Below are positions 1-64,000 of a stretch of DNA of 64,000 nucleotides, in pieces; within the stretch, counting starts at the first letter, position 1, and each line of letters begins with the position of its first letter. A model generated the notes under the pieces. It was not told the DNA's origin, made no database searches, and saw only the letters and a list, made by a program, of their open reading frames with translations. The position numbers were made by a program, and so were the translations under genes. Source of the stretch: Mucilaginibacter ginsenosidivorans (GTDB taxonomy: Bacteria; Bacteroidota; Bacteroidia; Sphingobacteriales; Sphingobacteriaceae); NCBI RefSeq assembly GCF_007971025.1, contig NZ_CP042436.1:1798001-1862000 (forward strand), read 5' to 3'.

Positions 1-1193
1 TTGGCTGGGTTGCTGAAGTCGCAGCCGTCGAGCCCCGCTATACTGATATGGTAAAGGATGAATTGCTGCTGAAGAGCCTGCCGGCTGATGTTAAAGTTCA
101 CTGGGTAAGCGCCTGGAGTAAAAGATGGACGTCAAAGCTCGGGCTGGGCAGTATAGCCCTGCGTTCCCTTTGGTTTTATTATAAGGGGGTGAACCGTATT
201 TTAAGAAATGGGCACTTCGACCTTGTCTATTTTTCCACTACCCAGTTCCCGGTATGTATATTGGGCGCTTGCTGGAAAAGGAGGTTTGATATACCTTATG
301 TGATCGATCTGCAGGACCCCTGGCATTCCGGGTATTACCGGGATAAACCCCGTTCGCAACGGCCGCCAAAATACTGGTTTTCTTACCGCCTGAATAAGTT
401 CCTGGAGCCTATAGCCATGCGCAAGACAGACGGGTTGATCGGCGTATCCGCCGATTACCTTCAGGATATCAGGGCGCGATATCCGCAGACCCGGCGAATT
501 CCTTCGAGAACCATCACGTTTGGTTCCTTCGCGCCGGATCTTCACATCGCGCAACAAAATAAGGCTTTGTTCCCGCCCTTACTTGAAAATGGAATGGTGA
601 ACATCGTCTATGTGGGCCGGGGAGGCGAGGATATGCACACTGCCACCGTACCTTTATTTCAAGCATTGCGGACAGCATTAACCGCCGACCCGGAAAGGTA
701 TGGGAAGGTCCGCCTCCACTTTATCGGTACCAGTTATGCGCCGGAAGGAAAGGGCCGGCAGACCATATTCCCGCTGGCACAGCGTTTTGGGCTGGAAGAT
801 TACGTGACCGAGATCCCGGGCAGGGTAAGTTTTTATCATGCTTTGCTTACTTTGCAGGAAGCGGATGCCTTATTTATACCGGGCTCTGACGACGCTAAAT
901 ATACTGCCTCGAAGATATATCCCTACGTTTTGGCGGGCAGGCCGCTACTGGCCATCTTTCACCCGGACAGTTCGGCGATTCCAATCCTGCGCGAATATGG
1001 TGTAAAGGACGTGTTGTCTTTTGACGAGGTGCGCACGGAAAGGGTCGGCGCTTTCCTGGCAGAGGTGTGTGGGGGAACCGCAAGCGCGCCGCGCTATCAG
1101 GCGGCCGTTATCAAGAAATATGCCGCAGAAAACATGACGCATGAGCAGTGCCTGCTCTTTGACCAGGTATTGGCTGAAAGGCGTGATCGATGA
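1..1193 (+). CDS. glycosyltransferase, 5' end cut by window edge
   Basis: The reading frame is open from base 3, upstream of the first ATG at 48, and those upstream residues read like the usual N-terminal strand of a GT-B glycosyltransferase, so the gene very probably begins outside the window. The visible part has about 396 residues. It contains a mid-domain FDLVYFSTT / VIDLQDPW segment and a C-terminal half with SKIYPYVLAGRPLLA, which resembles the nucleotide-sugar pocket of GT4-like enzymes, although a clean EX7E motif is not seen. It would transfer a sugar onto a lipid-linked exopolysaccharide intermediate at the inner face of the membrane. Its stop overlaps the next gene by 4 bases, so it belongs to the same operon. 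The sugar specificity cannot be read from the sequence. Confidence 0.8.
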   Translation, partial: GWVAEVAAVEPRYTDMVKDELLLKSLPADVKVHWVSAWSKRWTSKLGLGSIALRSLWFYYKGVNRILRNGHFDLVYFSTTQFPVCILGACWKRRFDIPYVIDLQDPWHSGYYRDKPRSQRPPKYWFSYRLNKFLEPIAMRKTDGLIGVSADYLQDIRARYPQTRRIPSRTITFGSFAPDLHIAQQNKALFPPLLENGMVNIVYVGRGGEDMHTATVPLFQALRTALTADPERYGKVRLHFIGTSYAPEGKGRQTIFPLAQRFGLEDYVTEIPGRVSFYHALLTLQEADALFIPGSDDAKYTASKIYPYVLAGRPLLAIFHPDSSAIPILREYGVKDVLSFDEVRTERVGAFLAEVCGGTASAPRYQAAVIKKYAAENMTHEQCLLFDQVLAERRDR

Positions 1194-2347
1194 AACTTGC
1201 CATTATTACCACTCATCCGATACAATACTACGCACCGGTATTCCGGATGCTGCATGAACGTGGGAATATCAGCATCATGGTTTATTATACCTGGGGTGAA
1301 GCGGCCAGGACAAAATACGACCCTGGGTTCGGCAGTGTTATCGACTGGGATATACCGCTGCTGGAAGGGTACCCGTACACCTGGGTGAAGAATACTTCGG
1401 CTGATCCCGGGACGCACCACTTTCGCGGGATCATCAATCCCGGGCTGACCGGCCAGTTACAGCAATGGCAACCGGATGCCCTGCTGATTTTTGGCTGGGG
1501 CTGGCACGGACATTTGCGGTGCCTGCGGTTCTTTAAAGGCAGACTGCCTGTTTTTTTCCGTGGCGACTCGACGCTGCTGGATAGCCGGGGTGGCTTCAAA
1601 GAATTGGTCAGGACCCAGTTCCTCCGATGGGTGTACAGGCATATCGACCATGCGTTCTATACCGGTACGAATAACAAAGCCTACTATAAAAAATTTGGCC
1701 TGAGGGATGATCAACTGAGCTTTGCCCCTCATGCTGTGGATAATGACCGTTTCTCGGCCGACCACGCGGCTGAAGCGGCCGCCTTTCGCGGGCGACTACA
1801 GATTGACCCGGAGGACGTCCTGGTTCTATTTGCAGGAAAATTTGAGAAAAAGAAATCACCTGTCGAACTGCTGGAAGCTTTCCTGACTTTAAGGCGGCTG
1901 AATGTACACCTGTTGTTCGTCGGGAACGGTGCGCAGGAGGCCATCTTAAAAAGCCGGGCCAGCCATTCAGAAAAGGTTCATTTTATAGATTTCCAGAATC
2001 AAAGCCGCATGCCTGTAATACTCCAGGCCTGCGATCTTTTTTGCCTCCCTTCCGCCGGCCCGGGCGAAACATGGGGACTGGCTGTCAACGAGGCGATGGC
2101 CTGCGGGAAAGCCGTGCTGGTATCAGATAAGGTCGGTTGCGCGATTGACCTGGTAAAAAACGTGGAGAATGGCGCTATCTTTGAAAGCGGCAGGATGGGG
2201 GACCTGGCAGATTCTCTGGATCAACTCACGGGATCGAAGGACAGGCTGCAACATTTGGGTATGAATTCGCGGGCAATGATCCGGCCCTGGTCCTTTGCCG
2301 CTATCGTCCGCCGGATTGAAGACCAGGTCTCCGGCCTGCCAGGCTAA
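1190..2347 (+). CDS. glycosyltransferase family 4 protein
   Basis: This 385-residue GT-B enzyme begins MKLAIITTHPIQYYAPVF, the typical first beta-strand of GT4 enzymes. The C-terminal domain has VLVLFAGKFEKKKSP, then GETWGLAVNE at about residues 291-299, an EX7E nucleotide-sugar site. The ATG overlaps the stop of the preceding glycosyltransferase (ATGA), which implies translational coupling. It is expected to extend the repeat unit of the exopolysaccharide made by this operon. The donor sugar is unknown. Confidence 0.88.
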   Translation: MKLAIITTHPIQYYAPVFRMLHERGNISIMVYYTWGEAARTKYDPGFGSVIDWDIPLLEGYPYTWVKNTSADPGTHHFRGIINPGLTGQLQQWQPDALLIFGWGWHGHLRCLRFFKGRLPVFFRGDSTLLDSRGGFKELVRTQFLRWVYRHIDHAFYTGTNNKAYYKKFGLRDDQLSFAPHAVDNDRFSADHAAEAAAFRGRLQIDPEDVLVLFAGKFEKKKSPVELLEAFLTLRRLNVHLLFVGNGAQEAILKSRASHSEKVHFIDFQNQSRMPVILQACDLFCLPSAGPGETWGLAVNEAMACGKAVLVSDKVGCAIDLVKNVENGAIFESGRMGDLADSLDQLTGSKDRLQHLGMNSRAMIRPWSFAAIVRRIEDQVSGLPG

Positions 2348-2395
2348 GGTTTTGAATTTAAATGCTGATTATTGCTGCATTATAATGAATAGATC

Positions 2396-3805
2396 ATGAA
2401 AAGCGCTTCGTTCGAGAAATACCTGGTCTTGTATATTCCCTGGTTGCTTGCGATGCTCTTCAAGTCGGATCCGGAATTCTCGTACATGATTGCCTGGCTG
2501 GGCTCGTTCCTGATCTTCTACCTGTCGCTCAGCGGCTGGGTTAAGCCTCTCCCGGAAGATCGCCGCTGGGATGAGCAACTAATGAGGCCGATTCTTTTGG
2601 TACAGATTATTTTTGCGGGGTACATGTGCTGTACTTCTATATTTTACTTCCTCAATGTCCTGGGATACGAAGACTTTCACAAAACGACCGAATATTACCT
2701 GGTTGATTACAACAGGCTGGAACTGACCGCGCAGTGCCAGCGTTATTATTGTCTGGGTCATGCTGCGATGGTCACCGGAATCCTCGCCTTTATGCGTTAC
2801 GATTTCAAACAGCAGTACAGGATCGAAAAAGACGTGCTGGCCAATATCCTGCTGGTAACGGCCCTGATCACGCTACCGGTCGCTTATCTTTTCCTCGAAG
2901 TACCCGGTCTGACACAATTTGCCAATCAGTTTGCTTCGCTGAGCTTCATCGCCGGGACGCTTGCGCTCGCTTTTGCTATCCCCGAAAAAAAGATCTGGAA
3001 TACGATCCTTTGCCTGGTCTTATACTTTTCCAACTTTTACCAGGCCCTGCTCTCCGGTTACAAAGAACCGATCATCGTCAGTATCCTGGTGCTGGGAATC
3101 TTTCTTTATCCTTCTTATAAAAAGCTGGTGACCGTCATATTTGTGCCGCTGCTTATCCTGCTTTTTATTTTTCTGCCAACATATAACCGCATTTTCCGCC
3201 AGAACGCGTGGTCCGGGGATGTAGATGTCGATGAAGCATCGCAATTGGCCCTGGATGCGGCGCTTAACAAAGACTCGCCGCAATCAGCAGATGAGGGAAA
3301 CTGGGATTTTCTGGCTTATCGTTTAAGCGAGATCGATATGTTTACCACGTTTGTTAAATCCACCCCGGCAAAAGTCGATTTCTACGGGTTTCAATTGCTA
3401 AAACAATCGGGGATGGCCATTGTACCCCGGGTATTCTGGCATGCCAAACCTAATACAGAGGACCTGATCATGGAGCGGGTTTTCGATGCCGATGTCGTCA
3501 ACCGGGGCTCTCTCGTGTCGGCAAAGCCCGCATTTGTTGTCGATGCCTATCTTTCTTTCGGAGGCCCGGGCGTTTTTATTTCCCTGTTCCTGTATGGTGC
3601 GCTTGCACAGCTTATTTCGATAAAGGCAGAAAAACTATTTGGCGGCTATATTTTGGGCACTGCGCTAATATTCAGCGGCTTGTTCCAGATCATGTGGCGG
3701 GGTCTGAGCTTCGAGTTTTTGATCAATACGGTCTTCTGGTCTTATATCAGCATGTTGCTTATCCATAGGATCTTGCTGGCGACCCATATCTTAAAAAGGA
3801 TTTGA
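2396..3805 (+). CDS. Wzy-like polysaccharide polymerase, exosortase-Y-associated type
   Basis: This is a polytopic membrane protein of 469 residues with roughly ten to twelve hydrophobic segments and one larger hydrophilic loop around residues 255-345, the layout of O-antigen/Wzy polymerases. It lies between glycosyltransferase genes and four genes upstream of an exosortase gene. In Sphingobacteriaceae, clusters with this arrangement carry an exosortase Y-associated Wzy-like protein, and this assignment rests on context plus topology rather than on a catalytic motif. The role would be polymerising repeat units on the periplasmic face. Its TGA stop is shared with the TTG start of the next gene. 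Confidence 0.7.
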   Translation: MKSASFEKYLVLYIPWLLAMLFKSDPEFSYMIAWLGSFLIFYLSLSGWVKPLPEDRRWDEQLMRPILLVQIIFAGYMCCTSIFYFLNVLGYEDFHKTTEYYLVDYNRLELTAQCQRYYCLGHAAMVTGILAFMRYDFKQQYRIEKDVLANILLVTALITLPVAYLFLEVPGLTQFANQFASLSFIAGTLALAFAIPEKKIWNTILCLVLYFSNFYQALLSGYKEPIIVSILVLGIFLYPSYKKLVTVIFVPLLILLFIFLPTYNRIFRQNAWSGDVDVDEASQLALDAALNKDSPQSADEGNWDFLAYRLSEIDMFTTFVKSTPAKVDFYGFQLLKQSGMAIVPRVFWHAKPNTEDLIMERVFDADVVNRGSLVSAKPAFVVDAYLSFGGPGVFISLFLYGALAQLISIKAEKLFGGYILGTALIFSGLFQIMWRGLSFEFLINTVFWSYISMLLIHRILLATHILKRI

Positions 3806-4947
3806 AACTTTTACAGGTAAACGCATCTTACAAACCCGCTTATATTTATGGCGGCCCCACCATGTCGGTATCCAAATTAAGCGAAGAACTGGTACTTGCC
3901 GGAGCAGAGGTAGAAGTTTTCACGACTACCGCCAACGGTCCCGGTGAACTCGACGTGGGGGCGGGGCAGCCGATCAATATCGACGGGGTTACCGTAACCT
4001 ATTTTAAACGCGTGACAAAAGATCACAGCCACTTTTCACCCGCGCTGCTAAAACATCTGTGGCGTAGCGTTAAAAGCTTCGATGTGGTACATATCCATGC
4101 CTGGTGGAACCTGGTATCAGTACTGTCGTGCTGGATAGCCATCAGGCGCGGTGTACCTGTTGTGGTTTCACCAAGGGGCACTTTGAGCGCTTACTCCTTC
4201 ACCAATAAAAATAACTTACCGAAAAGTTTGATGCACAGTCTTATCGGGAAACGCCTGTTAAAAAAAATCGGCATTCATGTAACTTCTGACCACGAAAAGC
4301 AGGCTATTGAACTTTTGGTCAAACCCCGTAAAATATTCAATATCCCCAACTTTATCAGGCTCCCCGGCTGTATGCCCTTACAACCGGTCCATGATGAGGG
4401 AATCCTCAGGCTAATCTTTTTTTCAAGGATCGAAGAAAAAAAAGGCCTGGAGATCCTGTTCAACGCGCTGACCAGGGTCAATGTATCATACAAACTGACA
4501 ATTGCCGGCGAGGGTGAGCCGGCTTACGTTAAAAAGCTTAAACTCCTGGCGGAGAAAGCGGGCATTGCGAAGAACGTTATTTGGGCGGGGTTCCTGCAGG
4601 ACGATAAATTTGAGATCCTGCAACAGCATGACCTGATGGTGCTTCCCTCTTTTGATGAAAACTTCGGGAACGCCGTGATAGAAAGCCTGGGTGTCGGCAC
4701 GGCAGTGCTTATCAGTAAGCATGTCGGGCTTTCGAATTACGTCGAAACCAACCGGCTGGGCTGGGTCTGCGAACATAACCCCGACTCTTTTGGCAGGCAG
4801 ATCAATGCCATAGCCCGCGATCGGGACCAATTAGCACGTATACGGCAGGACGGGCCTTTGGGGGTGGTAAAAGATTTTAGCAACGCACGCTTAAGAAAAG
4901 AATATTACGAAATGTATCTTGAAATCATCACCAATGACGGATTATAA
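3802..4947 (+). CDS. glycosyltransferase family 4, XrtY-associated (XYAG1-like), TTG start
   Basis: This 381-residue GT4 enzyme has an N-terminal motif NASYKPAYIYGGPTMSVSKL, which I associate with the exosortase-Y-linked glycosyltransferase family XYAG1 (from memory). The EX7E site is ENFGNAVIE near residues 286-294. The start is TTG at 3802 within a TTGA overlap with the upstream stop, preceded by AAAAGGA. The next ATG, at 3862, would delete the conserved first strand, so TTG is preferred. It acts in the same repeat-unit assembly pathway as its neighbours. Confidence 0.85.
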   Translation: MKLLQVNASYKPAYIYGGPTMSVSKLSEELVLAGAEVEVFTTTANGPGELDVGAGQPINIDGVTVTYFKRVTKDHSHFSPALLKHLWRSVKSFDVVHIHAWWNLVSVLSCWIAIRRGVPVVVSPRGTLSAYSFTNKNNLPKSLMHSLIGKRLLKKIGIHVTSDHEKQAIELLVKPRKIFNIPNFIRLPGCMPLQPVHDEGILRLIFFSRIEEKKGLEILFNALTRVNVSYKLTIAGEGEPAYVKKLKLLAEKAGIAKNVIWAGFLQDDKFEILQQHDLMVLPSFDENFGNAVIESLGVGTAVLISKHVGLSNYVETNRLGWVCEHNPDSFGRQINAIARDRDQLARIRQDGPLGVVKDFSNARLRKEYYEMYLEIITNDGL

Positions 4948-5554
4948 GGACTACGGTTTTACCACCGGCAACCCGGCGCATACGTTCGGCTATTTGCAGG
5001 AGCCGTTGATGGCATTGCTGGATAAGCAGAAAAATCAAAGCATACTCGACCTGGGCTGCGGCAACGGGTACCTGGCTACTTATTTACTAAAGCAGGGGTA
5101 TAACGCCTACGGCACCGATGCATCGGCCGAAGGTATAGCGATAGCTAAAAAGGGATACCCTGACCGCTTCTTTTTGCAGGATCTGTCTACAGGCAAATTA
5201 CCAGCGGAACTACAGGCGATCAAATTTGATACCGTCATTTCCACCGAGGTCATTGAGCATATGTACGACCCGGCGGGTTTTATTGATTTTTGTAAAATGT
5301 GCCTCCCTGAAGGCGGTGAATTAATTATTTCGACCCCCTATCATGGCTATTTGAAGAACCTGTCACTTGCACTGTTCAATCATTGGGACAAGCACCTGGG
5401 CCCCGACTGGCATGGCGGGCACATCAAATTCTGGTCGAGGAAAACATTGGGTAAACTACTTAACGATAAAGGATTCGAAGTAACTGATTTTAAGGGTTGC
5501 GGGCGTATGCCGTATTTTTGGAAATCCATGATCATCAAAGCCAAACTCAATTGA
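4934..5554 (+). CDS. class I SAM-dependent methyltransferase
   Basis: This protein of about 206 residues carries SAM-binding motif I ILDLGCGNGYLATYLL, an acidic residue after strand 2 (YGTDAS), and STEVIEHMYDP at the post-I/II region, as in Methyltransf_11/23 enzymes. The ATG at 4934 overlaps the upstream gene by 14 bases; a TTG at 4919 would add five residues and cannot be excluded. Within an exopolysaccharide operon it most likely methylates a sugar or caps a chain, but the acceptor is not evident. Its end overlaps the following glycosyltransferase (TTGA). Confidence 0.85.
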   Translation: MTDYKDYGFTTGNPAHTFGYLQEPLMALLDKQKNQSILDLGCGNGYLATYLLKQGYNAYGTDASAEGIAIAKKGYPDRFFLQDLSTGKLPAELQAIKFDTVISTEVIEHMYDPAGFIDFCKMCLPEGGELIISTPYHGYLKNLSLALFNHWDKHLGPDWHGGHIKFWSRKTLGKLLNDKGFEVTDFKGCGRMPYFWKSMIIKAKLN

Positions 5555-6423
5555 GCAGCCGGTTCTCTTTTATCATCCTGACGTATAACGAAGAGTTGCA
5601 CCTGCCACGATTGCTGGAATCGGTCAAGGGTCTGGATGCACCGGTTTTTATACTCGATTCGGGAAGCACAGATAAAACCATAGAGATAGGCGAACAATAC
5701 CACGCACAATTTTTGCAGCATGCTTTTGAAAATCATCCTAAACAATGGGATTTCGCCCTCAAAAATTTTCCGGTTACAACGCCATGGGTGATCTGCCTGG
5801 ATGCGGACCAGATCGTGACGCCGGAACTGAAGACACGATTACGGGATTTTAAGGATGAAGATCATAAGGACATTGATGGCATCTATTTCAACCGGAAGAA
5901 CTTCTTCAAGGGCCGATGGATAAAGCACGGAGGGTATTATCCCTTTTACCTGCTGAAGATGTTCCGGTTCGGTGTGGGCTACTCAGATACCAACGAAAAC
6001 ATGGATCACCGGCTCGTTGTTCCGGGGAAAACGGAGGTTTGGAAGGATGGCATCATCCTGGAAGAAAACCTGAAAGAGAACAGTATTCGCTTTTGGATAG
6101 ATAAGCACAACAGCTACAGCGACCTGGTTGCGCAGGAAGAAGTGGAGCGTATGAAACTGGCCCGCTCGCAAACCGTGCAGCCCCGGTTTTGGGGTTCGCC
6201 GGACGAACGCACTGCCTGGCGCAAGCAATTGTGGTGGCGGCTGCCGCGCTATGTGCGCCCGATGCTTTACTTTACCCAGCGCATCATTTTTCAACTGGGT
6301 TTTCTTGACGGCCGGACGGGTATCATTTTCCACTTTTTGCAGGGGTTTTGGTTCCGGCTTATTGTGGACGTCAAGATAGACGAGTTGTTAAAACAGGAAA
6401 AGGATGGCAAAGCGAGTATTTGA
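5551..6423 (+). CDS. glycosyltransferase family 2, TTG start
   Basis: This 290-residue GT-A enzyme starts FSFIILTYNEELHLPRLLES, has LDSGSTDKT and a DAD metal/nucleotide-sugar triad at residues 84-86, all standard for GT2. I place the start at TTG 5551 because it forms a TTGA overlap with the preceding stop and puts the first strand at residue 4; the frame extends upstream to a TTG at 5497, but that segment only shadows the methyltransferase gene. The C-terminal 90 residues are rich in Trp/Arg with a hydrophobic patch, suggesting membrane contact. It probably initiates or branches the polysaccharide, as WaaE/KdtX-like GT2 enzymes do. Confidence 0.85.
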   Translation: MSSRFSFIILTYNEELHLPRLLESVKGLDAPVFILDSGSTDKTIEIGEQYHAQFLQHAFENHPKQWDFALKNFPVTTPWVICLDADQIVTPELKTRLRDFKDEDHKDIDGIYFNRKNFFKGRWIKHGGYYPFYLLKMFRFGVGYSDTNENMDHRLVVPGKTEVWKDGIILEENLKENSIRFWIDKHNSYSDLVAQEEVERMKLARSQTVQPRFWGSPDERTAWRKQLWWRLPRYVRPMLYFTQRIIFQLGFLDGRTGIIFHFLQGFWFRLIVDVKIDELLKQEKDGKASI

Positions 6424-6970
6424 AAAAGGTTCGCCGCTGCGATTTGTAGTGACGTTTTTAACACTGTTCCTGCTATTTTACTACTTCAACATCTTCTTTT
6501 TCGGTATCACGTCGCCCGGCAATCATTATAGCGACTTCCTGGCCCGGCACCTCAATTATATCCAGGCCTTACGCACTTTCCTGCTGGCATCCACCAAAAC
6601 TGTACTTTCGTGGTTCGGCTTCACATCGATCTATAATAACACCGAAATACTGGTAATGGGCAAGGGGCGCCTTATCCTGATCTATTCCTGTTTAGGCCTG
6701 GGCCTGATGAGCTTTTTCAGCGCTTTCGTCATCGCTTATCCCCAAAAATTAAAATCGAAACTGCTGTTTCTTATTTGCGGGATAGCGGTTATCCAGGTGC
6801 TGAATATCCTGCGTTTTGTGTTGCTGGCCGCTTTCTGGAAGCAAAGGCAGGGGCTAATTTTGGATCATCACGCTATTTTTAACATCATTATTTATGTAAT
6901 TATCGGCTTAAGTCTTTACATTTGGGTGAAGTCCGCCGAAAGAACATCCGCAGGCCATGCAGAAAACTGA
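6404..6970 (+). CDS. xrtY: exosortase-family transpeptidase (XrtY-like)
   Basis: This is a 188-residue integral membrane protein with about five to six transmembrane segments. The exosortase/archaeosortase triad is visible: Cys96 in IYSCLGLGLM, Arg137 in NILRFVLLA and His155/His156 in LDHHAIFN. Such enzymes cleave a C-terminal sorting signal of exported proteins and are thought to transfer them to a cell-surface acceptor. The gene overlaps the upstream glycosyltransferase by 20 bases and the downstream acetyltransferase by 14, so it is embedded in the exopolysaccharide operon. No protein with an obvious sorting C-terminus was seen nearby. The Y subtype is inferred from the neighbouring Wzy-like and XYAG1-like genes. 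Confidence 0.78.
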   Translation: MAKRVFEKGSPLRFVVTFLTLFLLFYYFNIFFFGITSPGNHYSDFLARHLNYIQALRTFLLASTKTVLSWFGFTSIYNNTEILVMGKGRLILIYSCLGLGLMSFFSAFVIAYPQKLKSKLLFLICGIAVIQVLNILRFVLLAAFWKQRQGLILDHHAIFNIIIYVIIGLSLYIWVKSAERTSAGHAEN

Positions 6971-7508
6971 TCTTTCAGCCTATAATAATCACCCCTATAA
7001 CCCCGGGGGAAATGCCGTGAAAAGGGTGCTTTGGTATTACACCAATATCCTTTTTTTCAAAAGTGCGCTGTTCCCGTTTTATGGTTTTAAAGTTGCGCTT
7101 TTGCGGGCCTTTGGTGCAAAGATCGGCAGGAAAGTTGAAATCAAGCCCTGCGTCAATATCAAATACCCCTGGAATTTGACGATCGGCGACGAGGTGTGGA
7201 TAGGAGAAAATGTGTGGCTGGACAGCCTGGTGATGATCATTATCGGTTCGAACGTTTGTATATCACAGGGCGCCACGCTGCTAACCGGCAGTCATAACTA
7301 TAAAAAAAGCAGCTTCGACCTCCTGACAAGAGGTATCACACTCGAAGATGGTACGTGGATCGGGGCCGGAGCTATTGTTAACCTGGACGTAACGGCACAT
7401 TCACATGCCGTGCTTACCAGCGGCTCGGTTGCCACCGGTGACCTTGAGGCTTATGGGGTTTACCAGGGTAACCCTGCAGTTAAGATACGCGAACGAATAA
7501 TAATATGA
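6957..7508 (+). CDS. left-handed beta-helix acetyltransferase (WcaF-like)
   Basis: This 183-residue protein has hexapeptide repeats (IGDEVWIGENVWLDS, IGSNVCISQGATLLTGSHN, GTWIGAGAIV) and ends with GVYQGNPAVKI, typical of the maltose/galactoside O-acetyltransferase and colanic-acid WcaF branch. The TGSHN segment supplies the conserved catalytic His. It would O-acetylate a sugar of the exopolysaccharide using acetyl-CoA in the cytoplasm. It overlaps both neighbours, by 14 and 4 bases. Confidence 0.88.
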   Translation: MQKTDLSAYNNHPYNPGGNAVKRVLWYYTNILFFKSALFPFYGFKVALLRAFGAKIGRKVEIKPCVNIKYPWNLTIGDEVWIGENVWLDSLVMIIIGSNVCISQGATLLTGSHNYKKSSFDLLTRGITLEDGTWIGAGAIVNLDVTAHSHAVLTSGSVATGDLEAYGVYQGNPAVKIRERIII

Positions 7509-9076
7509 TAACTGCCTACCAGAATCTGCCAAAAGCTATCATGGCCTTTTTATACCTGGCCGTAATAGTATTGGGTATAATGATATTCATTGCCCCTCCG
7601 TCCATCTTTCCCGACCCGGCCAATGGGTTCCGGGTAATGCGCTCCATGCAGTTAGGCGGCGGCTTTAACCGGCTCATAACACCCGATGCTGATAACCTGA
7701 CCAAAAACACTTCGGAATTTTTAACGTGGTGGTCGCCGGGGCAATACCTTGTTCCCTATACCTTCAAACTGTTAATTGGCGTTAACACCGGCCAGGCTTC
7801 GGCGCTAACCATTACGCTGTGCCAGTTGCTCGGGCTCGGAGGCTTTTATGCGTTCTTCAAAAAGATCGGTTTTAGTCCGCTTATCTCCTCGCTGAGTTTA
7901 TTGTTCATCGCCTGCCAGCAGTTTTTCGTGGTGCCCTATGTATTCTATAATGGCGGCGAAATATTGCTGTTCGCGTTTTTGGGCTGGTTCCTGTATGGCT
8001 GCACGGCAATAAATACGGTTGGCTGGCAATTGACCCTGTTCGTGCTGCTAGCGGGATGGATAGGATTTTTCTGCAAGTCATCCGTAGTTTGGATGTACGC
8101 CGCGGGTTTGCTGTTCCTTTGGATGCGGCTGTCGTCCCTGCGTCCATCGGCCGAATGGATCAGGAACGCTGTATGGATAGGTTTGCCGGCAATTGTTTCG
8201 ATGGTTTCTATCTGGCTGTTTTTCCTTTCCAAAGGGCAAAACCCGGCATCGGTTTCGGCCGGGGTCAAACTGAGCCTGAAGGCAATTTTCTTTCCGCTGG
8301 CATCGCCCATCCTGTCGGGATTTTCTGTTGATGATCTTTCACATGGTTTGATCTATCATACGGGAAAAGCTATATTTTCGAATACGGAGGCCATCATCCT
8401 GCTGGCCCTGCTTGCGTTTTTGAGTTTGTGGCTGATACAGGGCGTTGTCCGGGCGGTTCCCGATAAAAACTACAAGCTGCTTGTGCGCGTGTTCTATATC
8501 GCATCCGTTATATTCTTTTGTATTGCCTACCTCAGGCAAATGACCATATCTTACGAGGCAAGGCATTTCCGCATCATCGGGCTTATCGTCGTTCCCGGTG
8601 TATTGTACCTGTTGAGTAAAGTTAAATTGCCCGTTTATCGTGTCGCTTTTGGTTTGATATGGGCGGGTATTGCGGTTTCGAGCGTGATCTATATAGTTAA
8701 AGGGTACAGCTTTAACGGTACCAAAAGCGCCCGCGGCTTTTCTGGCATTGCACAACAGGCTATAGACCAGAAGGCGCTGAATGAAGTGATAGCACTGGAC
8801 AAAAAAAACAGGGACGCTATTTTTGTTTTTGTGAACGAAAGCCTCGGCCTCGAGATCAGGCATAACCGGGTGGTTACGCTGAACCCTATCGGCGACGACC
8901 TGCGTATTGATTATGATGATTACGAGCAGGGGGGCCACGCCGGGCCGCTATACATCATCCTGCCCGAAAGCTATGCGGGGCCGAAGGAAAAATTCATTCT
9001 AAAGTCCTTCCCCGATTATAAAGGCTGGTACGGAAGCATGCTGAGCGATAATTATGTGATGTATGAGGCCAAGTGA
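7505..9076 (+). CDS. polytopic membrane protein, possible GT-C-type transferase
   Basis: This 523-residue protein has about eleven to twelve hydrophobic segments through residue 400 and a C-terminal soluble domain of about 110 residues that begins near GYSFNGTKSARG. An early periplasmic-type loop carries PDADNLTKNTSEFLTWWSPGQY, a placement like the first loop of GT-C enzymes, but no family motif is certain. It ends the exopolysaccharide operon with a 4-base overlap. A role in adding a sugar or other group outside the membrane is plausible. I cannot name the family. Confidence 0.7.
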   Translation: MITAYQNLPKAIMAFLYLAVIVLGIMIFIAPPSIFPDPANGFRVMRSMQLGGGFNRLITPDADNLTKNTSEFLTWWSPGQYLVPYTFKLLIGVNTGQASALTITLCQLLGLGGFYAFFKKIGFSPLISSLSLLFIACQQFFVVPYVFYNGGEILLFAFLGWFLYGCTAINTVGWQLTLFVLLAGWIGFFCKSSVVWMYAAGLLFLWMRLSSLRPSAEWIRNAVWIGLPAIVSMVSIWLFFLSKGQNPASVSAGVKLSLKAIFFPLASPILSGFSVDDLSHGLIYHTGKAIFSNTEAIILLALLAFLSLWLIQGVVRAVPDKNYKLLVRVFYIASVIFFCIAYLRQMTISYEARHFRIIGLIVVPGVLYLLSKVKLPVYRVAFGLIWAGIAVSSVIYIVKGYSFNGTKSARGFSGIAQQAIDQKALNEVIALDKKNRDAIFVFVNESLGLEIRHNRVVTLNPIGDDLRIDYDDYEQGGHAGPLYIILPESYAGPKEKFILKSFPDYKGWYGSMLSDNYVMYEAK

Positions 9077-9088
9077 CGCGGAGCCTTA

Positions 9089-9652
9089 ATGGATAAATTC
9101 TGCGAAGCAACCTCTCAACTCACCCATCTTTCGGCCGAAACAAGGCAAGCGCTTGCTTCCATCGCGAAAAAGCTGGAGTTGCCAAAGGGGCACATCCTGG
9201 TAAAAGAAAATAGCGTTTGCAATAACCTTTATTTCGTGGAAGAAGGTTTAACCCGGACCTACTATTTCAAAGACGGCAAGGATGTTACCGACTGGATAAG
9301 TCCTGAAAACACTTTTGCCGTTTCCATACTCAGCTTTATCAGCCGTAAACCCGACAGTTGGATCATCGAACTTTTAGAACCTTCTGTACTCTATTCGTTC
9401 CCCCACGACAAACTGGAGCAACTTTACTCCAAATTCCACGAGGTTGAAAAGCTGGGCCGGCTGCTTGTCAGTTCGGGCCTGGTGCAATTGCAACAGAAAT
9501 TTGACGATATGCATTTCACCACAGCTGCGCAGCGTTACCAAACGCTGATGGAAACAAATCCCTCCTTTCTTCTCCGCGTACCGCTTGGCATTATTGCGTC
9601 ATACCTCGGTATGACGCAGGAAACCCTCAGCCGCATCCGTTCGCAGGTTTGA
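9089..9652 (+). CDS. Crp/Fnr-family transcriptional regulator
   Basis: This 187-residue regulator has an N-terminal cyclic-nucleotide-binding-like barrel (residues about 20-115, KGHILVKENSVCNNLYFVEEG) and a short C-terminal helix-turn-helix, IIASYLGMTQETLSRIR. The residues corresponding to the CRP/FNR recognition helix read Q-E-T-L-S-R, closer to the FNR type E..SR than to CRP. No cysteine cluster for an Fe-S centre is apparent. Many Bacteroidota members of this length lack a classical wing. It starts only 12 bases after the operon above and may be co-transcribed. The ligand is unknown. Confidence 0.88.
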   Translation: MDKFCEATSQLTHLSAETRQALASIAKKLELPKGHILVKENSVCNNLYFVEEGLTRTYYFKDGKDVTDWISPENTFAVSILSFISRKPDSWIIELLEPSVLYSFPHDKLEQLYSKFHEVEKLGRLLVSSGLVQLQQKFDDMHFTTAAQRYQTLMETNPSFLLRVPLGIIASYLGMTQETLSRIRSQV

Positions 9653-9763
9653 TTTTCTAGCGGTGTGAAAAGATGGGTCATCCGGATCAAAGTTATTTCA
9701 ATATGCTGTATGCGCCGGGTTATCCGGGTACATGTTCTTACCTGAGCAACGGGAGCCATAAAG

Positions 9764-10177
9764 GGCACGGGATTGCCAACAGGGGAAGGTCGTTAACCTG
9801 GCTCGTGGTTTAATGCCCCACAGGTGCCTTTTATTTTTGAAAGCAAAAAATAGCAGCGGGGATTATCAAGGCTGGAAGGCCTTTAGCCTAATTTATAATT
9901 TAATTCAACCCGCTGCATTTTTTTAAGCAGAAAAACAGCGCCGGGGATTATCAACAGGGGAAGGTCTTTAACCTGGCTCGTAATTTAATTCGCCCCGCCG
10001 CTTTTTATTTTTGAAAGCAAAAAATAGCAGCGGGGATTATCAACAAGGGAAGGTCTTTAACCTGGCTCATAGTTTAATTCCACCCGCTGCTTATTTTTAA
10101 ATAAAGAAAAACAGCAGCGGGGATTATCAACAGGGGAAGGTCTTTAACCTTGCTCATAGTATAATTCCACCCGCTAC
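9764..10177 (+). repeat. tandem array of five structured hairpin repeats (family A)
   Basis: Five units begin their conserved GATTATCAA-like box at 9771, 9861, 9946, 10035 and 10122, a period of 85-90 bp. Each has an outer stem (GCAGCGGG at 9853-9860 pairing with CCCGCTGC at 9909-9916; AGCAGCGGG at 10026-10034 with CCCGCTGCT at 10083-10091), flanked by A-runs before and T-runs after. An inner hairpin AGGT-CTTTA-ACCT is kept in units 3, 4 and 5, is AGGT-CGTTA-ACCT in unit 1, and becomes AGGC-CTTTA-GCCT in unit 2, a compensatory pair change. The outer stem also changes on both sides in units 1 and 3. The last unit's outer stem is partly broken. The array could be tandem small RNAs, multi-terminators or REP-like mobile palindromes; the sequence does not decide. 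Confidence 0.9.
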
Positions 10178-10373
10178 CGATCTCCAAATGATCCTAAATC
10201 GGTCGCTTTTTTCCCTGCGTTTAAAATGTCGCCCCTGCTGTAATAAACAATATTGGCAAGACGAGTAAGTGTTTGTTCGGTTTTGCCTGCCAGGATGTGC
10301 CATATAGTTTTCTTTTTCCGCCCGTCAATTATTCCACACCGGGAATGTTCTCCTTTGGGCGTTGATGCAGAAG
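10178..10373. other. intergenic stretch without recognisable feature
   Basis: Between the two palindrome families I see no open frame with coding character, no tRNA and no clear promoter. The sequence is mixed, with a CCTGCC/GGCAGG-like short word and an isolated CCCCTGCTGTAATA near 10231 that resembles a decayed arm of the neighbouring repeats. Confidence 0.4.
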
Positions 10374-10681
10374 AAACAGTAGCGGTCTGCTAATGCCAAT
10401 GAATTCATCTTAAGTTTATAACCAGTCCAACTTTTGCCCGTTTTAAAAAGACAGCAGCTGACTACCAAACGCGTAAGTCCAACCTTCAATTAATTATCAA
10501 TCCCGCTACTGTTTATGTTTTGAGTCACGATCGTCCGCTAATGCAATGCAAATCTGCGAATGGAAACTTGGAAATTTTTCAAGCGTAAACTTGTACTGCT
10601 ATTCATGGTGCTGAAAAACAGCAGTAGATTACCAAACACGATGAGTCCGACTCAGTTTAATTTTTAATCCTCCTGCTGTTT
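10374..10681 (+). repeat. second family of palindromic repeats (family B)
   Basis: AAACAGTAGCGG at 10374-10385 is the perfect inverse of CCGCTACTGTTT at 10503-10514. AAACAGCAG at 10616-10624 is the inverse of CTGCTGTTT at 10673-10681. Inside both copies of the smaller hairpin (starting 10451 and 10616) a shared core GA(C/T)TACCAAAC, then AGTCC and a TTAAT-rich right side, recurs. A further word, GCTAATGC followed by AATG, recurs at about 10388 and 10535. The core resembles family A (GATTATCAA, TTTAATT), so the families may be related. The block ends about 85 bases from the 3' end of the DEDD recombinase gene. Confidence 0.7.
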
Positions 10682-10766
10682 ATATCATGGGTTAATACGT
10701 CCTATCGGCCGTTAAGGCGGTGCCAGGCAGATGGAGCATGATTTGTGTTCGATAGCTGATAATTGC

Positions 10767-11807
10767 TCAGGCTGTCCTCCTTTCATACAACCGGTTCTGC
10801 CGCACACAGGCGTACACCCGCAGGATCAGTTTTGACCGGAGTGCGTTGATAACCGCTCTTTTTGGCTTTCCTTCACCCTCGGTCTTGCGTTCATAGTATT
10901 GTTTTAACTGCTGGTCGGCCTTCCTGCAGTTCAACGCACAAATGTGCAGCAGGGCCTTCATACGTTTGTTTGCATACTTCGAAATGCGGGCTTTGCCGGT
11001 GTAAGTCCCGGATTCATTTTTGAACGGGGCGACGCCCGCATAGCAGGCAAATTTCTTTGGACACGTAATATTGCGGAATTCGTTGGTGCTGATCAGCATC
11101 TGTATAGCGGTTATGCGCCCGACACCCGGGACGGATTCTATGATTGCCCGCAGCCTTTTGAGTTCCGCATCGGCGTCGAGCAGCCGGTCAATCGCTGTTT
11201 CCATTCCCTCCAGGTCTGCTTTCATGGCAGTCATCGTGCGCCGGCACAACTGCTCATTCTGACGATGGAGCCCTTTTTTTATAAAAATGCGCTGATCGGC
11301 AACGGGTTTGTTCATCGCCAGGATATTGGAAAGCAGGCGGTTCCTGAGCGAGAACAGGGCGGCAAGTTCGGCGATGACCGGGCGGCGGGCGCTCTGTAAG
11401 CGTAAGTCCCCCTGGTTTTTCCTGCAGTATTGTGCGATCCGGATCGCATCGGTCTTATCATCTTTGCCGCGCATCAGCCCCATCGACCGCTTAATGTGCA
11501 GCGGGTTTTCGATGACCAGGTCCGCTTTCGACTTTCGCAGCACTTCACTGAGGTGGTTGCCGTATATGCCCGTAGATTCCATGCAGAACAAGGCCCGGGT
11601 TAAGGTGAAGCCGCTGATCTGTTTTAACTGCTGCAGAAATTCCAGGATGGCTTCCGGGGTATTTATATGTGTTTCATGAAAAAGCAACCGGCTTTGGTTC
11701 AGCACCGCATAGTCCAATTTTCCTTTGGAAACGTCGACACCCACGAAGTGGGTATATTTTTTCCCCCGTTTTTTAATTGGCACCGGGAGGCCTGTGTCAT
11801 GCTCCAT
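10767..11807 (-). CDS. IS110-family transposase (DEDD recombinase)
   Basis: This 346-residue protein has an N-terminal RuvC-like DEDD domain (FVGVDVSKGKLDYAV; FCMESTGIYG; GKDDKTDAIRIA) and a C-terminal Transposase_20 domain (SVPGVGRITAIQMLI; FACYAGVAPFKNESGTYTGKA) with the conserved serine in NESG. Both catalytic halves appear intact. IS110 enzymes insert circular intermediates guided by a bridge RNA encoded in the element's non-coding end. No terminal inverted repeats are obvious, as expected for this family. The element's borders cannot be set from one copy. The gene faces the palindrome block with its 3' end and a small XRE gene with its 5' end. Confidence 0.93.
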   Translation of the reverse strand: MEHDTGLPVPIKKRGKKYTHFVGVDVSKGKLDYAVLNQSRLLFHETHINTPEAILEFLQQLKQISGFTLTRALFCMESTGIYGNHLSEVLRKSKADLVIENPLHIKRSMGLMRGKDDKTDAIRIAQYCRKNQGDLRLQSARRPVIAELAALFSLRNRLLSNILAMNKPVADQRIFIKKGLHRQNEQLCRRTMTAMKADLEGMETAIDRLLDADAELKRLRAIIESVPGVGRITAIQMLISTNEFRNITCPKKFACYAGVAPFKNESGTYTGKARISKYANKRMKALLHICALNCRKADQQLKQYYERKTEGEGKPKRAVINALRSKLILRVYACVRQNRLYERRTA

Positions 11808-11818
11808 TATTATTAATT

Positions 11819-11856
11819 GTATCTATTAAAGATACAAATGTATCTATATTAGATAC
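11819..11856. promoter_or_regulatory. twin palindromic operators between recombinase and XRE gene
   Basis: Two palindromes of the form GTATCT-N5-AGATAC lie at 11819-11835 and 11840-11856. Their centres are 21 bp apart, two helical turns, so bound dimers would sit on one face. The nearer is 12 bases upstream of the recombinase ATG, so it would block its promoter or leader. The divergent XRE gene is the natural candidate to bind here. Confidence 0.7.
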
Positions 11857-11930
11857 AAAAACAAATTTTGCGGGGGATTTTTTTTTTGTGATGTAACTTG
11901 AGTGGAATTTTCAATACAACCGCCGGCTGC

Positions 11931-12164
11931 ATGACCAATATAGGGCTATACCTGAAGAAAAGATCTGTGAATCTGTCGGACGTGTCGCGGAAGACGGGTT
12001 TGGGTCGGTCCAGGCTAAGCAAACTGTCCATTAATCCGAATACCAGGGTGACAGCGGAGGAACTTTATAAGATCGCTCTGGCAATTCAGGAAGACCCCGG
12101 GGAGATGTTCAGGGAGCTGTTTGCCGGGCTCAGCCTGGTAAACTTTCAGGATAACGATGTTTAG
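11931..12164 (+). CDS. small XRE-family helix-turn-helix protein
   Basis: This 77-residue protein is essentially one Cro/C1-type HTH domain: IGLYLKKRSVNLSDVSRKTGLGRSRLSKL, then VTAEELYKIALAIQEDPGEMF. I start it at the ATG at 11931; a TTG at 11898 would add 11 residues without homology value. It is divergent from the DEDD recombinase with paired operators in between, so it is probably an autoregulator and recombinase repressor. This is inference from layout. Confidence 0.75.
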   Translation: MTNIGLYLKKRSVNLSDVSRKTGLGRSRLSKLSINPNTRVTAEELYKIALAIQEDPGEMFRELFAGLSLVNFQDNDV

Positions 12165-12278
12165 TGCTGATTTCAATTGGTTAGGATAATTTATCTGGCG
12201 GGTGAAACGGCGGATGTTGCTTAACTAAGCTAAGGACTCTGGTCTGAAGTAAACCCTTCTTTAAACGATGACCTGAAA

Positions 12279-12950
12279 ATGGATCTCAACCCGATATGGC
12301 TTACACTCGAACTGGCTGCTATCACCACTTTGGTGTTACTGATCATCGGGCTGCCCTTAGCTTACTGGTTATCTAAAAGACGTTCGATATTCAAGATCGT
12401 CATTGAGGCTATTATCACGATGCCGCTGGTGCTGCCGCCATCGGTGCTGGGGTTTTACCTGCTGCTGGCCTTTAGCCCGCAGCACGGCATTGGCAAGTGG
12501 CTGCATAACACGTTCGATCTGCAGCTGGTGTTTTCCTTCCAGGGTTTGGTGCTGGCCTCTGCCATTTACAGCCTGCCGTTTATGATCGGTCCCATCAAAT
12601 CAGCTTTGCAACAACTGCCGGTTTCGCTGTCCGAGGCTTCCTGTACCCTGGGCAAAACGGAGTGGCAAACTTTTGTTCATGTTTTACTGCCCAACATCCG
12701 TGCTTCGGTATGGACGGCTGCCATCCTTACCTTTGCCCATACCCTGGGCGAATTTGGCGTAGTGCTGATGATAGGCGGTAATATACCGGGGGTTACCAGG
12801 GTGGCATCTATAGCCGTTTATGATTCGGTGGAGAACATGGATTATCACTCGGCAAATATTTATTCGCTCATCCTTTTTAGCATCACGTTTGCGATGGTAA
12901 TAGCCGTTTTTGTTTTCAATAAATATAAAGCCAATAGCCCGCTGGAATGA
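12279..12950 (+). CDS. modB: molybdate ABC transporter permease ModB, isolated
   Basis: This 223-residue inner-membrane permease has about five transmembrane segments and the BPD_transp_1 EAA loop (EASCTLGKTEWQTFVHVLLPNI) followed by HTLGEFGVVLMIGGNIPG, the ModB signature. Length matches the family. ModB normally works with periplasmic ModA and ATPase ModC, usually encoded in order modA-modB-modC. Neither partner is adjacent: upstream lies the XRE/IS110 module, downstream a GC-rich palindrome and mobile genes. Either the partners are elsewhere or the operon was split by insertion. The permease itself appears intact. Confidence 0.92.
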   Translation: MDLNPIWLTLELAAITTLVLLIIGLPLAYWLSKRRSIFKIVIEAIITMPLVLPPSVLGFYLLLAFSPQHGIGKWLHNTFDLQLVFSFQGLVLASAIYSLPFMIGPIKSALQQLPVSLSEASCTLGKTEWQTFVHVLLPNIRASVWTAAILTFAHTLGEFGVVLMIGGNIPGVTRVASIAVYDSVENMDYHSANIYSLILFSITFAMVIAVFVFNKYKANSPLE

Positions 12951-13064
12951 TCCGCGCTGTCGGTTCCCGGAGCAAGTGCATTGATGAAAGATTAATAGGT
13001 TTGCAATCCGATCTGCAGATGGTTTGCTTTGTTCGGCGACCACGGCCGCCGCAGCCGTTCAGCT

Positions 13065-13206
13065 GGTTGCGATGCGGCCAGGGCAGGTTCATCGCCGCTT
13101 TGCGCGCTCCGCGCACGCCGCGGCGGTTCACCCGCCTAGGCCGCCGAAGCAACCGCCATGCTTTAGGCTGCGCTTCGCCGGCGCGGGCGCTAAAGCGACC
13201 CCGCAC
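13065..13206. repeat. GC-rich nested cruciform palindromes
   Basis: GGTTGC-gat-GCGGCC at 13065-13079 mirrors GGCCGC-cgaa-GCAACC at 13139-13154, with inner arms around a central GCGCG-ctc-CGCGC hairpin. A second palindrome, GCTTTAG at 13160-13166 and CTAAAGC at 13200-13206, follows. In 13081-13140, 45 of 60 bases are G or C, far above the flanks. Overlapping open frames here are by-products of the high GC. The block sits between modB and the mobile genes and may mark the element's left end. Confidence 0.75.
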
Positions 13207-13241
13207 CGGCCAAAATCAGGGCAGTTGCTTGGTTATTTGGT

Positions 13242-13661
13242 TCAGAAGGTTTCCTCGGGGCGCTCAACGATATAAACGGTTTCACTTTTGGAAATGTGGT
13301 AGCCCATGTCGAAGCAATAGCGTTCGATATCCCCATCCGGCGTCATGATCTCGCTGGTGAAAAATTTGAGGTTAAAACCGCGCCCGATCAGGTCGCGCAG
13401 CGGCAGCTCATCGCCAAAGTACCGGTTATGGTAATAAAGGATGGTCCGGTTTTTCAGCAAGACCTGGTAAATGCGCCGTGTATCCCGGGTCTCGTTTTCC
13501 AGGTAGGCGGGTTCCGCTGCCGGTTTCTTCTTCGGCTTGCGGTTGTTATAGGCGGTGCGGCAAAGATCGTTGCAAAACTTGCGGTCGCGGCGTCCCGGCC
13601 CGAGCGGCATACCGCATTCCGCGCAGGTGTTTTCAGGGTTCTTTGGCAATTGTTCGCCCAT
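13242..13661 (-). CDS. Zn-ribbon protein of unknown function
   Basis: This 139-residue protein has an N-terminal zinc-binding module CAECGMPLGP...FCNDLCRTAYNN (two CxxC-like pairs, residues about 12-40), resembling DUF2116-type treble-clef ribbons, a Lys/Pro-rich linker and a C-terminal domain of about 85 residues with RRIYQVLLKNRTIL and a GYHISKSETVYIVER end. The start is taken at ATG 13661 just before the zinc module; the frame runs on to 14117, but that extension is the antisense shadow of the next gene. It is probably DNA-binding and part of the mobile element cargo. Confidence 0.75.
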   Translation of the reverse strand: MGEQLPKNPENTCAECGMPLGPGRRDRKFCNDLCRTAYNNRKPKKKPAAEPAYLENETRDTRRIYQVLLKNRTILYYHNRYFGDELPLRDLIGRGFNLKFFTSEIMTPDGDIERYCFDMGYHISKSETVYIVERPEETF

Positions 13662-13775
13662 AGCGTTGAGGTATCGGCTGTGACTTAAACGGATATAAAC
13701 GTTTAAATAACAGCGTTTGCTATATTTTGATTTCCGGGTAGGGGAATTTTGTGCTTTATATTCAAACACTTGGTC

Positions 13776-14366
13776 ATGGAAACAGCACGCAAAACTGAAT
13801 ACCCCAATCTGCTGAGCGAAAGCTTCGGGCACGGGAAGAAACACTATTTTATTGATGTCAAGAAGGCGTTGAACGATACGCATTTCATCCTGTTCACTTC
13901 CAGCGAGGAATACGCGGAAAAACAATATCACCGGCAAACCATCCAGTTGTGGGAAGAAGACCTGGCCTTTTTCGTGGAGGCGCTTTCCATGGTATTGGCG
14001 GAGATTATCTGCGGCGACGGGCCGCGGCCTTTTACCCGTCCGGAATTGAAAGTGGTCGAAGACCCTAAAGGAATGCAGGCCATACCGGCGGAGGACCGTC
14101 CGCGGGAAAAACTGCATGCTTTCGGCGCGGCGTCCTTGTCAAATGCTGAACTGCTGGCGATCCTGTTCTGCACGGGCAGTTCGGAATTGTCGGTGCTGGA
14201 CCTTTGCCAAAAGATCATGCGCTCGGTGAAGGATGATGCTTCGCGCCTGTTGACGCGGACGACCGGGGACCTGTGCCGGTTCCGGGGCGTGGGTACGGCG
14301 AAAGCGGCAACGCTGCTGGCCGCGCTGGAACTGGGTCGGCGGGCTTTCCTTTCCCAAACCACCTGA
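13776..14366 (+). CDS. PUR-alpha-like (DUF3276) / RadC N-terminal domain fusion
   Basis: This 196-residue protein joins two modules. Residues 21-78 (KKHYFIDVKKALNDTHFILF...ALSMVL) look like the PUR-alpha-type nucleic-acid-binding fold of DUF3276. Residues 102-190 (IPAEDRPREKLHAFGAASLS...CRFRGVGTAKAATLLAALELGRR) match the N-terminal helix-hairpin-helix region of RadC/UPF0758 proteins. The RadC C-terminal MPN/JAB metalloprotease domain is absent; the frame stops right after the HhH. The start is ATG 13776 rather than an upstream TTG. A DNA-processing role in the mobile element is likely but unproven. Confidence 0.78.
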   Translation: METARKTEYPNLLSESFGHGKKHYFIDVKKALNDTHFILFTSSEEYAEKQYHRQTIQLWEEDLAFFVEALSMVLAEIICGDGPRPFTRPELKVVEDPKGMQAIPAEDRPREKLHAFGAASLSNAELLAILFCTGSSELSVLDLCQKIMRSVKDDASRLLTRTTGDLCRFRGVGTAKAATLLAALELGRRAFLSQTT

Positions 14367-14487
14367 AGTTTTTAAGGCAAAGGTAGCGCGGCCCTATCCT
14401 GCCCGTCAAGGGTATATGAACCGCGGCTCCGCCGCGGCCCTTGACGGACAAGCGAACCGCGAAGTGGGGCCCTTAAAACACTTCAGG
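14362..14487. other. nested inverted repeat with RP4-like nic sequence (candidate oriT)
   Basis: Outer arms CCTGAAGT..TTAAGG at 14362-14377 and CCTTAAAACACTTCAGG at 14471-14487 enclose perfect inner arms CCGTCAAGGG (14403-14412) and CCCTTGACGG (14438-14447), and a core CCGCGGC-tcc-GCCGCGG (14421-14437). Directly left of the inner arm, 14392-14405 reads CCCTATCCTGCCCG, which matches the MOBP nic consensus YATCCTG^Y as found in RP4. The element also encodes a MOBP-type relaxase. It may alternatively be a terminator or a palindromic MITE, since the left arm contains the stop of the preceding gene. Confidence 0.5.
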
Positions 14488-14489
14488 TT

Positions 14490-15068
14490 ATGGAAAAGTT
14501 CGAATTAACCCTTCAATCCCAGCCCGCCATCGACGCATATATCGCCGATTCTCATTTGATGCCCGATGAAAAAGCTATTCTGGCGGAAATAACAGATGTG
14601 ATCGCTGCCGGCGACGCAAAGCAATTAAACTGGTTTGCCGGTTTTGGCGACAGCTTCCGGGCCATATTGATGAATGTAAACCATTACCGCAAAGGCCTTG
14701 AGTTCGGATTTACAGCAATCGCCTTTACCGGGTACGGCTGGTTCGCAGCGCCGCAGTTCCTGGACTTTGAACTCATCAGATTCGAGCGGAGCGAGATCAG
14801 GATCGGGCGCGGCCCAAACGGCCTTTGGGCCTATGCGAAATTTTCAGATTACGGCTGTGCGGGTGGCGGCGGGCCGCTTTGTGTGTTCTGCAAGAAATAC
14901 CCGAGCCGGGAGGCGGTACTGGATGCCGCGCTGTCAGAACTAAAAGCGGATTTTACGAAATATTTGAATCATTCGGATACAACCAATTATAAACAGGACG
15001 TAGTACAGAAAACATTGAAAGCGATTGCTGCCTACCAGGTGGGCCGGGTACAGTTAAACCTGTTCTGA
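14490..15068 (+). CDS. hypothetical protein of mobile element
   Basis: This 192-residue soluble protein has no signal peptide or membrane segment. The middle carries a GxGRGPNGLWAYAKFSDYGCAGGGGPLCVFCKKY stretch with three cysteines, one pair as CVFC, which may bind metal. The C-terminus reads AAYQVGRVQLNLF. I do not recognise the family. It begins two bases after the palindrome's right arm, so its leader could form that hairpin. The ATG at 14490 is the first in frame. Confidence 0.65.
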   Translation: MEKFELTLQSQPAIDAYIADSHLMPDEKAILAEITDVIAAGDAKQLNWFAGFGDSFRAILMNVNHYRKGLEFGFTAIAFTGYGWFAAPQFLDFELIRFERSEIRIGRGPNGLWAYAKFSDYGCAGGGGPLCVFCKKYPSREAVLDAALSELKADFTKYLNHSDTTNYKQDVVQKTLKAIAAYQVGRVQLNLF

Positions 15069-15160
15069 CAGGCTTTTTTGATAGCATTGCATAAAGCCGC
15101 CGGCGAGTGCCTCACCGACATCCGCTTCAACTGAAATAATTACCGTATCGATAGCATGAA

Positions 15161-15183
15161 CAGGCCGGCGGTCAGCCGGCCTG
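15161..15183. terminator. hairpin between convergent genes
   Basis: CAGGCCGGC at 15161-15169 pairs with GCCGGCCTG at 15175-15183 across a 5-base loop. It lies between convergent genes ending at 15068 and 15189. The 9-bp GC stem fits a two-way terminator, although T-runs are weak. Confidence 0.55.
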
Positions 15184-15188
15184 TGGCA

Positions 15189-15467
15189 TTATTTCTGGAG
15201 CGCCTTTAGCTTATCCTGCAATTGTTTCAACCCGGCTTTTTCCAGGCATTCATCACTGAATTTTTTAAGTGCGCCAATATCTTCGGCTGGCACTATTCCC
15301 ACCAGATCGTCGCCGACGGTAGCACCTTCCTTCAAACTTCGCTCGATCACACCGCTTAAAAGCAGCACGGTCTTCCGGCTGATCTTCTGGTCGATCTTTA
15401 CGGCTTCATTCATACCCGGACTACATAACAAGGTTTCGTAGACCGTTCCCAATACATCTTTTCCCAT
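15189..15467 (-). CDS. small hypothetical protein
   Basis: This 92-residue, mostly helical, soluble protein begins MGKDVLGTVYETLLCSPGMNEAVKIDQKISRKTVL and ends with a Lys/Leu-rich helix LKQLQDKLKALQK. I recall similar small proteins in Sphingobacteriaceae mobile islands but know no function. It is divergent from the primase gene, with a CRP-type palindrome just upstream of its ATG. Confidence 0.65.
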   Translation of the reverse strand: MGKDVLGTVYETLLCSPGMNEAVKIDQKISRKTVLLLSGVIERSLKEGATVGDDLVGIVPAEDIGALKKFSDECLEKAGLKQLQDKLKALQK

Positions 15468-15481
15468 GGTCGAAAATTTTA

Positions 15482-15497
15482 TGTGATCAATGTCACA
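15482..15497. promoter_or_regulatory. CRP-type palindrome TGTGA-N6-TCACA
   Basis: A perfect TGTGA (15482-15486), six bases, TCACA (15493-15497) palindrome sits 15 bases upstream of the ATG of the 92-residue gene and about 95 bases upstream of the primase start. The spacing equals the classical Crp site. Which regulator binds is unknown; the Crp/Fnr protein at 9089 has a different recognition helix from E. coli CRP. Confidence 0.5.
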
Positions 15498-15592
15498 AAG
15501 GTAGTTGCGCTGATTTAAACGATCCTCATTAAAATATGGGGAGGATAGGTGAATGTGATTTAGGCCCTCTACTTTTGGTTTTAATTAATGAG

Positions 15593-16513
15593 ATGGATAT
15601 AGGTGCTGAATATTTTTCGCTAAGTAAGCTCCGGGAAATAGATCTGACCTGTTTCCTGGAACTGGAAGGATTTGACCCGGTGGCGCGCAGGAAGCAGGAT
15701 ACGGACTGGTGGTATTTGTCGCCGCTGCGCGAGGAGAAAACGGCGAGCTTTCATGTGGACCGCTTAACGAACGAATGGTATGATTTCGGGCTGGGCGCGG
15801 GCGGCAACCCGCTGGATTTTTTCCTGCGGTATTATGGCTGCGATATTCCGGGATTGCCGGAAATTTTGGGCCGCCGTTATTCCATGCATGCGCTGCAGGC
15901 TTTTGAGCCGGAACGGTTCGCCGCTGAGCTGCGCAACGAGAGCCGTTTGGCGGTGAAAAATGTACGGCCGCTGTACGCTTATCCGCTTAAAAATTACCTT
16001 CATGAAAGATCGATACCGATATCGGTGGCGGATGCTTTCTGCAAGGAAGTTTCCTACGAGGTGGCCGGGCGTTCCTGCTATGGTATCGGCTTTCAGAATG
16101 ATGCCGGGGGCTGGGAGATCCGCAACAAAAATTTCAAGCGGAGTTCATCGCCGAAAGATATTACCTGCCTGGTTCATGGCGCGGCTGCGGCGCATGTTTT
16201 CGAGGGCTTTATGGACTTTCTTTCCTGGCGCACGTTGCACCCTTATACCGACCCTTGTTCGGCGGATGTGCTGGTGTTGAACGGGGCGGGTTTGTTTGAA
16301 CGGGCGCTGCCTTTTCTGGAGCGGCACGAGCGGGTCCATTTATGGCTCGACCGGGATGTGACGGGATTGGCTTATCGGGATTATGCTTTGTCGCTGGGTT
16401 CCCGTTACGTGGATGAAAGCGGACTATATGAGCGGTTCAAGGATTTGAACGAATGGTTACAGCATAAGGGCGAAACGCCGAAAGTCAGGCAAAAAGTCGG
16501 TTTGCACGTTTAG
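15593..16513 (+). CDS. toprim-domain DNA primase of mobile element
   Basis: This 306-residue protein has an N-terminal primase zinc-finger-like fold (SPLREEKTASFHVDRLTNEWYDFG, then GAGGNPLDFF) and a C-terminal Toprim domain with HVFEGFMDFLSW and VHLWLDRDVTG. The positions where CHC2 fingers keep Cys/His are not conserved, so the module probably lacks zinc. I start at ATG 15593, close to the conserved LREIDLTCFLELEGF helix; an ATG at 15536 would add 19 residues. Such primases prime the transferred strand or replication of mobilizable elements. It sits directly upstream of the relaxosome genes. Confidence 0.8.
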   Translation: MDIGAEYFSLSKLREIDLTCFLELEGFDPVARRKQDTDWWYLSPLREEKTASFHVDRLTNEWYDFGLGAGGNPLDFFLRYYGCDIPGLPEILGRRYSMHALQAFEPERFAAELRNESRLAVKNVRPLYAYPLKNYLHERSIPISVADAFCKEVSYEVAGRSCYGIGFQNDAGGWEIRNKNFKRSSSPKDITCLVHGAAAAHVFEGFMDFLSWRTLHPYTDPCSADVLVLNGAGLFERALPFLERHERVHLWLDRDVTGLAYRDYALSLGSRYVDESGLYERFKDLNEWLQHKGETPKVRQKVGLHV

Positions 16514-16568
16514 GCGTTTTGCTGGTTTGTTGTCTTTTGTGATTTTTCCCTCACCGGGAGACGTTTGA

Positions 16569-16640
16569 GCACGCCAATTTGCGTGCGGCCAGATGTACAG
16601 TTGTTTAACAACAACTGACCTGGGCGCCCTATCCTCGGAA
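16569..16640. other. candidate oriT upstream of mobilization genes
   Basis: Two hairpins precede mobC: GCACGC-caattt-GCGTGC at 16569-16586 and CAGTTGTT-taac-AACAACTG at 16598-16617. About 10 bases further, GCGCCCTATCCTC (16624-16636) resembles the MOBP nic core CTATCCTG and shares CCCTATCCT with the palindrome at 14392. Inverted repeat followed by nic and then mob genes is the usual MOBP oriT layout. The last base differs from consensus (C for G). Confidence 0.5.
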
Positions 16641-16669
16641 CTCGGGGGCCGGTTGAAGACCTGTATTTG

Positions 16670-17113
16670 ATGGCTGTATTTGGTGTTCGGAATAATGATG
16701 GAGATGTAGTGATGGAAGCGAATGAGACTGCTAAAGGAAAAGGGCGCACGCGGATCATCGGGCTGCGGCTGACATCCGATGAATACGGGGAGCTGGAAAA
16801 AAGCTGGAAGAACAGCACGGTGAAAAAGCTCTCGGAGTTCGTGCGGGGGGCATTGTTTGGCAGGAAGATCACGGTCTATTCGCGGAACAAATCTTTGGAT
16901 GAACTGGTCGCTGAACTGGTACTGTTAAGGCGGGAACTGCATGCTATCGGGGTGAATTTTAACCAGGCGGTGCACCGGTTGAACAGGTCGGATCATTCGC
17001 CGCAGATGCAGGTTTGGGTGGAGCGTTTCGGACGCGACCGGGATGCTTATTTTGCCCTGTTCGAAGAGGTGAAATTGAAGATCAATTCGGTGAGCGAGCA
17101 ATGGTTGCAGTAG
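16670..17113 (+). CDS. MobC-like relaxosome accessory protein
   Basis: This protein of about 147 residues has a ribbon-helix-helix-like N-terminal part (RTRIIGLRLTSDEYGELEKSW, then SEFVRGALFGRK) and a helical C-terminal half with LLRRELHAIGVNFNQAVHRLN, the bacterial mobilization MobC signature. Its job is to bind oriT and load the relaxase. The ATG at 16670 is used; ATG 16712 would still keep the RHH. The stop overlaps the relaxase gene by 13 bases. Confidence 0.85.
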   Translation: MAVFGVRNNDGDVVMEANETAKGKGRTRIIGLRLTSDEYGELEKSWKNSTVKKLSEFVRGALFGRKITVYSRNKSLDELVAELVLLRRELHAIGVNFNQAVHRLNRSDHSPQMQVWVERFGRDRDAYFALFEEVKLKINSVSEQWLQ

Positions 17114-18399
17114 TGCATACGCATAAGAGTTTGAGGGATTGTTTGAACTACAACGAGAACAAGGTGAAGGCGGGTATGGCGACTTGTCTGGACGCCGGTT
17201 TTTATCCGATGGATGCGGCGGATATGAACTTTCACCAGAAGCTTCGCCGGCTGGAACTACTGACGGAATTAAACCAGCGCACAAAGGTGAATACGCTGCA
17301 TGTTTCGCTGAACTTTCATCCTTCAGAGAAACTATCAGATGAACAGCTAAAAGAAATCGCGGAATTGTTTATGGACAAGATCGGGTTTGGCGGACAGCCT
17401 TATTTATTATACCAGCATTTCGATGCGGGGCACCCGCATATTCATCTTTTATCGACGAATATTCAGGCGGATGGCAAAGCGATCAATATGCATAATATCG
17501 GAAAAGACAAAGCCCGGCCGGCTTGCGTGGAATTGGAAAAAGAATATGGTCTGGTGGTAGCGACCGATCAGGAAAAAAAATTGGGCGAAAAATTTAAACC
17601 CATCAATGTTTCGCGCGCGCTTTACGGCCGGATGGAAACGAAAAAAGCAATGAATACGATCATCCATGTCGTGACGGACAGTTATCGTTTTTCGTCGCTG
17701 GCGCAGTTGAACGCGGTGCTGGGTTTGTACAATATTGTGGCGGACACGGGCGCCGAGGGTTCGCGGGTGAACAGGCACAAAGGGTTGGTATTTCGTATGC
17801 TGGACGGGGATGGTAATAAGGTTGGCGTGCCGATCAAGGCGAGCGATTTTGCCAGTAAGCCGATCTTAAAAAATTTGCAGGAAAAATTCACAAGGAATGA
17901 AGCTTTAAAGGCGGGCAAAAACAAGCGGGTGGCTTATGAAGTGAACATGGCTTTTGTACGAGGGGCAAAGCGCCTGTCCGATTTGCAAATGGCCTTGCGG
18001 GAAAAGGGTATTGACCTTTTGGTGCGGCAAAATGCGGATGGTGTGGTGTATGGGCTGACCTTTGTGGATCATGAGAGAAAAGTGGTGTTCAATGGCAGTG
18101 AGCTGGGCAAGGCGTTCAGCGCAAAGGCTATACTGGACCGCTGCACCAACAGGGGGGCGGACGAGGGGAAAAAACAAAACGTACAAAGGCAAAAACGGGT
18201 GGTGCAGGCGGGTCAGGCAAACGGCGGTGAAGGCCGTGAATTTGTTCCGGAATTTTTGGGTGGTGACGTGTTGAAAGGTGGTTTGTCGCGATTCGCGGAG
18301 GAGCTGCTGGTGGACGGTGAGCAAACGGCGGGCATGGATGCTGAACTCCGGCGGAGGAGACGCAAAAAGAAGAAACGGGTGCGGATCGCGCCGGGTTGA
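17101..18399 (+). CDS. MOBP-family relaxase (MobB/BmgA-like)
   Basis: This 432-residue relaxase/mobilization nuclease has a candidate catalytic Tyr17 in LNYNENKV (motif I), a second motif NTLHVSLNFHPSE, and the metal-binding histidines in HFDAGHPHIHLLSTN (His106, His113, His115), as in PF03432. It nicks oriT and leads the strand into the recipient. The start ATG 17101 lies inside the MobC gene; the open frame extends upstream to 17014, but that would precede the conserved motif and is rejected. The basic C-terminal tail (RRRRKKKKRVRIAPG) may be a DNA-binding or translocation signal. Confidence 0.9.
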   Translation: MVAVVHTHKSLRDCLNYNENKVKAGMATCLDAGFYPMDAADMNFHQKLRRLELLTELNQRTKVNTLHVSLNFHPSEKLSDEQLKEIAELFMDKIGFGGQPYLLYQHFDAGHPHIHLLSTNIQADGKAINMHNIGKDKARPACVELEKEYGLVVATDQEKKLGEKFKPINVSRALYGRMETKKAMNTIIHVVTDSYRFSSLAQLNAVLGLYNIVADTGAEGSRVNRHKGLVFRMLDGDGNKVGVPIKASDFASKPILKNLQEKFTRNEALKAGKNKRVAYEVNMAFVRGAKRLSDLQMALREKGIDLLVRQNADGVVYGLTFVDHERKVVFNGSELGKAFSAKAILDRCTNRGADEGKKQNVQRQKRVVQAGQANGGEGREFVPEFLGGDVLKGGLSRFAEELLVDGEQTAGMDAELRRRRRKKKKRVRIAPG

Positions 18400-18572
18400 T
18401 GGCAAGATGTTTTTTGGGGTGAATGATGGACCGTTTTCGGCAATTGAGGGATGGCGGGCGCTGGCTGTCCGCTGTGGCGAGTGACAGGAGTTGAGTGTGG
18501 ATGATTAAAAAGTTTTCCCGTTGCCTGTGTTGAGCGCAGTCGAAGCAAGGGAGATTGAGAGGGGGCTGTTTT
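18400..18572. other. spacer between relaxase and coupling-protein genes
   Basis: This 173-base spacer has no open frame of coding character and no hairpin I could support. Just before the next ATG the purine-rich GAGAGGGGG at 18556-18564 could serve as a ribosome-binding stretch. Confidence 0.4.
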
Positions 18573-20552
18573 ATGCAAACCGGAGAGAATGATCAGGCGA
18601 TGCGCAAGATCTTGGATATGACGAGGCTGATCAGTATCGTGTTGTTGTTGCTGCATTTTTATGTGGTGTGTTACGGCGCCTTTGTTGACTGGCATTTGGT
18701 CTCGGGTATTTCGGATAGGCTCCTGGGAAATATTGTTAAGACCGGGTTGCTGAGCAGCTTTCTGCAACCGAAGCTAATGGCGCTGGCTTTCCTGGTCATT
18801 GCGCTGACCGGGGTGCGCGGGAAGAAGGATGAAAAGCAGACGGTCAGGGTGGCTTTGCTTTACCTCGTTGTAGGTGTCTTTTTTTTCCTTGCCAGCTACT
18901 TTTTACTGTTGGTTCCGGCGAAAGATACGGTTGTGGCACTGCTTTATATGGGCACCACGGGCCTGGGCTTTTTGCTTATCCTGAGCGGCGGGACGATGCT
19001 GTCGCGCATTATCCGGGACAGGCTGCAGGGCGATATTTTCAACCGCGACCAGGAGACTTTCCCGCAGGAGGAACGGCTGCTGGAAAACGAATTCTCGGTG
19101 AACCTGCCGGCAAAATATATCCTGAAGCGCAGGGAACGGCCTTCCTGGATCAATTTCATCAATTTGTTCCGGGCATTGCTGGTGCTGGGTTCGCCGGGCT
19201 CGGGCAAGAGTTATTTCGTGATCCGGCATGTGATCACCCAGCATATCCGCAAGGGTTTTGCGATGTTCGTCTACGACTTCAAAATGCCGGATCTGGCGGT
19301 CATTGCGTACAATACCTGGCTGACGTATAAGCACAGGTATAAAGTCGTACCGGCGTTCTTTTCCATCAATTTCGATGACTTGGCGCGGTCGAACCGCTGC
19401 AACCCGCTGGATCCTTCGGGGATGCTGGATTTGACGGATGCGGTGGAATCGGCGCGGACGATCCTGCTGGGTCTGAACCGGGAGTGGATCAGGCGGCAGG
19501 GCGACTTCTTTGTGGAATCGCCGATCAACTTCCTGACAGCGATCATCTGGTATTTGAGGCGTTATAAAGACGGGGAGTTCTGCACGCTGCCGCATGTGAT
19601 CGAACTGATGCAGGTGGATTATGACAGCCTGTTCACGGTGCTGAGCACGCAAAAGGAGATCGATGTGCTGATCAATCCCTTTATCAGCGCTTATAAGCGC
19701 GATGCGGTGGAGCAACTGGAGGGCCAGATCGCTTCGGCCAAGATCACGATGGCGCGGATCGCTTCGCCGCAATTGTACTACGTGCTGTCGGGCAATGAGT
19801 TCACGCTGGATATCAATAACCCGGATGCGCCGAAGATCGTTTGCATGGGGAACAACCCGCAGAAGATACAGATCTACGGTGCCGTGTTGTCGCTGTTCAC
19901 CAACCGCCTGCTGAAGATCATTAACCAGAAAAACAAGCTCAAATGCAGCCTGGTATTCGATGAGTTCCCGACGCTGACGACGGACATCATCCCGACGATC
20001 GCAACGGGCCGGTCTAACCTGATCGCCACCACGCTCGGCATCCAGGATGCCAGCCAGCTGCGCAAGGACTACGGGCGCGAGCAGGCGGACGTGATCATGA
20101 ACATCGTGGGCAATATGGCGGTGGGTCAGGTGTCGGGGGATACGGCCAAGTTCGTTTCGGAAAAGATCGGGCGCATCATGCAGGACCGGGAGAGCCTGTC
20201 CATCAATAGCAACGATACTTCGGTCAGCCGGTCGAAGCAGCTGGAGGCGGCGGTGCCGGCCTCGCGCATTTCGGCTCTCAGCTCAGGCGAGTTTGTGGGG
20301 ATGGTAGCCGATAACCCGGACTGTAAGATCGAATTAAAAGCCTTCCACTGTGAGATCGTAAACGATCATGCAGCGCTGAAAAAAGAGATCGACGGGTATG
20401 TGCCGTTGCCGGAGGTAAGGAAGATCAGCCCGGCTATTGTCGAACGGAATTATCTGCAGATCAGGCAGGATATCCGGGATATGATTGAGCTGGAGATGGA
20501 GCGGTTACTGAGTGATCCGGCGCTGGTGCATTTGGTGATAAAGAAATCCTAG
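18573..20552 (+). CDS. VirD4/TraG-like coupling protein
   Basis: This 659-residue protein has four hydrophobic segments in the first 150 residues, a Walker A box GSPGSGKS near residue 206 and a Walker B LVFDEFPT near residue 460, followed by ATGRSNLIATTLGIQDASQLRKDYG, typical of type IV coupling ATPases. It docks the relaxosome to a secretion channel and pumps DNA. The Bacteroidota version in YWFCY/TraG clusters has this size. Start is ATG 18573; a TTG at 18555 is less likely. No channel genes follow, so it must use a helper system. Confidence 0.9.
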   Translation: MQTGENDQAMRKILDMTRLISIVLLLLHFYVVCYGAFVDWHLVSGISDRLLGNIVKTGLLSSFLQPKLMALAFLVIALTGVRGKKDEKQTVRVALLYLVVGVFFFLASYFLLLVPAKDTVVALLYMGTTGLGFLLILSGGTMLSRIIRDRLQGDIFNRDQETFPQEERLLENEFSVNLPAKYILKRRERPSWINFINLFRALLVLGSPGSGKSYFVIRHVITQHIRKGFAMFVYDFKMPDLAVIAYNTWLTYKHRYKVVPAFFSINFDDLARSNRCNPLDPSGMLDLTDAVESARTILLGLNREWIRRQGDFFVESPINFLTAIIWYLRRYKDGEFCTLPHVIELMQVDYDSLFTVLSTQKEIDVLINPFISAYKRDAVEQLEGQIASAKITMARIASPQLYYVLSGNEFTLDINNPDAPKIVCMGNNPQKIQIYGAVLSLFTNRLLKIINQKNKLKCSLVFDEFPTLTTDIIPTIATGRSNLIATTLGIQDASQLRKDYGREQADVIMNIVGNMAVGQVSGDTAKFVSEKIGRIMQDRESLSINSNDTSVSRSKQLEAAVPASRISALSSGEFVGMVADNPDCKIELKAFHCEIVNDHAALKKEIDGYVPLPEVRKISPAIVERNYLQIRQDIRDMIELEMERLLSDPALVHLVIKKS

Positions 20553-20675
20553 GTGGTTAAACACTTGGCCCGGATAGACTTAGTCGGCATCGTCCGAACA
20601 ACGCTCAGCAAACTAAATAAAACCTCTAAAAAGTCACGGTAATAGTTTTAATAGATAATGCCGCGCGATTGTTCG

Positions 20676-21040
20676 TTAAACGGACCTGTTGAAAATAAAC
20701 AGGGCTTCAATAAGCCTAATGCTTACCTTGACGGCGACCTCACTCTTAATCTGGCCTTATAACATCAATACTCCCGCCTCAGTAAAGGCATATGGTACCT
20801 GCTTTACGGACTGAACAGCCGCAGGCCCAATTTGTCTTTTTAACTCCTCCCATTCTGCTGCTGCAAGCAAAAAAATAAAATCCGGGGGGAAACGTTTGGG
20901 ATTTTTGGCAACTGCACGCCGGATATGTTTGGTATCTACTTCAACATGTCGGCAATATCGAAATCAAGCATCATACGTTGTCCGCGGATGAAGTAGGTTT
21001 TTTCTGCTGCAATGGATGCAATAGCTTTTTGCTCATTCAT
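20676..21040 (-). pseudogene. decayed ORF6N-domain (KilA-N-like) gene
   Basis: Translating the minus strand from ATG 21040 gives MNEQKAIASIAAEKTYFIRGQR then MMLDFDIADM, the start of an ORF6N DNA-binding domain, followed at once by a stop. One frame over, the homology continues: VDTKHIRRAVAKNPKRFPPD, then a segment ending PYAFTEAGVLML, then an in-frame TAA at 20757-20759, then IKSEVAVKVSIRLIEALF. So the gene carries a frameshift near 20946 and a nonsense codon and is also short at the C-terminus. ORF6N proteins are phage-derived regulators; this is a dead relic in the mobile element. Confidence 0.75.
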
Positions 21041-21053
21041 GGGATCAGACAGG

Positions 21054-21359
21054 TTAAATTTTGATACTTAACTGCAAGCGGCCCCCGAGGCCGTTTTCAA
21101 TAATGTTTTTTAAGGTTGAAATCCGGACATCACGCAGGTTATTTTCTACTTTAGAGATATAGGCCTTGGTTGTACCACATTTTTCCGCAAGTTCTGTCTG
21201 GGTCATTCCTTTGGCCAAACGGGCCTCGTGGATCATTACGCCTATTTTGAATTCTTCGTAGCCTGCTTCAAACTCGTCGCGTGCTGCCGTTCCCTTAACA
21301 CCATACTCCCGGTCTATCAGTTCGTCAAGGGAGGTCAGTTCTTTATTTTGCTTTTTCAT
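21054..21359 (-). CDS. HigA-like XRE antitoxin
   Basis: This 101-residue protein has a Cro/C1-type HTH in its C-terminal half (EARLAKGMTQTELAEKCGTTKAYISKVEN) and an acidic N-terminal region. It follows the toxin gene with a 17-base overlap, the toxin-first order of HigBA modules. It should neutralise the toxin and repress the shared promoter, where a 22-bp perfect palindrome lies. Confidence 0.88.
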   Translation of the reverse strand: MKKQNKELTSLDELIDREYGVKGTAARDEFEAGYEEFKIGVMIHEARLAKGMTQTELAEKCGTTKAYISKVENNLRDVRISTLKNIIENGLGGRLQLSIKI

Positions 21360-21681
21360 ATTCCTTTTTGATTTTTAAAGCACGCACAATGTCTTTTATA
21401 GGTGTTTTTGGAGTCTTTTTTTGAAATCCGTTCACTGCAATAATCAACTGTCCTTCGTCAAAAAAGCAGAATATCCGGAAAATATCTCCACCGGATTGCA
21501 CGCGGATCTCATATAAACCCTCAGTGCCTTCCAGGTATTTGAAATAATTTTCCGGTATCAGCCGGGTTTCTTCTATGATCTTTAGTGTCCAGACAATCTT
21601 TTCTTTGACCTTCGGTCTCTGACCCTCAAAGAAATCAAGAAAGTATCGTTTGTAAAATTTGACGGTTCTTATTTTTTCCAT
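21343..21681 (-). CDS. HigB/RelE-superfamily toxin (Gp49-like)
   Basis: This 112-residue protein resembles phage-derived Gp49-like HigB toxins: VKFYKRYFLDFFEGQ, KYLEGTEGLYEIRVQSGGDIFRIFCFFDEGQLIIAVNGFQKKTPKTP. The EIR..GG..RIF...DE core and the NGF.KK motif supply the RelE-fold RNase site. Such toxins cleave mRNA on the ribosome. As part of the integrated element it probably promotes stable maintenance. Confidence 0.88.
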   Translation of the reverse strand: MEKIRTVKFYKRYFLDFFEGQRPKVKEKIVWTLKIIEETRLIPENYFKYLEGTEGLYEIRVQSGGDIFRIFCFFDEGQLIIAVNGFQKKTPKTPIKDIVRALKIKKEYEKAK

Positions 21682-21682
21682 A

Positions 21683-21716
21683 CAAATATAATAAAAGTAG
21701 CCTTATAAGGCTACTT
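21683..21716 (-). promoter_or_regulatory. promoter and operator of the toxin-antitoxin pair
   Basis: On the minus strand TATATTTG (21683-21690) matches the Bacteroidota -7 element TAnnTTTG. Immediately upstream, 21695-21716 is a perfect 22-base palindrome AAGTAGCCTTA/TAAGGCTACTT that would cover the region between -33 and -7. This is the expected position for antitoxin autorepression. The -7 box ends one base before the ATG, so the transcript may be leaderless or the true start may be slightly different. Confidence 0.6.
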
Positions 21717-21760
21717 GTCTTTTAATGTTTTTCTTATTTCCTGTAATAAATACCGTGTCG

Positions 21761-22984
21761 CTAGGTCAGCCGCAGCTTTTTCTTAAGTATGGCCATGTCT
21801 TCGCTGATCTTGGTATCAACGATCTTGGCATAATGCTGTGTCTGTTTGAGTGACTTATGCCCAAGCATTTTAGACACGGTTTCGATAGGTACACCATTGC
21901 TAAGTGTAACCGTTGTGGCAAAAGTGTGGCGGGCGATATGAAAGGTCAGGTTCTTGTTAACCTTGCTTTGGTCGGCGATCTCCTTAAGGTAGGAATTCAT
22001 TTTCTGATTGGTCAGCACCGGCAATACCAATCCCTTGCTGACGCATTTCGGATGGTCTTCGTACCTGGCCATGATCTCTAATGCCCCCGGAAGCAGCGGC
22101 AGGCGGGTGGCTGAGTCGGTTTTCTGGCGCCTGGTGATGATCCATTTGCTGTTGTCTACACCGTCAATAATCTCGGAACGGCGCAGGTTATAGACATCGA
22201 TATAGGCCAGCCCAGTGTAACAGCTAAACAGGAAAATGTCCCTGACGTTGTTCAACCGCTCATTTTCGAAGTCTTTTTTTGCGATGCGCTTTAATTCATC
22301 TCTGGTTAACGCCACCCTGTCAACTTCTTTGCGGTTCATTTTGAAATTGGCAAAAGGGTCCCTGAGTAACCAGCCTTTTTTGATACAGTCTAAAACGATC
22401 TTTTTTAGATTGCCAATGTATTTAACAGCGGCATTGTGGCCGCACTTTCTCTCTGTCTTCAGCCAGAAGGTAAATTGGGTTACAAATTCGTAGTTAAGAT
22501 CGGCTAAAGACAGGTCATCTTTTCCGTACTGCCATTTGATAAATGCGGCGGTATGGTCGCGCGCGGTTTTGTAGCGCGTTAAGGTTGAAGGAGCGAATTC
22601 TGCACCAACCAGGGCTTTCATTTGTGCGTTGTGTTCGTCAAATACCGCGACGATCTTACGCGATTCGTCACCCTGTCCAGTCAATAAGTTTTTTAAAGCA
22701 TCTGCGGTAATCGGTTTACCTGATTCTATAAGATGTTGCTTGGCTTTGTAGACCTCGCTGCATAATACATCGAGGTAGGTATTGAGTGCCCTGGCATCTT
22801 CTTTGTTGCCGGTCGCGCGGCCGGCAGATTGGCTCCAGCGCTCCTGGGGCCAGATCCTTTTAGTGGATAATTCTTTTGCGGAACCGTCTACTGTGATGCG
22901 TAAATACACGGTCCGAAGGTTCTGGTCTCGCTGACTTTTTGAACTTTTCAAAAAAAACAGTAATCCAAAGCTTTTTTCTAACAT
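21761..22984 (-). CDS. tyrosine recombinase (integrase) of the element
   Basis: This 407-residue phage-type integrase has a Bacteroidota Arm-DNA-binding N-terminal domain (LGLLFFLKSSKSQRDQNLRTVYLR region), a SAM-like core-binding domain, and a C-terminal catalytic domain with HIARHTFAT, LGHKSLKQTQHYAKI and the nucleophile Tyr in HYAK. At the first Arg position the motif reads TGLAYIDVYNL; loss of that Arg is common in Bacteroidota integrases such as IntDOT. It lies about 250 bases from the 3' end of tRNA-Asp with its 5' end facing the tRNA, the standard placement next to an att site. Confidence 0.92.
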   Translation of the reverse strand: MLEKSFGLLFFLKSSKSQRDQNLRTVYLRITVDGSAKELSTKRIWPQERWSQSAGRATGNKEDARALNTYLDVLCSEVYKAKQHLIESGKPITADALKNLLTGQGDESRKIVAVFDEHNAQMKALVGAEFAPSTLTRYKTARDHTAAFIKWQYGKDDLSLADLNYEFVTQFTFWLKTERKCGHNAAVKYIGNLKKIVLDCIKKGWLLRDPFANFKMNRKEVDRVALTRDELKRIAKKDFENERLNNVRDIFLFSCYTGLAYIDVYNLRRSEIIDGVDNSKWIITRRQKTDSATRLPLLPGALEIMARYEDHPKCVSKGLVLPVLTNQKMNSYLKEIADQSKVNKNLTFHIARHTFATTVTLSNGVPIETVSKMLGHKSLKQTQHYAKIVDTKISEDMAILKKKLRLT

Positions 22985-23177
22985 GACGAAATAATTTAAA
23001 GATTAAACAAATTTCGAAATGCAGGCGTCGGCAATCAAGATGTTCATCACATGAACTGGCTGGATGTCAATTAATTAACCGATATTTCGTGCGTCATTTT
23101 CTTTAAAAAATGGTGACGCACTGATGTTGGCGTTAAAATTGACAATTTTGGCGATTTTGGGGTATCCCTTAAAAGCC

Positions 23178-23212
23178 AAAAACCCCTTAATTTTGAAAAT
23201 TAAGGGGTTTTT
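23178..23212. terminator. long perfect hairpin downstream of tRNA-Asp
   Basis: The 35 bases form two 17-base arms (AAAAACCCCTTAATTTT and its inverse) around a single central base. The T-run following the GC part on the minus strand makes it an intrinsic terminator for the tRNA transcript, 20 bases past its CCA. It would work on both strands. Confidence 0.8.
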
Positions 23213-23231
23213 ACAATTTTGAAAATGTGCT

Positions 23232-23308
23232 TGGCGGAATGGACGGGACTCGAACCCGCGACCCCATGCGTGACAGGCATGTATTCTAACCAGCTGAACT
23301 ACCACTCC
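23232..23308 (-). tRNA. tRNA-Asp (anticodon GTC)
   Basis: Read on the minus strand the 77 bases fold as a cloverleaf: acceptor GGAGTGG/CCATTCC with one G-T wobble, D-arm with AGCTGGTTAGA, anticodon stem CATGC/GCATG around loop CTGTCAC (anticodon GTC), T-arm GCGGGTTCGAGTCCCGT, discriminator G and an encoded CCA. The anticodon and G73 fit aspartate. Its 3' end faces the integrase and is the probable integration target. Confidence 0.95.
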
Positions 23309-23318
23309 GTTGGGGCTG

Positions 23319-23348
23319 CAAATATAGTCAGCATTTTTTATTCCACAA
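23319..23348 (-). promoter_or_regulatory. promoter of tRNA-Asp
   Basis: On the minus strand TTG (23346-23348), 19 bases, then TATATTTG (23319-23326) matches the Bacteroidota primary sigma consensus TTG-N19-TAnnTTTG exactly. It ends 10 bases before the mature tRNA 5' end. Confidence 0.75.
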
Positions 23349-23405
23349 GGATTTTTTTAAACTTCTTAAATACAGACCTCGGAGACTTGAAATCCGCGAA
23401 TGTAA

Positions 23406-26400
23406 CTACCTCATTGCAAATTCTTTATTGTCGGCCTCTACCATTTTTTTAAATATATTATTGAATTCAGCAGATTTTTCAGCAGGTATAAAATCCTTTT
23501 TTAGCTTAAATGTGCGGGTTAATATCAGTTTATTCCCGATCATCTTTGATACAATACTGTAGTCTAAGATATCGTTGCTTATTTTAATGGGTATAAGGCC
23601 TTCAATTATTTTCTTCCCGGCAGGTACCGTTACGGTTATGGTTTCCGTCTCGTTATCCATTTCATACATCTGGCTCAGGTCAAGACCGGTTGCACGCGGC
23701 AGGATGATCTGGATATCAGAAGGAGTGAATTTATCTGACCATGGCAATGAAAATACAGACATCCCTGCAATCACTTTAGTAATATTTTTTAGTTGATAAT
23801 CCAGTTTCATATATACCGTATCGCCGCTGTTCTTCGCCATATTGCTGAAGCTAAGTCCGGTAATCTCATTATCCGGGTATTCCACTGCTATAGCCTCCTT
23901 TATTTTTTTGACCTGATCTTTTGATGATAATTCATTGTATGCTTCTCTTATACCGCCCGCCAGTGACGCCGTTTTATAAGTGTTTTCATTTATTAAAAAA
24001 TCTCTGTCTTTCAAGATGATGCTGACGGAGCGATGAATATTGTTTTGTTTTCTGGTAGCTGGGTTCAGATATTTAATCGTATTTGTTGTATTATCATCGC
24101 CAATATCCAATAAGGCTGAGTTCAATTCTGTTGTGTAAATACAGCGGAATGGTAAATATTGCGACGTCAGCTCGATATAGTAGTCCCGGGCGTTAAGCTC
24201 CACTTTTGCAATACAATGGTTAAAATCGATAGCAGGAACGACCATTTTATTTAAACCGTTGTCCCGCGTTTTTACCAACACCAGTTGGGCCTTTATACCA
24301 GCCTCCTTACACATCGTAACAAAAAGAGTGGATACATCTTTGCAATCCCCAATTCGGGTATTAATAACGTCGGCCGGGTTTTGGGGTATCCACCCGCTTT
24401 GCCTGAAGGATACTGAGCTATAGCTGATATTATTTGTAATATAATCATAAATTTTTTCAACTTTTTGCATGTCCGTCAGGTTTGCCTTTCCATCAAACAT
24501 ATCACGTACCACCTCGGTAACCTCATAATTCTTACGCGCTTTGGCAGATGCCAGATCGTTATACCAGTCAGAAACGAATTTCCAGTCGGGGATCGAAGTG
24601 AGGTAAAGAATATTAGCAACATCGTCAAGTGCAGGCATCTTATCTTCGTACTCTAACGATTTGGATTTGCTGTCTTTCCAAACATACATATCAAACTCAT
24701 CCGCACTCGTTTTTTGTGGTTCTATGACTTGCCTGGAAAATTTATAGCTGAATTTTTTATTCTTACTGATCAGCAATGAGTATTTTGAATTTACGCATGG
24801 GTATCCCATCGTAAAATAGAAGGTATCCCAAAAATGACTGGCAAGCCTCCCCTTGAAATAATTTTCCGTTTTATACCGGATATTCACTACGTCACCCACT
24901 TCAAGATTCGTAAAAACCAAAGATCCGTCATTGCGCTCCGCGGGAATTTTATTACCATTTGCCTTTATTACTTCAGCAGTTTCAACAGTAAGATCCTGCC
25001 CGTTATCCGTGTCAATATCATACTGTTTCCAGCTTTCTATACCTTTTTGGGTAAGTATCTTTGCAACAAGGAAGTTTTTATCCTCAGACCCTCCATTTTC
25101 ATAAACAATTCTTTGGGTTTCTTTGTCCAGCATAACAAAGTTATCGTCAGGGTAATCCGTTGCCGCTGGAGCGTTTTTGATAATCGCATCTATATCAGGT
25201 TCTTCAAAATAGCTGTATACGTCTTTTTTATTCTGCAGCTTCCTTAATGACTTGATCGACTCGTAGTTACTGGGATCTAATTCGAGGCTTTTCTGATAAT
25301 ATTGTATGGATTTATCTTTTTGATTGTTAGCTTCATATATCTTGCCGAGCGACGTGTAGTAACTGGCACGCGTTGGGGCAATGCGGATACAATCGAGGTA
25401 ACTATCCGCGGCTTTGTCATACATTTGCAGCTTATAGTATTGTTCTGCCAAATCCTCATATATAGCAACACCAATAGGATCGTTATAAATCTCGTCCTGG
25501 TAAACCTTCAGCCCGGCCGTCGAATTTCCTGCTGTGAAATAAGTCCCTGCCAATAGTTTAGCGTAAGTGTAATTATCGTTATTGTCGACATATTTTTTAA
25601 GGACTTCAAGGGCGGCTGCGGTGTTTTTTCTCAAATTGGTTTCAATCAGGTATTTGATATATACGAAACTCTGATTGTCAGGGAATTTATTGTAAGCCTC
25701 TTCGGTCGCCTTGATTAACTCATCCTGGTTTTTATTGTAACCGGCAAGGTTCATCTTTGCCAGATATATAAACTCCCGCTGAAATGGGTAATTAACTTCC
25801 AGTTTGTCGATCACCGAGGCGGCTTTATCATAGTTTTTTTGTTCTAACAGTTCCTGGTATTTCAGTGTCAGTGATAAGCTGCTTTCCGGGTCTGCCATCT
25901 TGATCCTCTCTTTAACAGTTTCTGCTCCCGTGCGGTTATTTGTTTTGCTAAATACCTCTAGCAGCAACGAGTTTAGATAAGTGCTGTTAGGATATTTTTT
26001 TAGTAAAGGCTCTATCAGCCTTCGTGCTTCAAATGTCTTATCCTCACGTAAGTAAATTTGCGTAAGCAATAGTTTCGAAAGATTATCGTTGGCGTCTTTC
26101 TTTATCTGCTGGTCAAAATAGGCGACGGCGAATTGTTCTATTTTATGTGAGGTATAATTAGTTTCTCTGGTATATGGCTGTGCTTTGTAAGTACTCATTA
26201 GGTTTGGCACTACATCGCCTTTTTCGTCTGTTATCCTCAAAAGAAAATTTGAACGCTCTGCATAGCTTTCACCGATTTGCACTAAAATGCGGTTATAGCC
26301 TTTGTGCAGCTTCATTGATTGAATATAGGTATCAAGATCATTGTTTCTTTCCTCGGGTTCTGAAATGATTTGTTGGTCGTTCACCCATACTTTTAATGAC

Positions 26401-27161
26401 CCAGAGACACCGATACGTAATTGCACCTCTGTTTCGGTGTCTGATTTTACAAATGTTTGGGCAAACATAATTGAGTTGTAGGCGTTGGCGTAATAAGTAA
26501 AATCAAACCATTTATCATGGCGTAAATAGGGCACACTATGCCAGGCGACTTTAACTCCTTTTTTATTTTTAAAAGCAGATGTATCTTCCGGGTGATTTAA
26601 AGTTTCATAGCTTTTATCAAATCCACTGCTCGAAATATTTTCAAACTCACCGCTAATTGCCCATGAGTCAACAGAGCCTATATTGGCGTATTCTTTATTT
26701 GCCTGTTCTGTTTTTTTGCTGGTTTCGTAGTGTTTGCCCAGCATGGAGTACGCTATTGCGGCTATAGTCCCATCATAGTTTTTATTTGTAGCCAGTTCCC
26801 GCAAAAATGCCAGCTGTTCGGGCGTTTTTTTTCCAAACGTTTCATTTATTGAAGGGGTGTTCCAAAGCGCATAAACATAAGGCTGTGGATTTTTGCTTTG
26901 CGCGTAAAACTGTTTAAAATAGTTAAATGACTGTAAAGCCGGCCCATCGCCATGAGACAATATGCTCAATCCAAGCAAGGCATTGCCGGTGGCTCCGGGT
27001 TGTTTTGCGGCCTGCATAAATAGTTCTTTGGCATCTGCCCGCCTGTTTTCAAAAAATGCATCCCAGGCTTTTGACATGATGTCTTGTGCAGATACAGCGC
27101 TTCCGGCAAGTATCAGGATGGATAAAAAAAATGTTTTTTTTAAGTTTAAAAATGTGATCAT
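23406..27161 (-). CDS. exported TPR / DUF3857 / transglutaminase-like protein
   Basis: This 1251-residue protein starts with a signal peptide (FFLSILILAGSAVSA-QD). Residues about 30-620 hold tetratricopeptide-type helical repeats (for example SYYTSLGKIYEANNQKDKSIQYYQKSLELDP). Around 660-830 lies a DUF3857 beta domain, then a transglutaminase-like core with Cys in RIGDCKDVSTLF (about residue 940) and His in DFNHCIAKVEL (about residue 980), and a DUF3858-like C-terminal region. The family is common in Bacteroidota and is thought to act in the periplasm or at the surface, but its substrate is unknown. It stands alone downstream of alanine dehydrogenase. Confidence 0.87.
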   Translation of the reverse strand: MITFLNLKKTFFLSILILAGSAVSAQDIMSKAWDAFFENRRADAKELFMQAAKQPGATGNALLGLSILSHGDGPALQSFNYFKQFYAQSKNPQPYVYALWNTPSINETFGKKTPEQLAFLRELATNKNYDGTIAAIAYSMLGKHYETSKKTEQANKEYANIGSVDSWAISGEFENISSSGFDKSYETLNHPEDTSAFKNKKGVKVAWHSVPYLRHDKWFDFTYYANAYNSIMFAQTFVKSDTETEVQLRIGVSGSLKVWVNDQQIISEPEERNNDLDTYIQSMKLHKGYNRILVQIGESYAERSNFLLRITDEKGDVVPNLMSTYKAQPYTRETNYTSHKIEQFAVAYFDQQIKKDANDNLSKLLLTQIYLREDKTFEARRLIEPLLKKYPNSTYLNSLLLEVFSKTNNRTGAETVKERIKMADPESSLSLTLKYQELLEQKNYDKAASVIDKLEVNYPFQREFIYLAKMNLAGYNKNQDELIKATEEAYNKFPDNQSFVYIKYLIETNLRKNTAAALEVLKKYVDNNDNYTYAKLLAGTYFTAGNSTAGLKVYQDEIYNDPIGVAIYEDLAEQYYKLQMYDKAADSYLDCIRIAPTRASYYTSLGKIYEANNQKDKSIQYYQKSLELDPSNYESIKSLRKLQNKKDVYSYFEEPDIDAIIKNAPAATDYPDDNFVMLDKETQRIVYENGGSEDKNFLVAKILTQKGIESWKQYDIDTDNGQDLTVETAEVIKANGNKIPAERNDGSLVFTNLEVGDVVNIRYKTENYFKGRLASHFWDTFYFTMGYPCVNSKYSLLISKNKKFSYKFSRQVIEPQKTSADEFDMYVWKDSKSKSLEYEDKMPALDDVANILYLTSIPDWKFVSDWYNDLASAKARKNYEVTEVVRDMFDGKANLTDMQKVEKIYDYITNNISYSSVSFRQSGWIPQNPADVINTRIGDCKDVSTLFVTMCKEAGIKAQLVLVKTRDNGLNKMVVPAIDFNHCIAKVELNARDYYIELTSQYLPFRCIYTTELNSALLDIGDDNTTNTIKYLNPATRKQNNIHRSVSIILKDRDFLINENTYKTASLAGGIREAYNELSSKDQVKKIKEAIAVEYPDNEITGLSFSNMAKNSGDTVYMKLDYQLKNITKVIAGMSVFSLPWSDKFTPSDIQIILPRATGLDLSQMYEMDNETETITVTVPAGKKIIEGLIPIKISNDILDYSIVSKMIGNKLILTRTFKLKKDFIPAEKSAEFNNIFKKMVEADNKEFAMR

Positions 27162-27193
27162 AAAGGTGTTAGGTAATATTAAAAAAACTATTA

Positions 27194-28420
27194 TTAACGA
27201 TGCGAAACTATAAGCAGGTCAAGATCCTTGCACGGAATATTAAACCTTTCGCCAATGAATTTATTGGTCAATTGCCCCTCGTAGATGTATACGGCGTTAC
27301 GTACGCCCGACTTTTGCCAGATAACGTTCTTTAATCCGCCCTGTTCGCCGATGTCCAGCAAAATGGGGGTAAAGATGTTGGTGAGCGAATAGGTAGCCGT
27401 CCGTGCAACCCTTGAGGCTATATTCGGCACGCAATAATGGATGACATCATATTTCCGGAAAACCGGGTGGGTGTGATTGGTTACTTCAGATGTTTCGAAA
27501 CAACCGCCCTGATCTATGCTGACATCAATGATCACCGAATTGGGTTTCATCCTGCTTACGGTACTTTCCGAAACAATACAGGGGCTGCGGCCGTCATCGG
27601 CCCGCATAGCGCCGATGGCTACATCGCAGGTGGTGATGGCCTTCTCGAGCACGATAGGCTGCACTACCGATGTAAATACCCTTGTTCCTATATTATTCTG
27701 CAATCGCCGCAGTTTGTAAATTGACGGATCGAAAACCTTTACCTCTGCACCGAGCGAAATAGCAGTTCGTGCGGCGTATTCGCCTACGGTCCCTGCGCCC
27801 AATATCACGATCTCGGTCGGCGGTACGCCGGTTATGCCGCCCAGCATCAGCCCTTTGCCGTCGAATATATTGCTCAGGTATTCGGCTGCTATCAATATTG
27901 ATGTTGCGCCGACTATCTCGCTCATTGCCCTCACAACGGCTAAGGAGCCACCCTCGTCACGCAGATGTTCGAACGACAATGCGGTCACTTTTTTATGGAG
28001 AAGGGCGTGCAGGCAATCAGCTTTCAGGGTTGATAATTGGAGGGTGGAGATCAGAATTTGGTGCGTTTTCATCATGGCTATCTCCTCCATTGTCGGCGGA
28101 GCTATTTTGATGATCAGGTTTGCCTCATAAACCGACTTGGTATCGTAAACTATTTTTGCACCCTGGTCGCTATAATCTTTGTCAGAAAAATTTGCGGCCT
28201 GCCCGGCATTGCTTTCCAGTATTACCTCGTGCCCGTTGTTAATAAGCAGGGCCACCGACAGCGGTGTCAAAGCTATCCTGTTTTCCTGGAACGATGTTTC
28301 CTTGGGGATACCAATATAAAGTTTGTTTTTTTTATTCTTTACCTCCAGCATCGACTCCTGGGGCTGCATCATTGCCTGCCTGGCAACATCAGAAAATCCA
28401 CTGTATAACTCCGAACTCAT
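27194..28420 (-). CDS. ald: alanine dehydrogenase
   Basis: This 408-residue AlaDH/PNT-family enzyme has IGIPKETSFQENRIALTP at the pyruvate-binding N-terminal domain and a Rossmann NAD site VILGAGTVGEYAARTAISLGAEVKVFD. It interconverts alanine and pyruvate plus ammonia with NAD. It is about 35 residues longer at the N-terminus than Bacillus Ald. The adjacent TsaE and PorX genes run in the same direction. A transhydrogenase alpha subunit is less likely because no partner gene is present. Confidence 0.88.
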   Translation of the reverse strand: MSSELYSGFSDVARQAMMQPQESMLEVKNKKNKLYIGIPKETSFQENRIALTPLSVALLINNGHEVILESNAGQAANFSDKDYSDQGAKIVYDTKSVYEANLIIKIAPPTMEEIAMMKTHQILISTLQLSTLKADCLHALLHKKVTALSFEHLRDEGGSLAVVRAMSEIVGATSILIAAEYLSNIFDGKGLMLGGITGVPPTEIVILGAGTVGEYAARTAISLGAEVKVFDPSIYKLRRLQNNIGTRVFTSVVQPIVLEKAITTCDVAIGAMRADDGRSPCIVSESTVSRMKPNSVIIDVSIDQGGCFETSEVTNHTHPVFRKYDVIHYCVPNIASRVARTATYSLTNIFTPILLDIGEQGGLKNVIWQKSGVRNAVYIYEGQLTNKFIGERFNIPCKDLDLLIVSHR

Positions 28421-28471
28421 TGGTGCTTATTTCCGGATGATGAAGATAGGGAAAAAACACTTCATGTTAAA

Positions 28472-28888
28472 CTAAATCTTCGTAAAAGTTAATAAGCGTT
28501 CGCCATTGTTTAAAACATTAATATCCACCCGTATATAGTGATCGGGCAGTAGTCCGGCTATCTTTTCGGGCCACTCGATAAAGCAGTAATTGCCTGAATA
28601 AAAGTATTCCTCGTATCCCATATCCAATGCCTCGTCCTCTTTTTTAAGCCGGTAAAAATCAAAATGATATATTTTTAGAGCGGTCGCCTGGTATTCATTG
28701 ATGATAGAGAACGTAGGGCTCGACGTTTGCTCCGTTACACCAAGGCATCTGCAAAGCGACTTAATGAACGTGGTTTTACCCGCGCCCATGTCGCCGTAAA
28801 ACAGAAATATTTTTTCGTTGCCTGCGAAAACAATCAGTTTTTCGGCAGCAACTCTCAGTTCGTTAATGTTTTTGACCGGCAGTTCCAT
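28472..28888 (-). CDS. tsaE: tRNA threonylcarbamoyladenosine biosynthesis ATPase TsaE
   Basis: This 138-residue protein has Walker A GDMGAGKTTFIKSL (residues about 32-45), TSSPTFSIINEY and IYHFDFYRL, the TsaE/YjeE signature, and a terminal FIEWPEKI. With TsaB and TsaD it drives N6-threonylcarbamoylation of A37 in ANN-decoding tRNAs. Length is normal. It follows porX by 30 bases on the same strand. Confidence 0.93.
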   Translation of the reverse strand: MELPVKNINELRVAAEKLIVFAGNEKIFLFYGDMGAGKTTFIKSLCRCLGVTEQTSSPTFSIINEYQATALKIYHFDFYRLKKEDEALDMGYEEYFYSGNYCFIEWPEKIAGLLPDHYIRVDINVLNNGERLLTFTKI

Positions 28889-28918
28889 CGGGCCAAAGTT
28901 AAAAACATTAACAAAATT

Positions 28919-30472
28919 TTATTTGGGGCCGTAACTGATAATCGGGATGATCATTTCTTCAAGCGATATGCCCCCGTGCTGGAACGTTTCGTTATAAAAG
29001 TTCACAAAGTGATTATAGTTGTTCGGGTAAACAAAGTAGCTGTCGCTTTTGGCAAAAACAAAACTTGAGCTTACATGCAATTTTGGCAGCATGATATCAT
29101 GCGGATTTTTAATATGGAATACGTCCTTCGCATTAAAATTCAGGTTTTTGCCTTGTTTATAGCGCAGGTTTGTATTGGTGTTGCGGTCGCCTATGATCTT
29201 GCTCGGGTTTTTAACACAAATGGTACCATGGTCAGTTGTAAGGATAACCCGGGCCTGTTTTTGCGCCAAAAATTTGAGCAGGTCAAACAATGGCGAATGC
29301 TCAAACCATGACAGGGTTAACGATCGGTAAGCGGCATCGTCACTGGCCAGCTCGCGTATCATCTGCATATCCGTACGCGCGTGCGAAAGCATGTCCACGA
29401 AATTGTAAACCACCACGTTCAGGTCATTGGTCATCAGGTTGTTTACCGAATCGTTCAGCGCGCGCCCTTCGTCAATGTTCAGTATTTTGTGGTAGGAGAA
29501 TTTGCTGTCTTTCCGCAGTACGCGTTTTAGCTGGTCGGCCAAAAACTGCTCTTCAAAAAGATTCTTGCCGCCTTCGTCCTCGTCATTTTGCCACATGCCG
29601 GGGAAACGTTTTTCCATATCAAGCGGCATCAGCCCCGAGAATATCGAATTACGTGCGTATTGTGTCGCCGTTGGTAAAATGCTGTAATAAGTATCTTCCT
29701 CCTCTACCCGGAAATATTCAGATATGATCGGGTTGATGATCTTGAACTGGTCGTACCTCAGGTTGTCGATGAGGATAAAAAAGACCGGCCCCCTTCCATC
29801 CATTTTCGGAAACACCTTTTTCTTGAATAGCTGCGGGGATGTTATCGGTCCCGATTCCGGGTTTTGCATCCAGCCGGTATAGTTTTTTTCGATGAACTTA
29901 CCGAACTGTACATTGGCTTCCGCTTTTTGCAGCGTCAGTATCTCGTGCATGCCTTCATCTTCCAGCTTTTCAAGCTCCAGTTCCCAATAGATCAGTTTTT
30001 TATAAACATCAACCCATTCCTGGTAACTCAGGCGGTCGTTTAGCGTCATCCCCAGGGTGCGAAAATCCTGCTGGTAAGCCATTGTCGTTTTTTCTGTTAC
30101 CAGGCGTTTGTTTTCCGTCAGTTTTTTTATCGTGAGCAGTATCTGTTTCGGGTTTACCGGTTTTATCAGGTAGTCGTCTATCTTTGAGCCGATGGCATCC
30201 TCCATCAGGTATTCTTCCTCGTTTTTGGTGATCATCACGATGGGGACCTCGTTATTCAGATTCTTTATTTGCGACATGGTTTCGATGCCAGTCAGCCCCG
30301 GCATGTTCTCGTCCAGGAAGACCAGGTCGAAGTAGTTATTTCTAAAAGCGTCAACGGCATCAGTGCCATTGGTAACTGTTTTTACATTATATCCTTTTTC
30401 GTTCAAAAAAAGTACGTGCGGCTTCAACAAATCTATCTCATCATCAGCCCATAAAATGGTCGTATCCTGCAT
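28919..30472 (-). CDS. porX: response regulator with PglZ phosphatase domain, PorX
   Basis: This 517-residue protein has an N-terminal receiver domain with acidic ILWADDE and phospho-acceptor Asp54 in LVFLDENMPG, a helical linker, and a PglZ/alkaline-phosphatase-like domain from about residue 200 (FFILIDNLRYDQF; VVYNFVDMLSHARTD; TTDHGT). This architecture and length equal PorX, which with the PorY kinase and SigP controls type IX secretion in Porphyromonas and others. porY is not in the window. Confidence 0.93.
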   Translation of the reverse strand: MQDTTILWADDEIDLLKPHVLFLNEKGYNVKTVTNGTDAVDAFRNNYFDLVFLDENMPGLTGIETMSQIKNLNNEVPIVMITKNEEEYLMEDAIGSKIDDYLIKPVNPKQILLTIKKLTENKRLVTEKTTMAYQQDFRTLGMTLNDRLSYQEWVDVYKKLIYWELELEKLEDEGMHEILTLQKAEANVQFGKFIEKNYTGWMQNPESGPITSPQLFKKKVFPKMDGRGPVFFILIDNLRYDQFKIINPIISEYFRVEEEDTYYSILPTATQYARNSIFSGLMPLDMEKRFPGMWQNDEDEGGKNLFEEQFLADQLKRVLRKDSKFSYHKILNIDEGRALNDSVNNLMTNDLNVVVYNFVDMLSHARTDMQMIRELASDDAAYRSLTLSWFEHSPLFDLLKFLAQKQARVILTTDHGTICVKNPSKIIGDRNTNTNLRYKQGKNLNFNAKDVFHIKNPHDIMLPKLHVSSSFVFAKSDSYFVYPNNYNHFVNFYNETFQHGGISLEEMIIPIISYGPK

Positions 30473-30486
30473 AATTATATTTTATA

Positions 30487-30494
30487 CAAAGATA
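30487..30494 (-). promoter_or_regulatory. -7 box upstream of porX
   Basis: TATCTTTG on the minus strand, 15 bases upstream of the porX ATG, fits TAnnTTTG. No TTG was found at the right distance, so only half of the promoter consensus is present. Confidence 0.4.
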
Positions 30495-30603
30495 ACCCCA
30501 ATACAAGGGTTTTGTTACTATGCTTTAGAGGGAATTAACAAAAATTAACAAATAAAAGCGTATAATTTACTTCTATTTAACATTTTTGCACAGCATTACG
30601 CCA

Positions 30604-31830
30604 TTGAATAAAAAGAAGATCATAAACGACCCGGTTTACGGGTTCATCAGCATACCTGCCGATTTGGTGTTCGACCTTATCGAGCACGCTTATTTTCAGC
30701 GTCTTCGATATATCAAGCAGTTGGGTATGACGCACCTGGTTTATCCGGGCGCATTGCACACGCGTTTTCACCATGCGCTTGGCGCTATGCACTTGATGTG
30801 TCTCGCTATAGAAACCCTCCGAAATAAGGGCCATCAAATCACGCCAGAAGAAGAAGAGGCTGTCGTTGTTGCTATCCTGTTGCACGACATCGGGCACGGC
30901 CCGTTCTCGCACGCATTAGAACAGACGATTGTCGAAGGGATATCGCACGAAGATATTTCCATATTGCTGATGAATAAGCTAAACCGGCAGTTCAACGGCA
31001 AACTGTCTACAGCTATCGAAATTTTTAATGGAACCTATCCAAAAAGGTTTCTTCACGAACTGGTCTCGGGCCAGTTGGATATGGACCGGATGGACTACCT
31101 GAACCGTGACAGTTTTTTTACCGGCGTATCCGAAGGGGTGATCAGTTTCGACCGCATCATCAAGATGCTGGATGTTGTTGATGACCATATTGCTGTGGAA
31201 GAAAAGGGTATTTATTCGATAGAGAAATTCCTTATAGCCCGCCGCCTGATGTACTGGCAGGTGTACCTGCATAAAACCGTGGTATCTGCCGAACAATTGC
31301 TAGCCAAAATTTTAAAACGCGCCCGGGAACTGGCGCTAAAAGGCAAACCGCTTTTTGCCACGCCGGCGCTTAATCATTTCCTGGCAAATACCATCAATAA
31401 GGATGATTTTATGCAAAGTGAAGTTCATCTCGAGATTTTTACCCGGCTGGACGATAATGATATTATGGCTGCGGTAAAGGTTTGGGAAAATTGCGATGAT
31501 TTTATATTGTCGGCCCTGTGCCACATGCTGATGCGCCGGCATCTTTACCACATCGACATTACTAATGATGTGCCCGATGCGGCCCTGCTTGAAAAGCTGT
31601 CGGCAAAGGCGTTGGGCCAATACCCCATCAGCCACGAAGAACTGGATTATTTTGTATTTACGGATACCATAAAGAATAATGCCTACAAACCTGGTGACGG
31701 CAGCATACTTATACTGATGAAAGACGGCAAGTTGCAGGACATTGCGCAGGCGAGCGATAACTCGAACCTGGAGGCCCTTGCCCGCACAGTTAAAAAATAC
31801 ATTATATGTTACGCCAAAGAACTGATATGA
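30604..31830 (+). CDS. HD-domain phosphohydrolase
   Basis: This protein of about 408 residues has a clear HD superfamily core: RLRYIKQLGMTHLVYPGALHTRFHHALGAMHLM, then AILLHDIGHGPFSH and LDMDRMDYLNRDSFFTG, as in SAMHD1/dGTPase-like enzymes (YdhJ group). The metal ligands H...HD...D are all visible. No ATG precedes the conserved NKKKIINDPVYGFI segment; TTG at 30604 is the best start and TTG 30586 the alternative. The substrate, perhaps a dNTP or another nucleotide, is not known. Confidence 0.88.
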   Translation: MNKKKIINDPVYGFISIPADLVFDLIEHAYFQRLRYIKQLGMTHLVYPGALHTRFHHALGAMHLMCLAIETLRNKGHQITPEEEEAVVVAILLHDIGHGPFSHALEQTIVEGISHEDISILLMNKLNRQFNGKLSTAIEIFNGTYPKRFLHELVSGQLDMDRMDYLNRDSFFTGVSEGVISFDRIIKMLDVVDDHIAVEEKGIYSIEKFLIARRLMYWQVYLHKTVVSAEQLLAKILKRARELALKGKPLFATPALNHFLANTINKDDFMQSEVHLEIFTRLDDNDIMAAVKVWENCDDFILSALCHMLMRRHLYHIDITNDVPDAALLEKLSAKALGQYPISHEELDYFVFTDTIKNNAYKPGDGSILILMKDGKLQDIAQASDNSNLEALARTVKKYIICYAKELI

Positions 31831-31856
31831 GCGCTGAGGGGCCGACGTATTTGTAG

Positions 31857-31887
31857 TTTGACGCTTCGATATTTACACTTAAATTTG
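31857..31887 (+). promoter_or_regulatory. promoter of the lipid A operon
   Basis: TTTG at 31857-31860, 19 bases, then TAAATTTG at 31880-31887 is a full match to the Bacteroidota consensus TTTG-N19-TAnnTTTG. The lpxD ATG at 31892 follows only four bases after the box, so the mRNA would have almost no leader. Confidence 0.75.
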
Positions 31888-31891
31888 CCCG

Positions 31892-32935
31892 ATGCAATTT
31901 ACCGCCCAGGAGATAGGCTTTATGCTAAACGGAACAGTTGAGGGCGACCCGCGTGTCGCAGTCGACAAGCTTGCAAAAATAGAGGAGGCTACAGCCGGTT
32001 CCTTATCTTTCCTGGCCAATCCCAAGTATGAGCAATACCTGTACACAACGGGAGCTTCCATTGTCATCGTCAATCACGATCTTGTACTTTCGGAACCGGT
32101 TAAGGCTACACTGATACGGGTTGAGAATGCTTATTCGTCATTTTCGATTTTGCTCGAAAAATATAACACCATCAAACTGAATAAAACAGGCAACGAACTG
32201 CCTAACTTTGTGCATCCCAGCGCAACGGTAGGCGAAAATTGCTACATCGGTGCATTCGCCTATATCGGTCCCGGTTCCAGTATTGGTAACAATTGTAAAA
32301 TATACCCCAATGCCTATATTGCAGATAATGTTACGATAGGAAACAACGTTACCCTTTTTCCAGGGGTGGTAGTATATTTCGACTGCGTTATCGGCAATAA
32401 TGTGATCATCCATTCCGGGGCGATAATTGGCAGTGATGGTTTTGGATTCGCTCCGCAGCCCGATGGCACGTATAATAAAATTGCCCAGATAGGTAACGTG
32501 GTGCTGGAAGATGATGTGGAGGTTGGTTCAAATACCACCATCGACCGCGCAACTATGGGGTCGACCGTTATCCGGAAAGGGGTGAAGCTGGATAACCTGA
32601 TCCAGGTGGCGCATAATGTGGAGATAGGCGAGAATACGGTAATAGCGGCACAAACAGGTATATCCGGCAGTACCAAGATAGGAGAGAACGTTATACTTGG
32701 CGGCCAGGTAGGCGTAGTAGGGCATATTTCAATAGCAAAAGGGACACAGGTGCAGGCGCAGTCGGGCGTTAGCCGGACTATCGCCGAGGAAAATAAAAAG
32801 TGGATGGGTTCGCCCGCTACGGCATACGGGGATCACATGCGTTCGCAAATTGTTGTGATGCGCCTGCCCGAACTGGAAAAGAAAGTAACGGAGTTAGAAA
32901 AAATAATTGCTGAACTGCGAAATAATAAGCATTAG
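31892..32935 (+). CDS. lpxD: UDP-3-O-acylglucosamine N-acyltransferase LpxD
   Basis: This 347-residue left-handed beta-helix acyltransferase has an N-terminal uridine-binding domain (GSLSFLANPKYEQYL) and many hexapeptide repeats, with the family motif GSDGFGFAPQPDG and VAHNVEIGENTVIAAQTGISGS containing the catalytic His. It adds the second acyl chain in the third step of lipid A synthesis. It is the first gene of a lpxD-lpxC/fabZ-lpxA run. Confidence 0.96.
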   Translation: MQFTAQEIGFMLNGTVEGDPRVAVDKLAKIEEATAGSLSFLANPKYEQYLYTTGASIVIVNHDLVLSEPVKATLIRVENAYSSFSILLEKYNTIKLNKTGNELPNFVHPSATVGENCYIGAFAYIGPGSSIGNNCKIYPNAYIADNVTIGNNVTLFPGVVVYFDCVIGNNVIIHSGAIIGSDGFGFAPQPDGTYNKIAQIGNVVLEDDVEVGSNTTIDRATMGSTVIRKGVKLDNLIQVAHNVEIGENTVIAAQTGISGSTKIGENVILGGQVGVVGHISIAKGTQVQAQSGVSRTIAEENKKWMGSPATAYGDHMRSQIVVMRLPELEKKVTELEKIIAELRNNKH

Positions 32936-32990
32936 TTCAATGGCTCGTTAAGATCCTTAATGAACTAATGTATCAATGAATTAATTAGTA

Positions 32991-34403
32991 ATGAACGTAA
33001 AGCAAAGAACCATAAAAGCGCCGGTAACTATATCCGGTACAGGCTTGCATACCGGGGAGAAAGTTAACCTGACATTTAATCCCGCGCCGGAAAATCACGG
33101 GTACAAGTTCAGGCGGATAGATGTAGAAGGGTCGCCTGTTATTGATGCCGATGTGGACAATGTGACCGACACGTCGCGCGGAACTACCATTTCGCAAAAC
33201 GGGGCAAGCGTAAGTACCATCGAACACGTATTGGCCGCTTTGGTAGGTTTGGAAATAGACAATGTGCTGATTGACATGGACGGCCCCGAAACGCCGATCA
33301 TGGACGGCAGTTCCATACAATTTGTGAATGCTTTATCTAAAACCGGCTTTACCGAACAGGATGCTGACCGCGAATATTACCACATACCATACAACATTCA
33401 TTATTCGGAGCCCGACCGCAAGGTTGAAATGGTAGCCATGCCCTTGGATGACTATCGCTTTACCTGTATGGTTGACTATAATTCGCAGGTTTTGGGCAGC
33501 CAGCACGCCAGTATATCAACCATATCCGAATTTAATACCGAAATAGCATCATGCCGGACATTTTGCTTTTTGCACGAACTGGAGATGCTTTTAAAGCACA
33601 ATCTCATCAAAGGCGGCGATCTGAACAATGCCATTGTTGTGGTAGATAAAGAAGTTGATGATGACGAGTTGGCTCACCTGGCCAGGATATTTAACCGTAA
33701 GGATATCAAAGTTGCCCCGCAGGGGATATTAAATAACATAGAGTTACGTCACCAGAACGAACCTGCAAGACACAAACTGCTGGACATGATAGGCGACCTG
33801 GCGCTGGTTGGCGTACCGCTGCGCGGCCATATCATGGCGGCCCGCCCGGGCCATGCGGCCAATGTGGCTTTCGCCAAAAAAATAAAAACGCTTATCAAAA
33901 AGGAACGCAGCCGTAAGCATATTAAAGTTTACGACCCCAATATGAAACCGGTATTTGATACCGTTGATATTATGAAAATATTGCCTCATCGTCAGCCCAT
34001 GCTGATGATAGACAAGATACTGGAGCTAAGTAAAAGCCACGTGGTCGGTTTGAAGAATGTGACCATGAACGAGGACTTGTTTGCAGGGCATTTTCCCGGC
34101 ACCCCCTTGTTCCCTGGCGTTTTGCAAATAGAGGCGATGGCGCAAACAGGTGGTATTTTGGTGCTGAATACGGTGCCCGATCCTGAGAACTATATTACCC
34201 TGTTCCTTAAAATTGAAAATGCAAGGTTTAAGGACAAGGTAGTGCCGGGCGATACCATCATATTCTACTGTAACCTGATAGCCCCCATCCGCAGGGGTAT
34301 AGCGCAGATGAAAGGCGTCGGTATGGTAGGCTCGCGCATAGTAGTTGAAGCCGAACTGATGGCCCAGATAGTTAAGAAGACAAAAGAAGAAAAAGAAGCA
34401 TGA
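32991..34403 (+). CDS. lpxC-fabZ: bifunctional LpxC deacetylase / FabZ dehydratase
   Basis: This 470-residue protein fuses two enzymes. Residues 1-310 are LpxC, UDP-3-O-acyl-GlcNAc deacetylase, with zinc ligands in IEHVLAAL and a KGGDLNNAIVV / RHKLLDMIGDL segment. Residues about 320-460 are FabZ, 3-hydroxyacyl-ACP dehydratase, with ILPHRQPMLMID and HFPGTPLFPGVLQIEAMAQ. The fusion is a known Bacteroidota feature and ties lipid A to fatty-acid supply. It overlaps lpxA by 4 bases. Confidence 0.96.
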   Translation: MNVKQRTIKAPVTISGTGLHTGEKVNLTFNPAPENHGYKFRRIDVEGSPVIDADVDNVTDTSRGTTISQNGASVSTIEHVLAALVGLEIDNVLIDMDGPETPIMDGSSIQFVNALSKTGFTEQDADREYYHIPYNIHYSEPDRKVEMVAMPLDDYRFTCMVDYNSQVLGSQHASISTISEFNTEIASCRTFCFLHELEMLLKHNLIKGGDLNNAIVVVDKEVDDDELAHLARIFNRKDIKVAPQGILNNIELRHQNEPARHKLLDMIGDLALVGVPLRGHIMAARPGHAANVAFAKKIKTLIKKERSRKHIKVYDPNMKPVFDTVDIMKILPHRQPMLMIDKILELSKSHVVGLKNVTMNEDLFAGHFPGTPLFPGVLQIEAMAQTGGILVLNTVPDPENYITLFLKIENARFKDKVVPGDTIIFYCNLIAPIRRGIAQMKGVGMVGSRIVVEAELMAQIVKKTKEEKEA

Positions 34404-35185
34404 TACAGCCCCTAGCCTATATACATCCGCAAGCCCGGATAGCCGACAACGTCACCATCGAGCCTTTTGTTACTATACATAAGGATGTTGAGATAGGGGA
34501 AGGCACCTGGGTGGGTTCAAATGCCACCATTATGGATGGCGCCCGTATCGGGAAGAATTGCCGCATATTTCCTGGGGCCGTTGTATCGGCCCCGCCGCAG
34601 GACCTAAAATACCGCGGGGAACAGAGCACCGTTACCATCGGCGACAACACAACCATCAGGGAGTGTGTTACGCTAAACCGCGGCACTGCCCTTGATAAAA
34701 ACACAACCACCATTGGCAGCAATTGCCTGTTGATGGCCTATGTGCACGTCGCGCACGACTGCGTGATAGGCGATAATGTGATCATAGCCAACTCGGTGCA
34801 ACTGGCCGGCCATATCAATATTTACGATTATGCTTTTATCGGCGGTACATCGGCAGTTCACCAGTTCGTCGAGATAGGGGCACATAGCATGATCTCGGGC
34901 GGTTCACTCGTCCGCAAGGATGTCCCCCCTTATACCAAAGCCGGCCGGGAACCACTTTCTTATATCGGTATCAATTCAGTTGGATTGCGCCGAAGGGGGT
35001 ATTCGGCAGCTACGATTAACGAGATACAGGAAATATATCGCATCATATTCCTGAAAAAGTACAACGTAACCAAAGCGATGGATATCATCGAAGCCGAATT
35101 TGCTCCTACTGTAGAGCGCGACGAGATCATTAATTTTGTGTCCAATTCGCAGCGTGGTATCATGAAGGGATTTGGAAACACCTAA
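34400..35185 (+). CDS. lpxA: acyl-ACP--UDP-N-acetylglucosamine O-acyltransferase LpxA
   Basis: This 261-residue hexapeptide-repeat trimeric enzyme has the catalytic His region LLMAYVHVAHDCVIGDNVIIANSVQLAGH and the C-terminal helical domain with INSVGLRRRGYSAATINEIQEIYR. It performs the first step of lipid A synthesis. It starts in an ATGA overlap with lpxC/fabZ. Confidence 0.96.
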   Translation: MIQPLAYIHPQARIADNVTIEPFVTIHKDVEIGEGTWVGSNATIMDGARIGKNCRIFPGAVVSAPPQDLKYRGEQSTVTIGDNTTIRECVTLNRGTALDKNTTTIGSNCLLMAYVHVAHDCVIGDNVIIANSVQLAGHINIYDYAFIGGTSAVHQFVEIGAHSMISGGSLVRKDVPPYTKAGREPLSYIGINSVGLRRRGYSAATINEIQEIYRIIFLKKYNVTKAMDIIEAEFAPTVERDEIINFVSNSQRGIMKGFGNT

Positions 35186-35195
35186 CTTGCTTATA

Positions 35196-35249
35196 GTTCA
35201 TAGTTGATGGTTCATAGCCACCATGAACTATGATCCATGAACTATGAAC
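35196..35249. repeat. imperfect inverted repeat ahead of ABC ATPase gene
   Basis: The 22 bases 35196-35217 are the inverse of 35228-35249 at 20 of 22 positions. The unit is built from repeats of TTCATAG/CTATGAA. It may act as terminator of the lipid A operon or control translation of the next gene, whose ATG follows at 35255. Confidence 0.6.
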
Positions 35250-35254
35250 AATCA

Positions 35255-35875
35255 ATGAAGATAACGCTCCAAAACATAGGCCGTCGTTTTAACCGCGACT
35301 GGATATTCAAGGGTATTGATTATGAGTTTGAACAGGGTACGGCGTATGCCATACTTGGTCCTAATGGTTCCGGAAAATCCACTTTGCTAAGTGTTTTGAA
35401 TGGTAGCCTTGCCCCGTCGGCAGGGGAGATCAATTATTTGCTGGAAGATCGGCCCATTGAATCGGAACTCGTTTTCAAACACTTAAGCCTCGCTGCCCCT
35501 TACCTGGAACTCATCGAAGAGTTTACCCTAACCGAAATGATCGATTTTCACTTCAAATTCAAAAAGCGCAAAGCTGGGATAGATGATGATGGGTTGATCG
35601 GTTTGCTGGGTATGGAGCAAAGCAAAAATAAAATGATCAAATACTTCTCCTCAGGCATGAAACAAAGGCTAAAACTGGCCCTTGCTTTTTGTTCGGACAC
35701 CCTAATGCTGATGCTCGACGAGCCCACATCGAACCTCGATAAACAGGGCGTGGAATGGTACCTGCGGCTGGTACAGCAGTTTGCGGCCGGGCGGCTTACG
35801 ATCATTTGTTCGAACCAGGAGCATGAATACAGTTTCTGCACCCATGGGCTGGATATTTCAGACTACAAAAAATAA
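35255..35875 (+). CDS. ABC transporter ATP-binding protein
   Basis: This 206-residue ATPase has Walker A LGPNGSGKSTLL, a Q-loop-like region LSLAAPYLEL, signature FSSGMKQRLKLALAF and Walker B LMLMLDEPTSNL. I start at ATG 35255, next to MKITLQNIGRRFNRDW; ATG 35237 lies in the inverted repeat. The cognate permease is not adjacent; the ATPase may be of the CcmA-like or GldA-like type used by Bacteroidota, but the family is not certain. Confidence 0.85.
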   Translation: MKITLQNIGRRFNRDWIFKGIDYEFEQGTAYAILGPNGSGKSTLLSVLNGSLAPSAGEINYLLEDRPIESELVFKHLSLAAPYLELIEEFTLTEMIDFHFKFKKRKAGIDDDGLIGLLGMEQSKNKMIKYFSSGMKQRLKLALAFCSDTLMLMLDEPTSNLDKQGVEWYLRLVQQFAAGRLTIICSNQEHEYSFCTHGLDISDYKK

Positions 35876-35930
35876 AAAAAAACGATTATTGCCTGTATCG
35901 TTCTGGTTGTGCAGCCCGTACTATTATATA

Positions 35931-36491
35931 GTGAAAATCAAGGCTTTACTTCTTTATGTATTTATTGTTGCGGGTATCACGGCCTGTAAGAAAAAACAGT
36001 CGCTGCCGGCATCCAATGTCCCCAATGGCGATTTTGAAAGCTGGACCAGCATCGACGAATTGCAGCAGTGGAAAACCAACAGCTGCCCCGTTTGCGTTCC
36101 ACCGTTCGAAACTTATGTAGTGCAAAAGACTACTGAGGCTTACCACGGACAATATGCTGCGAAATTTATTTACAACGGTGTTTTTAATGCCACGGCCACC
36201 GATAAATTTGTTGTTACATCCCATCCTTCCGCACTTATCGGGTATGCTAAGGGGCTGTTGGTTGAAGGAGATACCGTAAGCATCAAGGTGCGCGTTTTTA
36301 GTTCGAACACCGTTGTGGATAGTGGCGAATGGATCGACACGGAAACTATTCCGCTCTACCGGAAATTTACCATACCCATAACACAAAGTACGGCAACTGC
36401 CGATTCGGTACAGGTGTCGGTAAAAGGCGGCCATAAATTTAACACACAGCAAAGCACGGCTTTGTGGCTCGATTATCTATCGCTGCAATAA
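35931..36491 (+). CDS. lipoprotein with NGDFESW motif, GTG start
   Basis: This 186-residue lipoprotein begins at GTG 35931 (KIKALLLYVFIVAGITAC), with a lipobox ITAC and Cys followed by KKK. After the anchor, VPNGDFESW introduces a beta-rich domain similar to carbohydrate-binding modules of the PCMD kind found in Bacteroidota surface proteins. The open frame extends to 35781, but that part overlaps the ABC ATPase in another frame and lacks a signal peptide. It overlaps the convergent gene by 15 bases. Confidence 0.7.
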   Translation: MKIKALLLYVFIVAGITACKKKQSLPASNVPNGDFESWTSIDELQQWKTNSCPVCVPPFETYVVQKTTEAYHGQYAAKFIYNGVFNATATDKFVVTSHPSALIGYAKGLLVEGDTVSIKVRVFSSNTVVDSGEWIDTETIPLYRKFTIPITQSTATADSVQVSVKGGHKFNTQQSTALWLDYLSLQ

Positions 36492-37040
36492 GGCGGCATG
36501 GTTTGCCGGTTGCTGATAAGCCAGTTTTCGTTGAAAATATTTATCCCAACTGGTTTGTTGTATGCTGTTTTTCGAATTAAGCGTATCGTCGTCATAGTCG
36601 GCGTTTAGCTGCTTATACTTTCCGTGTATACGGTCGAACACGCCCTCGACCTCAACTTTATAATTGGTACTGAAGTGCATCCGGTTAAGGGTGAACAATA
36701 ATTCCTGCCCCTCAAAATAACTGATATTGTAGTGCCCTTGTTCGTGTTTAAGAATATCTGCCAGCATAGCTGCCGATGTGATGCGCGAACGGTCTATCCA
36801 CGATCTTTCATTATCCATGGTAAGTGCAACGTGGAAGGTCAGCTGGCAATTACCACCCTCCTGATGCACGTCATATCTCAGATCGACAAAGCAGTTTGTT
36901 TCTGCAATGGTGGGGCCGGTATGTTGAGGTATACCCCTAAAATCATTAACAGTCAGCACCCGGTAGGGTTGGGCGCTACCAACAAGAAAAACGGTGCTCA
37001 ACAACACCGTCAATATCACACTCACTGATCTTCTCTTCAT
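36477..37040 (-). CDS. DUF922-type exported zinc protease-like protein
   Basis: This 187-residue protein has a signal peptide (VILTVLLSTVFLVGSA-QP) and the zinc-binding motif HEQGH (ILKHEQGHYNISY), as in the DUF922 family of putative metalloproteases. A conserved YDVHQEG / VALTMDNERSWI region precedes it. Substrate unknown; periplasmic or surface location expected. Confidence 0.8.
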   Translation of the reverse strand: MKRRSVSVILTVLLSTVFLVGSAQPYRVLTVNDFRGIPQHTGPTIAETNCFVDLRYDVHQEGGNCQLTFHVALTMDNERSWIDRSRITSAAMLADILKHEQGHYNISYFEGQELLFTLNRMHFSTNYKVEVEGVFDRIHGKYKQLNADYDDDTLNSKNSIQQTSWDKYFQRKLAYQQPANHAALLQR

Positions 37041-37061
37041 TACTCAACAAAGGGTAAAAAT

Positions 37062-38006
37062 TTATTTCCCCTTTTTGACGTTATCTGCATGCAAAAGGTT
37101 TAGGCTCATCACCTCTTTTAATGTTTTTTGCATCGCATCGGTCGACCCGTCCAGGAATATCACGTTCCCCTGCGAGTTTTCGGCAAAGTGTTTAATTGAT
37201 TCCGTCCACATGGTGAACATAATAACCGAGGTATCCATATCGGCCTCGTGCATTTCTTTGGCCGCAGCGGTCATACCCTTGGCCACTTCCTCGCGGAATA
37301 AGGCAATACCCTGTCCTCGCAATTGAGCCGCCTGGCGTTCAGCCTCCGCAGCAATTTTGATAGCATTTCCTTCAGCTTCTGCAGCCTTTGTTTTGGTAAT
37401 GAGCAAGGCTTGCCCCTCGTTTTCAGCAGCAGCTTTCAGGTTGTTCGACGCAACTACCTGGCTCATCGATTTCAGTATCACATCGTCGAAAGTGATGTCG
37501 TTCAACTGCAGGTCCTGCAAATGATAGCCCCAGCTTTCCAGCACCTGGTCAAGCTGGCCCTTTACGTGTTCCACAATATCCCCTCTCAGTATCAAAACAT
37601 CCGCCTGTTTCTTGGTAGCCACATAAGCGCGTATAGAACCTTCGATGGTGCGGATAAGCGCCTGCATCAGGTTGCGTTCGTCAACAAATTTGAACGCCAC
37701 GTTTTTAATGGTTTCTTCCATCTGGTCCAATACCGAATACAGCAGCATGGCCTTAAAGTAAACTTTGGCCTGGTCGATGGTTACCGCCTGGAACTCCAAT
37801 TCTACTGAACGGTTTTGAATGGATATGCGGCTATGTATCTGCTCGATAAGCGGCAGCTTAAGGTTAAGGCCGGGATGCAGTATCCGGCGGTACTTGCCAA
37901 ACACGGTCACTACAGCGATAGTGCCCTGTTTTACAGTCACAAATGAGCTAAATAAGATGATCAGGCCGATAAAGACAACGATCATAAACGAGATTGCAGG
38001 AGTCAT
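37062..38006 (-). CDS. SPFH/Band 7 family membrane protein
   Basis: This 314-residue protein has one N-terminal transmembrane helix (FMIVVFIGLIILFSSF), an SPFH domain (GTIAVVTVFGKYRRILHPGLNLKLP), and a long Ala/Glu-rich coiled coil (AAEAEGNAIKIAAEAERQAAQLRGQGIALF). It is of the stomatin/HflK type that forms membrane microdomains and scaffolds proteases. No NfeD-like partner is adjacent. Confidence 0.9.
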   Translation of the reverse strand: MTPAISFMIVVFIGLIILFSSFVTVKQGTIAVVTVFGKYRRILHPGLNLKLPLIEQIHSRISIQNRSVELEFQAVTIDQAKVYFKAMLLYSVLDQMEETIKNVAFKFVDERNLMQALIRTIEGSIRAYVATKKQADVLILRGDIVEHVKGQLDQVLESWGYHLQDLQLNDITFDDVILKSMSQVVASNNLKAAAENEGQALLITKTKAAEAEGNAIKIAAEAERQAAQLRGQGIALFREEVAKGMTAAAKEMHEADMDTSVIMFTMWTESIKHFAENSQGNVIFLDGSTDAMQKTLKEVMSLNLLHADNVKKGK

Positions 38007-38082
38007 AGATCAATAATTGGAGACAATAAATATAGAATTTATTTTGGGTATGGTATTTGTTTAGCCTACTAAAATAGTTACC

Positions 38083-38271
38083 ATGAACTTAAAACGAACC
38101 TTCGGCGCCATCTTAACTACTCTTGGGATCATCGGCCTCATTTATGCAGGTATCACCATAATGCAGCATAGTTCACATACCACACCTATTATTGTTATCG
38201 GCATTTTAGGGCTGTTATTCTTTTTCTCGGGCATCAGCCTGATACGAACGACCGCTGACCAGGCAAAATGA
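38083..38271 (+). CDS. small two-helix membrane protein
   Basis: This 62-residue protein has two hydrophobic helices (AILTTLGIIGLIYAGITIM and TPIIVIGILGLLFFFSGISLI) separated by HSSHTT. Similar small proteins recur in Sphingobacteriaceae; the function is unknown. It stands alone between two minus-strand genes. Confidence 0.65.
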   Translation: MNLKRTFGAILTTLGIIGLIYAGITIMQHSSHTTPIIVIGILGLLFFFSGISLIRTTADQAK

Positions 38272-38275
38272 CCCG

Positions 38276-39403
38276 TTAATTTGTGCCGCTCGAAATTATC
38301 GATCCATCATCTCCGATCTCTAAGCCCGAATTCGGAAAGTCTTTCTCAGTTAATAATTTGATGCGTTTTACTACATGGTTCAATGTATCGCGGGTAAGCC
38401 CTTCGAGGTGTGTTTGCTTGAAGGAAATAATATTTCCGCCAAGAAATTCGCCTTTTTTATCCAGTTTTACTTTCAGCAGGGGCGCCATACCGCAAACACC
38501 GGCGACACTTACACTTTTGTATGTGCAAAAATTACCAAGACTATAGGCAATTAACCGGCCCTTGTATTTTTCAAGTGCGCGGCTTACATGCGGGCCGTTG
38601 CCCAGCACAATATCGGCGCCAGCATCAATCGCGGTATGGGCGAAAGCGTGTACATTGCCCCGCTTGCCGTGCATAAAAGATTCCATTTTAAAAGGTACAT
38701 GTTCGTAACCCGCACCTTCGGCTCCACCATGAAAAGATACGATCACAATATCGCACCGCCGTTTGAGTTCACTGATCACTTTTGACACGTGGCGCAGTTC
38801 GAGCAGCGAGGTAGTATGTGCATTAGGAGCGAAGGCGCAAAAACCGTATTTAATACCAGCCTTCTCAAATACAGTTGTAGGGCAGGTTTCCAGGCCGGCG
38901 TAATGAATGCCGTAACTGTCGAGCGTTTTGGTGGTGCTGGTGTATCCTTTTTCTCCGAAATCGGTGATGTGATTATTGGCCACACTAACCAGGTTGAAGC
39001 CGGCATTTTTAAAGACTTTACCATAGTAACTCGGCATCCTGAAAAGATAGGCTACTTTAAGGTTCTTTTTGTACGTGGCGGGCATGCCTGTATCAAGTAG
39101 GGTGCCCTCCAGGTTGCCAAATACAATGTCCGCCCCTTTGAAATATTCCTTTGCTGTTTCGAAACTACGTTTTGCGCTGTCCGGCGGTAATTTGCTGCCG
39201 TCAGGGTAAGCCGAACCCAGCATCATATCGCCCACGGCGGCTATAGAAATAGTATCGTGTAGTTTGATCGTTGCTAAAGTATCGCGCCTGCGAACAATTG
39301 ATCTTTTTGATTTATGCGGTCGGATAGGAAACGCAGCAGGTTTTTCACAACCGGTAACCAGTGCGGCAAGGAGAAGGCTGATGATAAGGAAGTGCGGTCT
39401 CAT
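38276..39403 (-). CDS. CapA-family lipoprotein (metallophosphatase-like)
   Basis: This 375-residue protein has a lipoprotein signal (ISLLLAALVTGC) and the CapA/PgsA fold: IAAVGDMMLGSAYP, IVFGNLEGTLLDTG, LVSVANNHITDFGEKG, DIVIVSFHGGAEGAGYEH and DIVLGNGPHVSRALE. In Bacillus CapA takes part in poly-gamma-glutamate export; in Bacteroidota the role is unproven. The metal ligands D, N and H typical for the family are visible. Confidence 0.87.
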   Translation of the reverse strand: MRPHFLIISLLLAALVTGCEKPAAFPIRPHKSKRSIVRRRDTLATIKLHDTISIAAVGDMMLGSAYPDGSKLPPDSAKRSFETAKEYFKGADIVFGNLEGTLLDTGMPATYKKNLKVAYLFRMPSYYGKVFKNAGFNLVSVANNHITDFGEKGYTSTTKTLDSYGIHYAGLETCPTTVFEKAGIKYGFCAFAPNAHTTSLLELRHVSKVISELKRRCDIVIVSFHGGAEGAGYEHVPFKMESFMHGKRGNVHAFAHTAIDAGADIVLGNGPHVSRALEKYKGRLIAYSLGNFCTYKSVSVAGVCGMAPLLKVKLDKKGEFLGGNIISFKQTHLEGLTRDTLNHVVKRIKLLTEKDFPNSGLEIGDDGSIISSGTN

Positions 39404-39406
39404 GGC

Positions 39407-39434
39407 AAAAAAAAATCCTTTCGCTTGAAAGGAT
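39407..39434 (-). terminator. intrinsic terminator after NlpC/P60 gene
   Basis: On the minus strand ATCCTTTC-AAGC-GAAAGGAT (39415-39434) is followed by an unbroken T-run down to 39407. It lies between the end of the peptidase gene and the start of the CapA gene. Confidence 0.85.
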
Positions 39435-39443
39435 CAACATATC

Positions 39444-40031
39444 TTATTGTTTATTGCTGTCATCCGGGGAGTCGTCTTCATCCTCCAGCTGTTTTTTGAA
39501 AACATCAAGCAAGCGGCCGCCTTTATAAAAATAACGGCTGTAATATCCGTCTTCAAGGCTGTTGATCGCAACACCTCTTGACGAAGCATGGGCGAATTTA
39601 CCATCGCCCAGGTAAATACCCACGTGGCTTATACTGCGGCTGTGTATCTTAAAGAATACCAGGTCGCCTTCCTTCAGGTCATCCTTGCGCACAGGGCTAA
39701 CCATGCTGAAAATATCGCGCGAATTACGTTTGATAGTAAGATTGAAAACCTTGCTGTATAATTCTTTTGTAAATGCCGAACAGTCTATGCCTTTTTTCGA
39801 ATCGCCGCCAAAATGATACGGGGTTCCTATCCAGTCATAAACAAACTGGAAAAGTTTTACGTTTGAAGTGGTGGAAAGGGCAACGCCCATTATCTGCGAA
39901 AAGTAATCTTTTACTAAACCGTCTTCTTCTTGTTTGTCTTTATCGGCAGGTGGTGTAGGTGCGCTTTTTGTTTGAGCTTGCGCTGCAACAATACTGAGGC
40001 TCAACAGAATAGCGAATATATATTTCTTCAT
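39444..40031 (-). CDS. C40-family NlpC/P60 peptidase
   Basis: This 195-residue exported protein has a signal peptide (IFAILLSLSIVAAQA-QT) and an NlpC/P60 domain: Cys in KKGIDCSAFTKELY, His in RSISHVGIYLGDGKFAHASS. The enzyme would cleave D-gamma-glutamyl-meso-DAP or nearby bonds in peptidoglycan. The tail is very acidic (EDEDDSPDDSN). Confidence 0.92.
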   Translation of the reverse strand: MKKYIFAILLSLSIVAAQAQTKSAPTPPADKDKQEEDGLVKDYFSQIMGVALSTTSNVKLFQFVYDWIGTPYHFGGDSKKGIDCSAFTKELYSKVFNLTIKRNSRDIFSMVSPVRKDDLKEGDLVFFKIHSRSISHVGIYLGDGKFAHASSRGVAINSLEDGYYSRYFYKGGRLLDVFKKQLEDEDDSPDDSNKQ

Positions 40032-40274
40032 TTAATCTTTAGTCTTTGTTGCGTCAGGGTGCAACATTGAATTATTAAACTAGACCCTTTACCCGTGGTC
40101 AGCTGCAAAACTATCTTAATTTTTTAGAATTACAAATTAATGACACGTTTTTTATGAAAAATGTAAAAATAGAGCTGCCTCCTCCCTTTTACGGAAAAGA
40201 ATTCCAAAAGTTTCACGATGGAATATTTCTTTCTAACAAATTTGTTGCGGTTTCGATATTTACGCGGATATAAT

Positions 40275-40282
40275 TAGATTTG
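40275..40282 (+). promoter_or_regulatory. -7 box upstream of pdhA
   Basis: TAGATTTG matches TAnnTTTG and lies 35 bases before the pdhA ATG. No TTG is present at the proper distance, so the call rests on the -7 element. The rest of the 285-base gap (40032-40316) shows no other feature. Confidence 0.45.
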
Positions 40283-40316
40283 CGCTTTCTCAAAAAAGAA
40301 ATTTGGTTTACAACAA

Positions 40317-41312
40317 ATGAGTTCCATTGAAATAAACAAAGACACCTACCTGATGTGGTACGAAGCGATGCTTCTGATGCGCAGGTTCGAAGAAAAGGCC
40401 GGGCAACTTTACGGGCAGCAAAAAATACGCGGGTTTTGTCACTTATACATAGGCCAGGAAGCTGTTATGGCGGGTGCTATGTCGGTGTTAAAGCATGAAG
40501 ATAGTATGATAACCGCTTACCGCGACCACGCACACGCTTTGGCTAAGGGTACTTCCCCAAATGCAGTGATGGCCGAACTTTATGGCAAAGCCACAGGCTG
40601 CTCCAAGGGAAAAGGCGGATCGATGCACATGTTTGACAAGGAAAATAATTTCTACGGCGGGCATGGTATAGTCGGCGGCCAGATCCCGCTGGGCGCCGGT
40701 ATAGCGTTCGCTGAAAAGTATAAAGGCACCGACTATGTATGCTGTGCCTACATGGGCGACGGCGCCGTGCGCCAGGGCGCTTTGAACGAAACGTTTAACA
40801 TGGCGTCGTTGTGGAAATTGCCGGTGATATTTATTTGCGAAAACAATGGCTACGCTATGGGTACTTCGGTTGAACGTACCACTATCCAAACCGACATCTA
40901 TAAATTGGGCCTGCCTTACGATATTCCTTCTTCGCCGGTTGACGGTATGGACCCGGTTGCAGTGCATAACGCCATGGACGAGGCGGTATCGCGCGCACGT
41001 GCCGGTGAAGGACCGACTTTCCTGGAAATGCGCACCTATCGCTATAAGGGACACTCGATGTCCGATCCGCAAAAATACCGTACCAAGGAAGAACTGGAAA
41101 GCTACAAAGCGAAGGATCCTATCGAAGCGGTGAAACAAACCATATTGAAGGAAGGTTATGCAGACGAAAAGTGGTTTGAGGATATTGAAGAAAAAGTAAA
41201 GGCCGAAGTTGACGCATCGGTTCAGTTCTCGGAAGAGTCGCCTTATCCTGAAGCATCAGAACTATACACCGATGTGTACGTGGAAAGCGACTATCCTTTT
41301 ATAAAGGACTAA
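40317..41312 (+). CDS. pdhA: pyruvate dehydrogenase E1 alpha subunit
   Basis: This 331-residue E1-alpha has the thiamine diphosphate motif GDGAVRQGALNE...CENNGYAMGTS (GDG-X-N), the phosphorylation-loop-like RYKGHSMSDPQKYR, and GFCHLYIGQEAVMAG at the N-terminus. It decarboxylates pyruvate together with E1-beta. E1-beta is not adjacent; E2 follows by 46 bases. Confidence 0.95.
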   Translation: MSSIEINKDTYLMWYEAMLLMRRFEEKAGQLYGQQKIRGFCHLYIGQEAVMAGAMSVLKHEDSMITAYRDHAHALAKGTSPNAVMAELYGKATGCSKGKGGSMHMFDKENNFYGGHGIVGGQIPLGAGIAFAEKYKGTDYVCCAYMGDGAVRQGALNETFNMASLWKLPVIFICENNGYAMGTSVERTTIQTDIYKLGLPYDIPSSPVDGMDPVAVHNAMDEAVSRARAGEGPTFLEMRTYRYKGHSMSDPQKYRTKEELESYKAKDPIEAVKQTILKEGYADEKWFEDIEEKVKAEVDASVQFSEESPYPEASELYTDVYVESDYPFIKD

Positions 41313-41358
41313 TATATTTTATACTAATTTTATAAAAACACTATTCATTTAATAGTAT

Positions 41359-43047
41359 ATGGCCGAAGTAGTTAAAATGCCTAAAATGAGCGATACCATG
41401 ACCGAAGGGGTATTAGCGAAATGGCATAAGAAGGTTGGCGACAAAGTAAAATCGGGCGACGTGCTGGCCGAAGTAGAAACTGATAAAGCTACGATGGATT
41501 TCGAATCGTTCCAGGATGGTACTTTATTATATATAGGTGTCGAGGAAGGTAAAGCCGTTCCGGTTGATACCGTGATAGCTGTATTGGGTAAAGAAGGCGA
41601 AGATTACAAATCGGCACTGGAAAGTAGCAGTAGCACTGGCAGTAGCAGTGATAAAAAAGAAGAAGCTAAGCCTGCCGAAGATAAGAAGCCTGCACCGGTA
41701 GAGGATAAAAAAGCCGCTGCAGCTGCCGCACCTAAAGTTGATACCTCTAAAATACCGGCCACCGTTATCCGTATGCCTTTGCTGAGCGATACGATGACCG
41801 AAGGTGTGATACAGAAATGGAATTTTAAAGTAGGCGATAAAGTAAAAGCCGATGACTCATTAGCCGATGTGGAAACCGATAAGGCAACCATGGAAGTTGT
41901 GGGTTACGAGACCGGCACCTTATTATATATTGGTGTAAAAGAAGGCGAGGCCGCTCCTGTAAATGGTATCATAGCCATTGTGGGTAAAGAAGGTACTGAC
42001 ATTACCCCATTGCTGCAGGATGGCGGTGTTGAAAGTAGCAGTAGCGCTGGCAGTAGCAGCGAAATCAGCGAACAACCGACTGCAACTGCTTCTGCCACTA
42101 CCACTCAGGAAACCTCTGCAACTGCCACTTCAACAGATGACAGCCGTGTAAAAGCATCCCCTTTGGCACGTAAGATAGCTAAGGAAAAAGGCATCAACCT
42201 GAACGATGTAAAAGGCACTGCCGATGGCGGGCGTATTGTGAAAAAGGATGTTGAAGGCTTTACGCCATCAACCAAAGAAATAGAACAAAAACACGCTGCC
42301 GAAGCTGCGTCTGCGAGTGCACCGGCTAAAGCAGAAAAGACAGTGGTTATTCCACAATACGTTGGCGAGGAAAAATATACGGATAGGCCGGTTACGCAAA
42401 TGCGTAAAACCATTACCCGCCGCTTATCCGAAAGCTTCCTGATCCCGCATTTCTACGTGACCATCACGGTTGATATGGATCAGGCGGTAGCTGCCCGTAC
42501 TAAAATGAACGACTTTGCGCCGGTTAAAATATCATTTAACGATTTAGTGCTGAAAGCCTGCGCTGTAGCGTTGAAACAACACCCGGCTGTTAATTCATCG
42601 TGGCTGGGCGAAAGTATCCGCGCCAACGAACATGTGAACATTGGCGTGGCCGTGGCGGTTGACGAAGGTTTGCTGGTTCCGGTAGTTCGCTTTGCCGATG
42701 GTAAATCGTTAAGCGCGATATCTGCCGAAGTAAAAGACTTCGCACAGCGTGCCAAAGCTAAAAAACTACAGTTGCCCGAAATGGAAGGCTCTACCTTCAC
42801 CATATCTAACTTAGGTATGTTTGGTGTCGATGAGTTTACGGCTATCATCAATCCTCCGGGAGCCTGTATACTGGCCGTTAGCGGCATACAGCAGGTGCCG
42901 GTAGTGAAGAATGGCGCCGTAGTACCAGGCAACATCATGAAGCTGACCCTTACCTGCGACCACCGCGTGGTTGACGGGGCAACAGGGGCAGCATTCCTGC
43001 AAACGCTGAAGTCGCTTTTAGAAGAGCCCGTTCGCTTGCTGGTTTAA
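41359..43047 (+). CDS. pdhC: dihydrolipoyl acetyltransferase E2 with two lipoyl domains
   Basis: This 562-residue E2 has two lipoyl domains (EVETDKATMDFE near residue 40 and DVETDKATMEVV near residue 175) joined by Ala/Glu/Lys- and Ser-rich flexible linkers, an E1/E3-binding domain (VKASPLARKIAKEKGINLNDV) and the catalytic acyltransferase with DHRVVDGATGAAFL. The Ser-Gly-rich linkers (SSSTGSSS, SSSAGSSS) repeat. It transfers acetyl groups to CoA. Confidence 0.95.
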   Translation: MAEVVKMPKMSDTMTEGVLAKWHKKVGDKVKSGDVLAEVETDKATMDFESFQDGTLLYIGVEEGKAVPVDTVIAVLGKEGEDYKSALESSSSTGSSSDKKEEAKPAEDKKPAPVEDKKAAAAAAPKVDTSKIPATVIRMPLLSDTMTEGVIQKWNFKVGDKVKADDSLADVETDKATMEVVGYETGTLLYIGVKEGEAAPVNGIIAIVGKEGTDITPLLQDGGVESSSSAGSSSEISEQPTATASATTTQETSATATSTDDSRVKASPLARKIAKEKGINLNDVKGTADGGRIVKKDVEGFTPSTKEIEQKHAAEAASASAPAKAEKTVVIPQYVGEEKYTDRPVTQMRKTITRRLSESFLIPHFYVTITVDMDQAVAARTKMNDFAPVKISFNDLVLKACAVALKQHPAVNSSWLGESIRANEHVNIGVAVAVDEGLLVPVVRFADGKSLSAISAEVKDFAQRAKAKKLQLPEMEGSTFTISNLGMFGVDEFTAIINPPGACILAVSGIQQVPVVKNGAVVPGNIMKLTLTCDHRVVDGATGAAFLQTLKSLLEEPVRLLV

Positions 43048-43070
43048 CTAAAAACCGAAAAAAAAATATA

Positions 43071-43100
43071 AAAGCGACGGATTTGCCTGTCGCTTTTTTT
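43071..43100 (+). terminator. intrinsic terminator after pdhC
   Basis: AAAGCGAC (43071-43078) pairs with GTCGCTTT (43089-43096), continuing into a T-run to 43100, 24 bases past the pdhC stop. Confidence 0.88.
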
Positions 43101-43178
43101 GTAATTGCCAGCCTGATCGAATATGGCCAGAATGACAATTTTATTTGTTAGATTTATTTTTCGCATAGACCTTTACGC

Positions 43179-44198
43179 ATGAACCAAATACTGATCATCT
43201 ATACCGGGGGGACAATCGGTATGATGAGCGACCCAAAAACCAAAGTGCTCAGGCCCATCAACTTTGAGCAGATCATGGAGAATGTTCCCGAACTGGAACG
43301 CCTGAACTGCAAGATCATGGTGCATTCTTTCGAGCATATTATCGATTCATCCAACATGAATCCTGATATCTGGAGCGAAATTGCCGGGTTGATAAAAGAC
43401 AATTATGATAAGGTAGACGGCTTCGTGATCCTTCATGGTTCGGATACCATGGCCTTTACTTCATCGGCACTCAGCTTTATGCTCGAGAATTTATCCAAGC
43501 CGGTAATCTTCACGGGTTCGCAATTGCCAATCAGCGCTATCCGTACTGATGCAAAGGAAAACCTGATGACCGCCATCGAAATAGCCAAAGCCAAAAAACA
43601 CGACCGCTCGCGCGTGCCCGAAGTTTGTATCTATTTTGATTATAAATTGTTCCGGGGCAACAGGGCGTTTAAATATAATTCTTCAAAATTTGAGGCATTC
43701 CGTTCGCCCAACTATCCTATCCTGGCCGAATCGGGCGTGCACCTCAAATTCAGTATAAACGATATCCGCCAGCCGGTAGAAGGCCCTCTTAAAGTGCACA
43801 AAAAACTGGCGAGCGATGTGGCGGTGCTGAAGTTGTACCCCGGCATCAGCCCTAAAGTGGTTGAAAATATATTGAATGCGGATGTACGCGGCATTGTTAT
43901 GGAAACATTCGGAGCAGGCAATACCACGACGGACACCTGGTTTACCGACCTGCTGAAAAAAGCGATCAAGGACAATAAGGTGATCCTTGATATTTCGCAA
44001 TGTAAAGTTGGTACGGTTGAATTGGGCCGTTATGAAACCAGCAAGGAGCTGAAGGATATGGGCATTGCCAACGGTTACGATATGACCTATGAAGCGGCCA
44101 TCACCAAAATGATGTTCCTGTTGGGACAGTATGAGGACCCGCTTATTATTAAGGAATTACTGGAAACTGACCTGCGGGGCGAATTGACGGTATCTTAA
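43179..44198 (+). CDS. ansA: type I L-asparaginase
   Basis: This 339-residue enzyme shows the two asparaginase threonine motifs, IIYTGGTIGMM and VILHGSDTMAFTSSAL, plus GSQLPISAIRTDAKEN. No signal peptide, so it is cytosolic. The C-terminal VVENILNADVRGIVMETFGAGN completes the fold. It hydrolyses asparagine to aspartate and ammonia. Its end overlaps the convergent gene by 4 bases. Confidence 0.92.
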   Translation: MNQILIIYTGGTIGMMSDPKTKVLRPINFEQIMENVPELERLNCKIMVHSFEHIIDSSNMNPDIWSEIAGLIKDNYDKVDGFVILHGSDTMAFTSSALSFMLENLSKPVIFTGSQLPISAIRTDAKENLMTAIEIAKAKKHDRSRVPEVCIYFDYKLFRGNRAFKYNSSKFEAFRSPNYPILAESGVHLKFSINDIRQPVEGPLKVHKKLASDVAVLKLYPGISPKVVENILNADVRGIVMETFGAGNTTTDTWFTDLLKKAIKDNKVILDISQCKVGTVELGRYETSKELKDMGIANGYDMTYEAAITKMMFLLGQYEDPLIIKELLETDLRGELTVS

Positions 44199-44911
44199 TA
44201 ACACGATTTGTTTGTCAGCGAAGACCATTCGTGACTGATATCAGTCATTAACAAGGCATTATCAAACTTTACAGAACCCTTTGGAAAAATGGTTTCATCT
44301 TCAAAAAAAGTGGACTTCACACTTGTTACCTCAAGCGGTTTCATTTCCCACCGGTGGGTGGTTAAAAGCAATCCCTCATATTTTTGCCCGTTTGGCGAAT
44401 ATCCCGCTGCCCCTTTCTCGAAGAAACTTGATGCGGACTCCAATTTTTTAAATATGGAGTCTTCATTTAATTGTGAAGTTGTTTTGGCATCCACACTAAT
44501 ACTTGTTCCATCCGAGCTAACAAAAGCTACGTGATAATTATTGTTATCCTCTTTTACATCAAACTTTGCCTTATAATGCTTTCCCGGAAATATTTTCCCA
44601 CCAGCTAATGTATTTATGAGTGATGAAGTATCACGGCGTGGTATGTAAACTCCTTCTTTGACTAAACCATCTTCCTCCCATTCAACGGCTATACGATGGG
44701 CGCCATTTTCAGAACCTATTCCTATAAAACCCGGCAAACCTTTCGGTCTTACATTTTTCAGCCTGATTAAACATATTCCGGCAATAGCTTTGCCTTCATA
44801 TAATTTTGGTGTAAAAGGTGCCGGCACAATGGATTTGGCTATAGCCATGTCCACAGTGAAATTGACCAGTATTCGCCTGTCAATTATCCCGGTAATTGTG
44901 GGTATTTTCAT
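44195..44911 (-). CDS. DUF2071-like protein
   Basis: This 238-residue soluble protein begins IIDRRILVNFTVDMAIAKSIVPAPFTPKLYEGKAIAGICLIRLKNVRPKGLP, which resembles DUF2071, a family with an acetoacetate-decarboxylase-like fold. No catalytic lysine can be assigned with confidence. It ends tail-to-tail with asparaginase and starts upstream of a beta-helix protein gene on the same strand. Confidence 0.72.
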   Translation of the reverse strand: MKIPTITGIIDRRILVNFTVDMAIAKSIVPAPFTPKLYEGKAIAGICLIRLKNVRPKGLPGFIGIGSENGAHRIAVEWEEDGLVKEGVYIPRRDTSSLINTLAGGKIFPGKHYKAKFDVKEDNNNYHVAFVSSDGTSISVDAKTTSQLNEDSIFKKLESASSFFEKGAAGYSPNGQKYEGLLLTTHRWEMKPLEVTSVKSTFFEDETIFPKGSVKFDNALLMTDISHEWSSLTNKSCY

Positions 44912-44930
44912 AATGTGTTAAAGTAATCTA

Positions 44931-46202
44931 TTACCTGATCCGGATATTCCTTCCTATCTCACCCCCGCCTGATAAGCTTTTATCCGATTCCTTGATGTTG
45001 TTATTTCCCCTAACGCCGTCGATCACCACATCATCGGTTTTCACCTGCTTATTGGCATAAATGAAAAGTTTATGCTCAAAACCGTTCATGCTGCCTCCTC
45101 TCATAGTTATTTTGCCTTTGGAATTGTCTAAGAAAATAGCAGTACTCCCGTAGCCGTTGCCAGTAAAAGTACAGTTCTGTAAAGTTACGCCGTGCGCTCC
45201 CTGTATATTGAGCGCCTTGGTTTTTGCACTGATGTTGCAATTGCTGATATAGGTATCGTAGGTATCCTTATATAATTGAATACCGATACCCCTGCATTTC
45301 GAGATGGTGTTGTTCAATAATGTATCAAAACGGCATCCTAATGGGGCGAAGCCATCAATCATTATCCCCAGGTTATCCTGATCGCTGATGAGGTTATCGC
45401 GTATCATGCCATTGTTACTATCTGCGTATTCAATGCCTTCTTCGCGCTGCTTAAAACATTTGTTGGCGTAGGTTTGCACGAAATCGTTCTGCACCACTGA
45501 AATCCCGATAGTGCCACCGGTACATGTATTATGGTGGATCTCGCTGTAAGGGGCTCCGCGCAGCTCAAAACATTCAGCCGAGAGCTCTTTTGGCGAAAAA
45601 GGCATAATGAAGGTGTTGTTATAAACTTTCCAGCCTGCTGACGGATTAACCTTGCTGCCACGAAGCATAAGCGCCGGTTGTGGTATTGTGCCGGGGTTCA
45701 TCATGCTTTGATCGAATGTGTTGCCCGAAACTATCCCGCCTTTTACCGGGTGTGTGCGTGTTACCAGGAACATGCAACTGTAGCCGATGTCGGCAAATTT
45801 GCAATTTCGCACTACCGAATTATCGCCATTACCACCTATGATAGCATAAGCAGAAAATTTGTGAATATAAACGTTCTCGACCGTGTCGTGATCTCCATTG
45901 AGCTGCACGCCCGATGCCCCGGACGGATTGGTAAAATCATCGCCGCCGTATATTTCTGCATTCGAAAGCTTGATGCCCCTTTTCTTCATGATAAAGCCCT
46001 CGCCGTCGGGTAGTATGCAACGGAAAACATTTCCGTTGGCATCCAGGCTATGCCGTAATATCAAACTGGTGATGGAATAAGGTGCGTGGTGTGCGGGTAG
46101 TTTAACATTTCCGGCATCGATCAACGCCTGTAGTCGCAGCGTATCGTCGGCATAAGCTTTGGCCGTAAAGAATATGATGACCACGATCAATAGTTTTTTC
46201 AT
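44931..46202 (-). CDS. exported right-handed parallel beta-helix protein
   Basis: This 423-residue protein has a signal peptide (LLIVVIIFFTAKAYA-DD) and repeated short strands rich in N, G and V (DHDTVENVYIHKFSAYAI; DSNNGMIRDNLISDQDNLGIMI; KALNIQGAHGVTLQNCTF), the pattern of PbH1 beta-helix repeats. Such proteins often bind or cleave polysaccharides. No lyase catalytic set is recognisable. Confidence 0.82.
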   Translation of the reverse strand: MKKLLIVVIIFFTAKAYADDTLRLQALIDAGNVKLPAHHAPYSITSLILRHSLDANGNVFRCILPDGEGFIMKKRGIKLSNAEIYGGDDFTNPSGASGVQLNGDHDTVENVYIHKFSAYAIIGGNGDNSVVRNCKFADIGYSCMFLVTRTHPVKGGIVSGNTFDQSMMNPGTIPQPALMLRGSKVNPSAGWKVYNNTFIMPFSPKELSAECFELRGAPYSEIHHNTCTGGTIGISVVQNDFVQTYANKCFKQREEGIEYADSNNGMIRDNLISDQDNLGIMIDGFAPLGCRFDTLLNNTISKCRGIGIQLYKDTYDTYISNCNISAKTKALNIQGAHGVTLQNCTFTGNGYGSTAIFLDNSKGKITMRGGSMNGFEHKLFIYANKQVKTDDVVIDGVRGNNNIKESDKSLSGGGEIGRNIRIR

Positions 46203-46311
46203 AATGAGGGTTTAAACGTACCGAAGTAAATTTAGTTAAAATTTGGAACGGTGCCGGCAGTTAAAAATTGTTAAATCGGGTGCTTCTTAATCCCTTTCTA
46301 ATTTAATCCGT

Positions 46312-46319
46312 TAATTTTG
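46312..46319 (+). promoter_or_regulatory. -7 box of the FtsX/MacB-type permease gene
   Basis: TAATTTTG at 46312-46319 fits TAnnTTTG and is 16 bases before the ATG. No TTG at the -33 spacing was seen. Confidence 0.4.
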
Positions 46320-46335
46320 GGTAAACGGCTATCAC

Positions 46336-48774
46336 ATGATCAGAACTTACTTCAGGCTCGCTTTCCGCAATTTATGGAAGAATAAAATAACCACTGCTAT
46401 CAATGTTTTAGATTTAGCTGTTGGCCTGGCATGTTGCGCCCTTGTCTTTCTTTTTTTTCAGCACGAATTGAGTTTTGATAAAGGATTTGATAATGGCGAG
46501 CAGATTTACCGTATAACTTCCACCTTTAAAGATGGCAGCAAAGCGCCTACGGTAGGCCTGCCCTACGCCAGGTACCTAAACGAGATACCTGAAATTGAGC
46601 AGGCAGCCCGGCTGGACCCGACAAACGGTGTTACCATCGTACAGGTGCAGGGGACGGGCGATCAGCCACCTTATACAGAAAACTCCGGTTATTGGGTCGA
46701 CCCAAATTTTTTCGACCTGCTTTCCTTCCACTTTTTGCAAGGCGATCGTAAAACAGCGCTTGCTGCGCCAAATGCGATAGTGCTGTCAGAATCGCTGGCC
46801 AGGAAATTATTCAAAGACAAATATCCTATCGGGCAAACTCTGAAAGCAGGCAGCACAGTTTATACCATCACCGGTGTTTTTAAGGAAGATTTTTTGAATC
46901 ATATCCAGGCAGATTTTTTTGCATCGAACAACAGCGATCATATCCGTGAGCTGATGGCGAACAATACCAGCTGGGTAGTGAATGATAATTTTTATACCTA
47001 TGTAAAACTAAAGCGCGGAAGCGATACCGGGAAGGTAATAAGGGAATTGAACGCTTACCTGCAACGGCGCGCGGGCGCCGAACTAAGATCACATAGCGAT
47101 CATATCACCAATTCGCTACAGGCGCTAAAGGATATTCACCTCAACTCGTCTGAATACCAGGATTACCTGGCCTATAAACAGGGTAATATAAAATATCTGT
47201 ACCTATTGTCATCCATTGCCCTGGTTATATTGCTGCTGGCCTGCATTAATTACATGAACCTGGCAACGGCTCATGCTATAAGCCGCGCGCGTGAGGTAGG
47301 TGTACGTCGGGTTCTGGGGGCGGGAAAAGCGGCCATCCGGTATCAATTTTTGATAGAAACGATCATTATCAGTTTAGGAGCATTAGCGTTTTCCATCGCA
47401 CTTGGCTTTTTGTTCCTGCCGGTGTTTAATAATTTCACTGGACAGGCGTTATCTTTCTTCGCAAAGGAGAACAGTAGTCTGATTCTATGGTTGATATTAA
47501 TTACCCTCGTTACCGGCGTTGCGGCTGGCTTATACCCGGCCTTTTACCTGTCCGCATTCAACCCGGTTAAAGTACTAAAAGGTAAAGTAGTGGAAGCATC
47601 GGGCAGATTTAGCGTGCGAAAGGTGCTGATCGTCTCGCAGTTCATTATTTCAACCTGCCTCATTTTTGCTACGCTGGTGATATGGACCCAATTGGATTTT
47701 ATGCTGAGCGCCAAAACAGGCTTCGACGGCGATCAGCAATTGGTATTAAACCTGAATGGTGAACAGGCACAACGAAACAGTACCCTGCTGGCAAACCGGC
47801 TTGCCGCAAATGTCAATTTCAAATCAGTTACCAAAGCAACCGCGCCGCTGGTATCGGGCGATATGAATCTGTATGCATCCAATAAAACAATTGCCGATAA
47901 GCAGATCGTTTTTTTTGATTTTGCCGATGAGAACTATTTAAAAACACTTGGCCTGCAATTGATAGCGGGTACAAATTTTGCTCCCGAAACGTTTACCAAT
48001 ACCAATATGCAGGAAGATACGGAACTGCACGATTTTGGCAAGCAGGTGATCCTGAACGAAGAGGCGGCAAAGCTGCTTGGCTTCGACCCGTACAAAGCGC
48101 CGGGGCAATATGTATCGCACCTGCACAACGGGATAGTGTACCAGTATAAAATAGTCGGTGTGGTAAAAAATTATCATTATTTCTCGCTGCATGCCACCAT
48201 AGGGCCATGTGCCATAATGGGGGTTAACCCGATGAGGTGCACCACTATTGTATCGAAAATTGATGGTAAGCATGCCGCCGCTGCTGTTCAATACGCTTCG
48301 GATCAATGGAAAAAGCTGAACCCGGATACACCTCTCTCGTACGGGTTTTTGGATGCCATATTCCAGGCAGATTACACGCAGGACCAGCGGGAGCAGCAAA
48401 TGATAAGCATTTTCGCGGGCCTGGCCATCTTTATCTCGTGTCTCGGCCTTTTGGGATTGATCACTTATACGGTGGCGCAAAAAACGCGCGAGATCGGTAT
48501 ACGCAAAGTGATAGGCGCAGGAGCAGGAAATATTGTATTGCTGTTCTATAAACAATACTTCAGGCTGGTGCTTATAGCCAACGTCATTGCCCTGCCATCG
48601 GCCTGGTATTTTATGAATAAGTGGCTGAATGATTTCCCCTACCGCGTTACTATAAGCTGGTGGGTATTTGCGGCATCGTTATCGGCGGGTATTATTACTG
48701 CTTTTTGCACCATAGCGTTTAAAACGGTTAAGGCAGCTAATGCTAATCCGGTAGAGAGTTTGAGGGCAGAGTAA
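46336..48774 (+). CDS. ABC transporter permease, MacB/FtsX type
   Basis: This 812-residue permease has an N-terminal membrane anchor after MIRTYFRLAFRNLWKNK, a MacB-type periplasmic domain, a FtsX domain of three helices (about residues 285-420), a second MacB periplasmic domain and a second FtsX domain (about 690-805) with GLLGLITYTVAQKTREIGIRKVIGA and a final NPVESLRAE. This duplicated layout is typical of Bacteroidota DUF214-type permeases. No ATPase is adjacent. The gene stop abuts the convergent toxin gene stop. Confidence 0.9.
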   Translation: MIRTYFRLAFRNLWKNKITTAINVLDLAVGLACCALVFLFFQHELSFDKGFDNGEQIYRITSTFKDGSKAPTVGLPYARYLNEIPEIEQAARLDPTNGVTIVQVQGTGDQPPYTENSGYWVDPNFFDLLSFHFLQGDRKTALAAPNAIVLSESLARKLFKDKYPIGQTLKAGSTVYTITGVFKEDFLNHIQADFFASNNSDHIRELMANNTSWVVNDNFYTYVKLKRGSDTGKVIRELNAYLQRRAGAELRSHSDHITNSLQALKDIHLNSSEYQDYLAYKQGNIKYLYLLSSIALVILLLACINYMNLATAHAISRAREVGVRRVLGAGKAAIRYQFLIETIIISLGALAFSIALGFLFLPVFNNFTGQALSFFAKENSSLILWLILITLVTGVAAGLYPAFYLSAFNPVKVLKGKVVEASGRFSVRKVLIVSQFIISTCLIFATLVIWTQLDFMLSAKTGFDGDQQLVLNLNGEQAQRNSTLLANRLAANVNFKSVTKATAPLVSGDMNLYASNKTIADKQIVFFDFADENYLKTLGLQLIAGTNFAPETFTNTNMQEDTELHDFGKQVILNEEAAKLLGFDPYKAPGQYVSHLHNGIVYQYKIVGVVKNYHYFSLHATIGPCAIMGVNPMRCTTIVSKIDGKHAAAAVQYASDQWKKLNPDTPLSYGFLDAIFQADYTQDQREQQMISIFAGLAIFISCLGLLGLITYTVAQKTREIGIRKVIGAGAGNIVLLFYKQYFRLVLIANVIALPSAWYFMNKWLNDFPYRVTISWWVFAASLSAGIITAFCTIAFKTVKAANANPVESLRAE

Positions 48775-49065
48775 TTAACCGGTTATAACAGGATCCTGCC
48801 TGTTGTCCCAAAAGAAAAGCACTTCGATCTTATCGGAGCCAATTCTGTATACAACAGAAGTTTGTTTGGCAATCAGGACTATTCTAACATCATTGCCTGA
48901 ATAAGCCTTAAAGAGATAGGGCTGCATGGAGATATTGTGCAGCGTTTGATAAGTTTTGGCAACAAACTTTTCAGCAGAATTTTGGCCCCACTCCGCTTTT
49001 ATAAAATTCACTATGGAAAGCAGGGTGTCTTTTGCCTTCGGGGTAAGTATTATTTCAAAGCTCAT
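48775..49065 (-). CDS. ParE/RelE-family toxin
   Basis: This 96-residue protein starts FEIILTPKAKDTLLSIVNFIKAEWG and ends VVYRIGSDKIEVLFFWDNRQDP, the RelE/ParE superfamily pattern (IEVLxFWDNRQDP is common in Bacteroidota). It overlaps the upstream antitoxin gene by 4 bases. The target, gyrase or mRNA, cannot be told from sequence alone. Confidence 0.87.
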   Translation of the reverse strand: MSFEIILTPKAKDTLLSIVNFIKAEWGQNSAEKFVAKTYQTLHNISMQPYLFKAYSGNDVRIVLIAKQTSVVYRIGSDKIEVLFFWDNRQDPVITG

Positions 49066-49295
49066 TTTTTGAGCAAAGTATTTACCTCTTTTTTAACATC
49101 TTCCAATGACACAAACTCACCCCGATCTGCTTGTGCAATAGATTCATTAATACCTTGCTGAATATGTTGTGGTAACTCATCCCACAAATTGTGACCGTCA
49201 TTTTTGAACAAAGCTTTTACCTTGTTGATCAATCCGGTGTCATTAGTGCTTAATATTAATTTTGCCAGCTCAATTTTATCGGCCTGAATGTCCAT
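49062..49295 (-). CDS. antitoxin partner of the ParE-like toxin
   Basis: This 77-residue protein (IELAKLILSTNDTGLINKVKALF, then LPQHIQQGINESIAQADRGEFVSLEDVKKEVNTLLKK) matches the small helical antitoxins found with ParE-like toxins in Bacteroidota. Antitoxin-first order and the ATGA-type overlap support a toxin-antitoxin unit. Confidence 0.82.
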   Translation of the reverse strand: MDIQADKIELAKLILSTNDTGLINKVKALFKNDGHNLWDELPQHIQQGINESIAQADRGEFVSLEDVKKEVNTLLKK

Positions 49296-49418
49296 AAAAC
49301 AAATTTACAAAATGTTTATTACGATATGCCTGGTATAAATTAAATTGTATCCGGCGATGCAGCCATAGCCGCACCGCCTTCAACAACACTGATACTTTAG
49401 GGGTATTAGTATTTTTGA

Positions 49419-52400
49419 TCAGATCCGCCCTATCTCGCCGCGTTCCACACGTTTGCGGTAGGCCCAGTAGAATACGATAGGGAAAACAAAAAGATTAAAT
49501 ACGGTATTGGTGATCAGGCCGCCGATCACCACGATAGCCAGTGGTTTTGATGCTTCGGAACCGATGCCATGTGATAATGCCGCCGGAAGCAGCCCGATAG
49601 CCGCCATCATGGCCGTCATAATAACGGGGCGCATACGGTCGGCAACGCCATCCCTTAAAGCGTCAGTGAAATGGTTCCAGGTAGTATGATGCTTTAAGTC
49701 GCGGATATTGGTCTTGAATTTCGTGATCAGTATCACGCCGTTCTGCACACAAATGCCAAACAATGCAATAAACCCGATACCTGCAGAGATATTAAAGTTG
49801 ACCCCGGTTATCATCAGTGCGATGATACCGCCGGCAATGGCGAATGGCACATTGTTAAGCACCAGCAACGAATCCCTGAAATTGCCGAACAGGATGAACA
49901 GGATAAAAAAGATGATGAGCAAACTGATGGGTACTACCTGCGCCAGCCTTGCCGAGGCACGCTGCTGGTTCTCGAAATCCCCGGCCCATTGCAGGGAATA
50001 GCCTTTAGGCAACTTTACCTGGTTCTCAACCTTGCTTTGCGCCTCTTTAATGGTACTTCCCATGTCGCGCCCGCGGATAGAAAATTTGATGGCCCCATAA
50101 CGTTTATGATCATCGCGGTAGATCATGCTGATGCCAGTGGTTTTGGTTATATCGGCTATCTCGCGCAGCGGTACCATGTTGCCGCTGATGGAGGGTACGC
50201 GTAAGTCGCCGATAGATGATATATTATTCCTGAAGTCTTCGGGGTAACGGATACGCAGATCGAATTTGCGCTCCCCTTCATATATCTGGGTTGCGGCCCT
50301 GCCGCCTATAGCTGTTTCTATCACCGCGTTGGCATCGGCCGCTTCAACGCCGTATTGCGCCATTTTTGCCTGGTTAAGGTTGATCTGCAATTCAGGCTGA
50401 CCCATATTGCGCAGGATACCCAGGTCTTCAATCCCCTGAACGCTTTTTAAAATGTTGTAGATCGTATCTTCTTTCTTCTCGATGAATTTGTAATCGTCGC
50501 CAAACATTTTGACTACAATGGAACCTTTTACACCTGATACAGCTTCCTCCACGTTGTCGGATATCGGTTGCGAAAAGTTAAGGTCGATGCCCGGAAAAAA
50601 CTTGAGTTTGTCCTGCATCCGGCTGATCAGTTCTTCCTTGGTTTCTCCTCTTTTCCACTGGTCCTGCGGATAGATGTCCACATGGAATTCGATGTTATAG
50701 AACCCTGTGGCGTCCGTGCCGTCGTTTGGCCTGCCGGTTTGCGACATCACCTGCTTCACCTCATCGAAACTCAAAAAAATCTTGCGCATCTCGTTCGCCA
50801 GCTTTACCGACTGCCCCAGCGAGGTGCTTAACGGGCCCGTTGCGCGCACATAAATAGCGCCTTCGTTCAGTTCGGGTAAAAATTCCGTACCCAGCAGCTT
50901 AAAACAAGCCAGGCTCGATACCAGGAAGATAATGGCAACGGGAAAGATAACTTTGCGGGCCTTAAAACAAAAATTATAGAACCGCATAGCGCCATTGATG
51001 ATAAATTCGAGAATGACATTGTGCTTTTCTTTGACGTTTTTCTTTAGCAGGATACTTGCAAGGGCGGGCACAAAGGTGAACGTAAGCAGCAGCGCGCCCA
51101 GCAGTGCAAAGCCGAGCGTCCAGGCCAGCGGCGAAAACATTTTACCCTCGACCTTTTGGAAACTGAAGATAGGCAGCAGGCCGGTGATAATGATCAGCTT
51201 GGCAAAAAAGATGCCTTTCCCATTCACCAGGCAGGATTGTTTGATCAACCCGAGCTTGCTGAGCTTGTTGAACTTCTCCATGCCAACTTCTTTCGCCTTC
51301 ATATCCAGTACGACGAATATTCCCTCCACCATCACCACAGCGCCATCGATGATGATGCCAAAGTCGATCGCCCCCATCGATAGCAGGTTGGCCGACATAC
51401 CCCTTAGTTTCAGACAAATGAAGGCGAATAAGAGCGCCAGCGGAATAATGAGTGAGACAATAAGTGTCGTGCGCCAGTCGGCCATAAAAAGGAACACGAT
51501 GATGGTGACGAAGATGATCCCCTCGAACATGTTGTGGAGAACCGTCCCGGTGGCAAAGTTTACCAGGTTCTCGCGGTCGTAAAAGGGAACTATCTTGACG
51601 TCATCAGGGAGGACATTCGTATTCAGATCATGCAGCTTTTCTTTCAGGGCCGCAATAACTTTACTGGGGTTTTCGCCCTTACGCATCACCACAATGCCTT
51701 CTACCACGTCAGGGTCGCGGTCGCGGCCAACCTGCCCTAAACGTGGTAAGGCCCCCTCAGTTACCTCGGCAATGGTTTTCACATATATAGGCGTTCCCTT
51801 TACGTTGTTTACAACAACATTTTTTATCTCGTCGATATTATTTAGCAGGCCGATGCCCCTTACCACATACGCCTGCCCGCTTTGCTCTATCACATCACCG
51901 CCTACGTTAACATTGCTTTTGGATACCGCCTCGTATAGCTGAAGTGCCGAAACGCCATATTGCAACGCTTTTTGCGGGTCGACGGTTATCTGGTAAGTTT
52001 TAACTTCGCCGCCAAAGCTGTTCACATCGGCAATGCCCGGTACGGCTTTTATTTCGCGTTCTACAACCCAGTCTTCAATGGTTTTTAATTCGCGTACAGA
52101 TTTGCGGTTGCTCGCCAAAGTAAAACGGTATATCTCGCCGGTTGGGCCGTAAGGCGGTTCGATAGATGGATCTACGCCATCGGGCAGGTTAGCGTCGCCA
52201 ATATGATTATTGATCTGTAGCCGCGCGAAAGCGTAATCGACATCGTCGTCAAAGGTTACTTTCAGCACGGAAAGACCAAAGAGTGAGGATGAGCGGATGC
52301 TGGTTTTCTTTTCCGCCGGGTTCATGGCGATTTCTAGCGGACGGGTTACGAATTTCTCGACCTCCTCGGCGCTTCGGCCGGGCCATTGAGTGATGATAGT

Positions 52401-52550
52401 TACCGAAGTATTGGTGACATCCGGGAATGCATCGATACTGATGTTTTTAAAGCTGATATAGCCACCGACAGCCATTAATGCCGTTACAAAGAATATGAAG
52501 AACTTATTCTTTAACGAGAATGCCAGTACGCTTTTGATGAATTTGTTCAT
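49419..52550 (-). CDS. CusA/CzcA-family RND efflux pump
   Basis: This 1043-residue inner-membrane transporter has twelve transmembrane segments and two large periplasmic loops. TM4 carries DFGIIIDGAVVMVE, matching the DFGxxxDxxxxxxE signature of heavy-metal-efflux RND proteins. The N-terminus FFIFFVTALMAVGGYISFKNISIDAFPDVTN is also typical. It would expel divalent or monovalent metal ions across the envelope with the adaptor and outer-membrane channel encoded upstream. The metal is not determined. Confidence 0.93.
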   Translation of the reverse strand: MNKFIKSVLAFSLKNKFFIFFVTALMAVGGYISFKNISIDAFPDVTNTSVTIITQWPGRSAEEVEKFVTRPLEIAMNPAEKKTSIRSSSLFGLSVLKVTFDDDVDYAFARLQINNHIGDANLPDGVDPSIEPPYGPTGEIYRFTLASNRKSVRELKTIEDWVVEREIKAVPGIADVNSFGGEVKTYQITVDPQKALQYGVSALQLYEAVSKSNVNVGGDVIEQSGQAYVVRGIGLLNNIDEIKNVVVNNVKGTPIYVKTIAEVTEGALPRLGQVGRDRDPDVVEGIVVMRKGENPSKVIAALKEKLHDLNTNVLPDDVKIVPFYDRENLVNFATGTVLHNMFEGIIFVTIIVFLFMADWRTTLIVSLIIPLALLFAFICLKLRGMSANLLSMGAIDFGIIIDGAVVMVEGIFVVLDMKAKEVGMEKFNKLSKLGLIKQSCLVNGKGIFFAKLIIITGLLPIFSFQKVEGKMFSPLAWTLGFALLGALLLTFTFVPALASILLKKNVKEKHNVILEFIINGAMRFYNFCFKARKVIFPVAIIFLVSSLACFKLLGTEFLPELNEGAIYVRATGPLSTSLGQSVKLANEMRKIFLSFDEVKQVMSQTGRPNDGTDATGFYNIEFHVDIYPQDQWKRGETKEELISRMQDKLKFFPGIDLNFSQPISDNVEEAVSGVKGSIVVKMFGDDYKFIEKKEDTIYNILKSVQGIEDLGILRNMGQPELQINLNQAKMAQYGVEAADANAVIETAIGGRAATQIYEGERKFDLRIRYPEDFRNNISSIGDLRVPSISGNMVPLREIADITKTTGISMIYRDDHKRYGAIKFSIRGRDMGSTIKEAQSKVENQVKLPKGYSLQWAGDFENQQRASARLAQVVPISLLIIFFILFILFGNFRDSLLVLNNVPFAIAGGIIALMITGVNFNISAGIGFIALFGICVQNGVILITKFKTNIRDLKHHTTWNHFTDALRDGVADRMRPVIMTAMMAAIGLLPAALSHGIGSEASKPLAIVVIGGLITNTVFNLFVFPIVFYWAYRKRVERGEIGRI

Positions 52551-52570
52551 GTTTCTTGCTCCGGATTCAG

Positions 52571-53677
52571 TTAATCTCTTAACGACTCAAAAAGGTACAG
52601 CTGCCGGGAAGCTACGATACGGTCGCCAGCCTTAAGACCCGAACGTATATAAGCCCTGTTTTCCACCCGTTTTGCAATTTGTATTTGCTGCACATGCACT
52701 TTGGCCTTGCCATCCACCACGATCACATAATCTTTGTCATTATCAAAGATCAGCGCCCTTGTATCGATAACCGGCAGGTTCTCACCCGATTTTGCCTTGA
52801 TGGTGACGTTGGCAAACATTTCGGGTTTAAGTTTATTGCCCGGATTTTCTATTTTCACCCTTGCTTTAACTACTTTGCTGTCGGGGTCGAGCATATCGTA
52901 TATCTTATCTATTTTACCGCTGAAGATCTTATCAGGATAAGAGAGGGTAGTGATCTTTACCGGGTCGCCAACCTGCACGTTGGATATGTCCGATTCATAA
53001 ATGTTGATCAGCACATAAACATCCGACAGGTCGGCTATCGTGAACAGGTTCGAACTGTTGTCGGCCCTTACCTGTGTATTATCTGTAAGGTTTTTTTCGA
53101 TAACAAAGCCTGAGATGGGCGATTTTACCAAATACCCCTGGCCGTCACTTTTATTGATGTTCACCACGGCCCCCGCGCGTTTGTTTTCGGCCTCCGCCTT
53201 TTGATAATCCGATTGCGCCTGCTCAAAATCCTTTTGCGATGCAAGCCCGCTTTTGTACAGGTCACTGGTTGATTCAAAAGCCCGTTTTGCACTTCGCAGA
53301 TCAGCTTCGGCAGAAATATAATCCTTGGTAAAGCCTGCCATCTCGGCGCTTTTCATTACGGCAAGCGTTTGCCCCCGGCTCACCACATCGCCCAATTGCA
53401 CATTAACATCATGTGCCACGCCGCTTACCATCGGGTATATTTTTACCATTTTACTTTCGTCGGCAGCTATATTTCCCGTCAGATTGATCTCCGATAAAGC
53501 GCTCGCCTCTTTCACAGTGTCTATCAGCAAGCTATTGAGCAGGCTGTCGGTCACCTCAAATTTTTCGTCCTTTGGTGGTTCTTCAGCATGGTGGCAGCTT
53601 TGCAGCGCCATAGCCGATATGGCTATGGCGACCGCGTATAGGAGGGGCATTACATATCGTTTGGAATACATTGTCAT
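52571..53677 (-). CDS. RND efflux periplasmic adaptor lipoprotein
   Basis: This 368-residue membrane-fusion protein has a lipoprotein signal (ISAMALQSC, then HHAEEPP), a hairpin region (SAEADLRSAKRAFESTSDLYKSGLASQKDFEQAQSDYQKAE), and lipoyl and beta-barrel halves (GFVIEKNLTDNTQV; VLINIYESDISNVQVGDPV). The His pair after Cys may bind metal. It links the pump to the TolC-like channel. It overlaps the TolC gene by 4 bases and precedes the pump gene by 20. Confidence 0.92.
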   Translation of the reverse strand: MTMYSKRYVMPLLYAVAIAISAMALQSCHHAEEPPKDEKFEVTDSLLNSLLIDTVKEASALSEINLTGNIAADESKMVKIYPMVSGVAHDVNVQLGDVVSRGQTLAVMKSAEMAGFTKDYISAEADLRSAKRAFESTSDLYKSGLASQKDFEQAQSDYQKAEAENKRAGAVVNINKSDGQGYLVKSPISGFVIEKNLTDNTQVRADNSSNLFTIADLSDVYVLINIYESDISNVQVGDPVKITTLSYPDKIFSGKIDKIYDMLDPDSKVVKARVKIENPGNKLKPEMFANVTIKAKSGENLPVIDTRALIFDNDKDYVIVVDGKAKVHVQQIQIAKRVENRAYIRSGLKAGDRIVASRQLYLFESLRD

Positions 53678-54948
53678 TGTTGATTAAAAAAGGGTGTCCC
53701 GGTGGCGTAGTTCAATTGTTCCAGCGCAAGTACTTTGCTCAATTGCAGGTTGTTCAGCTGGATGGTGTTGGTTTTATAAGAATCATAGAAATCGAGGAAT
53801 TCGAGCATGCTCAGGTTCCTTTTTTCGTAGTTGATGTTTACTTCTTTGATCAGGTTAGTGAAGTCGGTCTTAAACTTCGGGTCGAAACTGTTATACAGTT
53901 TTTCGAGCCGAAGCGCACTTTTGTAACTGGTAGCCACATCGCTTTGCACCTGGTCCTGCTGGCTTTGGAACTGCACTTTACTTTGGTCAATAGCTATACG
54001 TGCCTGCTGAATGTTGCCCTGGTTGCGGTTGAAAAATGGCAGGCTGAACGCAATGCCGGCACTCATAAAATTGTTGCCGTAAGATCCCAGCTTATCATAA
54101 TTGAAGGATAGTGAAACATCAGGAATAGCGGTGGCCTTCTGAAGTTTTAAGTTGAGTGTGTTATAGTCGACCGCCGCTTTGGTATATTTCAGGTCGTATC
54201 GGTTGGCGTAGGCCGAATCAAGCAGTTGCTGGTAGGGAACAGCAGAAACGGCATCCTTGTTGCTGTCGAAATTTACCTGCGGATCTATATAAGATGCAGG
54301 TGATGCCTTGATGAGCAGTTTCAACTCGCTTTGCGTGGTATCTATGCTGGTAAGCAAGCTATTGTATTCCGTTTGCAGGGAATAGAGTTGCGATTGAATA
54401 CGCAGTACTTCTTTTTCGGCGATGTTGCCCTTTTGATACTGTTGTTTAAAAACATCCAGTGTTTTTGCAAGCGAGCTTATCTCTTCATCATAAACTTTAG
54501 CCGACTGCTCCTGGAAATAGATATTGTAAAAATCGCTGTGGAGCGTAAATTTTAGCGTGCGTAACAGGTCGAAGAACTGATATTTGGCCTGCTCGACGCC
54601 GATCTTTGCCAGTTGGATATTTTTATTCCTTTTTCCGGCAGTAAAGAAAAGCTGCGAGACGCTGACCGCCTGTTCGCTGAATGCATTGGGTACCCCGGTG
54701 GCGTGGATGCCATTTGCAAAACTGAAATCGGGATTTTGGAACAAGCGCGCGGTGATCACATTGGCGCTTGCATTATCAATATTATAACGCTGAATGATCA
54801 GGTCAAGGTTATTTTTGAGGAATTGATCTTCGGCCTGTTTAAGTGTGAGCTTTAAAGTATCGGACTGCACTTGCGCAAATAAGGGTGCACCCGTGACCGA
54901 AACCAAAAGCTGAATTGAAAAAAAGGCGCGAATAAACTTTAGACGCAT
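53674..54948 (-). CDS. TolC-family outer-membrane efflux protein
   Basis: This protein of about 424 residues has a signal peptide (IQLLVSVTGAPLFA-QV) and two outer-membrane-efflux repeats with long helices (LKLTLKQAEDQFLKNNLDLIIQRYNID; FFNRNQGNIQQARIAIDQSKVQFQSQ). I start at ATG 54948; a TTG 18 bases upstream is less likely. It forms the CzcC-like channel of this pump. Confidence 0.9.
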   Translation of the reverse strand: MRLKFIRAFFSIQLLVSVTGAPLFAQVQSDTLKLTLKQAEDQFLKNNLDLIIQRYNIDNASANVITARLFQNPDFSFANGIHATGVPNAFSEQAVSVSQLFFTAGKRNKNIQLAKIGVEQAKYQFFDLLRTLKFTLHSDFYNIYFQEQSAKVYDEEISSLAKTLDVFKQQYQKGNIAEKEVLRIQSQLYSLQTEYNSLLTSIDTTQSELKLLIKASPASYIDPQVNFDSNKDAVSAVPYQQLLDSAYANRYDLKYTKAAVDYNTLNLKLQKATAIPDVSLSFNYDKLGSYGNNFMSAGIAFSLPFFNRNQGNIQQARIAIDQSKVQFQSQQDQVQSDVATSYKSALRLEKLYNSFDPKFKTDFTNLIKEVNINYEKRNLSMLEFLDFYDSYKTNTIQLNNLQLSKVLALEQLNYATGTPFFNQQ

Positions 54949-55024
54949 ATTTTGTTGTTTGCGCAAAAGTAGATGGGCAGTATTAGAGCCGAATTAAAGT
55001 CGGATTAGAAAGGGATTAGAATTA

Positions 55025-56383
55025 CTAAACCGGGAAATTGATAACAAATGATGCCCCTTTGCCACGATTTGAACGGGCATCTATGGTGCCATTGAACAGG
55101 TTGATGATCTTGGCGGTAATGTACAGGCCAATGCCGTTGCCGTAATAATCCTTCACATTGGTGGCGCGATAGAATGACCTGAACACTTTGTCGGTTTCGC
55201 CGGGCGGTATACCAATGCCCGAATCGGTAATGGTAATACTGATATGGTCATTGCCGGCATCCAGGTCGCATTGCACCGGCCGGTTATCTGAAAATTTATA
55301 GCCGTTACTTATAATATTGTTCAGTGCAATGCTGAGCAGCGCTTTGTTTGCCGGTATAAGCAATTTTTCGTGGTCGTCGGGCAGGTGAATGATATTGACA
55401 ACAAATAATCCCCTGCCGGCTTTGCTGTTCCAGTAATCGGCAAGCTCCCAGATCAATTCATCAATGGCTACAGGGCTAAGTATAGCTTGCGTATAATTCA
55501 TGTCCACCTGCGCCAGTTCCAGCAGCCCTGTTATGGTCTCATTCAGCCTTTCCGCATCTGATAGTACCGATCGCAGCACCTGCTCATACTCCTGCTGGGT
55601 GCGCCGCTTATTCAGCGTAACTTCCAATTCGCCCATAATGCTGGTAACCGGTGTTCGAAGTTCGTGCGAAGCATTGATCACGAAAGTTTGCTGTAATTCA
55701 AAGGCATTTTCAAGATGCTTTAACAGTTTGTTGAAATTTTTTGCCAGGGCGCTTATCTCATCCTTGCCATTGCCTTCGTTTATGCGCAGGCTAAGGTTGC
55801 TTGCACGCACCTGCTGTACCTGGGCAACAATTTCGTCTATCGGCTCAAGCGATTTTTTTGCGAACCACCGGCCGACAAAAAATAAACCCGCCGAAAGGCA
55901 GATGATCATAACCAGCATGATCTCGATCAGGTCCTCTATACGGTGGTGCCCGTGTATATCCTCGGCCGATACCAATATCACGAAGTTTCCCTGGTTGTCG
56001 TTATAATAGATACCGACGGTTTGCCGGTCGCCTTCGGTAAATTCCATTTCCTTACGGCGGCGAACCAGGTCTATCACATTGTCGCTCCAGTACTGTTGCC
56101 TGTCTTTGATGAAATAAGGGGCATTGCGGTCGTTATAGATACGCACAACCTCGCCGGGTATCTGCTTCAGGTAACGTTCGCGTACGCGGTTAAGCGAATC
56201 GACAGGAATTTCATCAGCCTCCAGGTATAATTGCGCGGCAACTTTGGCGCGGTCCGATAATCGGTTGTAGAAGTCGGATTTTACGAAAGAACTGAAAGTG
56301 AAAAATATTGCAGCAAGCGCTATCAGCAGTATTACCGCACTGATAATGGTAAAATAAAGCGCCAGCCTGTTCTTTATTTTCAT
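55025..56383 (-). CDS. sensor histidine kinase
   Basis: This 452-residue membrane kinase has two transmembrane segments flanking a periplasmic sensor (about residues 30-160), a HAMP domain, an H-box INASHELRTPVTSIMGELE and an ATPase domain with ITDSGIGIPPGETDKVFRSF and NGIGLYITAKII. It lies directly downstream of the response-regulator gene, with a 1-base TAATG overlap, and upstream of the efflux genes, so it probably senses their substrate. Confidence 0.92.
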   Translation of the reverse strand: MKIKNRLALYFTIISAVILLIALAAIFFTFSSFVKSDFYNRLSDRAKVAAQLYLEADEIPVDSLNRVRERYLKQIPGEVVRIYNDRNAPYFIKDRQQYWSDNVIDLVRRRKEMEFTEGDRQTVGIYYNDNQGNFVILVSAEDIHGHHRIEDLIEIMLVMIICLSAGLFFVGRWFAKKSLEPIDEIVAQVQQVRASNLSLRINEGNGKDEISALAKNFNKLLKHLENAFELQQTFVINASHELRTPVTSIMGELEVTLNKRRTQQEYEQVLRSVLSDAERLNETITGLLELAQVDMNYTQAILSPVAIDELIWELADYWNSKAGRGLFVVNIIHLPDDHEKLLIPANKALLSIALNNIISNGYKFSDNRPVQCDLDAGNDHISITITDSGIGIPPGETDKVFRSFYRATNVKDYYGNGIGLYITAKIINLFNGTIDARSNRGKGASFVINFPV

Positions 56384-57066
56384 TACTTATTTGCCTGCTT
56401 TAATATATAACCCATGCCGATGACGGTATGGATGAGTTTACCCTTAAAATCCTTTTCGATCTTTTTGCGGAGATAATTCACATAAACGTCGATGAAGTTG
56501 GTGCCCGTGTCGAACCCGATACCCCAAACCTCTTCCGCAATATATTCCCTCGAAAGTATTTTGTTGGGGTTGCGCATGAACAGTTCCAGCAATGTATATT
56601 CCTTTGCGGTCAGCGTTATTTGTTTACCGTCGCGTTCCGCCGTTTTGGTCCAGCTATCCAGCTTAAGATCGTCGAATAATAATTGATGATCCGTTTCCCG
56701 GTTTTTGTTGCGGCGCATCAGGGCCTCGATGCGGGCGAGCAACTCGCTGAAATGGAACGGTTTTACCAGGTAATCATCGGCACCTGCTTTCAGGCCGGAT
56801 ACTTTGTCATGCACCTGGTTCAGGGCGGTAAGCATCAGGATGGGCGTGTCATTGTCGTCCTCACGTATCTGCCGGCAAAGATCAATACCGTTGGTGTCGG
56901 GCAGCATTACATCCAAAATCAGCAGATCGAATTTATCTTTTCCTATCAGTTTTTGGCCTTCGGCCCCGCTTGCCGCGGCCTTAACCGTATAGCCATGCTC
57001 TTCCAACCCCTTAACGATAAAGGCTGATACTTTTTGTTCGTCTTCGATCAAACAGATGTTATTCAT
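56383..57066 (-). CDS. OmpR/PhoB-family response regulator
   Basis: This 227-residue regulator has a receiver domain with phospho-acceptor Asp in LLILDVMLPDTNG and a C-terminal winged helix (KEYTLLELFMRNPNKILSREYIAEEVWG). I start at MNNICLIEDEQ (57066); the open frame to 57180 has no homology value. It likely controls the downstream kinase and the efflux operon. Confidence 0.93.
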   Translation of the reverse strand: MNNICLIEDEQKVSAFIVKGLEEHGYTVKAAASGAEGQKLIGKDKFDLLILDVMLPDTNGIDLCRQIREDDNDTPILMLTALNQVHDKVSGLKAGADDYLVKPFHFSELLARIEALMRRNKNRETDHQLLFDDLKLDSWTKTAERDGKQITLTAKEYTLLELFMRNPNKILSREYIAEEVWGIGFDTGTNFIDVYVNYLRKKIEKDFKGKLIHTVIGMGYILKQANK

Positions 57067-57108
57067 GTTAAGCAAATATGATAATATTAAAATAATTATA
57101 ATTGCATC

Positions 57109-57537
57109 ATGAGCAAACTCACCCCGTTCCATGCCGCTGTTCCGGTTCACGACCTGGAGGCGGCACGCAAATTTTACCACGAAGTTTTAGGCTGCGCCGA
57201 AGGCCGTACCGATGAATTGTGGACCGACTTTGACCTGTATGGCCACCAGTTTGTTATCCATTATAAGCCCAAGCCTGAAGGCGATCCGAAACATCACACC
57301 AACCCTGTAGACGGGCACGATGTACCCGTGCCGCATTTCGGTGTAGTGCTGGAGTGGGACGAATGGGAAAAACTGGCTGAACGCCTAAAAAACTTTGGTG
57401 TCAAATTTATCATCGAACCCTATATCCGTTTCAAGGGTTTGCCGGGGGAACAGGCGACGATGTTTTTTACCGATCCGTCGGGTAATGCCTTAGAGTTTAA
57501 GGCGTTTAAAGACATGGGGCAGTTGTTTGCGAAGTAG
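57109..57537 (+). CDS. VOC-superfamily (glyoxalase/dioxygenase-like) protein
   Basis: This 142-residue protein has the paired beta-alpha-beta-beta-beta modules of vicinal-oxygen-chelate enzymes: [21 protein letters not shown] with His early, and a terminal [15 protein letters not shown] with Glu. It may be a dioxygenase, glyoxalase or bleomycin-type binding protein; the substrate is unknown. It is divergent from the response regulator at 57066. Confidence 0.88.
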
Positions 57538-57540
57538 AAT

Positions 57541-57592
57541 AGAGCCAGGAACCAAGAGCCAGGAATCAAGACAAATCTTGGTTCCTGGCTCT
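57541..57592. terminator. long hairpin between convergent genes
   Basis: AGAGCCAGGAACCAAG at 57541-57556 is the perfect inverse of 57577-57592. The loop contains a second imperfect copy, AGCCAGGAATCAAG. It lies between the VOC gene and the LytTR gene, whose stop is inside the right arm, and could end transcription from both sides. Confidence 0.7.
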
Positions 57593-58302
57593 CAAAATAT
57601 CCGTTGCTGTATCACCGCCATTAGTTCAGGTTTGAATTTTTCACTGATAGGTATCTGCTTGCCGGCTATATAAATGTGATTGTCCTGTATCTTTTCCAGT
57701 TGCCTGGTGTTGACAATATAGGAGTTATGTACCCGCACAAATGGCAGCGGCAGTTGTGCCCCGATATCCTTAAGCCTCCGGTAAATGAGCAATTGTCCCG
57801 TGGTGGTTACCAGGCGCGCGTATTCCTTTTCACCCTCGAAATACAGGATATCCTCGAGCCTTATCTTGCTAAGTGTTTTACCCGATTTTACAAAGAAATA
57901 TTCTTTCTCATGCTGTGGCGTTGGAGGTTCAACCACGCGCCTTTTGCCAAAATAAGATTCGATCTTTTGGGTCGAAGTAAGGAACCTTTTCAGCGTGATC
58001 GGTTTCGTCAGGTAATCGATGGTTTGAAAGGTATAGCTTTCAGCGGCATATTCCGAATAGGCGGTAGTAAAAACGATCTTGGTTTCGATGGGCAGCAGCC
58101 CTGCAAGCTCCATGCCCGTCAGTTGCGGCATATTGATATCAAGAAAGAGAAAATCGACCTTATTCTTTTTCAGGAAAGCCATCGCCTCCAGCGCATCGTA
58201 ACATTTGGCTAAAAGCTCCCAGTCGGTTGTTTGATGGATAAGAATCTCCAGCAAATTTACCGCATTAGGTTCGTCGTCGATGATGATGCAGCTTAAGCTC
58301 AT
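57592..58302 (-). CDS. LytTR-family response regulator
   Basis: This 236-residue protein has a receiver domain (IIIDDEPNAVNLL; Asp in FLFLDINMPQLTG) and a LytTR DNA-binding domain (EYFFVKSGKTLSKIRLEDILYFEGEKEYARL; FVRVHNSYIVNTRQLEKI). It overlaps the kinase gene by 4 bases (ATGA) and forms a LytS/LytR-type pair. Confidence 0.94.
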   Translation of the reverse strand: MSLSCIIIDDEPNAVNLLEILIHQTTDWELLAKCYDALEAMAFLKKNKVDFLFLDINMPQLTGMELAGLLPIETKIVFTTAYSEYAAESYTFQTIDYLTKPITLKRFLTSTQKIESYFGKRRVVEPPTPQHEKEYFFVKSGKTLSKIRLEDILYFEGEKEYARLVTTTGQLLIYRRLKDIGAQLPLPFVRVHNSYIVNTRQLEKIQDNHIYIAGKQIPISEKFKPELMAVIQQRIF

Positions 58303-59318
58303 GATATGGGCACTTTTAAAAACGCAACAAACTTTTGACCATTGTTTTCAATATTCAATTCGAACCTGGTCCCGTACAGCATGGTTAACCTTTTCCGTAA
58401 ATTCTGTATCCCAAAGCCATGCGCTACTTCTTTTGACGCTTTTGGATGTATCCTGTTACAGCTTTGGAAAAGCAGGTAGCCGTCCTGCTGTATCAGGGAG
58501 ATGTCGATCTTGTTCTCGGCGCTCGATTTATCTATCCCATGTTTGAAAATATTTTCAACAAAGGTCATCAGCAGCATAGGCGGAATGCGCGACTCGGCGT
58601 TGTATTCCTTTACAAAGTTGATCTCCGTTTTGTGGCGGATGCGTATTTTTTCCAATGCGATGTAGTTTTCAATAAACTGTATCTCGGTTTGCAGGGAAAC
58701 TTCGTCCTTCGGGCTTTCATCCACAAAATAGCGCATAATGTCGGAAAGTCTCTCAATCAGGCCCGCGGTTCGTGGCGCCTCGCGGTAAGCTTCATAATAA
58801 ATGTTGTTCAGCGTATTAAACAGGAAATGTGGCTGTACCTGCGACTTTAATAAATTGAGCTCTGCCTGGCTTTTTTGTAGTAATATCTCCTCTGCCTGTT
58901 GCTTCAGGCTGAAATAGGCCAGCGCTATCCGGAAAACAAAGCTGAGCATATAGTTGAGGAACCCGGCAATGATAAAATTCAGCGCCATGTTAATGTTCAT
59001 CACTTCGGGCTTGGTAGCCATGAACTTGTTATAGATGGACATGATGAGGTAACCCCGCGCTAATCCACCCCCCACCAGCAGGACGATCACACAAAGCACA
59101 TAGGTTACCTTGTGCCCTTTTTCCCAAAGCCTTGGAAAAAGGAACTTGATGTTCCCGTAAATGATCAAAATGTAGAAAGCTACACTGATGGTACTGAAGC
59201 TGGCAGCCTGTGGCAGCCCGTCCTCGGGTAGTATCGAAAAGAAAATGATCAGGTAAACGGCTATCCATATCAGCACCTGCAACTGGGTGATCGTTGCCTT
59301 TCCTTTCAAAAAATTCAT
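58299..59318 (-). CDS. LytS-type sensor histidine kinase
   Basis: This 339-residue kinase has four transmembrane helices in the first 140 residues and a His_kinase domain with QVQPHFLFNTLNNIYYEAYR, the phosphorylated His in PHFLFN, and a C-terminal ATPase region (PPMLLMTFVENIFKHGI; GFGIQNLRKRLTMLYG). I start at ATG 59318 (MNFLKGKATITQ); the longer frame to 59366 is a shadow. Confidence 0.92.
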   Translation of the reverse strand: MNFLKGKATITQLQVLIWIAVYLIIFFSILPEDGLPQAASFSTISVAFYILIIYGNIKFLFPRLWEKGHKVTYVLCVIVLLVGGGLARGYLIMSIYNKFMATKPEVMNINMALNFIIAGFLNYMLSFVFRIALAYFSLKQQAEEILLQKSQAELNLLKSQVQPHFLFNTLNNIYYEAYREAPRTAGLIERLSDIMRYFVDESPKDEVSLQTEIQFIENYIALEKIRIRHKTEINFVKEYNAESRIPPMLLMTFVENIFKHGIDKSSAENKIDISLIQQDGYLLFQSCNRIHPKASKEVAHGFGIQNLRKRLTMLYGTRFELNIENNGQKFVAFLKVPIS

Positions 59319-59513
59319 TTTTAAAAATACAAAGCTTTTTGATTCCGCCCCGTCATTTTCAACCAACCGACTTACTTATTCAATAATAGCCGTAAAAACA
59401 CTACATGCCATCAACCGGGCCTATCGGTTAAAAATACTGCCGTGCAGATTGAAATGATTTGCTGCGGCTTACAATAAAGGCAAATTTTAACAAACAATTA
59501 CACGCGAACCGAT

Positions 59514-59615
59514 ATGAAATTATACCAATTTGTTCAAAAGCTTATCCCGCTTGCAGCCGCAGCGTGGTTGCTATTGTCGCATGGTTTAAAAGATGCCGTT
59601 TCGTTGTGGAAGTAA
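59514..59615 (+). CDS. possible 33-residue membrane peptide
   Basis: ATG 59514 opens MKLYQFVQKLIPLAAAAWLL ending LSHGLKDAVSLWK before TAA, with one hydrophobic helix. It sits 35 bases upstream of the DUF2911 gene. It may be a small membrane protein or a leader peptide. Support is only composition and position. Confidence 0.3.
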   Translation: MKLYQFVQKLIPLAAAAWLLLSHGLKDAVSLWK

Positions 59616-59649
59616 AAATAATAGGAACATTAATTTTCAAACCATTCAC

Positions 59650-60768
59650 ATGAAGAAATTAATCACCGCCGGTTTATTACTGGCAATTATGCAGATCATT
59701 TATACCAGCCCGGTGCAGGCGCAGCTAACATCGCTGCCCAGCGGTGGCAATAAACGCGCATCGGTAAGCGAGGGTATCGGTATCACCAATGTATCCATTA
59801 CCTATAGCCGCCCCGCGGTTAAAAAAAGGGACGGCCATATCTGGGGCGAACTGGTTCCTGTTGGCTATGTCGACCAGGGTTTTGGCCCGTCGAAACAGGC
59901 TCCGTGGAGGGCCGGCGCCAACGAAAATACGATCATCGAATTCTCGACCGATGTAAAGATAGAAGGGCAGCCTTTGGCAGCAGGTAAATACGGCTTTTTT
60001 ATTGCCTACGACCCAAACGAATGCACGCTCATTTTCTCGAAAAATTCAACTTCATGGGGTAGCTTCTTTTACAAACCCAGCGAAGACGTATTGCGTGTAA
60101 AAGTAAAGCCGGTACCTGTAGATAAAAGTGTTGAATGGCTGAAATATGAATTTACCGACCAAACCCCATCAAGTGCGGTAGTTGCATTGGAGTGGGAGAA
60201 ATTGGTTATCCCGTTCAAAATAGATGTTGACGTAGTGGGTACGCAGCTGGCTTCGTTCAGAAAAGAGTTGCAAAGCGAAAAAGGGTTTACCTGGGAGCCC
60301 TGGGACCAGGCCGCGCAGTACTGCGTTCAGAACAAAACCAACCTTGACGAGGCGCTTTTATGGACCGATACCGCTACAAGCGTGAATTTCGGCGGCGATA
60401 AAAGCTTTACCGCCTGGAGTACCAAAGCCAGCGTGCTGGATGGATTGGGCAAAACCCAGGAAGCGGCCGACGTAATGAAAAAAGCATACCCCTATGGCAA
60501 CGTGAACGAGCTTTATTTTTATGCCAGGAGCCTGACACGCCAGAAAAAAGGCCAGCAAGCGCTTGAAGTGTTCAAGATCAATTATGACAAGCATCCGAAC
60601 GAATTTCTGACCAACGCGGGTATGGCAAGGGGCTATTCAGCCGTAGGCGATTACAAAAAGGCGCTTACTTACGCACAAAAAGCACAGTCACAGGCACCCG
60701 ACCCGGCAAATAAAAATATCGTGAACACCATGGTGCAAAAGCTGCAGGACGGTAAGGATATCAACTAA
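59650..60768 (+). CDS. exported DUF2911 protein with TPR repeats
   Basis: This 372-residue protein has a signal peptide (LITAGLLLAIMQIIYTSPVQA-QL) and a DUF2911 beta domain (ITNVSITYSRPAVKKRDGHIWGELVPVG; GTFF-like IIEFSTDVKIEGQPLAAGKYGFF), followed after residue 230 by helical tetratrico-type repeats (YFYARSLTRQKKGQQALEVFKINYDKHP). DUF2911 has no established activity. Start is ATG 59650, before the signal peptide. Confidence 0.88.
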   Translation: MKKLITAGLLLAIMQIIYTSPVQAQLTSLPSGGNKRASVSEGIGITNVSITYSRPAVKKRDGHIWGELVPVGYVDQGFGPSKQAPWRAGANENTIIEFSTDVKIEGQPLAAGKYGFFIAYDPNECTLIFSKNSTSWGSFFYKPSEDVLRVKVKPVPVDKSVEWLKYEFTDQTPSSAVVALEWEKLVIPFKIDVDVVGTQLASFRKELQSEKGFTWEPWDQAAQYCVQNKTNLDEALLWTDTATSVNFGGDKSFTAWSTKASVLDGLGKTQEAADVMKKAYPYGNVNELYFYARSLTRQKKGQQALEVFKINYDKHPNEFLTNAGMARGYSAVGDYKKALTYAQKAQSQAPDPANKNIVNTMVQKLQDGKDIN

Positions 60769-60790
60769 ATCTCAACATATCATCTATTGT

Positions 60791-61648
60791 ATGAAATACA
60801 TCATTAAATGGGTTGTACTGGGTATCGCGGTACTTTGTACAACCCTTTCTGTTTTCGGCCAGGCTATAGTTGACCCGGCTGCACAGCCAAAAGTATTTTC
60901 GCAGGAAGGTAAAGCCGACCTGAGTAATGAATCGGTTGCCGCCTTTATGCCAAACCAAAAAACGGTATTCATCGCCGATGGACAAACCATTGTCGTATCT
61001 AAAAGGAGCGGGGATAAATGGAGTACGCCGGTAACGGCTTCCTTCTCTGGAAAATGGAAAGACTGGGACCCCACCATGAGCCCGGATGGCAAGCGGTTGA
61101 TCTTTGTATCCACCCGCCCGCTGGAAGGCGCCCCGCAGGATAAGGCGCAGGAAAACGCTCACCTCTGGTATGTAGATAAGCTATCAGGTGATAGCTGGTC
61201 GGCACCAAAACATTTCGATGCGCCTGTAAATGTGGAAGGCTGTAATGATTTTGGCCCGTCTGTCAGTGGTTCAGGCACAATATGTTTTTGTTCGCGAAAC
61301 CGCGATGGGAACCAGGGAATGCACGGATATTACATTAAATGGCTCGGTGACCATTATGATAAGCCCAAAATGCTGGCACTGAATGGTGATAAGGAGATAT
61401 ATGATCCCTTCATAGCGCCCGATGAGCATTATATCATCTTCGTAAGTGATAACGAACTGTATATCAGCTATCGAAAAGGCAATGACTGGACACAGGGCGA
61501 AAAGCTAAGCGCCAACGTTAACAACGGCAAAGGCAATTTCGATCCAATTGTTTCGCCCGATGGCAAAACGTTGTACTACGCACAGGATAAGGCGCCCGGT
61601 ATTTTAATGGTGCCCGTAAAAATTCCTCTGGCCGCAAAAGAAAACTGA
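60791..61648 (+). CDS. exported PD40/WD40-like beta-propeller protein
   Basis: This 285-residue protein has a signal peptide (IKWVVLGIAVLCTTLSVFGQA) and PD40-type blades with the typical DPTMSPDGKRLIFVST and DPIVSPDGKTLYYAQD words. Such TolB-like propellers occur in periplasmic or surface proteins of Bacteroidota. The function is unknown. It starts 22 bases after the DUF2911 gene. Confidence 0.85.
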   Translation: MKYIIKWVVLGIAVLCTTLSVFGQAIVDPAAQPKVFSQEGKADLSNESVAAFMPNQKTVFIADGQTIVVSKRSGDKWSTPVTASFSGKWKDWDPTMSPDGKRLIFVSTRPLEGAPQDKAQENAHLWYVDKLSGDSWSAPKHFDAPVNVEGCNDFGPSVSGSGTICFCSRNRDGNQGMHGYYIKWLGDHYDKPKMLALNGDKEIYDPFIAPDEHYIIFVSDNELYISYRKGNDWTQGEKLSANVNNGKGNFDPIVSPDGKTLYYAQDKAPGILMVPVKIPLAAKEN

Positions 61649-61652
61649 CGCG

Positions 61653-62354
61653 ATGGACATCATGATCTTTATCGGCTTGCTGTTACTTGGAGGGTTATTG
61701 AACTTTATATGGGAGCCCGATGCCAAACCAGTTCATAGTTTGGCTAAGGCTTACCTTATGGTGGCTATTTACCTGGCGCTGGCTGTGTGGATATTTTTCT
61801 TTGCGGGCATCAAAAATGCTTTCCTGTTAAAGGCGCTTAACATCCTTATCCATTACGGGGCATACGCCATTCACCTGGTTTTGGGCTACCTGGCCGTAAA
61901 CATTTTTACCAGGCTGCATGCTAAGGACGAATCATCAAACGATACCCTGCTTCCCTCAACGATGAATATCACTTTGTGGGCCGTATCGGTATCCATCGGC
62001 AACTCCTTCCTGGTAGCGACGGTTGGTAAATCAACCAACATGGGTATCATGATCGATTTTTTTAAACAGTCGGGCTACGCAATATGGTTTCTGTATTTTA
62101 TTATGGCAGCAGAAACTATATGTGCGCTTGGTATCCTGCTTCATTTCAGATTCAAAACAGGCGTGGCGGCCTCTGCCGGTTTGATATTGATCATGCTGGG
62201 CGCAGTTTATACGCATTGGCATAACCGCGACCCGTTTTCCGATTCGTACGCCGCTGTCACCGAATTACTCAACTTGTCCCTCCTGTTATTTATGTATTAT
62301 CTCGAAATGCAGGTGAACCGGAAGCTCGCCGATACGCAGATATATGTTATTTGA
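61653..62354 (+). CDS. polytopic membrane protein of unknown function
   Basis: This 233-residue protein has about seven hydrophobic helices (IMIFIGLLLLGGLLNFI, AYLMVAIYLALAVWIFFFAGI, ALNILIHYGAYAIHLVLGYLAV and others). No known family motif is recognised. It is 4 bases downstream of the propeller gene and just upstream of a secreted protein gene, so the three are probably co-transcribed. Confidence 0.72.
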   Translation: MDIMIFIGLLLLGGLLNFIWEPDAKPVHSLAKAYLMVAIYLALAVWIFFFAGIKNAFLLKALNILIHYGAYAIHLVLGYLAVNIFTRLHAKDESSNDTLLPSTMNITLWAVSVSIGNSFLVATVGKSTNMGIMIDFFKQSGYAIWFLYFIMAAETICALGILLHFRFKTGVAASAGLILIMLGAVYTHWHNRDPFSDSYAAVTELLNLSLLLFMYYLEMQVNRKLADTQIYVI

Positions 62355-62361
62355 CAAAATT

Positions 62362-63177
62362 ATGAAAACAGCAGTAGTTATTGCGGTGAGCTGCCTTGCG
62401 GTCTTACCGCCCTATCCAAAGAGAAGTACTATCAAGGAGAAACATAACAAAGAAAACCACGCACGCAAAAGCTATAACAGTGCCGGGTTTTTCAAACTGG
62501 ATGTTAAAACGGGTGAAAAACTGGGCAATATATTTTCCAGGACCATATCTTACAAATCGGCCGATTTTCCGGAAATTGTTTTTCGTGCAGGGGGAACAGG
62601 CGTTTATACGGTAATAAATAACAGCCCGTTAAACCCTGTTTTTGACGGGGTATTCCGGTACGACGGCCGCGCCGAAAGTCATTCCAAGGTAGAAATGCAC
62701 GACAACGGGAAGACAGTAAATTACGATGGCACATCAATGACTAACACCGATGGAAGCGGCGTATTATACAACTCGCTGATATGGGGTATACCACCTGCAA
62801 AAATTAGCGAAGGCAATTCATGGAAAATGAATATTCCGCAGGCCTGGGAACTGGGTGGCGCCGGCGAACAAACCATCACCGTGCTGGATATAGATGCTGC
62901 TAATCATACTGTCAGGTTAAAGCGGGAAGGCGAGGGAGATGGTTTTTATGATAATGACCGGAAGCGGTTGAATGTTACCAGGGACGGTAAGGTAACACCT
63001 ATGGACATCGCTCCGGGGCGGTCGCATTGGGTAGGGTATACAACGTTCAAAAACGGGCTCATTATAAGCGACGAGCTGATGGTGAAACGATCTGTTACAT
63101 TGACGTCGGCCGACCTCAGGTTTACGGCAGATCAAAGGGAATACATCCTGTTAAATTCAATGCCGGTAATTGATTGA
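62362..63177 (+). CDS. exported protein of unknown function
   Basis: This 271-residue protein starts with a hydrophobic segment (KTAVVIAVSCLAVLPP) that may act as signal peptide, followed by a beta-rich domain with DGVFRYDGRAESHSKVEMHDNGKTVNYDG. The middle word WGIPPAKISEGNSWKM resembles domains of some Bacteroidota surface proteins. I do not recognise the family. ATG 62362 is preferred because the ATG at 62344 overlaps the previous gene and lacks a signal. Confidence 0.65.
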   Translation: MKTAVVIAVSCLAVLPPYPKRSTIKEKHNKENHARKSYNSAGFFKLDVKTGEKLGNIFSRTISYKSADFPEIVFRAGGTGVYTVINNSPLNPVFDGVFRYDGRAESHSKVEMHDNGKTVNYDGTSMTNTDGSGVLYNSLIWGIPPAKISEGNSWKMNIPQAWELGGAGEQTITVLDIDAANHTVRLKREGEGDGFYDNDRKRLNVTRDGKVTPMDIAPGRSHWVGYTTFKNGLIISDELMVKRSVTLTSADLRFTADQREYILLNSMPVID

Positions 63178-63195
63178 CCATAACAACCCCAAAAC

Positions 63196-63978
63196 ATGAA
63201 AAGAATTATAATATTACTCATAACCTGTCTGGCCGGTTTATTTGCCTACGGGCAGGCCGATACGATCCGTTTACAGGATAAGCGCCTTAATACGTCTGTT
63301 CTTAAACCGGGGTTAAACCAGTACCTGGTATATTTTCAAAACCCCAAAAACAAGCAAACCATCAGGTTTTGGTACTGGCTTCGTAATATTGAATTGAAAA
63401 ACCGCGACGGCGAAAAAGTCTTTGCCATTACGCAGCACTGGTATGGAAGCGACAGCGCAGCATACCGGAGTATTTACTCGATAAACAAAGCCGAAGACTT
63501 TGCACCGGTTTACATATCGCTGACCATTAAAGGTATAACCAAGGCTTACAACTGGAGCAGGGACAAAATAACCGGCGCCGATAGCGTGGCTAACAATGCC
63601 CATAAAGATTTCAGCCTTGATTTTAAGGTGCCTAATTTTAACTGGGATCTGGATATCGAGACATTTGAAATGCTGCCACTTGCCGCGAACAAAACTTTCG
63701 CGATCAATTTTTATGATGCAGGGCTTAACCCCCCGGAATATGTGATTTACAAAGTTACCGGGAGCGAGGTTCTGGCAACACTCGATAATCAAAAGGTTGA
63801 TTGCTGGAAACTTTTTACCGAAGGAACCAATGGCAGTACCCATTACACGCAAACCTTTTGGATCAGCAAGAAAAATCATGAATTCCTGAAGGAAGAGGAT
63901 CAGTTCAATGGTATGTACCGGTATAAGATAAAGATGCCCGGCGCTGCACCCGACCTGGTGTCGAGATTTAATAATTAA
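63196..63978 (+). CDS. exported DUF3108-like protein
   Basis: This 260-residue protein has a signal peptide (IIILLITCLAGLFAYGQA) and a beta-rich body (VFAITQHWYGSDSAAYRSIYSINKAEDFAPVYISL; CWKLFTEGTNGSTHYTQTFWISKKNHEFLKEE) similar in outline to DUF3108 periplasmic proteins. The final WISKKNHEFLKEE strand pair fits that family. The role is unknown. It follows the previous gene by 18 bases. Confidence 0.7.
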   Translation: MKRIIILLITCLAGLFAYGQADTIRLQDKRLNTSVLKPGLNQYLVYFQNPKNKQTIRFWYWLRNIELKNRDGEKVFAITQHWYGSDSAAYRSIYSINKAEDFAPVYISLTIKGITKAYNWSRDKITGADSVANNAHKDFSLDFKVPNFNWDLDIETFEMLPLAANKTFAINFYDAGLNPPEYVIYKVTGSEVLATLDNQKVDCWKLFTEGTNGSTHYTQTFWISKKNHEFLKEEDQFNGMYRYKIKMPGAAPDLVSRFNN

Positions 63979-63982
63979 TGCG

Positions 63983-64000
63983 ATGATGAGGTTAACGAAA
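63983..64000 (+). CDS. start of a further gene, cut by window end
   Basis: Immediately after the preceding stop, ATG 63983 or ATG 63986 opens a frame MMRLTK that runs off the window. Only six codons are visible, so identity cannot be given. Confidence 0.3.

What the first reader, a model, noticed from the sequence alone, without database searches (positions are those of the whole stretch)
9764..10177. Tandem array of covarying hairpins: a possible repeated small-RNA or ssDNA element
Five units spaced 85-90 bp apart keep a GATTATCAA box, an inner hairpin and an outer stem. The inner pair T-A in AGGT/ACCT is replaced by C-G in AGGC/GCCT in one copy, and outer stems change on both sides in units 1 and 3. 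Compensatory changes argue for selection on pairing in RNA or single-stranded DNA. Each unit is bracketed by an A-run and a T-run, so each could be an independent terminator-ended transcript. The array lies beside an IS110 recombinase and no protein gene explains it.
Basis: partly seen in the sequence, partly recalled or inferred. Interest (0 to 1): 0.78.

Follow-up and report, generated by a model that had tools for sequence, protein, structure and literature searches.

The report
Guide-RNA array beside an IS110 recombinase
The repeated hairpins look like a row of guide RNAs for the DNA-recombining enzyme encoded next to them, as if one RNA-guided 'cut-and-join' enzyme had been given several addresses at once; this arrangement was not found in the literature searched.

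Summary
They read on the minus strand, that of the IS110-family recombinase (10767-11807), and lie just downstream of it. In 21 units of 13 genomes 14 of 17 pairs change on both sides (0 of 500 shuffles as high). In single-hairpin IS110 relatives the two loops match the element's own boundaries (permutation 0 of 20,000 each) and a second hairpin carries the element's end: it is the target-binding loop of a bridge RNA. In the window and its kin it is multiplied (up to nine model hits), with variable loops in a conserved scaffold. Of 28 array recombinases, 27 fall in one clade of 42, none with the canonical right end, against 32 of 39 outside; yet array-less members of that clade still look mobile. 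Best reading: an intact RNA-guided recombinase served by several guides. No target site was found, so the purpose is inferred. The window's subtype sits beside exosortase/exopolysaccharide genes in 11 of 18 loci, 0 of 44 others. No such arrays turned up in the literature searched.

The parts
10615..10682 (-). Guide hairpin unit u7 (nearest the recombinase)
10448..10515 (-). Guide hairpin unit u6 (degenerate)
   Evidence: R2 23.5 bits
10111..10180 (-). Guide hairpin unit u5
   Evidence: R2 57.8 bits
10024..10093 (-). Guide hairpin unit u4; left loop 10064-10075 (AAACTATGAGCC), right loop 10039-10050 (TCCCTTGTTGAT), both read on the minus strand
   Evidence: R2 66.8 bits, loops
9935..10004 (-). 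Guide hairpin unit u3
   Evidence: R2 62.7 bits
9850..9919 (-). Guide hairpin unit u2, with different loops and the C-G swap in the apical stem
   Evidence: R2 63.5 bits
9762..9830 (-). Guide hairpin unit u1 (far end, divergent outer stem)
   Evidence: R2 24.5 bits
10767..11807 (-). IS110-family RNA-guided recombinase, 346 aa, DEDD residues and serine conserved (D25, E77, D117, D120, S266)
   Evidence: Pfam PF01548 and PF02371; NCBIfam NF033542 167.4 bits, cut-off 140; PDB sequence hits to ISCro4 and IS621; the 11 Foldseek hits with E<=0.001 are all ISCro4 or IS621 complexes; residues invariant
11835..11865 (-). Bacteroidota-type promoter match (TTTG-N-TANNTTTG) just upstream of the recombinase
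   Evidence: 4 in the window, 2.4 expected by chance; motif recalled
11818..11859 (.). Two tandem 21-nt palindromic repeats (TGTATCT..AGATACA), possible operator over the promoter
11898..12164 (+). XRE/Cro-type HTH protein, divergent from the recombinase; possible regulator
   Evidence: Pfam HTH_26, E 1.8e-9
6404..9076 (+). End of the exopolysaccharide cluster beside which this subtype recurs: exosortase XrtY, WcaF-type acetyltransferase, large protein without family hit (taken as membrane protein)

Best explanation
The array is a row of guide-RNA hairpins for the adjacent, apparently intact IS110-family recombinase. Each unit is a homologue of the target-binding loop of the IS110 bridge RNA: a basal stem, a conserved box, two single-stranded segments of about 6-11 nt that can pair with the two strands of a DNA site, and a conserved apical hairpin. 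The array is probably transcribed with or behind the recombinase gene and cut into units, each loading the recombinase with a split address. The system belongs to a Sphingobacteriaceae clade that has lost the canonical transposon ends; the array-bearing members may have given up moving themselves and act in trans, joining, inverting or exchanging DNA at several sites. Shown here: homology of the hairpins, covariation, strand, guide role in single-hairpin relatives, loss of the canonical ends, one clade, catalytic residues kept. Inferred: expression, processing, loading, recombination in trans, immobility, and what is rearranged.
For: Covariation in 21 units. Whole-genome searches lead to such recombinases: 8 of 10 hits examined and 27 of 30 loci held, the other three truncated (some of these loci had supplied model sequences). 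In loci around recombinases 81 of 105 R2 matches lie within 1.6 kb on the recombinase strand. In 24 relatives with one upstream hairpin, left and right loops match the element's own left flank and right end better than other elements' (0 of 20,000 permutations each; strictly longest 8 of 24 and 12 of 24), and a second hairpin carries ATAGAAAT, the element's end, in 19 of 24. Eight copies in strain MIP2422 vary within the segment matched by the left loop, so it is target flank. 27 of 28 array rows fall in one clade of 42 among 81 rows (SH-aLRT 99; 7 label changes against 23.4 in shuffles, 0 of 500); canonical right end 0 of 42 inside, 32 of 39 outside. Loop positions of 79 array units carry mostly 0-0.3 bits between boxes of about 1-1.7 bits. 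Recombinase residues and fold as in bridge-RNA recombinases.
Against: No target site found: local composite search of 77 units no better than in other loci (12.71 against 12.75; 2 of 77 units beat every other locus); own-genome searches near control (16 against 7, three of the 16 being the array itself; 34 against 26). The core dinucleotide shared by both loops in single-hairpin relatives and in some upstream arrays is not kept in the window's units. Four of the five main window units have nearly the same loops, so the array may be duplication, not several addresses. Apical loops and tails vary as much as the guide loops within arrays (0.352 and 0.463 against 0.341), and in some species pairs loops are as conserved as the scaffold or more (L071/L084; L090/L091, one unit 12 and 10 of 12 against 26 of 36). 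Loss of the canonical ends does not prove immobility: array-less Pedobacter members of the clade occur twice in one genome, 95.7% identical with clear borders. One array-labelled locus (L148) lies outside the clade. Expression was not tested.
Confidence: 0.64

Rival explanations
1. Still a transposon: these elements keep moving, but with changed ends recognised by changed donor-binding loops; extra hairpins are accumulated or duplicated bridge RNAs widening the target range.
For: Recombinase residues intact. Alternating A/B hairpins in L074, L083 and L075 resemble tandem target/donor loop pairs. Different recombinases share one neighbourhood (L087 and L090), as site-specific insertion would give. 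In the same clade, Pedobacter suwonensis carries two copies 95.7% identical over 1450 nt in different flanks, without canonical ends and without an array, so clade members can move with other ends.
Against: Array units do not match their own flanks (matches of 8 nt or more are sporadic). Single copy in the window's genome; among the genomes with two matches I saw no two near-identical array recombinases. Array recombinases lie in the same context in related species (L070/L082, L071/L084).
Confidence: 0.21
2. Relic: a degenerating non-coding region of a dead IS110 element, multiplied by slippage, without present function.
For: u1 and u6 score low; window loops lost the shared core; no targets found.
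Against: Covariation and conserved boxes across species; catalytic residues kept; arrays recur across a clade.
Confidence: 0.06
3. RNA-guided DNA binder without recombination: the array programmes binding (silencing or blocking foreign DNA), a role open for nuclease-less TIGR systems.
For: Stem-loop TIGR arrays look alike (PMC12045711, passages); no host-chromosome target found.
Against: All catalytic residues kept; no PADLOC hit for the four proteins tried.
Confidence: 0.06
4. Independent small-RNA genes or an ssDNA/REP-type repeat unrelated to the recombinase.
For: A/T runs flank the units; the stems pair on either strand.
Against: Whole-genome model hits track IS110 recombinases and their strand; no other copies found in the genome.
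Confidence: 0.03

Closest known systems
IS110-family bridge RNA and recombinase (IS621, ISCro4; PMC11208160, passages read)
   Same: Same protein family, fold and catalytic residues; guide hairpin homologous to the target-binding loop of single-hairpin relatives.
   Different: One two-loop RNA per element and recognisable ends in the known kind; here seven hairpins (up to nine model hits in relatives), no canonical ends, single copy.
IS1111 seekRNA (PMC11187229, passages and sections 8-9 read)
   Same: 70-100 nt guide RNA encoded downstream of the transposase gene, on the same strand.
   Different: One seekRNA per element in the passages read; here a tandem array. Subterminal inverted repeats not tested here.
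TIGR-Tas stem-loop arrays (PMC12045711, passages read)
   Same: Tandem stem-loops, each with two short spacers inside a palindromic stem, next to one Nop-fold protein.
   Different: Effector is a complete IS110 recombinase, not a Tas protein (NCBIfam TIGR_Tas_endo 29.1 bits, cut-off 100). That paper states that IS110 bridge RNAs are a single two-stem unit.

Membership tests
IS110-family RNA-guided recombinase | DEDD (RuvC-like) and Transposase_20 domains above cut-off | tested here: met
IS110-family RNA-guided recombinase | Catalytic D-E-D-D and serine | tested here: met
   D25, E77, D117, D120, S266 invariant in 13 and in 21 sequences; assignment of the residues recalled
IS110-family RNA-guided recombinase | Fold of the bridge-RNA recombinases | tested here: met
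   AlphaFold2 model pLDDT 81; the 11 PDB matches with E<=0.001 are all ISCro4 or IS621
IS110 transposon (mobile element) | Recognisable element ends matched by the guide RNA | tested here: not met
   No canonical right end in any of 42 clade rows, window included; no window unit matches its flanks. Ends of another sequence cannot be excluded: array-less clade members have them
IS110 transposon (mobile element) | Several copies or insertion polymorphism | tested here: inconclusive
   Single copy in the own genome; polymorphism between strains not tested
Bridge RNA (target-binding loop) | Stem with internal loop whose two sides pair with the two halves of a DNA site | tested here: inconclusive
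   Met by homologous hairpins of single-hairpin relatives; for window units no site found
Bridge RNA | Single unit of target loop plus donor loop | tested here: not met
   Seven units in the window; no ATAGAAAT donor loop upstream
IS1111 seekRNA | 70-100 nt RNA downstream of tnp, co-purifying with the transposase | not testable with these tools
   Position and length fit; co-purification needs the bench
IS1111 group | Subterminal inverted repeats | not tested
   not examined
TIGR-Tas | Tas protein (Nop domain, own clade) | tested here: not met
   29.1 bits against a cut-off of 100; IS110 model 167.4 against 140
TIGR-Tas | Tandem dual-spacer units flanked by box C/D motifs | tested here: inconclusive
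   Dual variable loops in tandem stem-loops shown; box C/D identity not tested
Rfam RNA families | Gathering score of any family | tested here: not met
   best 22.2 bits against 87

The most novel reading that the evidence does not exclude
A multiplexed RNA-guided recombinase: one domesticated IS110 enzyme with an array of split guides, in several lineages with changing left guides on a kept scaffold, rearranges DNA at several chosen sites (surface-polysaccharide loci for the window's subtype) or incoming DNA. It would be an IS110 counterpart of the stem-loop TIGR arrays, derived from a transposon.
Probability: 0.35. Interest if true: 0.93.

Novelty: new variant of a known kind. Interest (0 to 1): 0.78.

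Why it matters
Bridge-RNA recombinases are known from mobile elements that carry one guide RNA. Guide arrays on such an enzyme would show that it was recruited for multi-site DNA rearrangement or for acting on foreign DNA, would link IS110 with TIGR guide arrays, and would offer compact 70-nt natural guides and arrays for programmable recombination. It is directly testable by small RNA sequencing and long reads.

Tried and rejected
Coding: short reading frames run through units on both strands, but unit spacing is mostly not a multiple of three and no ORF of 80 aa or more lies in the array. Rfam: nothing at gathering score. Plasmid and phage records: no match to 9650-10770. Weak DNA matches in three relatives (L006-L008) were taken as chance hits inside coding sequence, read by eye. 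Integron attC, Type III toxin-antitoxin repeats and CRISPR were considered from memory and dropped by eye: no attC-type core in the boxes, no toxin gene seen, no identical repeats.

Targets: scans of guide loops in local loci in both orders gave self-hits or scores near the control loci; a scored scan of 77 units was negative. Genome-wide: (an order later judged wrong) 0 hits, half-site in G080: 17 against 19 control; 16 against 7, three of the 16 in the array; 1 against 1; 34 against 26.

I first called the relatives' hairpin donor-binding and corrected this to target-binding, because the MIP2422 copies vary inside the matched left segment and the second hairpin carries the element's end.

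Choices to disclose. L135 has two model hits but was labelled 'single' in the trees because they look like adjacent target and donor loops. Both trees are the 'quick' kind, SH-aLRT only. The first tree and end counts left out 18 of the 53 loci that had no R2 match; one search puts them in: the clade grows from 36 to 42 rows with the same 27 arrays, and the end counts become 0 of 42 and 32 of 39. Of the 24 single-hairpin loci, three (L117, L130, L133) belong to the array clade and show no match. Downstream sequence is short in L068 (207 nt) and L080 (243 nt). The 18 late loci were not part of the exopolysaccharide count.

Full report
OBSERVATION. The window carries tandem hairpin units at 9759-10181 with boxes 85-90 nt apart. 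The inner-stem swap in unit 2 and one two-sided outer change in unit 3 are real; unit 1 has a re-made outer stem in another register. Five sequences alone give modest statistics. Two more, diverged units lie at 10448-10515 and 10615-10682. In the own genome the searches found units only here.

RELATIVES. A covariance model of the five units (R1) searched in 149 genomes of the genus hit 10, own genome included. Of 10 non-self hits checked, 8 lie beside an IS110-family recombinase. The recombinase at 10767-11807 has strong relatives (E<=1e-100) in 23 of 149 genomes, own included. Reading downstream of these genes showed arrays of 60-80 nt hairpins, some with two alternating kinds, as in G069 and G139. 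Aligned in the recombinase sense, units share a basal stem, an RRTGAATTA-like box, a loop of about 11 nt, an apical AGGTT..GACCT hairpin, a second loop and TAATTGC. In 21 units of 13 genomes 95.5% of pair cells are standard pairs, 14 of 17 pairs have two-sided changes (62 cells), and no shuffle of 500 reaches this; slid controls pair 29-52%.

WHICH STRAND AND WHERE. Model R2 gave 105 matches in 28 loci chosen around recombinases, 81 of them within 1.6 kb on the recombinase strand; the other strand gives weaker shadows of the same palindromes. Of 53 further loci 32 have such a match. In an unselected search R2 hit 38 of 399 family genomes, in 6 of 25 genera; 27 of the 30 loci held from it have a recombinase homologue within 1.5 kb and the other three are cut by contig ends. 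Some of these genomes had supplied the model. Arrays are upstream in some loci (9 matches in L083, 7 in L075, 4 in L103 from Pedobacter panaciterrae) and downstream in others (7 in the window, 5 in L074).

WHAT THE HAIRPIN DOES IN SINGLE-HAIRPIN RELATIVES. Weeksellaceae strain MIP2422 has at least eight nearly identical copies of an ordinary IS110 element. The left loop of its upstream hairpin spells the left boundary and the reverse complement of the right loop spells the right end; copies vary inside the left-matched segment, so that part is target flank. Many other single-hairpin relatives show 8-11 nt matches at the same two places, next to constant CTTTAG and CATAG. In 24 such loci own matches exceed swapped ones (mean 6.8 against 4.8 left, 7.8 against 5.4 right; 0 of 20,000 permutations each). 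Own was strictly best in only 8 of 24 (left) and 12 of 24 (right); three of the 24 belong to the array clade. A second hairpin before the gene contains ATAGAAAT, the element's right end, in 19 of 24. This is the layout of a bridge RNA (PMC11208160, passages): target loop then donor loop. The window units are homologues of the target loop.

WHAT IS DIFFERENT HERE. In a tree of 81 recombinases, 27 of 28 array rows fall in one clade of 42 (SH-aLRT 99), within it in a group of 32 (support 84); the label needs 7 changes against 23.4 in shuffles (0 of 500). The exception is L148 (first tree with 63 rows: 27 of 28 in a clade of 36). The canonical right end is found in 0 of 42 clade rows and 32 of 39 others, the donor motif in 2 of 42 and 33 of 39. 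Array units do not match their own flanks. Against immobility: array-less Pedobacter members of the clade, L131 and L134, are two copies in one species 95.7% identical over 1450 nt with different flanks, so they look mobile with other ends.

LOOPS. In 79 array units most loop positions carry 0-0.3 bits between boxes of about 1-1.7 bits; within arrays, however, tails and apical loops vary as much as the left loop. In L083 the five left loops of one hairpin kind are all different while the right loop is the same in four of five; L074, L089 and L081 share nearly one right loop with differing left loops. Between window, G138 and G109 the better units agree at 33-38 of 44-45 scaffold positions and at 1-7 of 11-12 loop positions; window and G138 left loops still agree at 7 of 12, above chance. 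Other pairs keep their loops (L071/L084 9-11 of 12; L090/L091 one unit 12 and 10 of 12).

RECOMBINASE. Pfam and NCBIfam place it as an IS110-family RNA-guided transposase above cut-off; the TIGR-Tas model scores far below its cut-off. Catalytic residues are invariant in the alignments. An AlphaFold2 model (pLDDT 81) matches ISCro4 and IS621 complexes best, all 11 hits with E<=0.001. A promoter-like match and two palindromic repeats lie upstream, with a divergent XRE-type gene.

CONTEXT. Homologues of the window's exosortase, WcaF-type acetyltransferase or 7505-9076 protein lie within 5 kb in 11 of 18 loci of the downstream-array subtype, 0 of 17 other clade loci and 0 of 27 ordinary ones (Fisher 2e-7 without the window). 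Related loci are not independent, so this may be one ancestral placement kept. Related pairs keep the same neighbours (L070/L082, L071/L084).

WHAT IS NOT SHOWN. No target: searches are negative or near control level. The window's loops do not share the core dinucleotide that single-hairpin relatives and several upstream arrays keep. Expression, processing and recombination are untested.

LITERATURE. Searches of open-licence PMC papers found no IS110 guide arrays in the listings; preprints and most subscription papers are not in that library. The TIGR paper (passages) says bridge RNAs are a single two-stem unit and describes stem-loop arrays with Tas proteins. So the verdict is a new variant of a known kind: RNA-guided recombinase known, guide array new as far as searched.

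Noticed in passing
window 11818-11859: Two tandem 21-nt palindromes (TGTATCT..AGATACA) overlap the promoter-like match between the recombinase and a divergent XRE-type gene; possible operator of that regulator. HTH genes of one family also lie near the recombinase in L067, L069 and L081 (Pfam only for L067).
   Followed up: partly
window ~10380-10410: A right arm (CCGCTACTGTTTCTT on the minus strand) complementary to the left arm of u6 suggests a further decayed unit between u5 and u6 (by eye).
   Followed up: no
L131 and L134 (Pedobacter suwonensis), L130, L132: Array-less members of the same clade occur as near-identical copies with clear borders but without the canonical IS110 ends: a mobile subgroup whose ends and guide loops could be worked out.
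   Followed up: partly
L076, L078, L087, L090: Several array-clade recombinases sit beside RiPP-type genes: lantibiotic dehydratase (L076, fragment in L078) or radical SAM protein (L087, L090).
   Followed up: partly
L071, L073, L084, L089: Small proteins taken by eye for conjugative-transposon (Tra-type) genes lie near the recombinase; one of them had no Pfam hit.
   Followed up: no
L128, L129, L122, L126 and G017 contigs (L015, L018-L020): Flanks of ordinary IS110 relatives repeatedly resemble a dispersed TGTCATTTCGA..AGAAATCT-like repeat, apparently their target.
   Followed up: no
L076 (G083): Two different array-clade recombinases in tandem share a block of units between them.
   Followed up: no
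L116 and L120 (Mucilaginibacter): Units downstream of the recombinase score only weakly with R2 in part, hinting at more unit types than the model covers.
   Followed up: no
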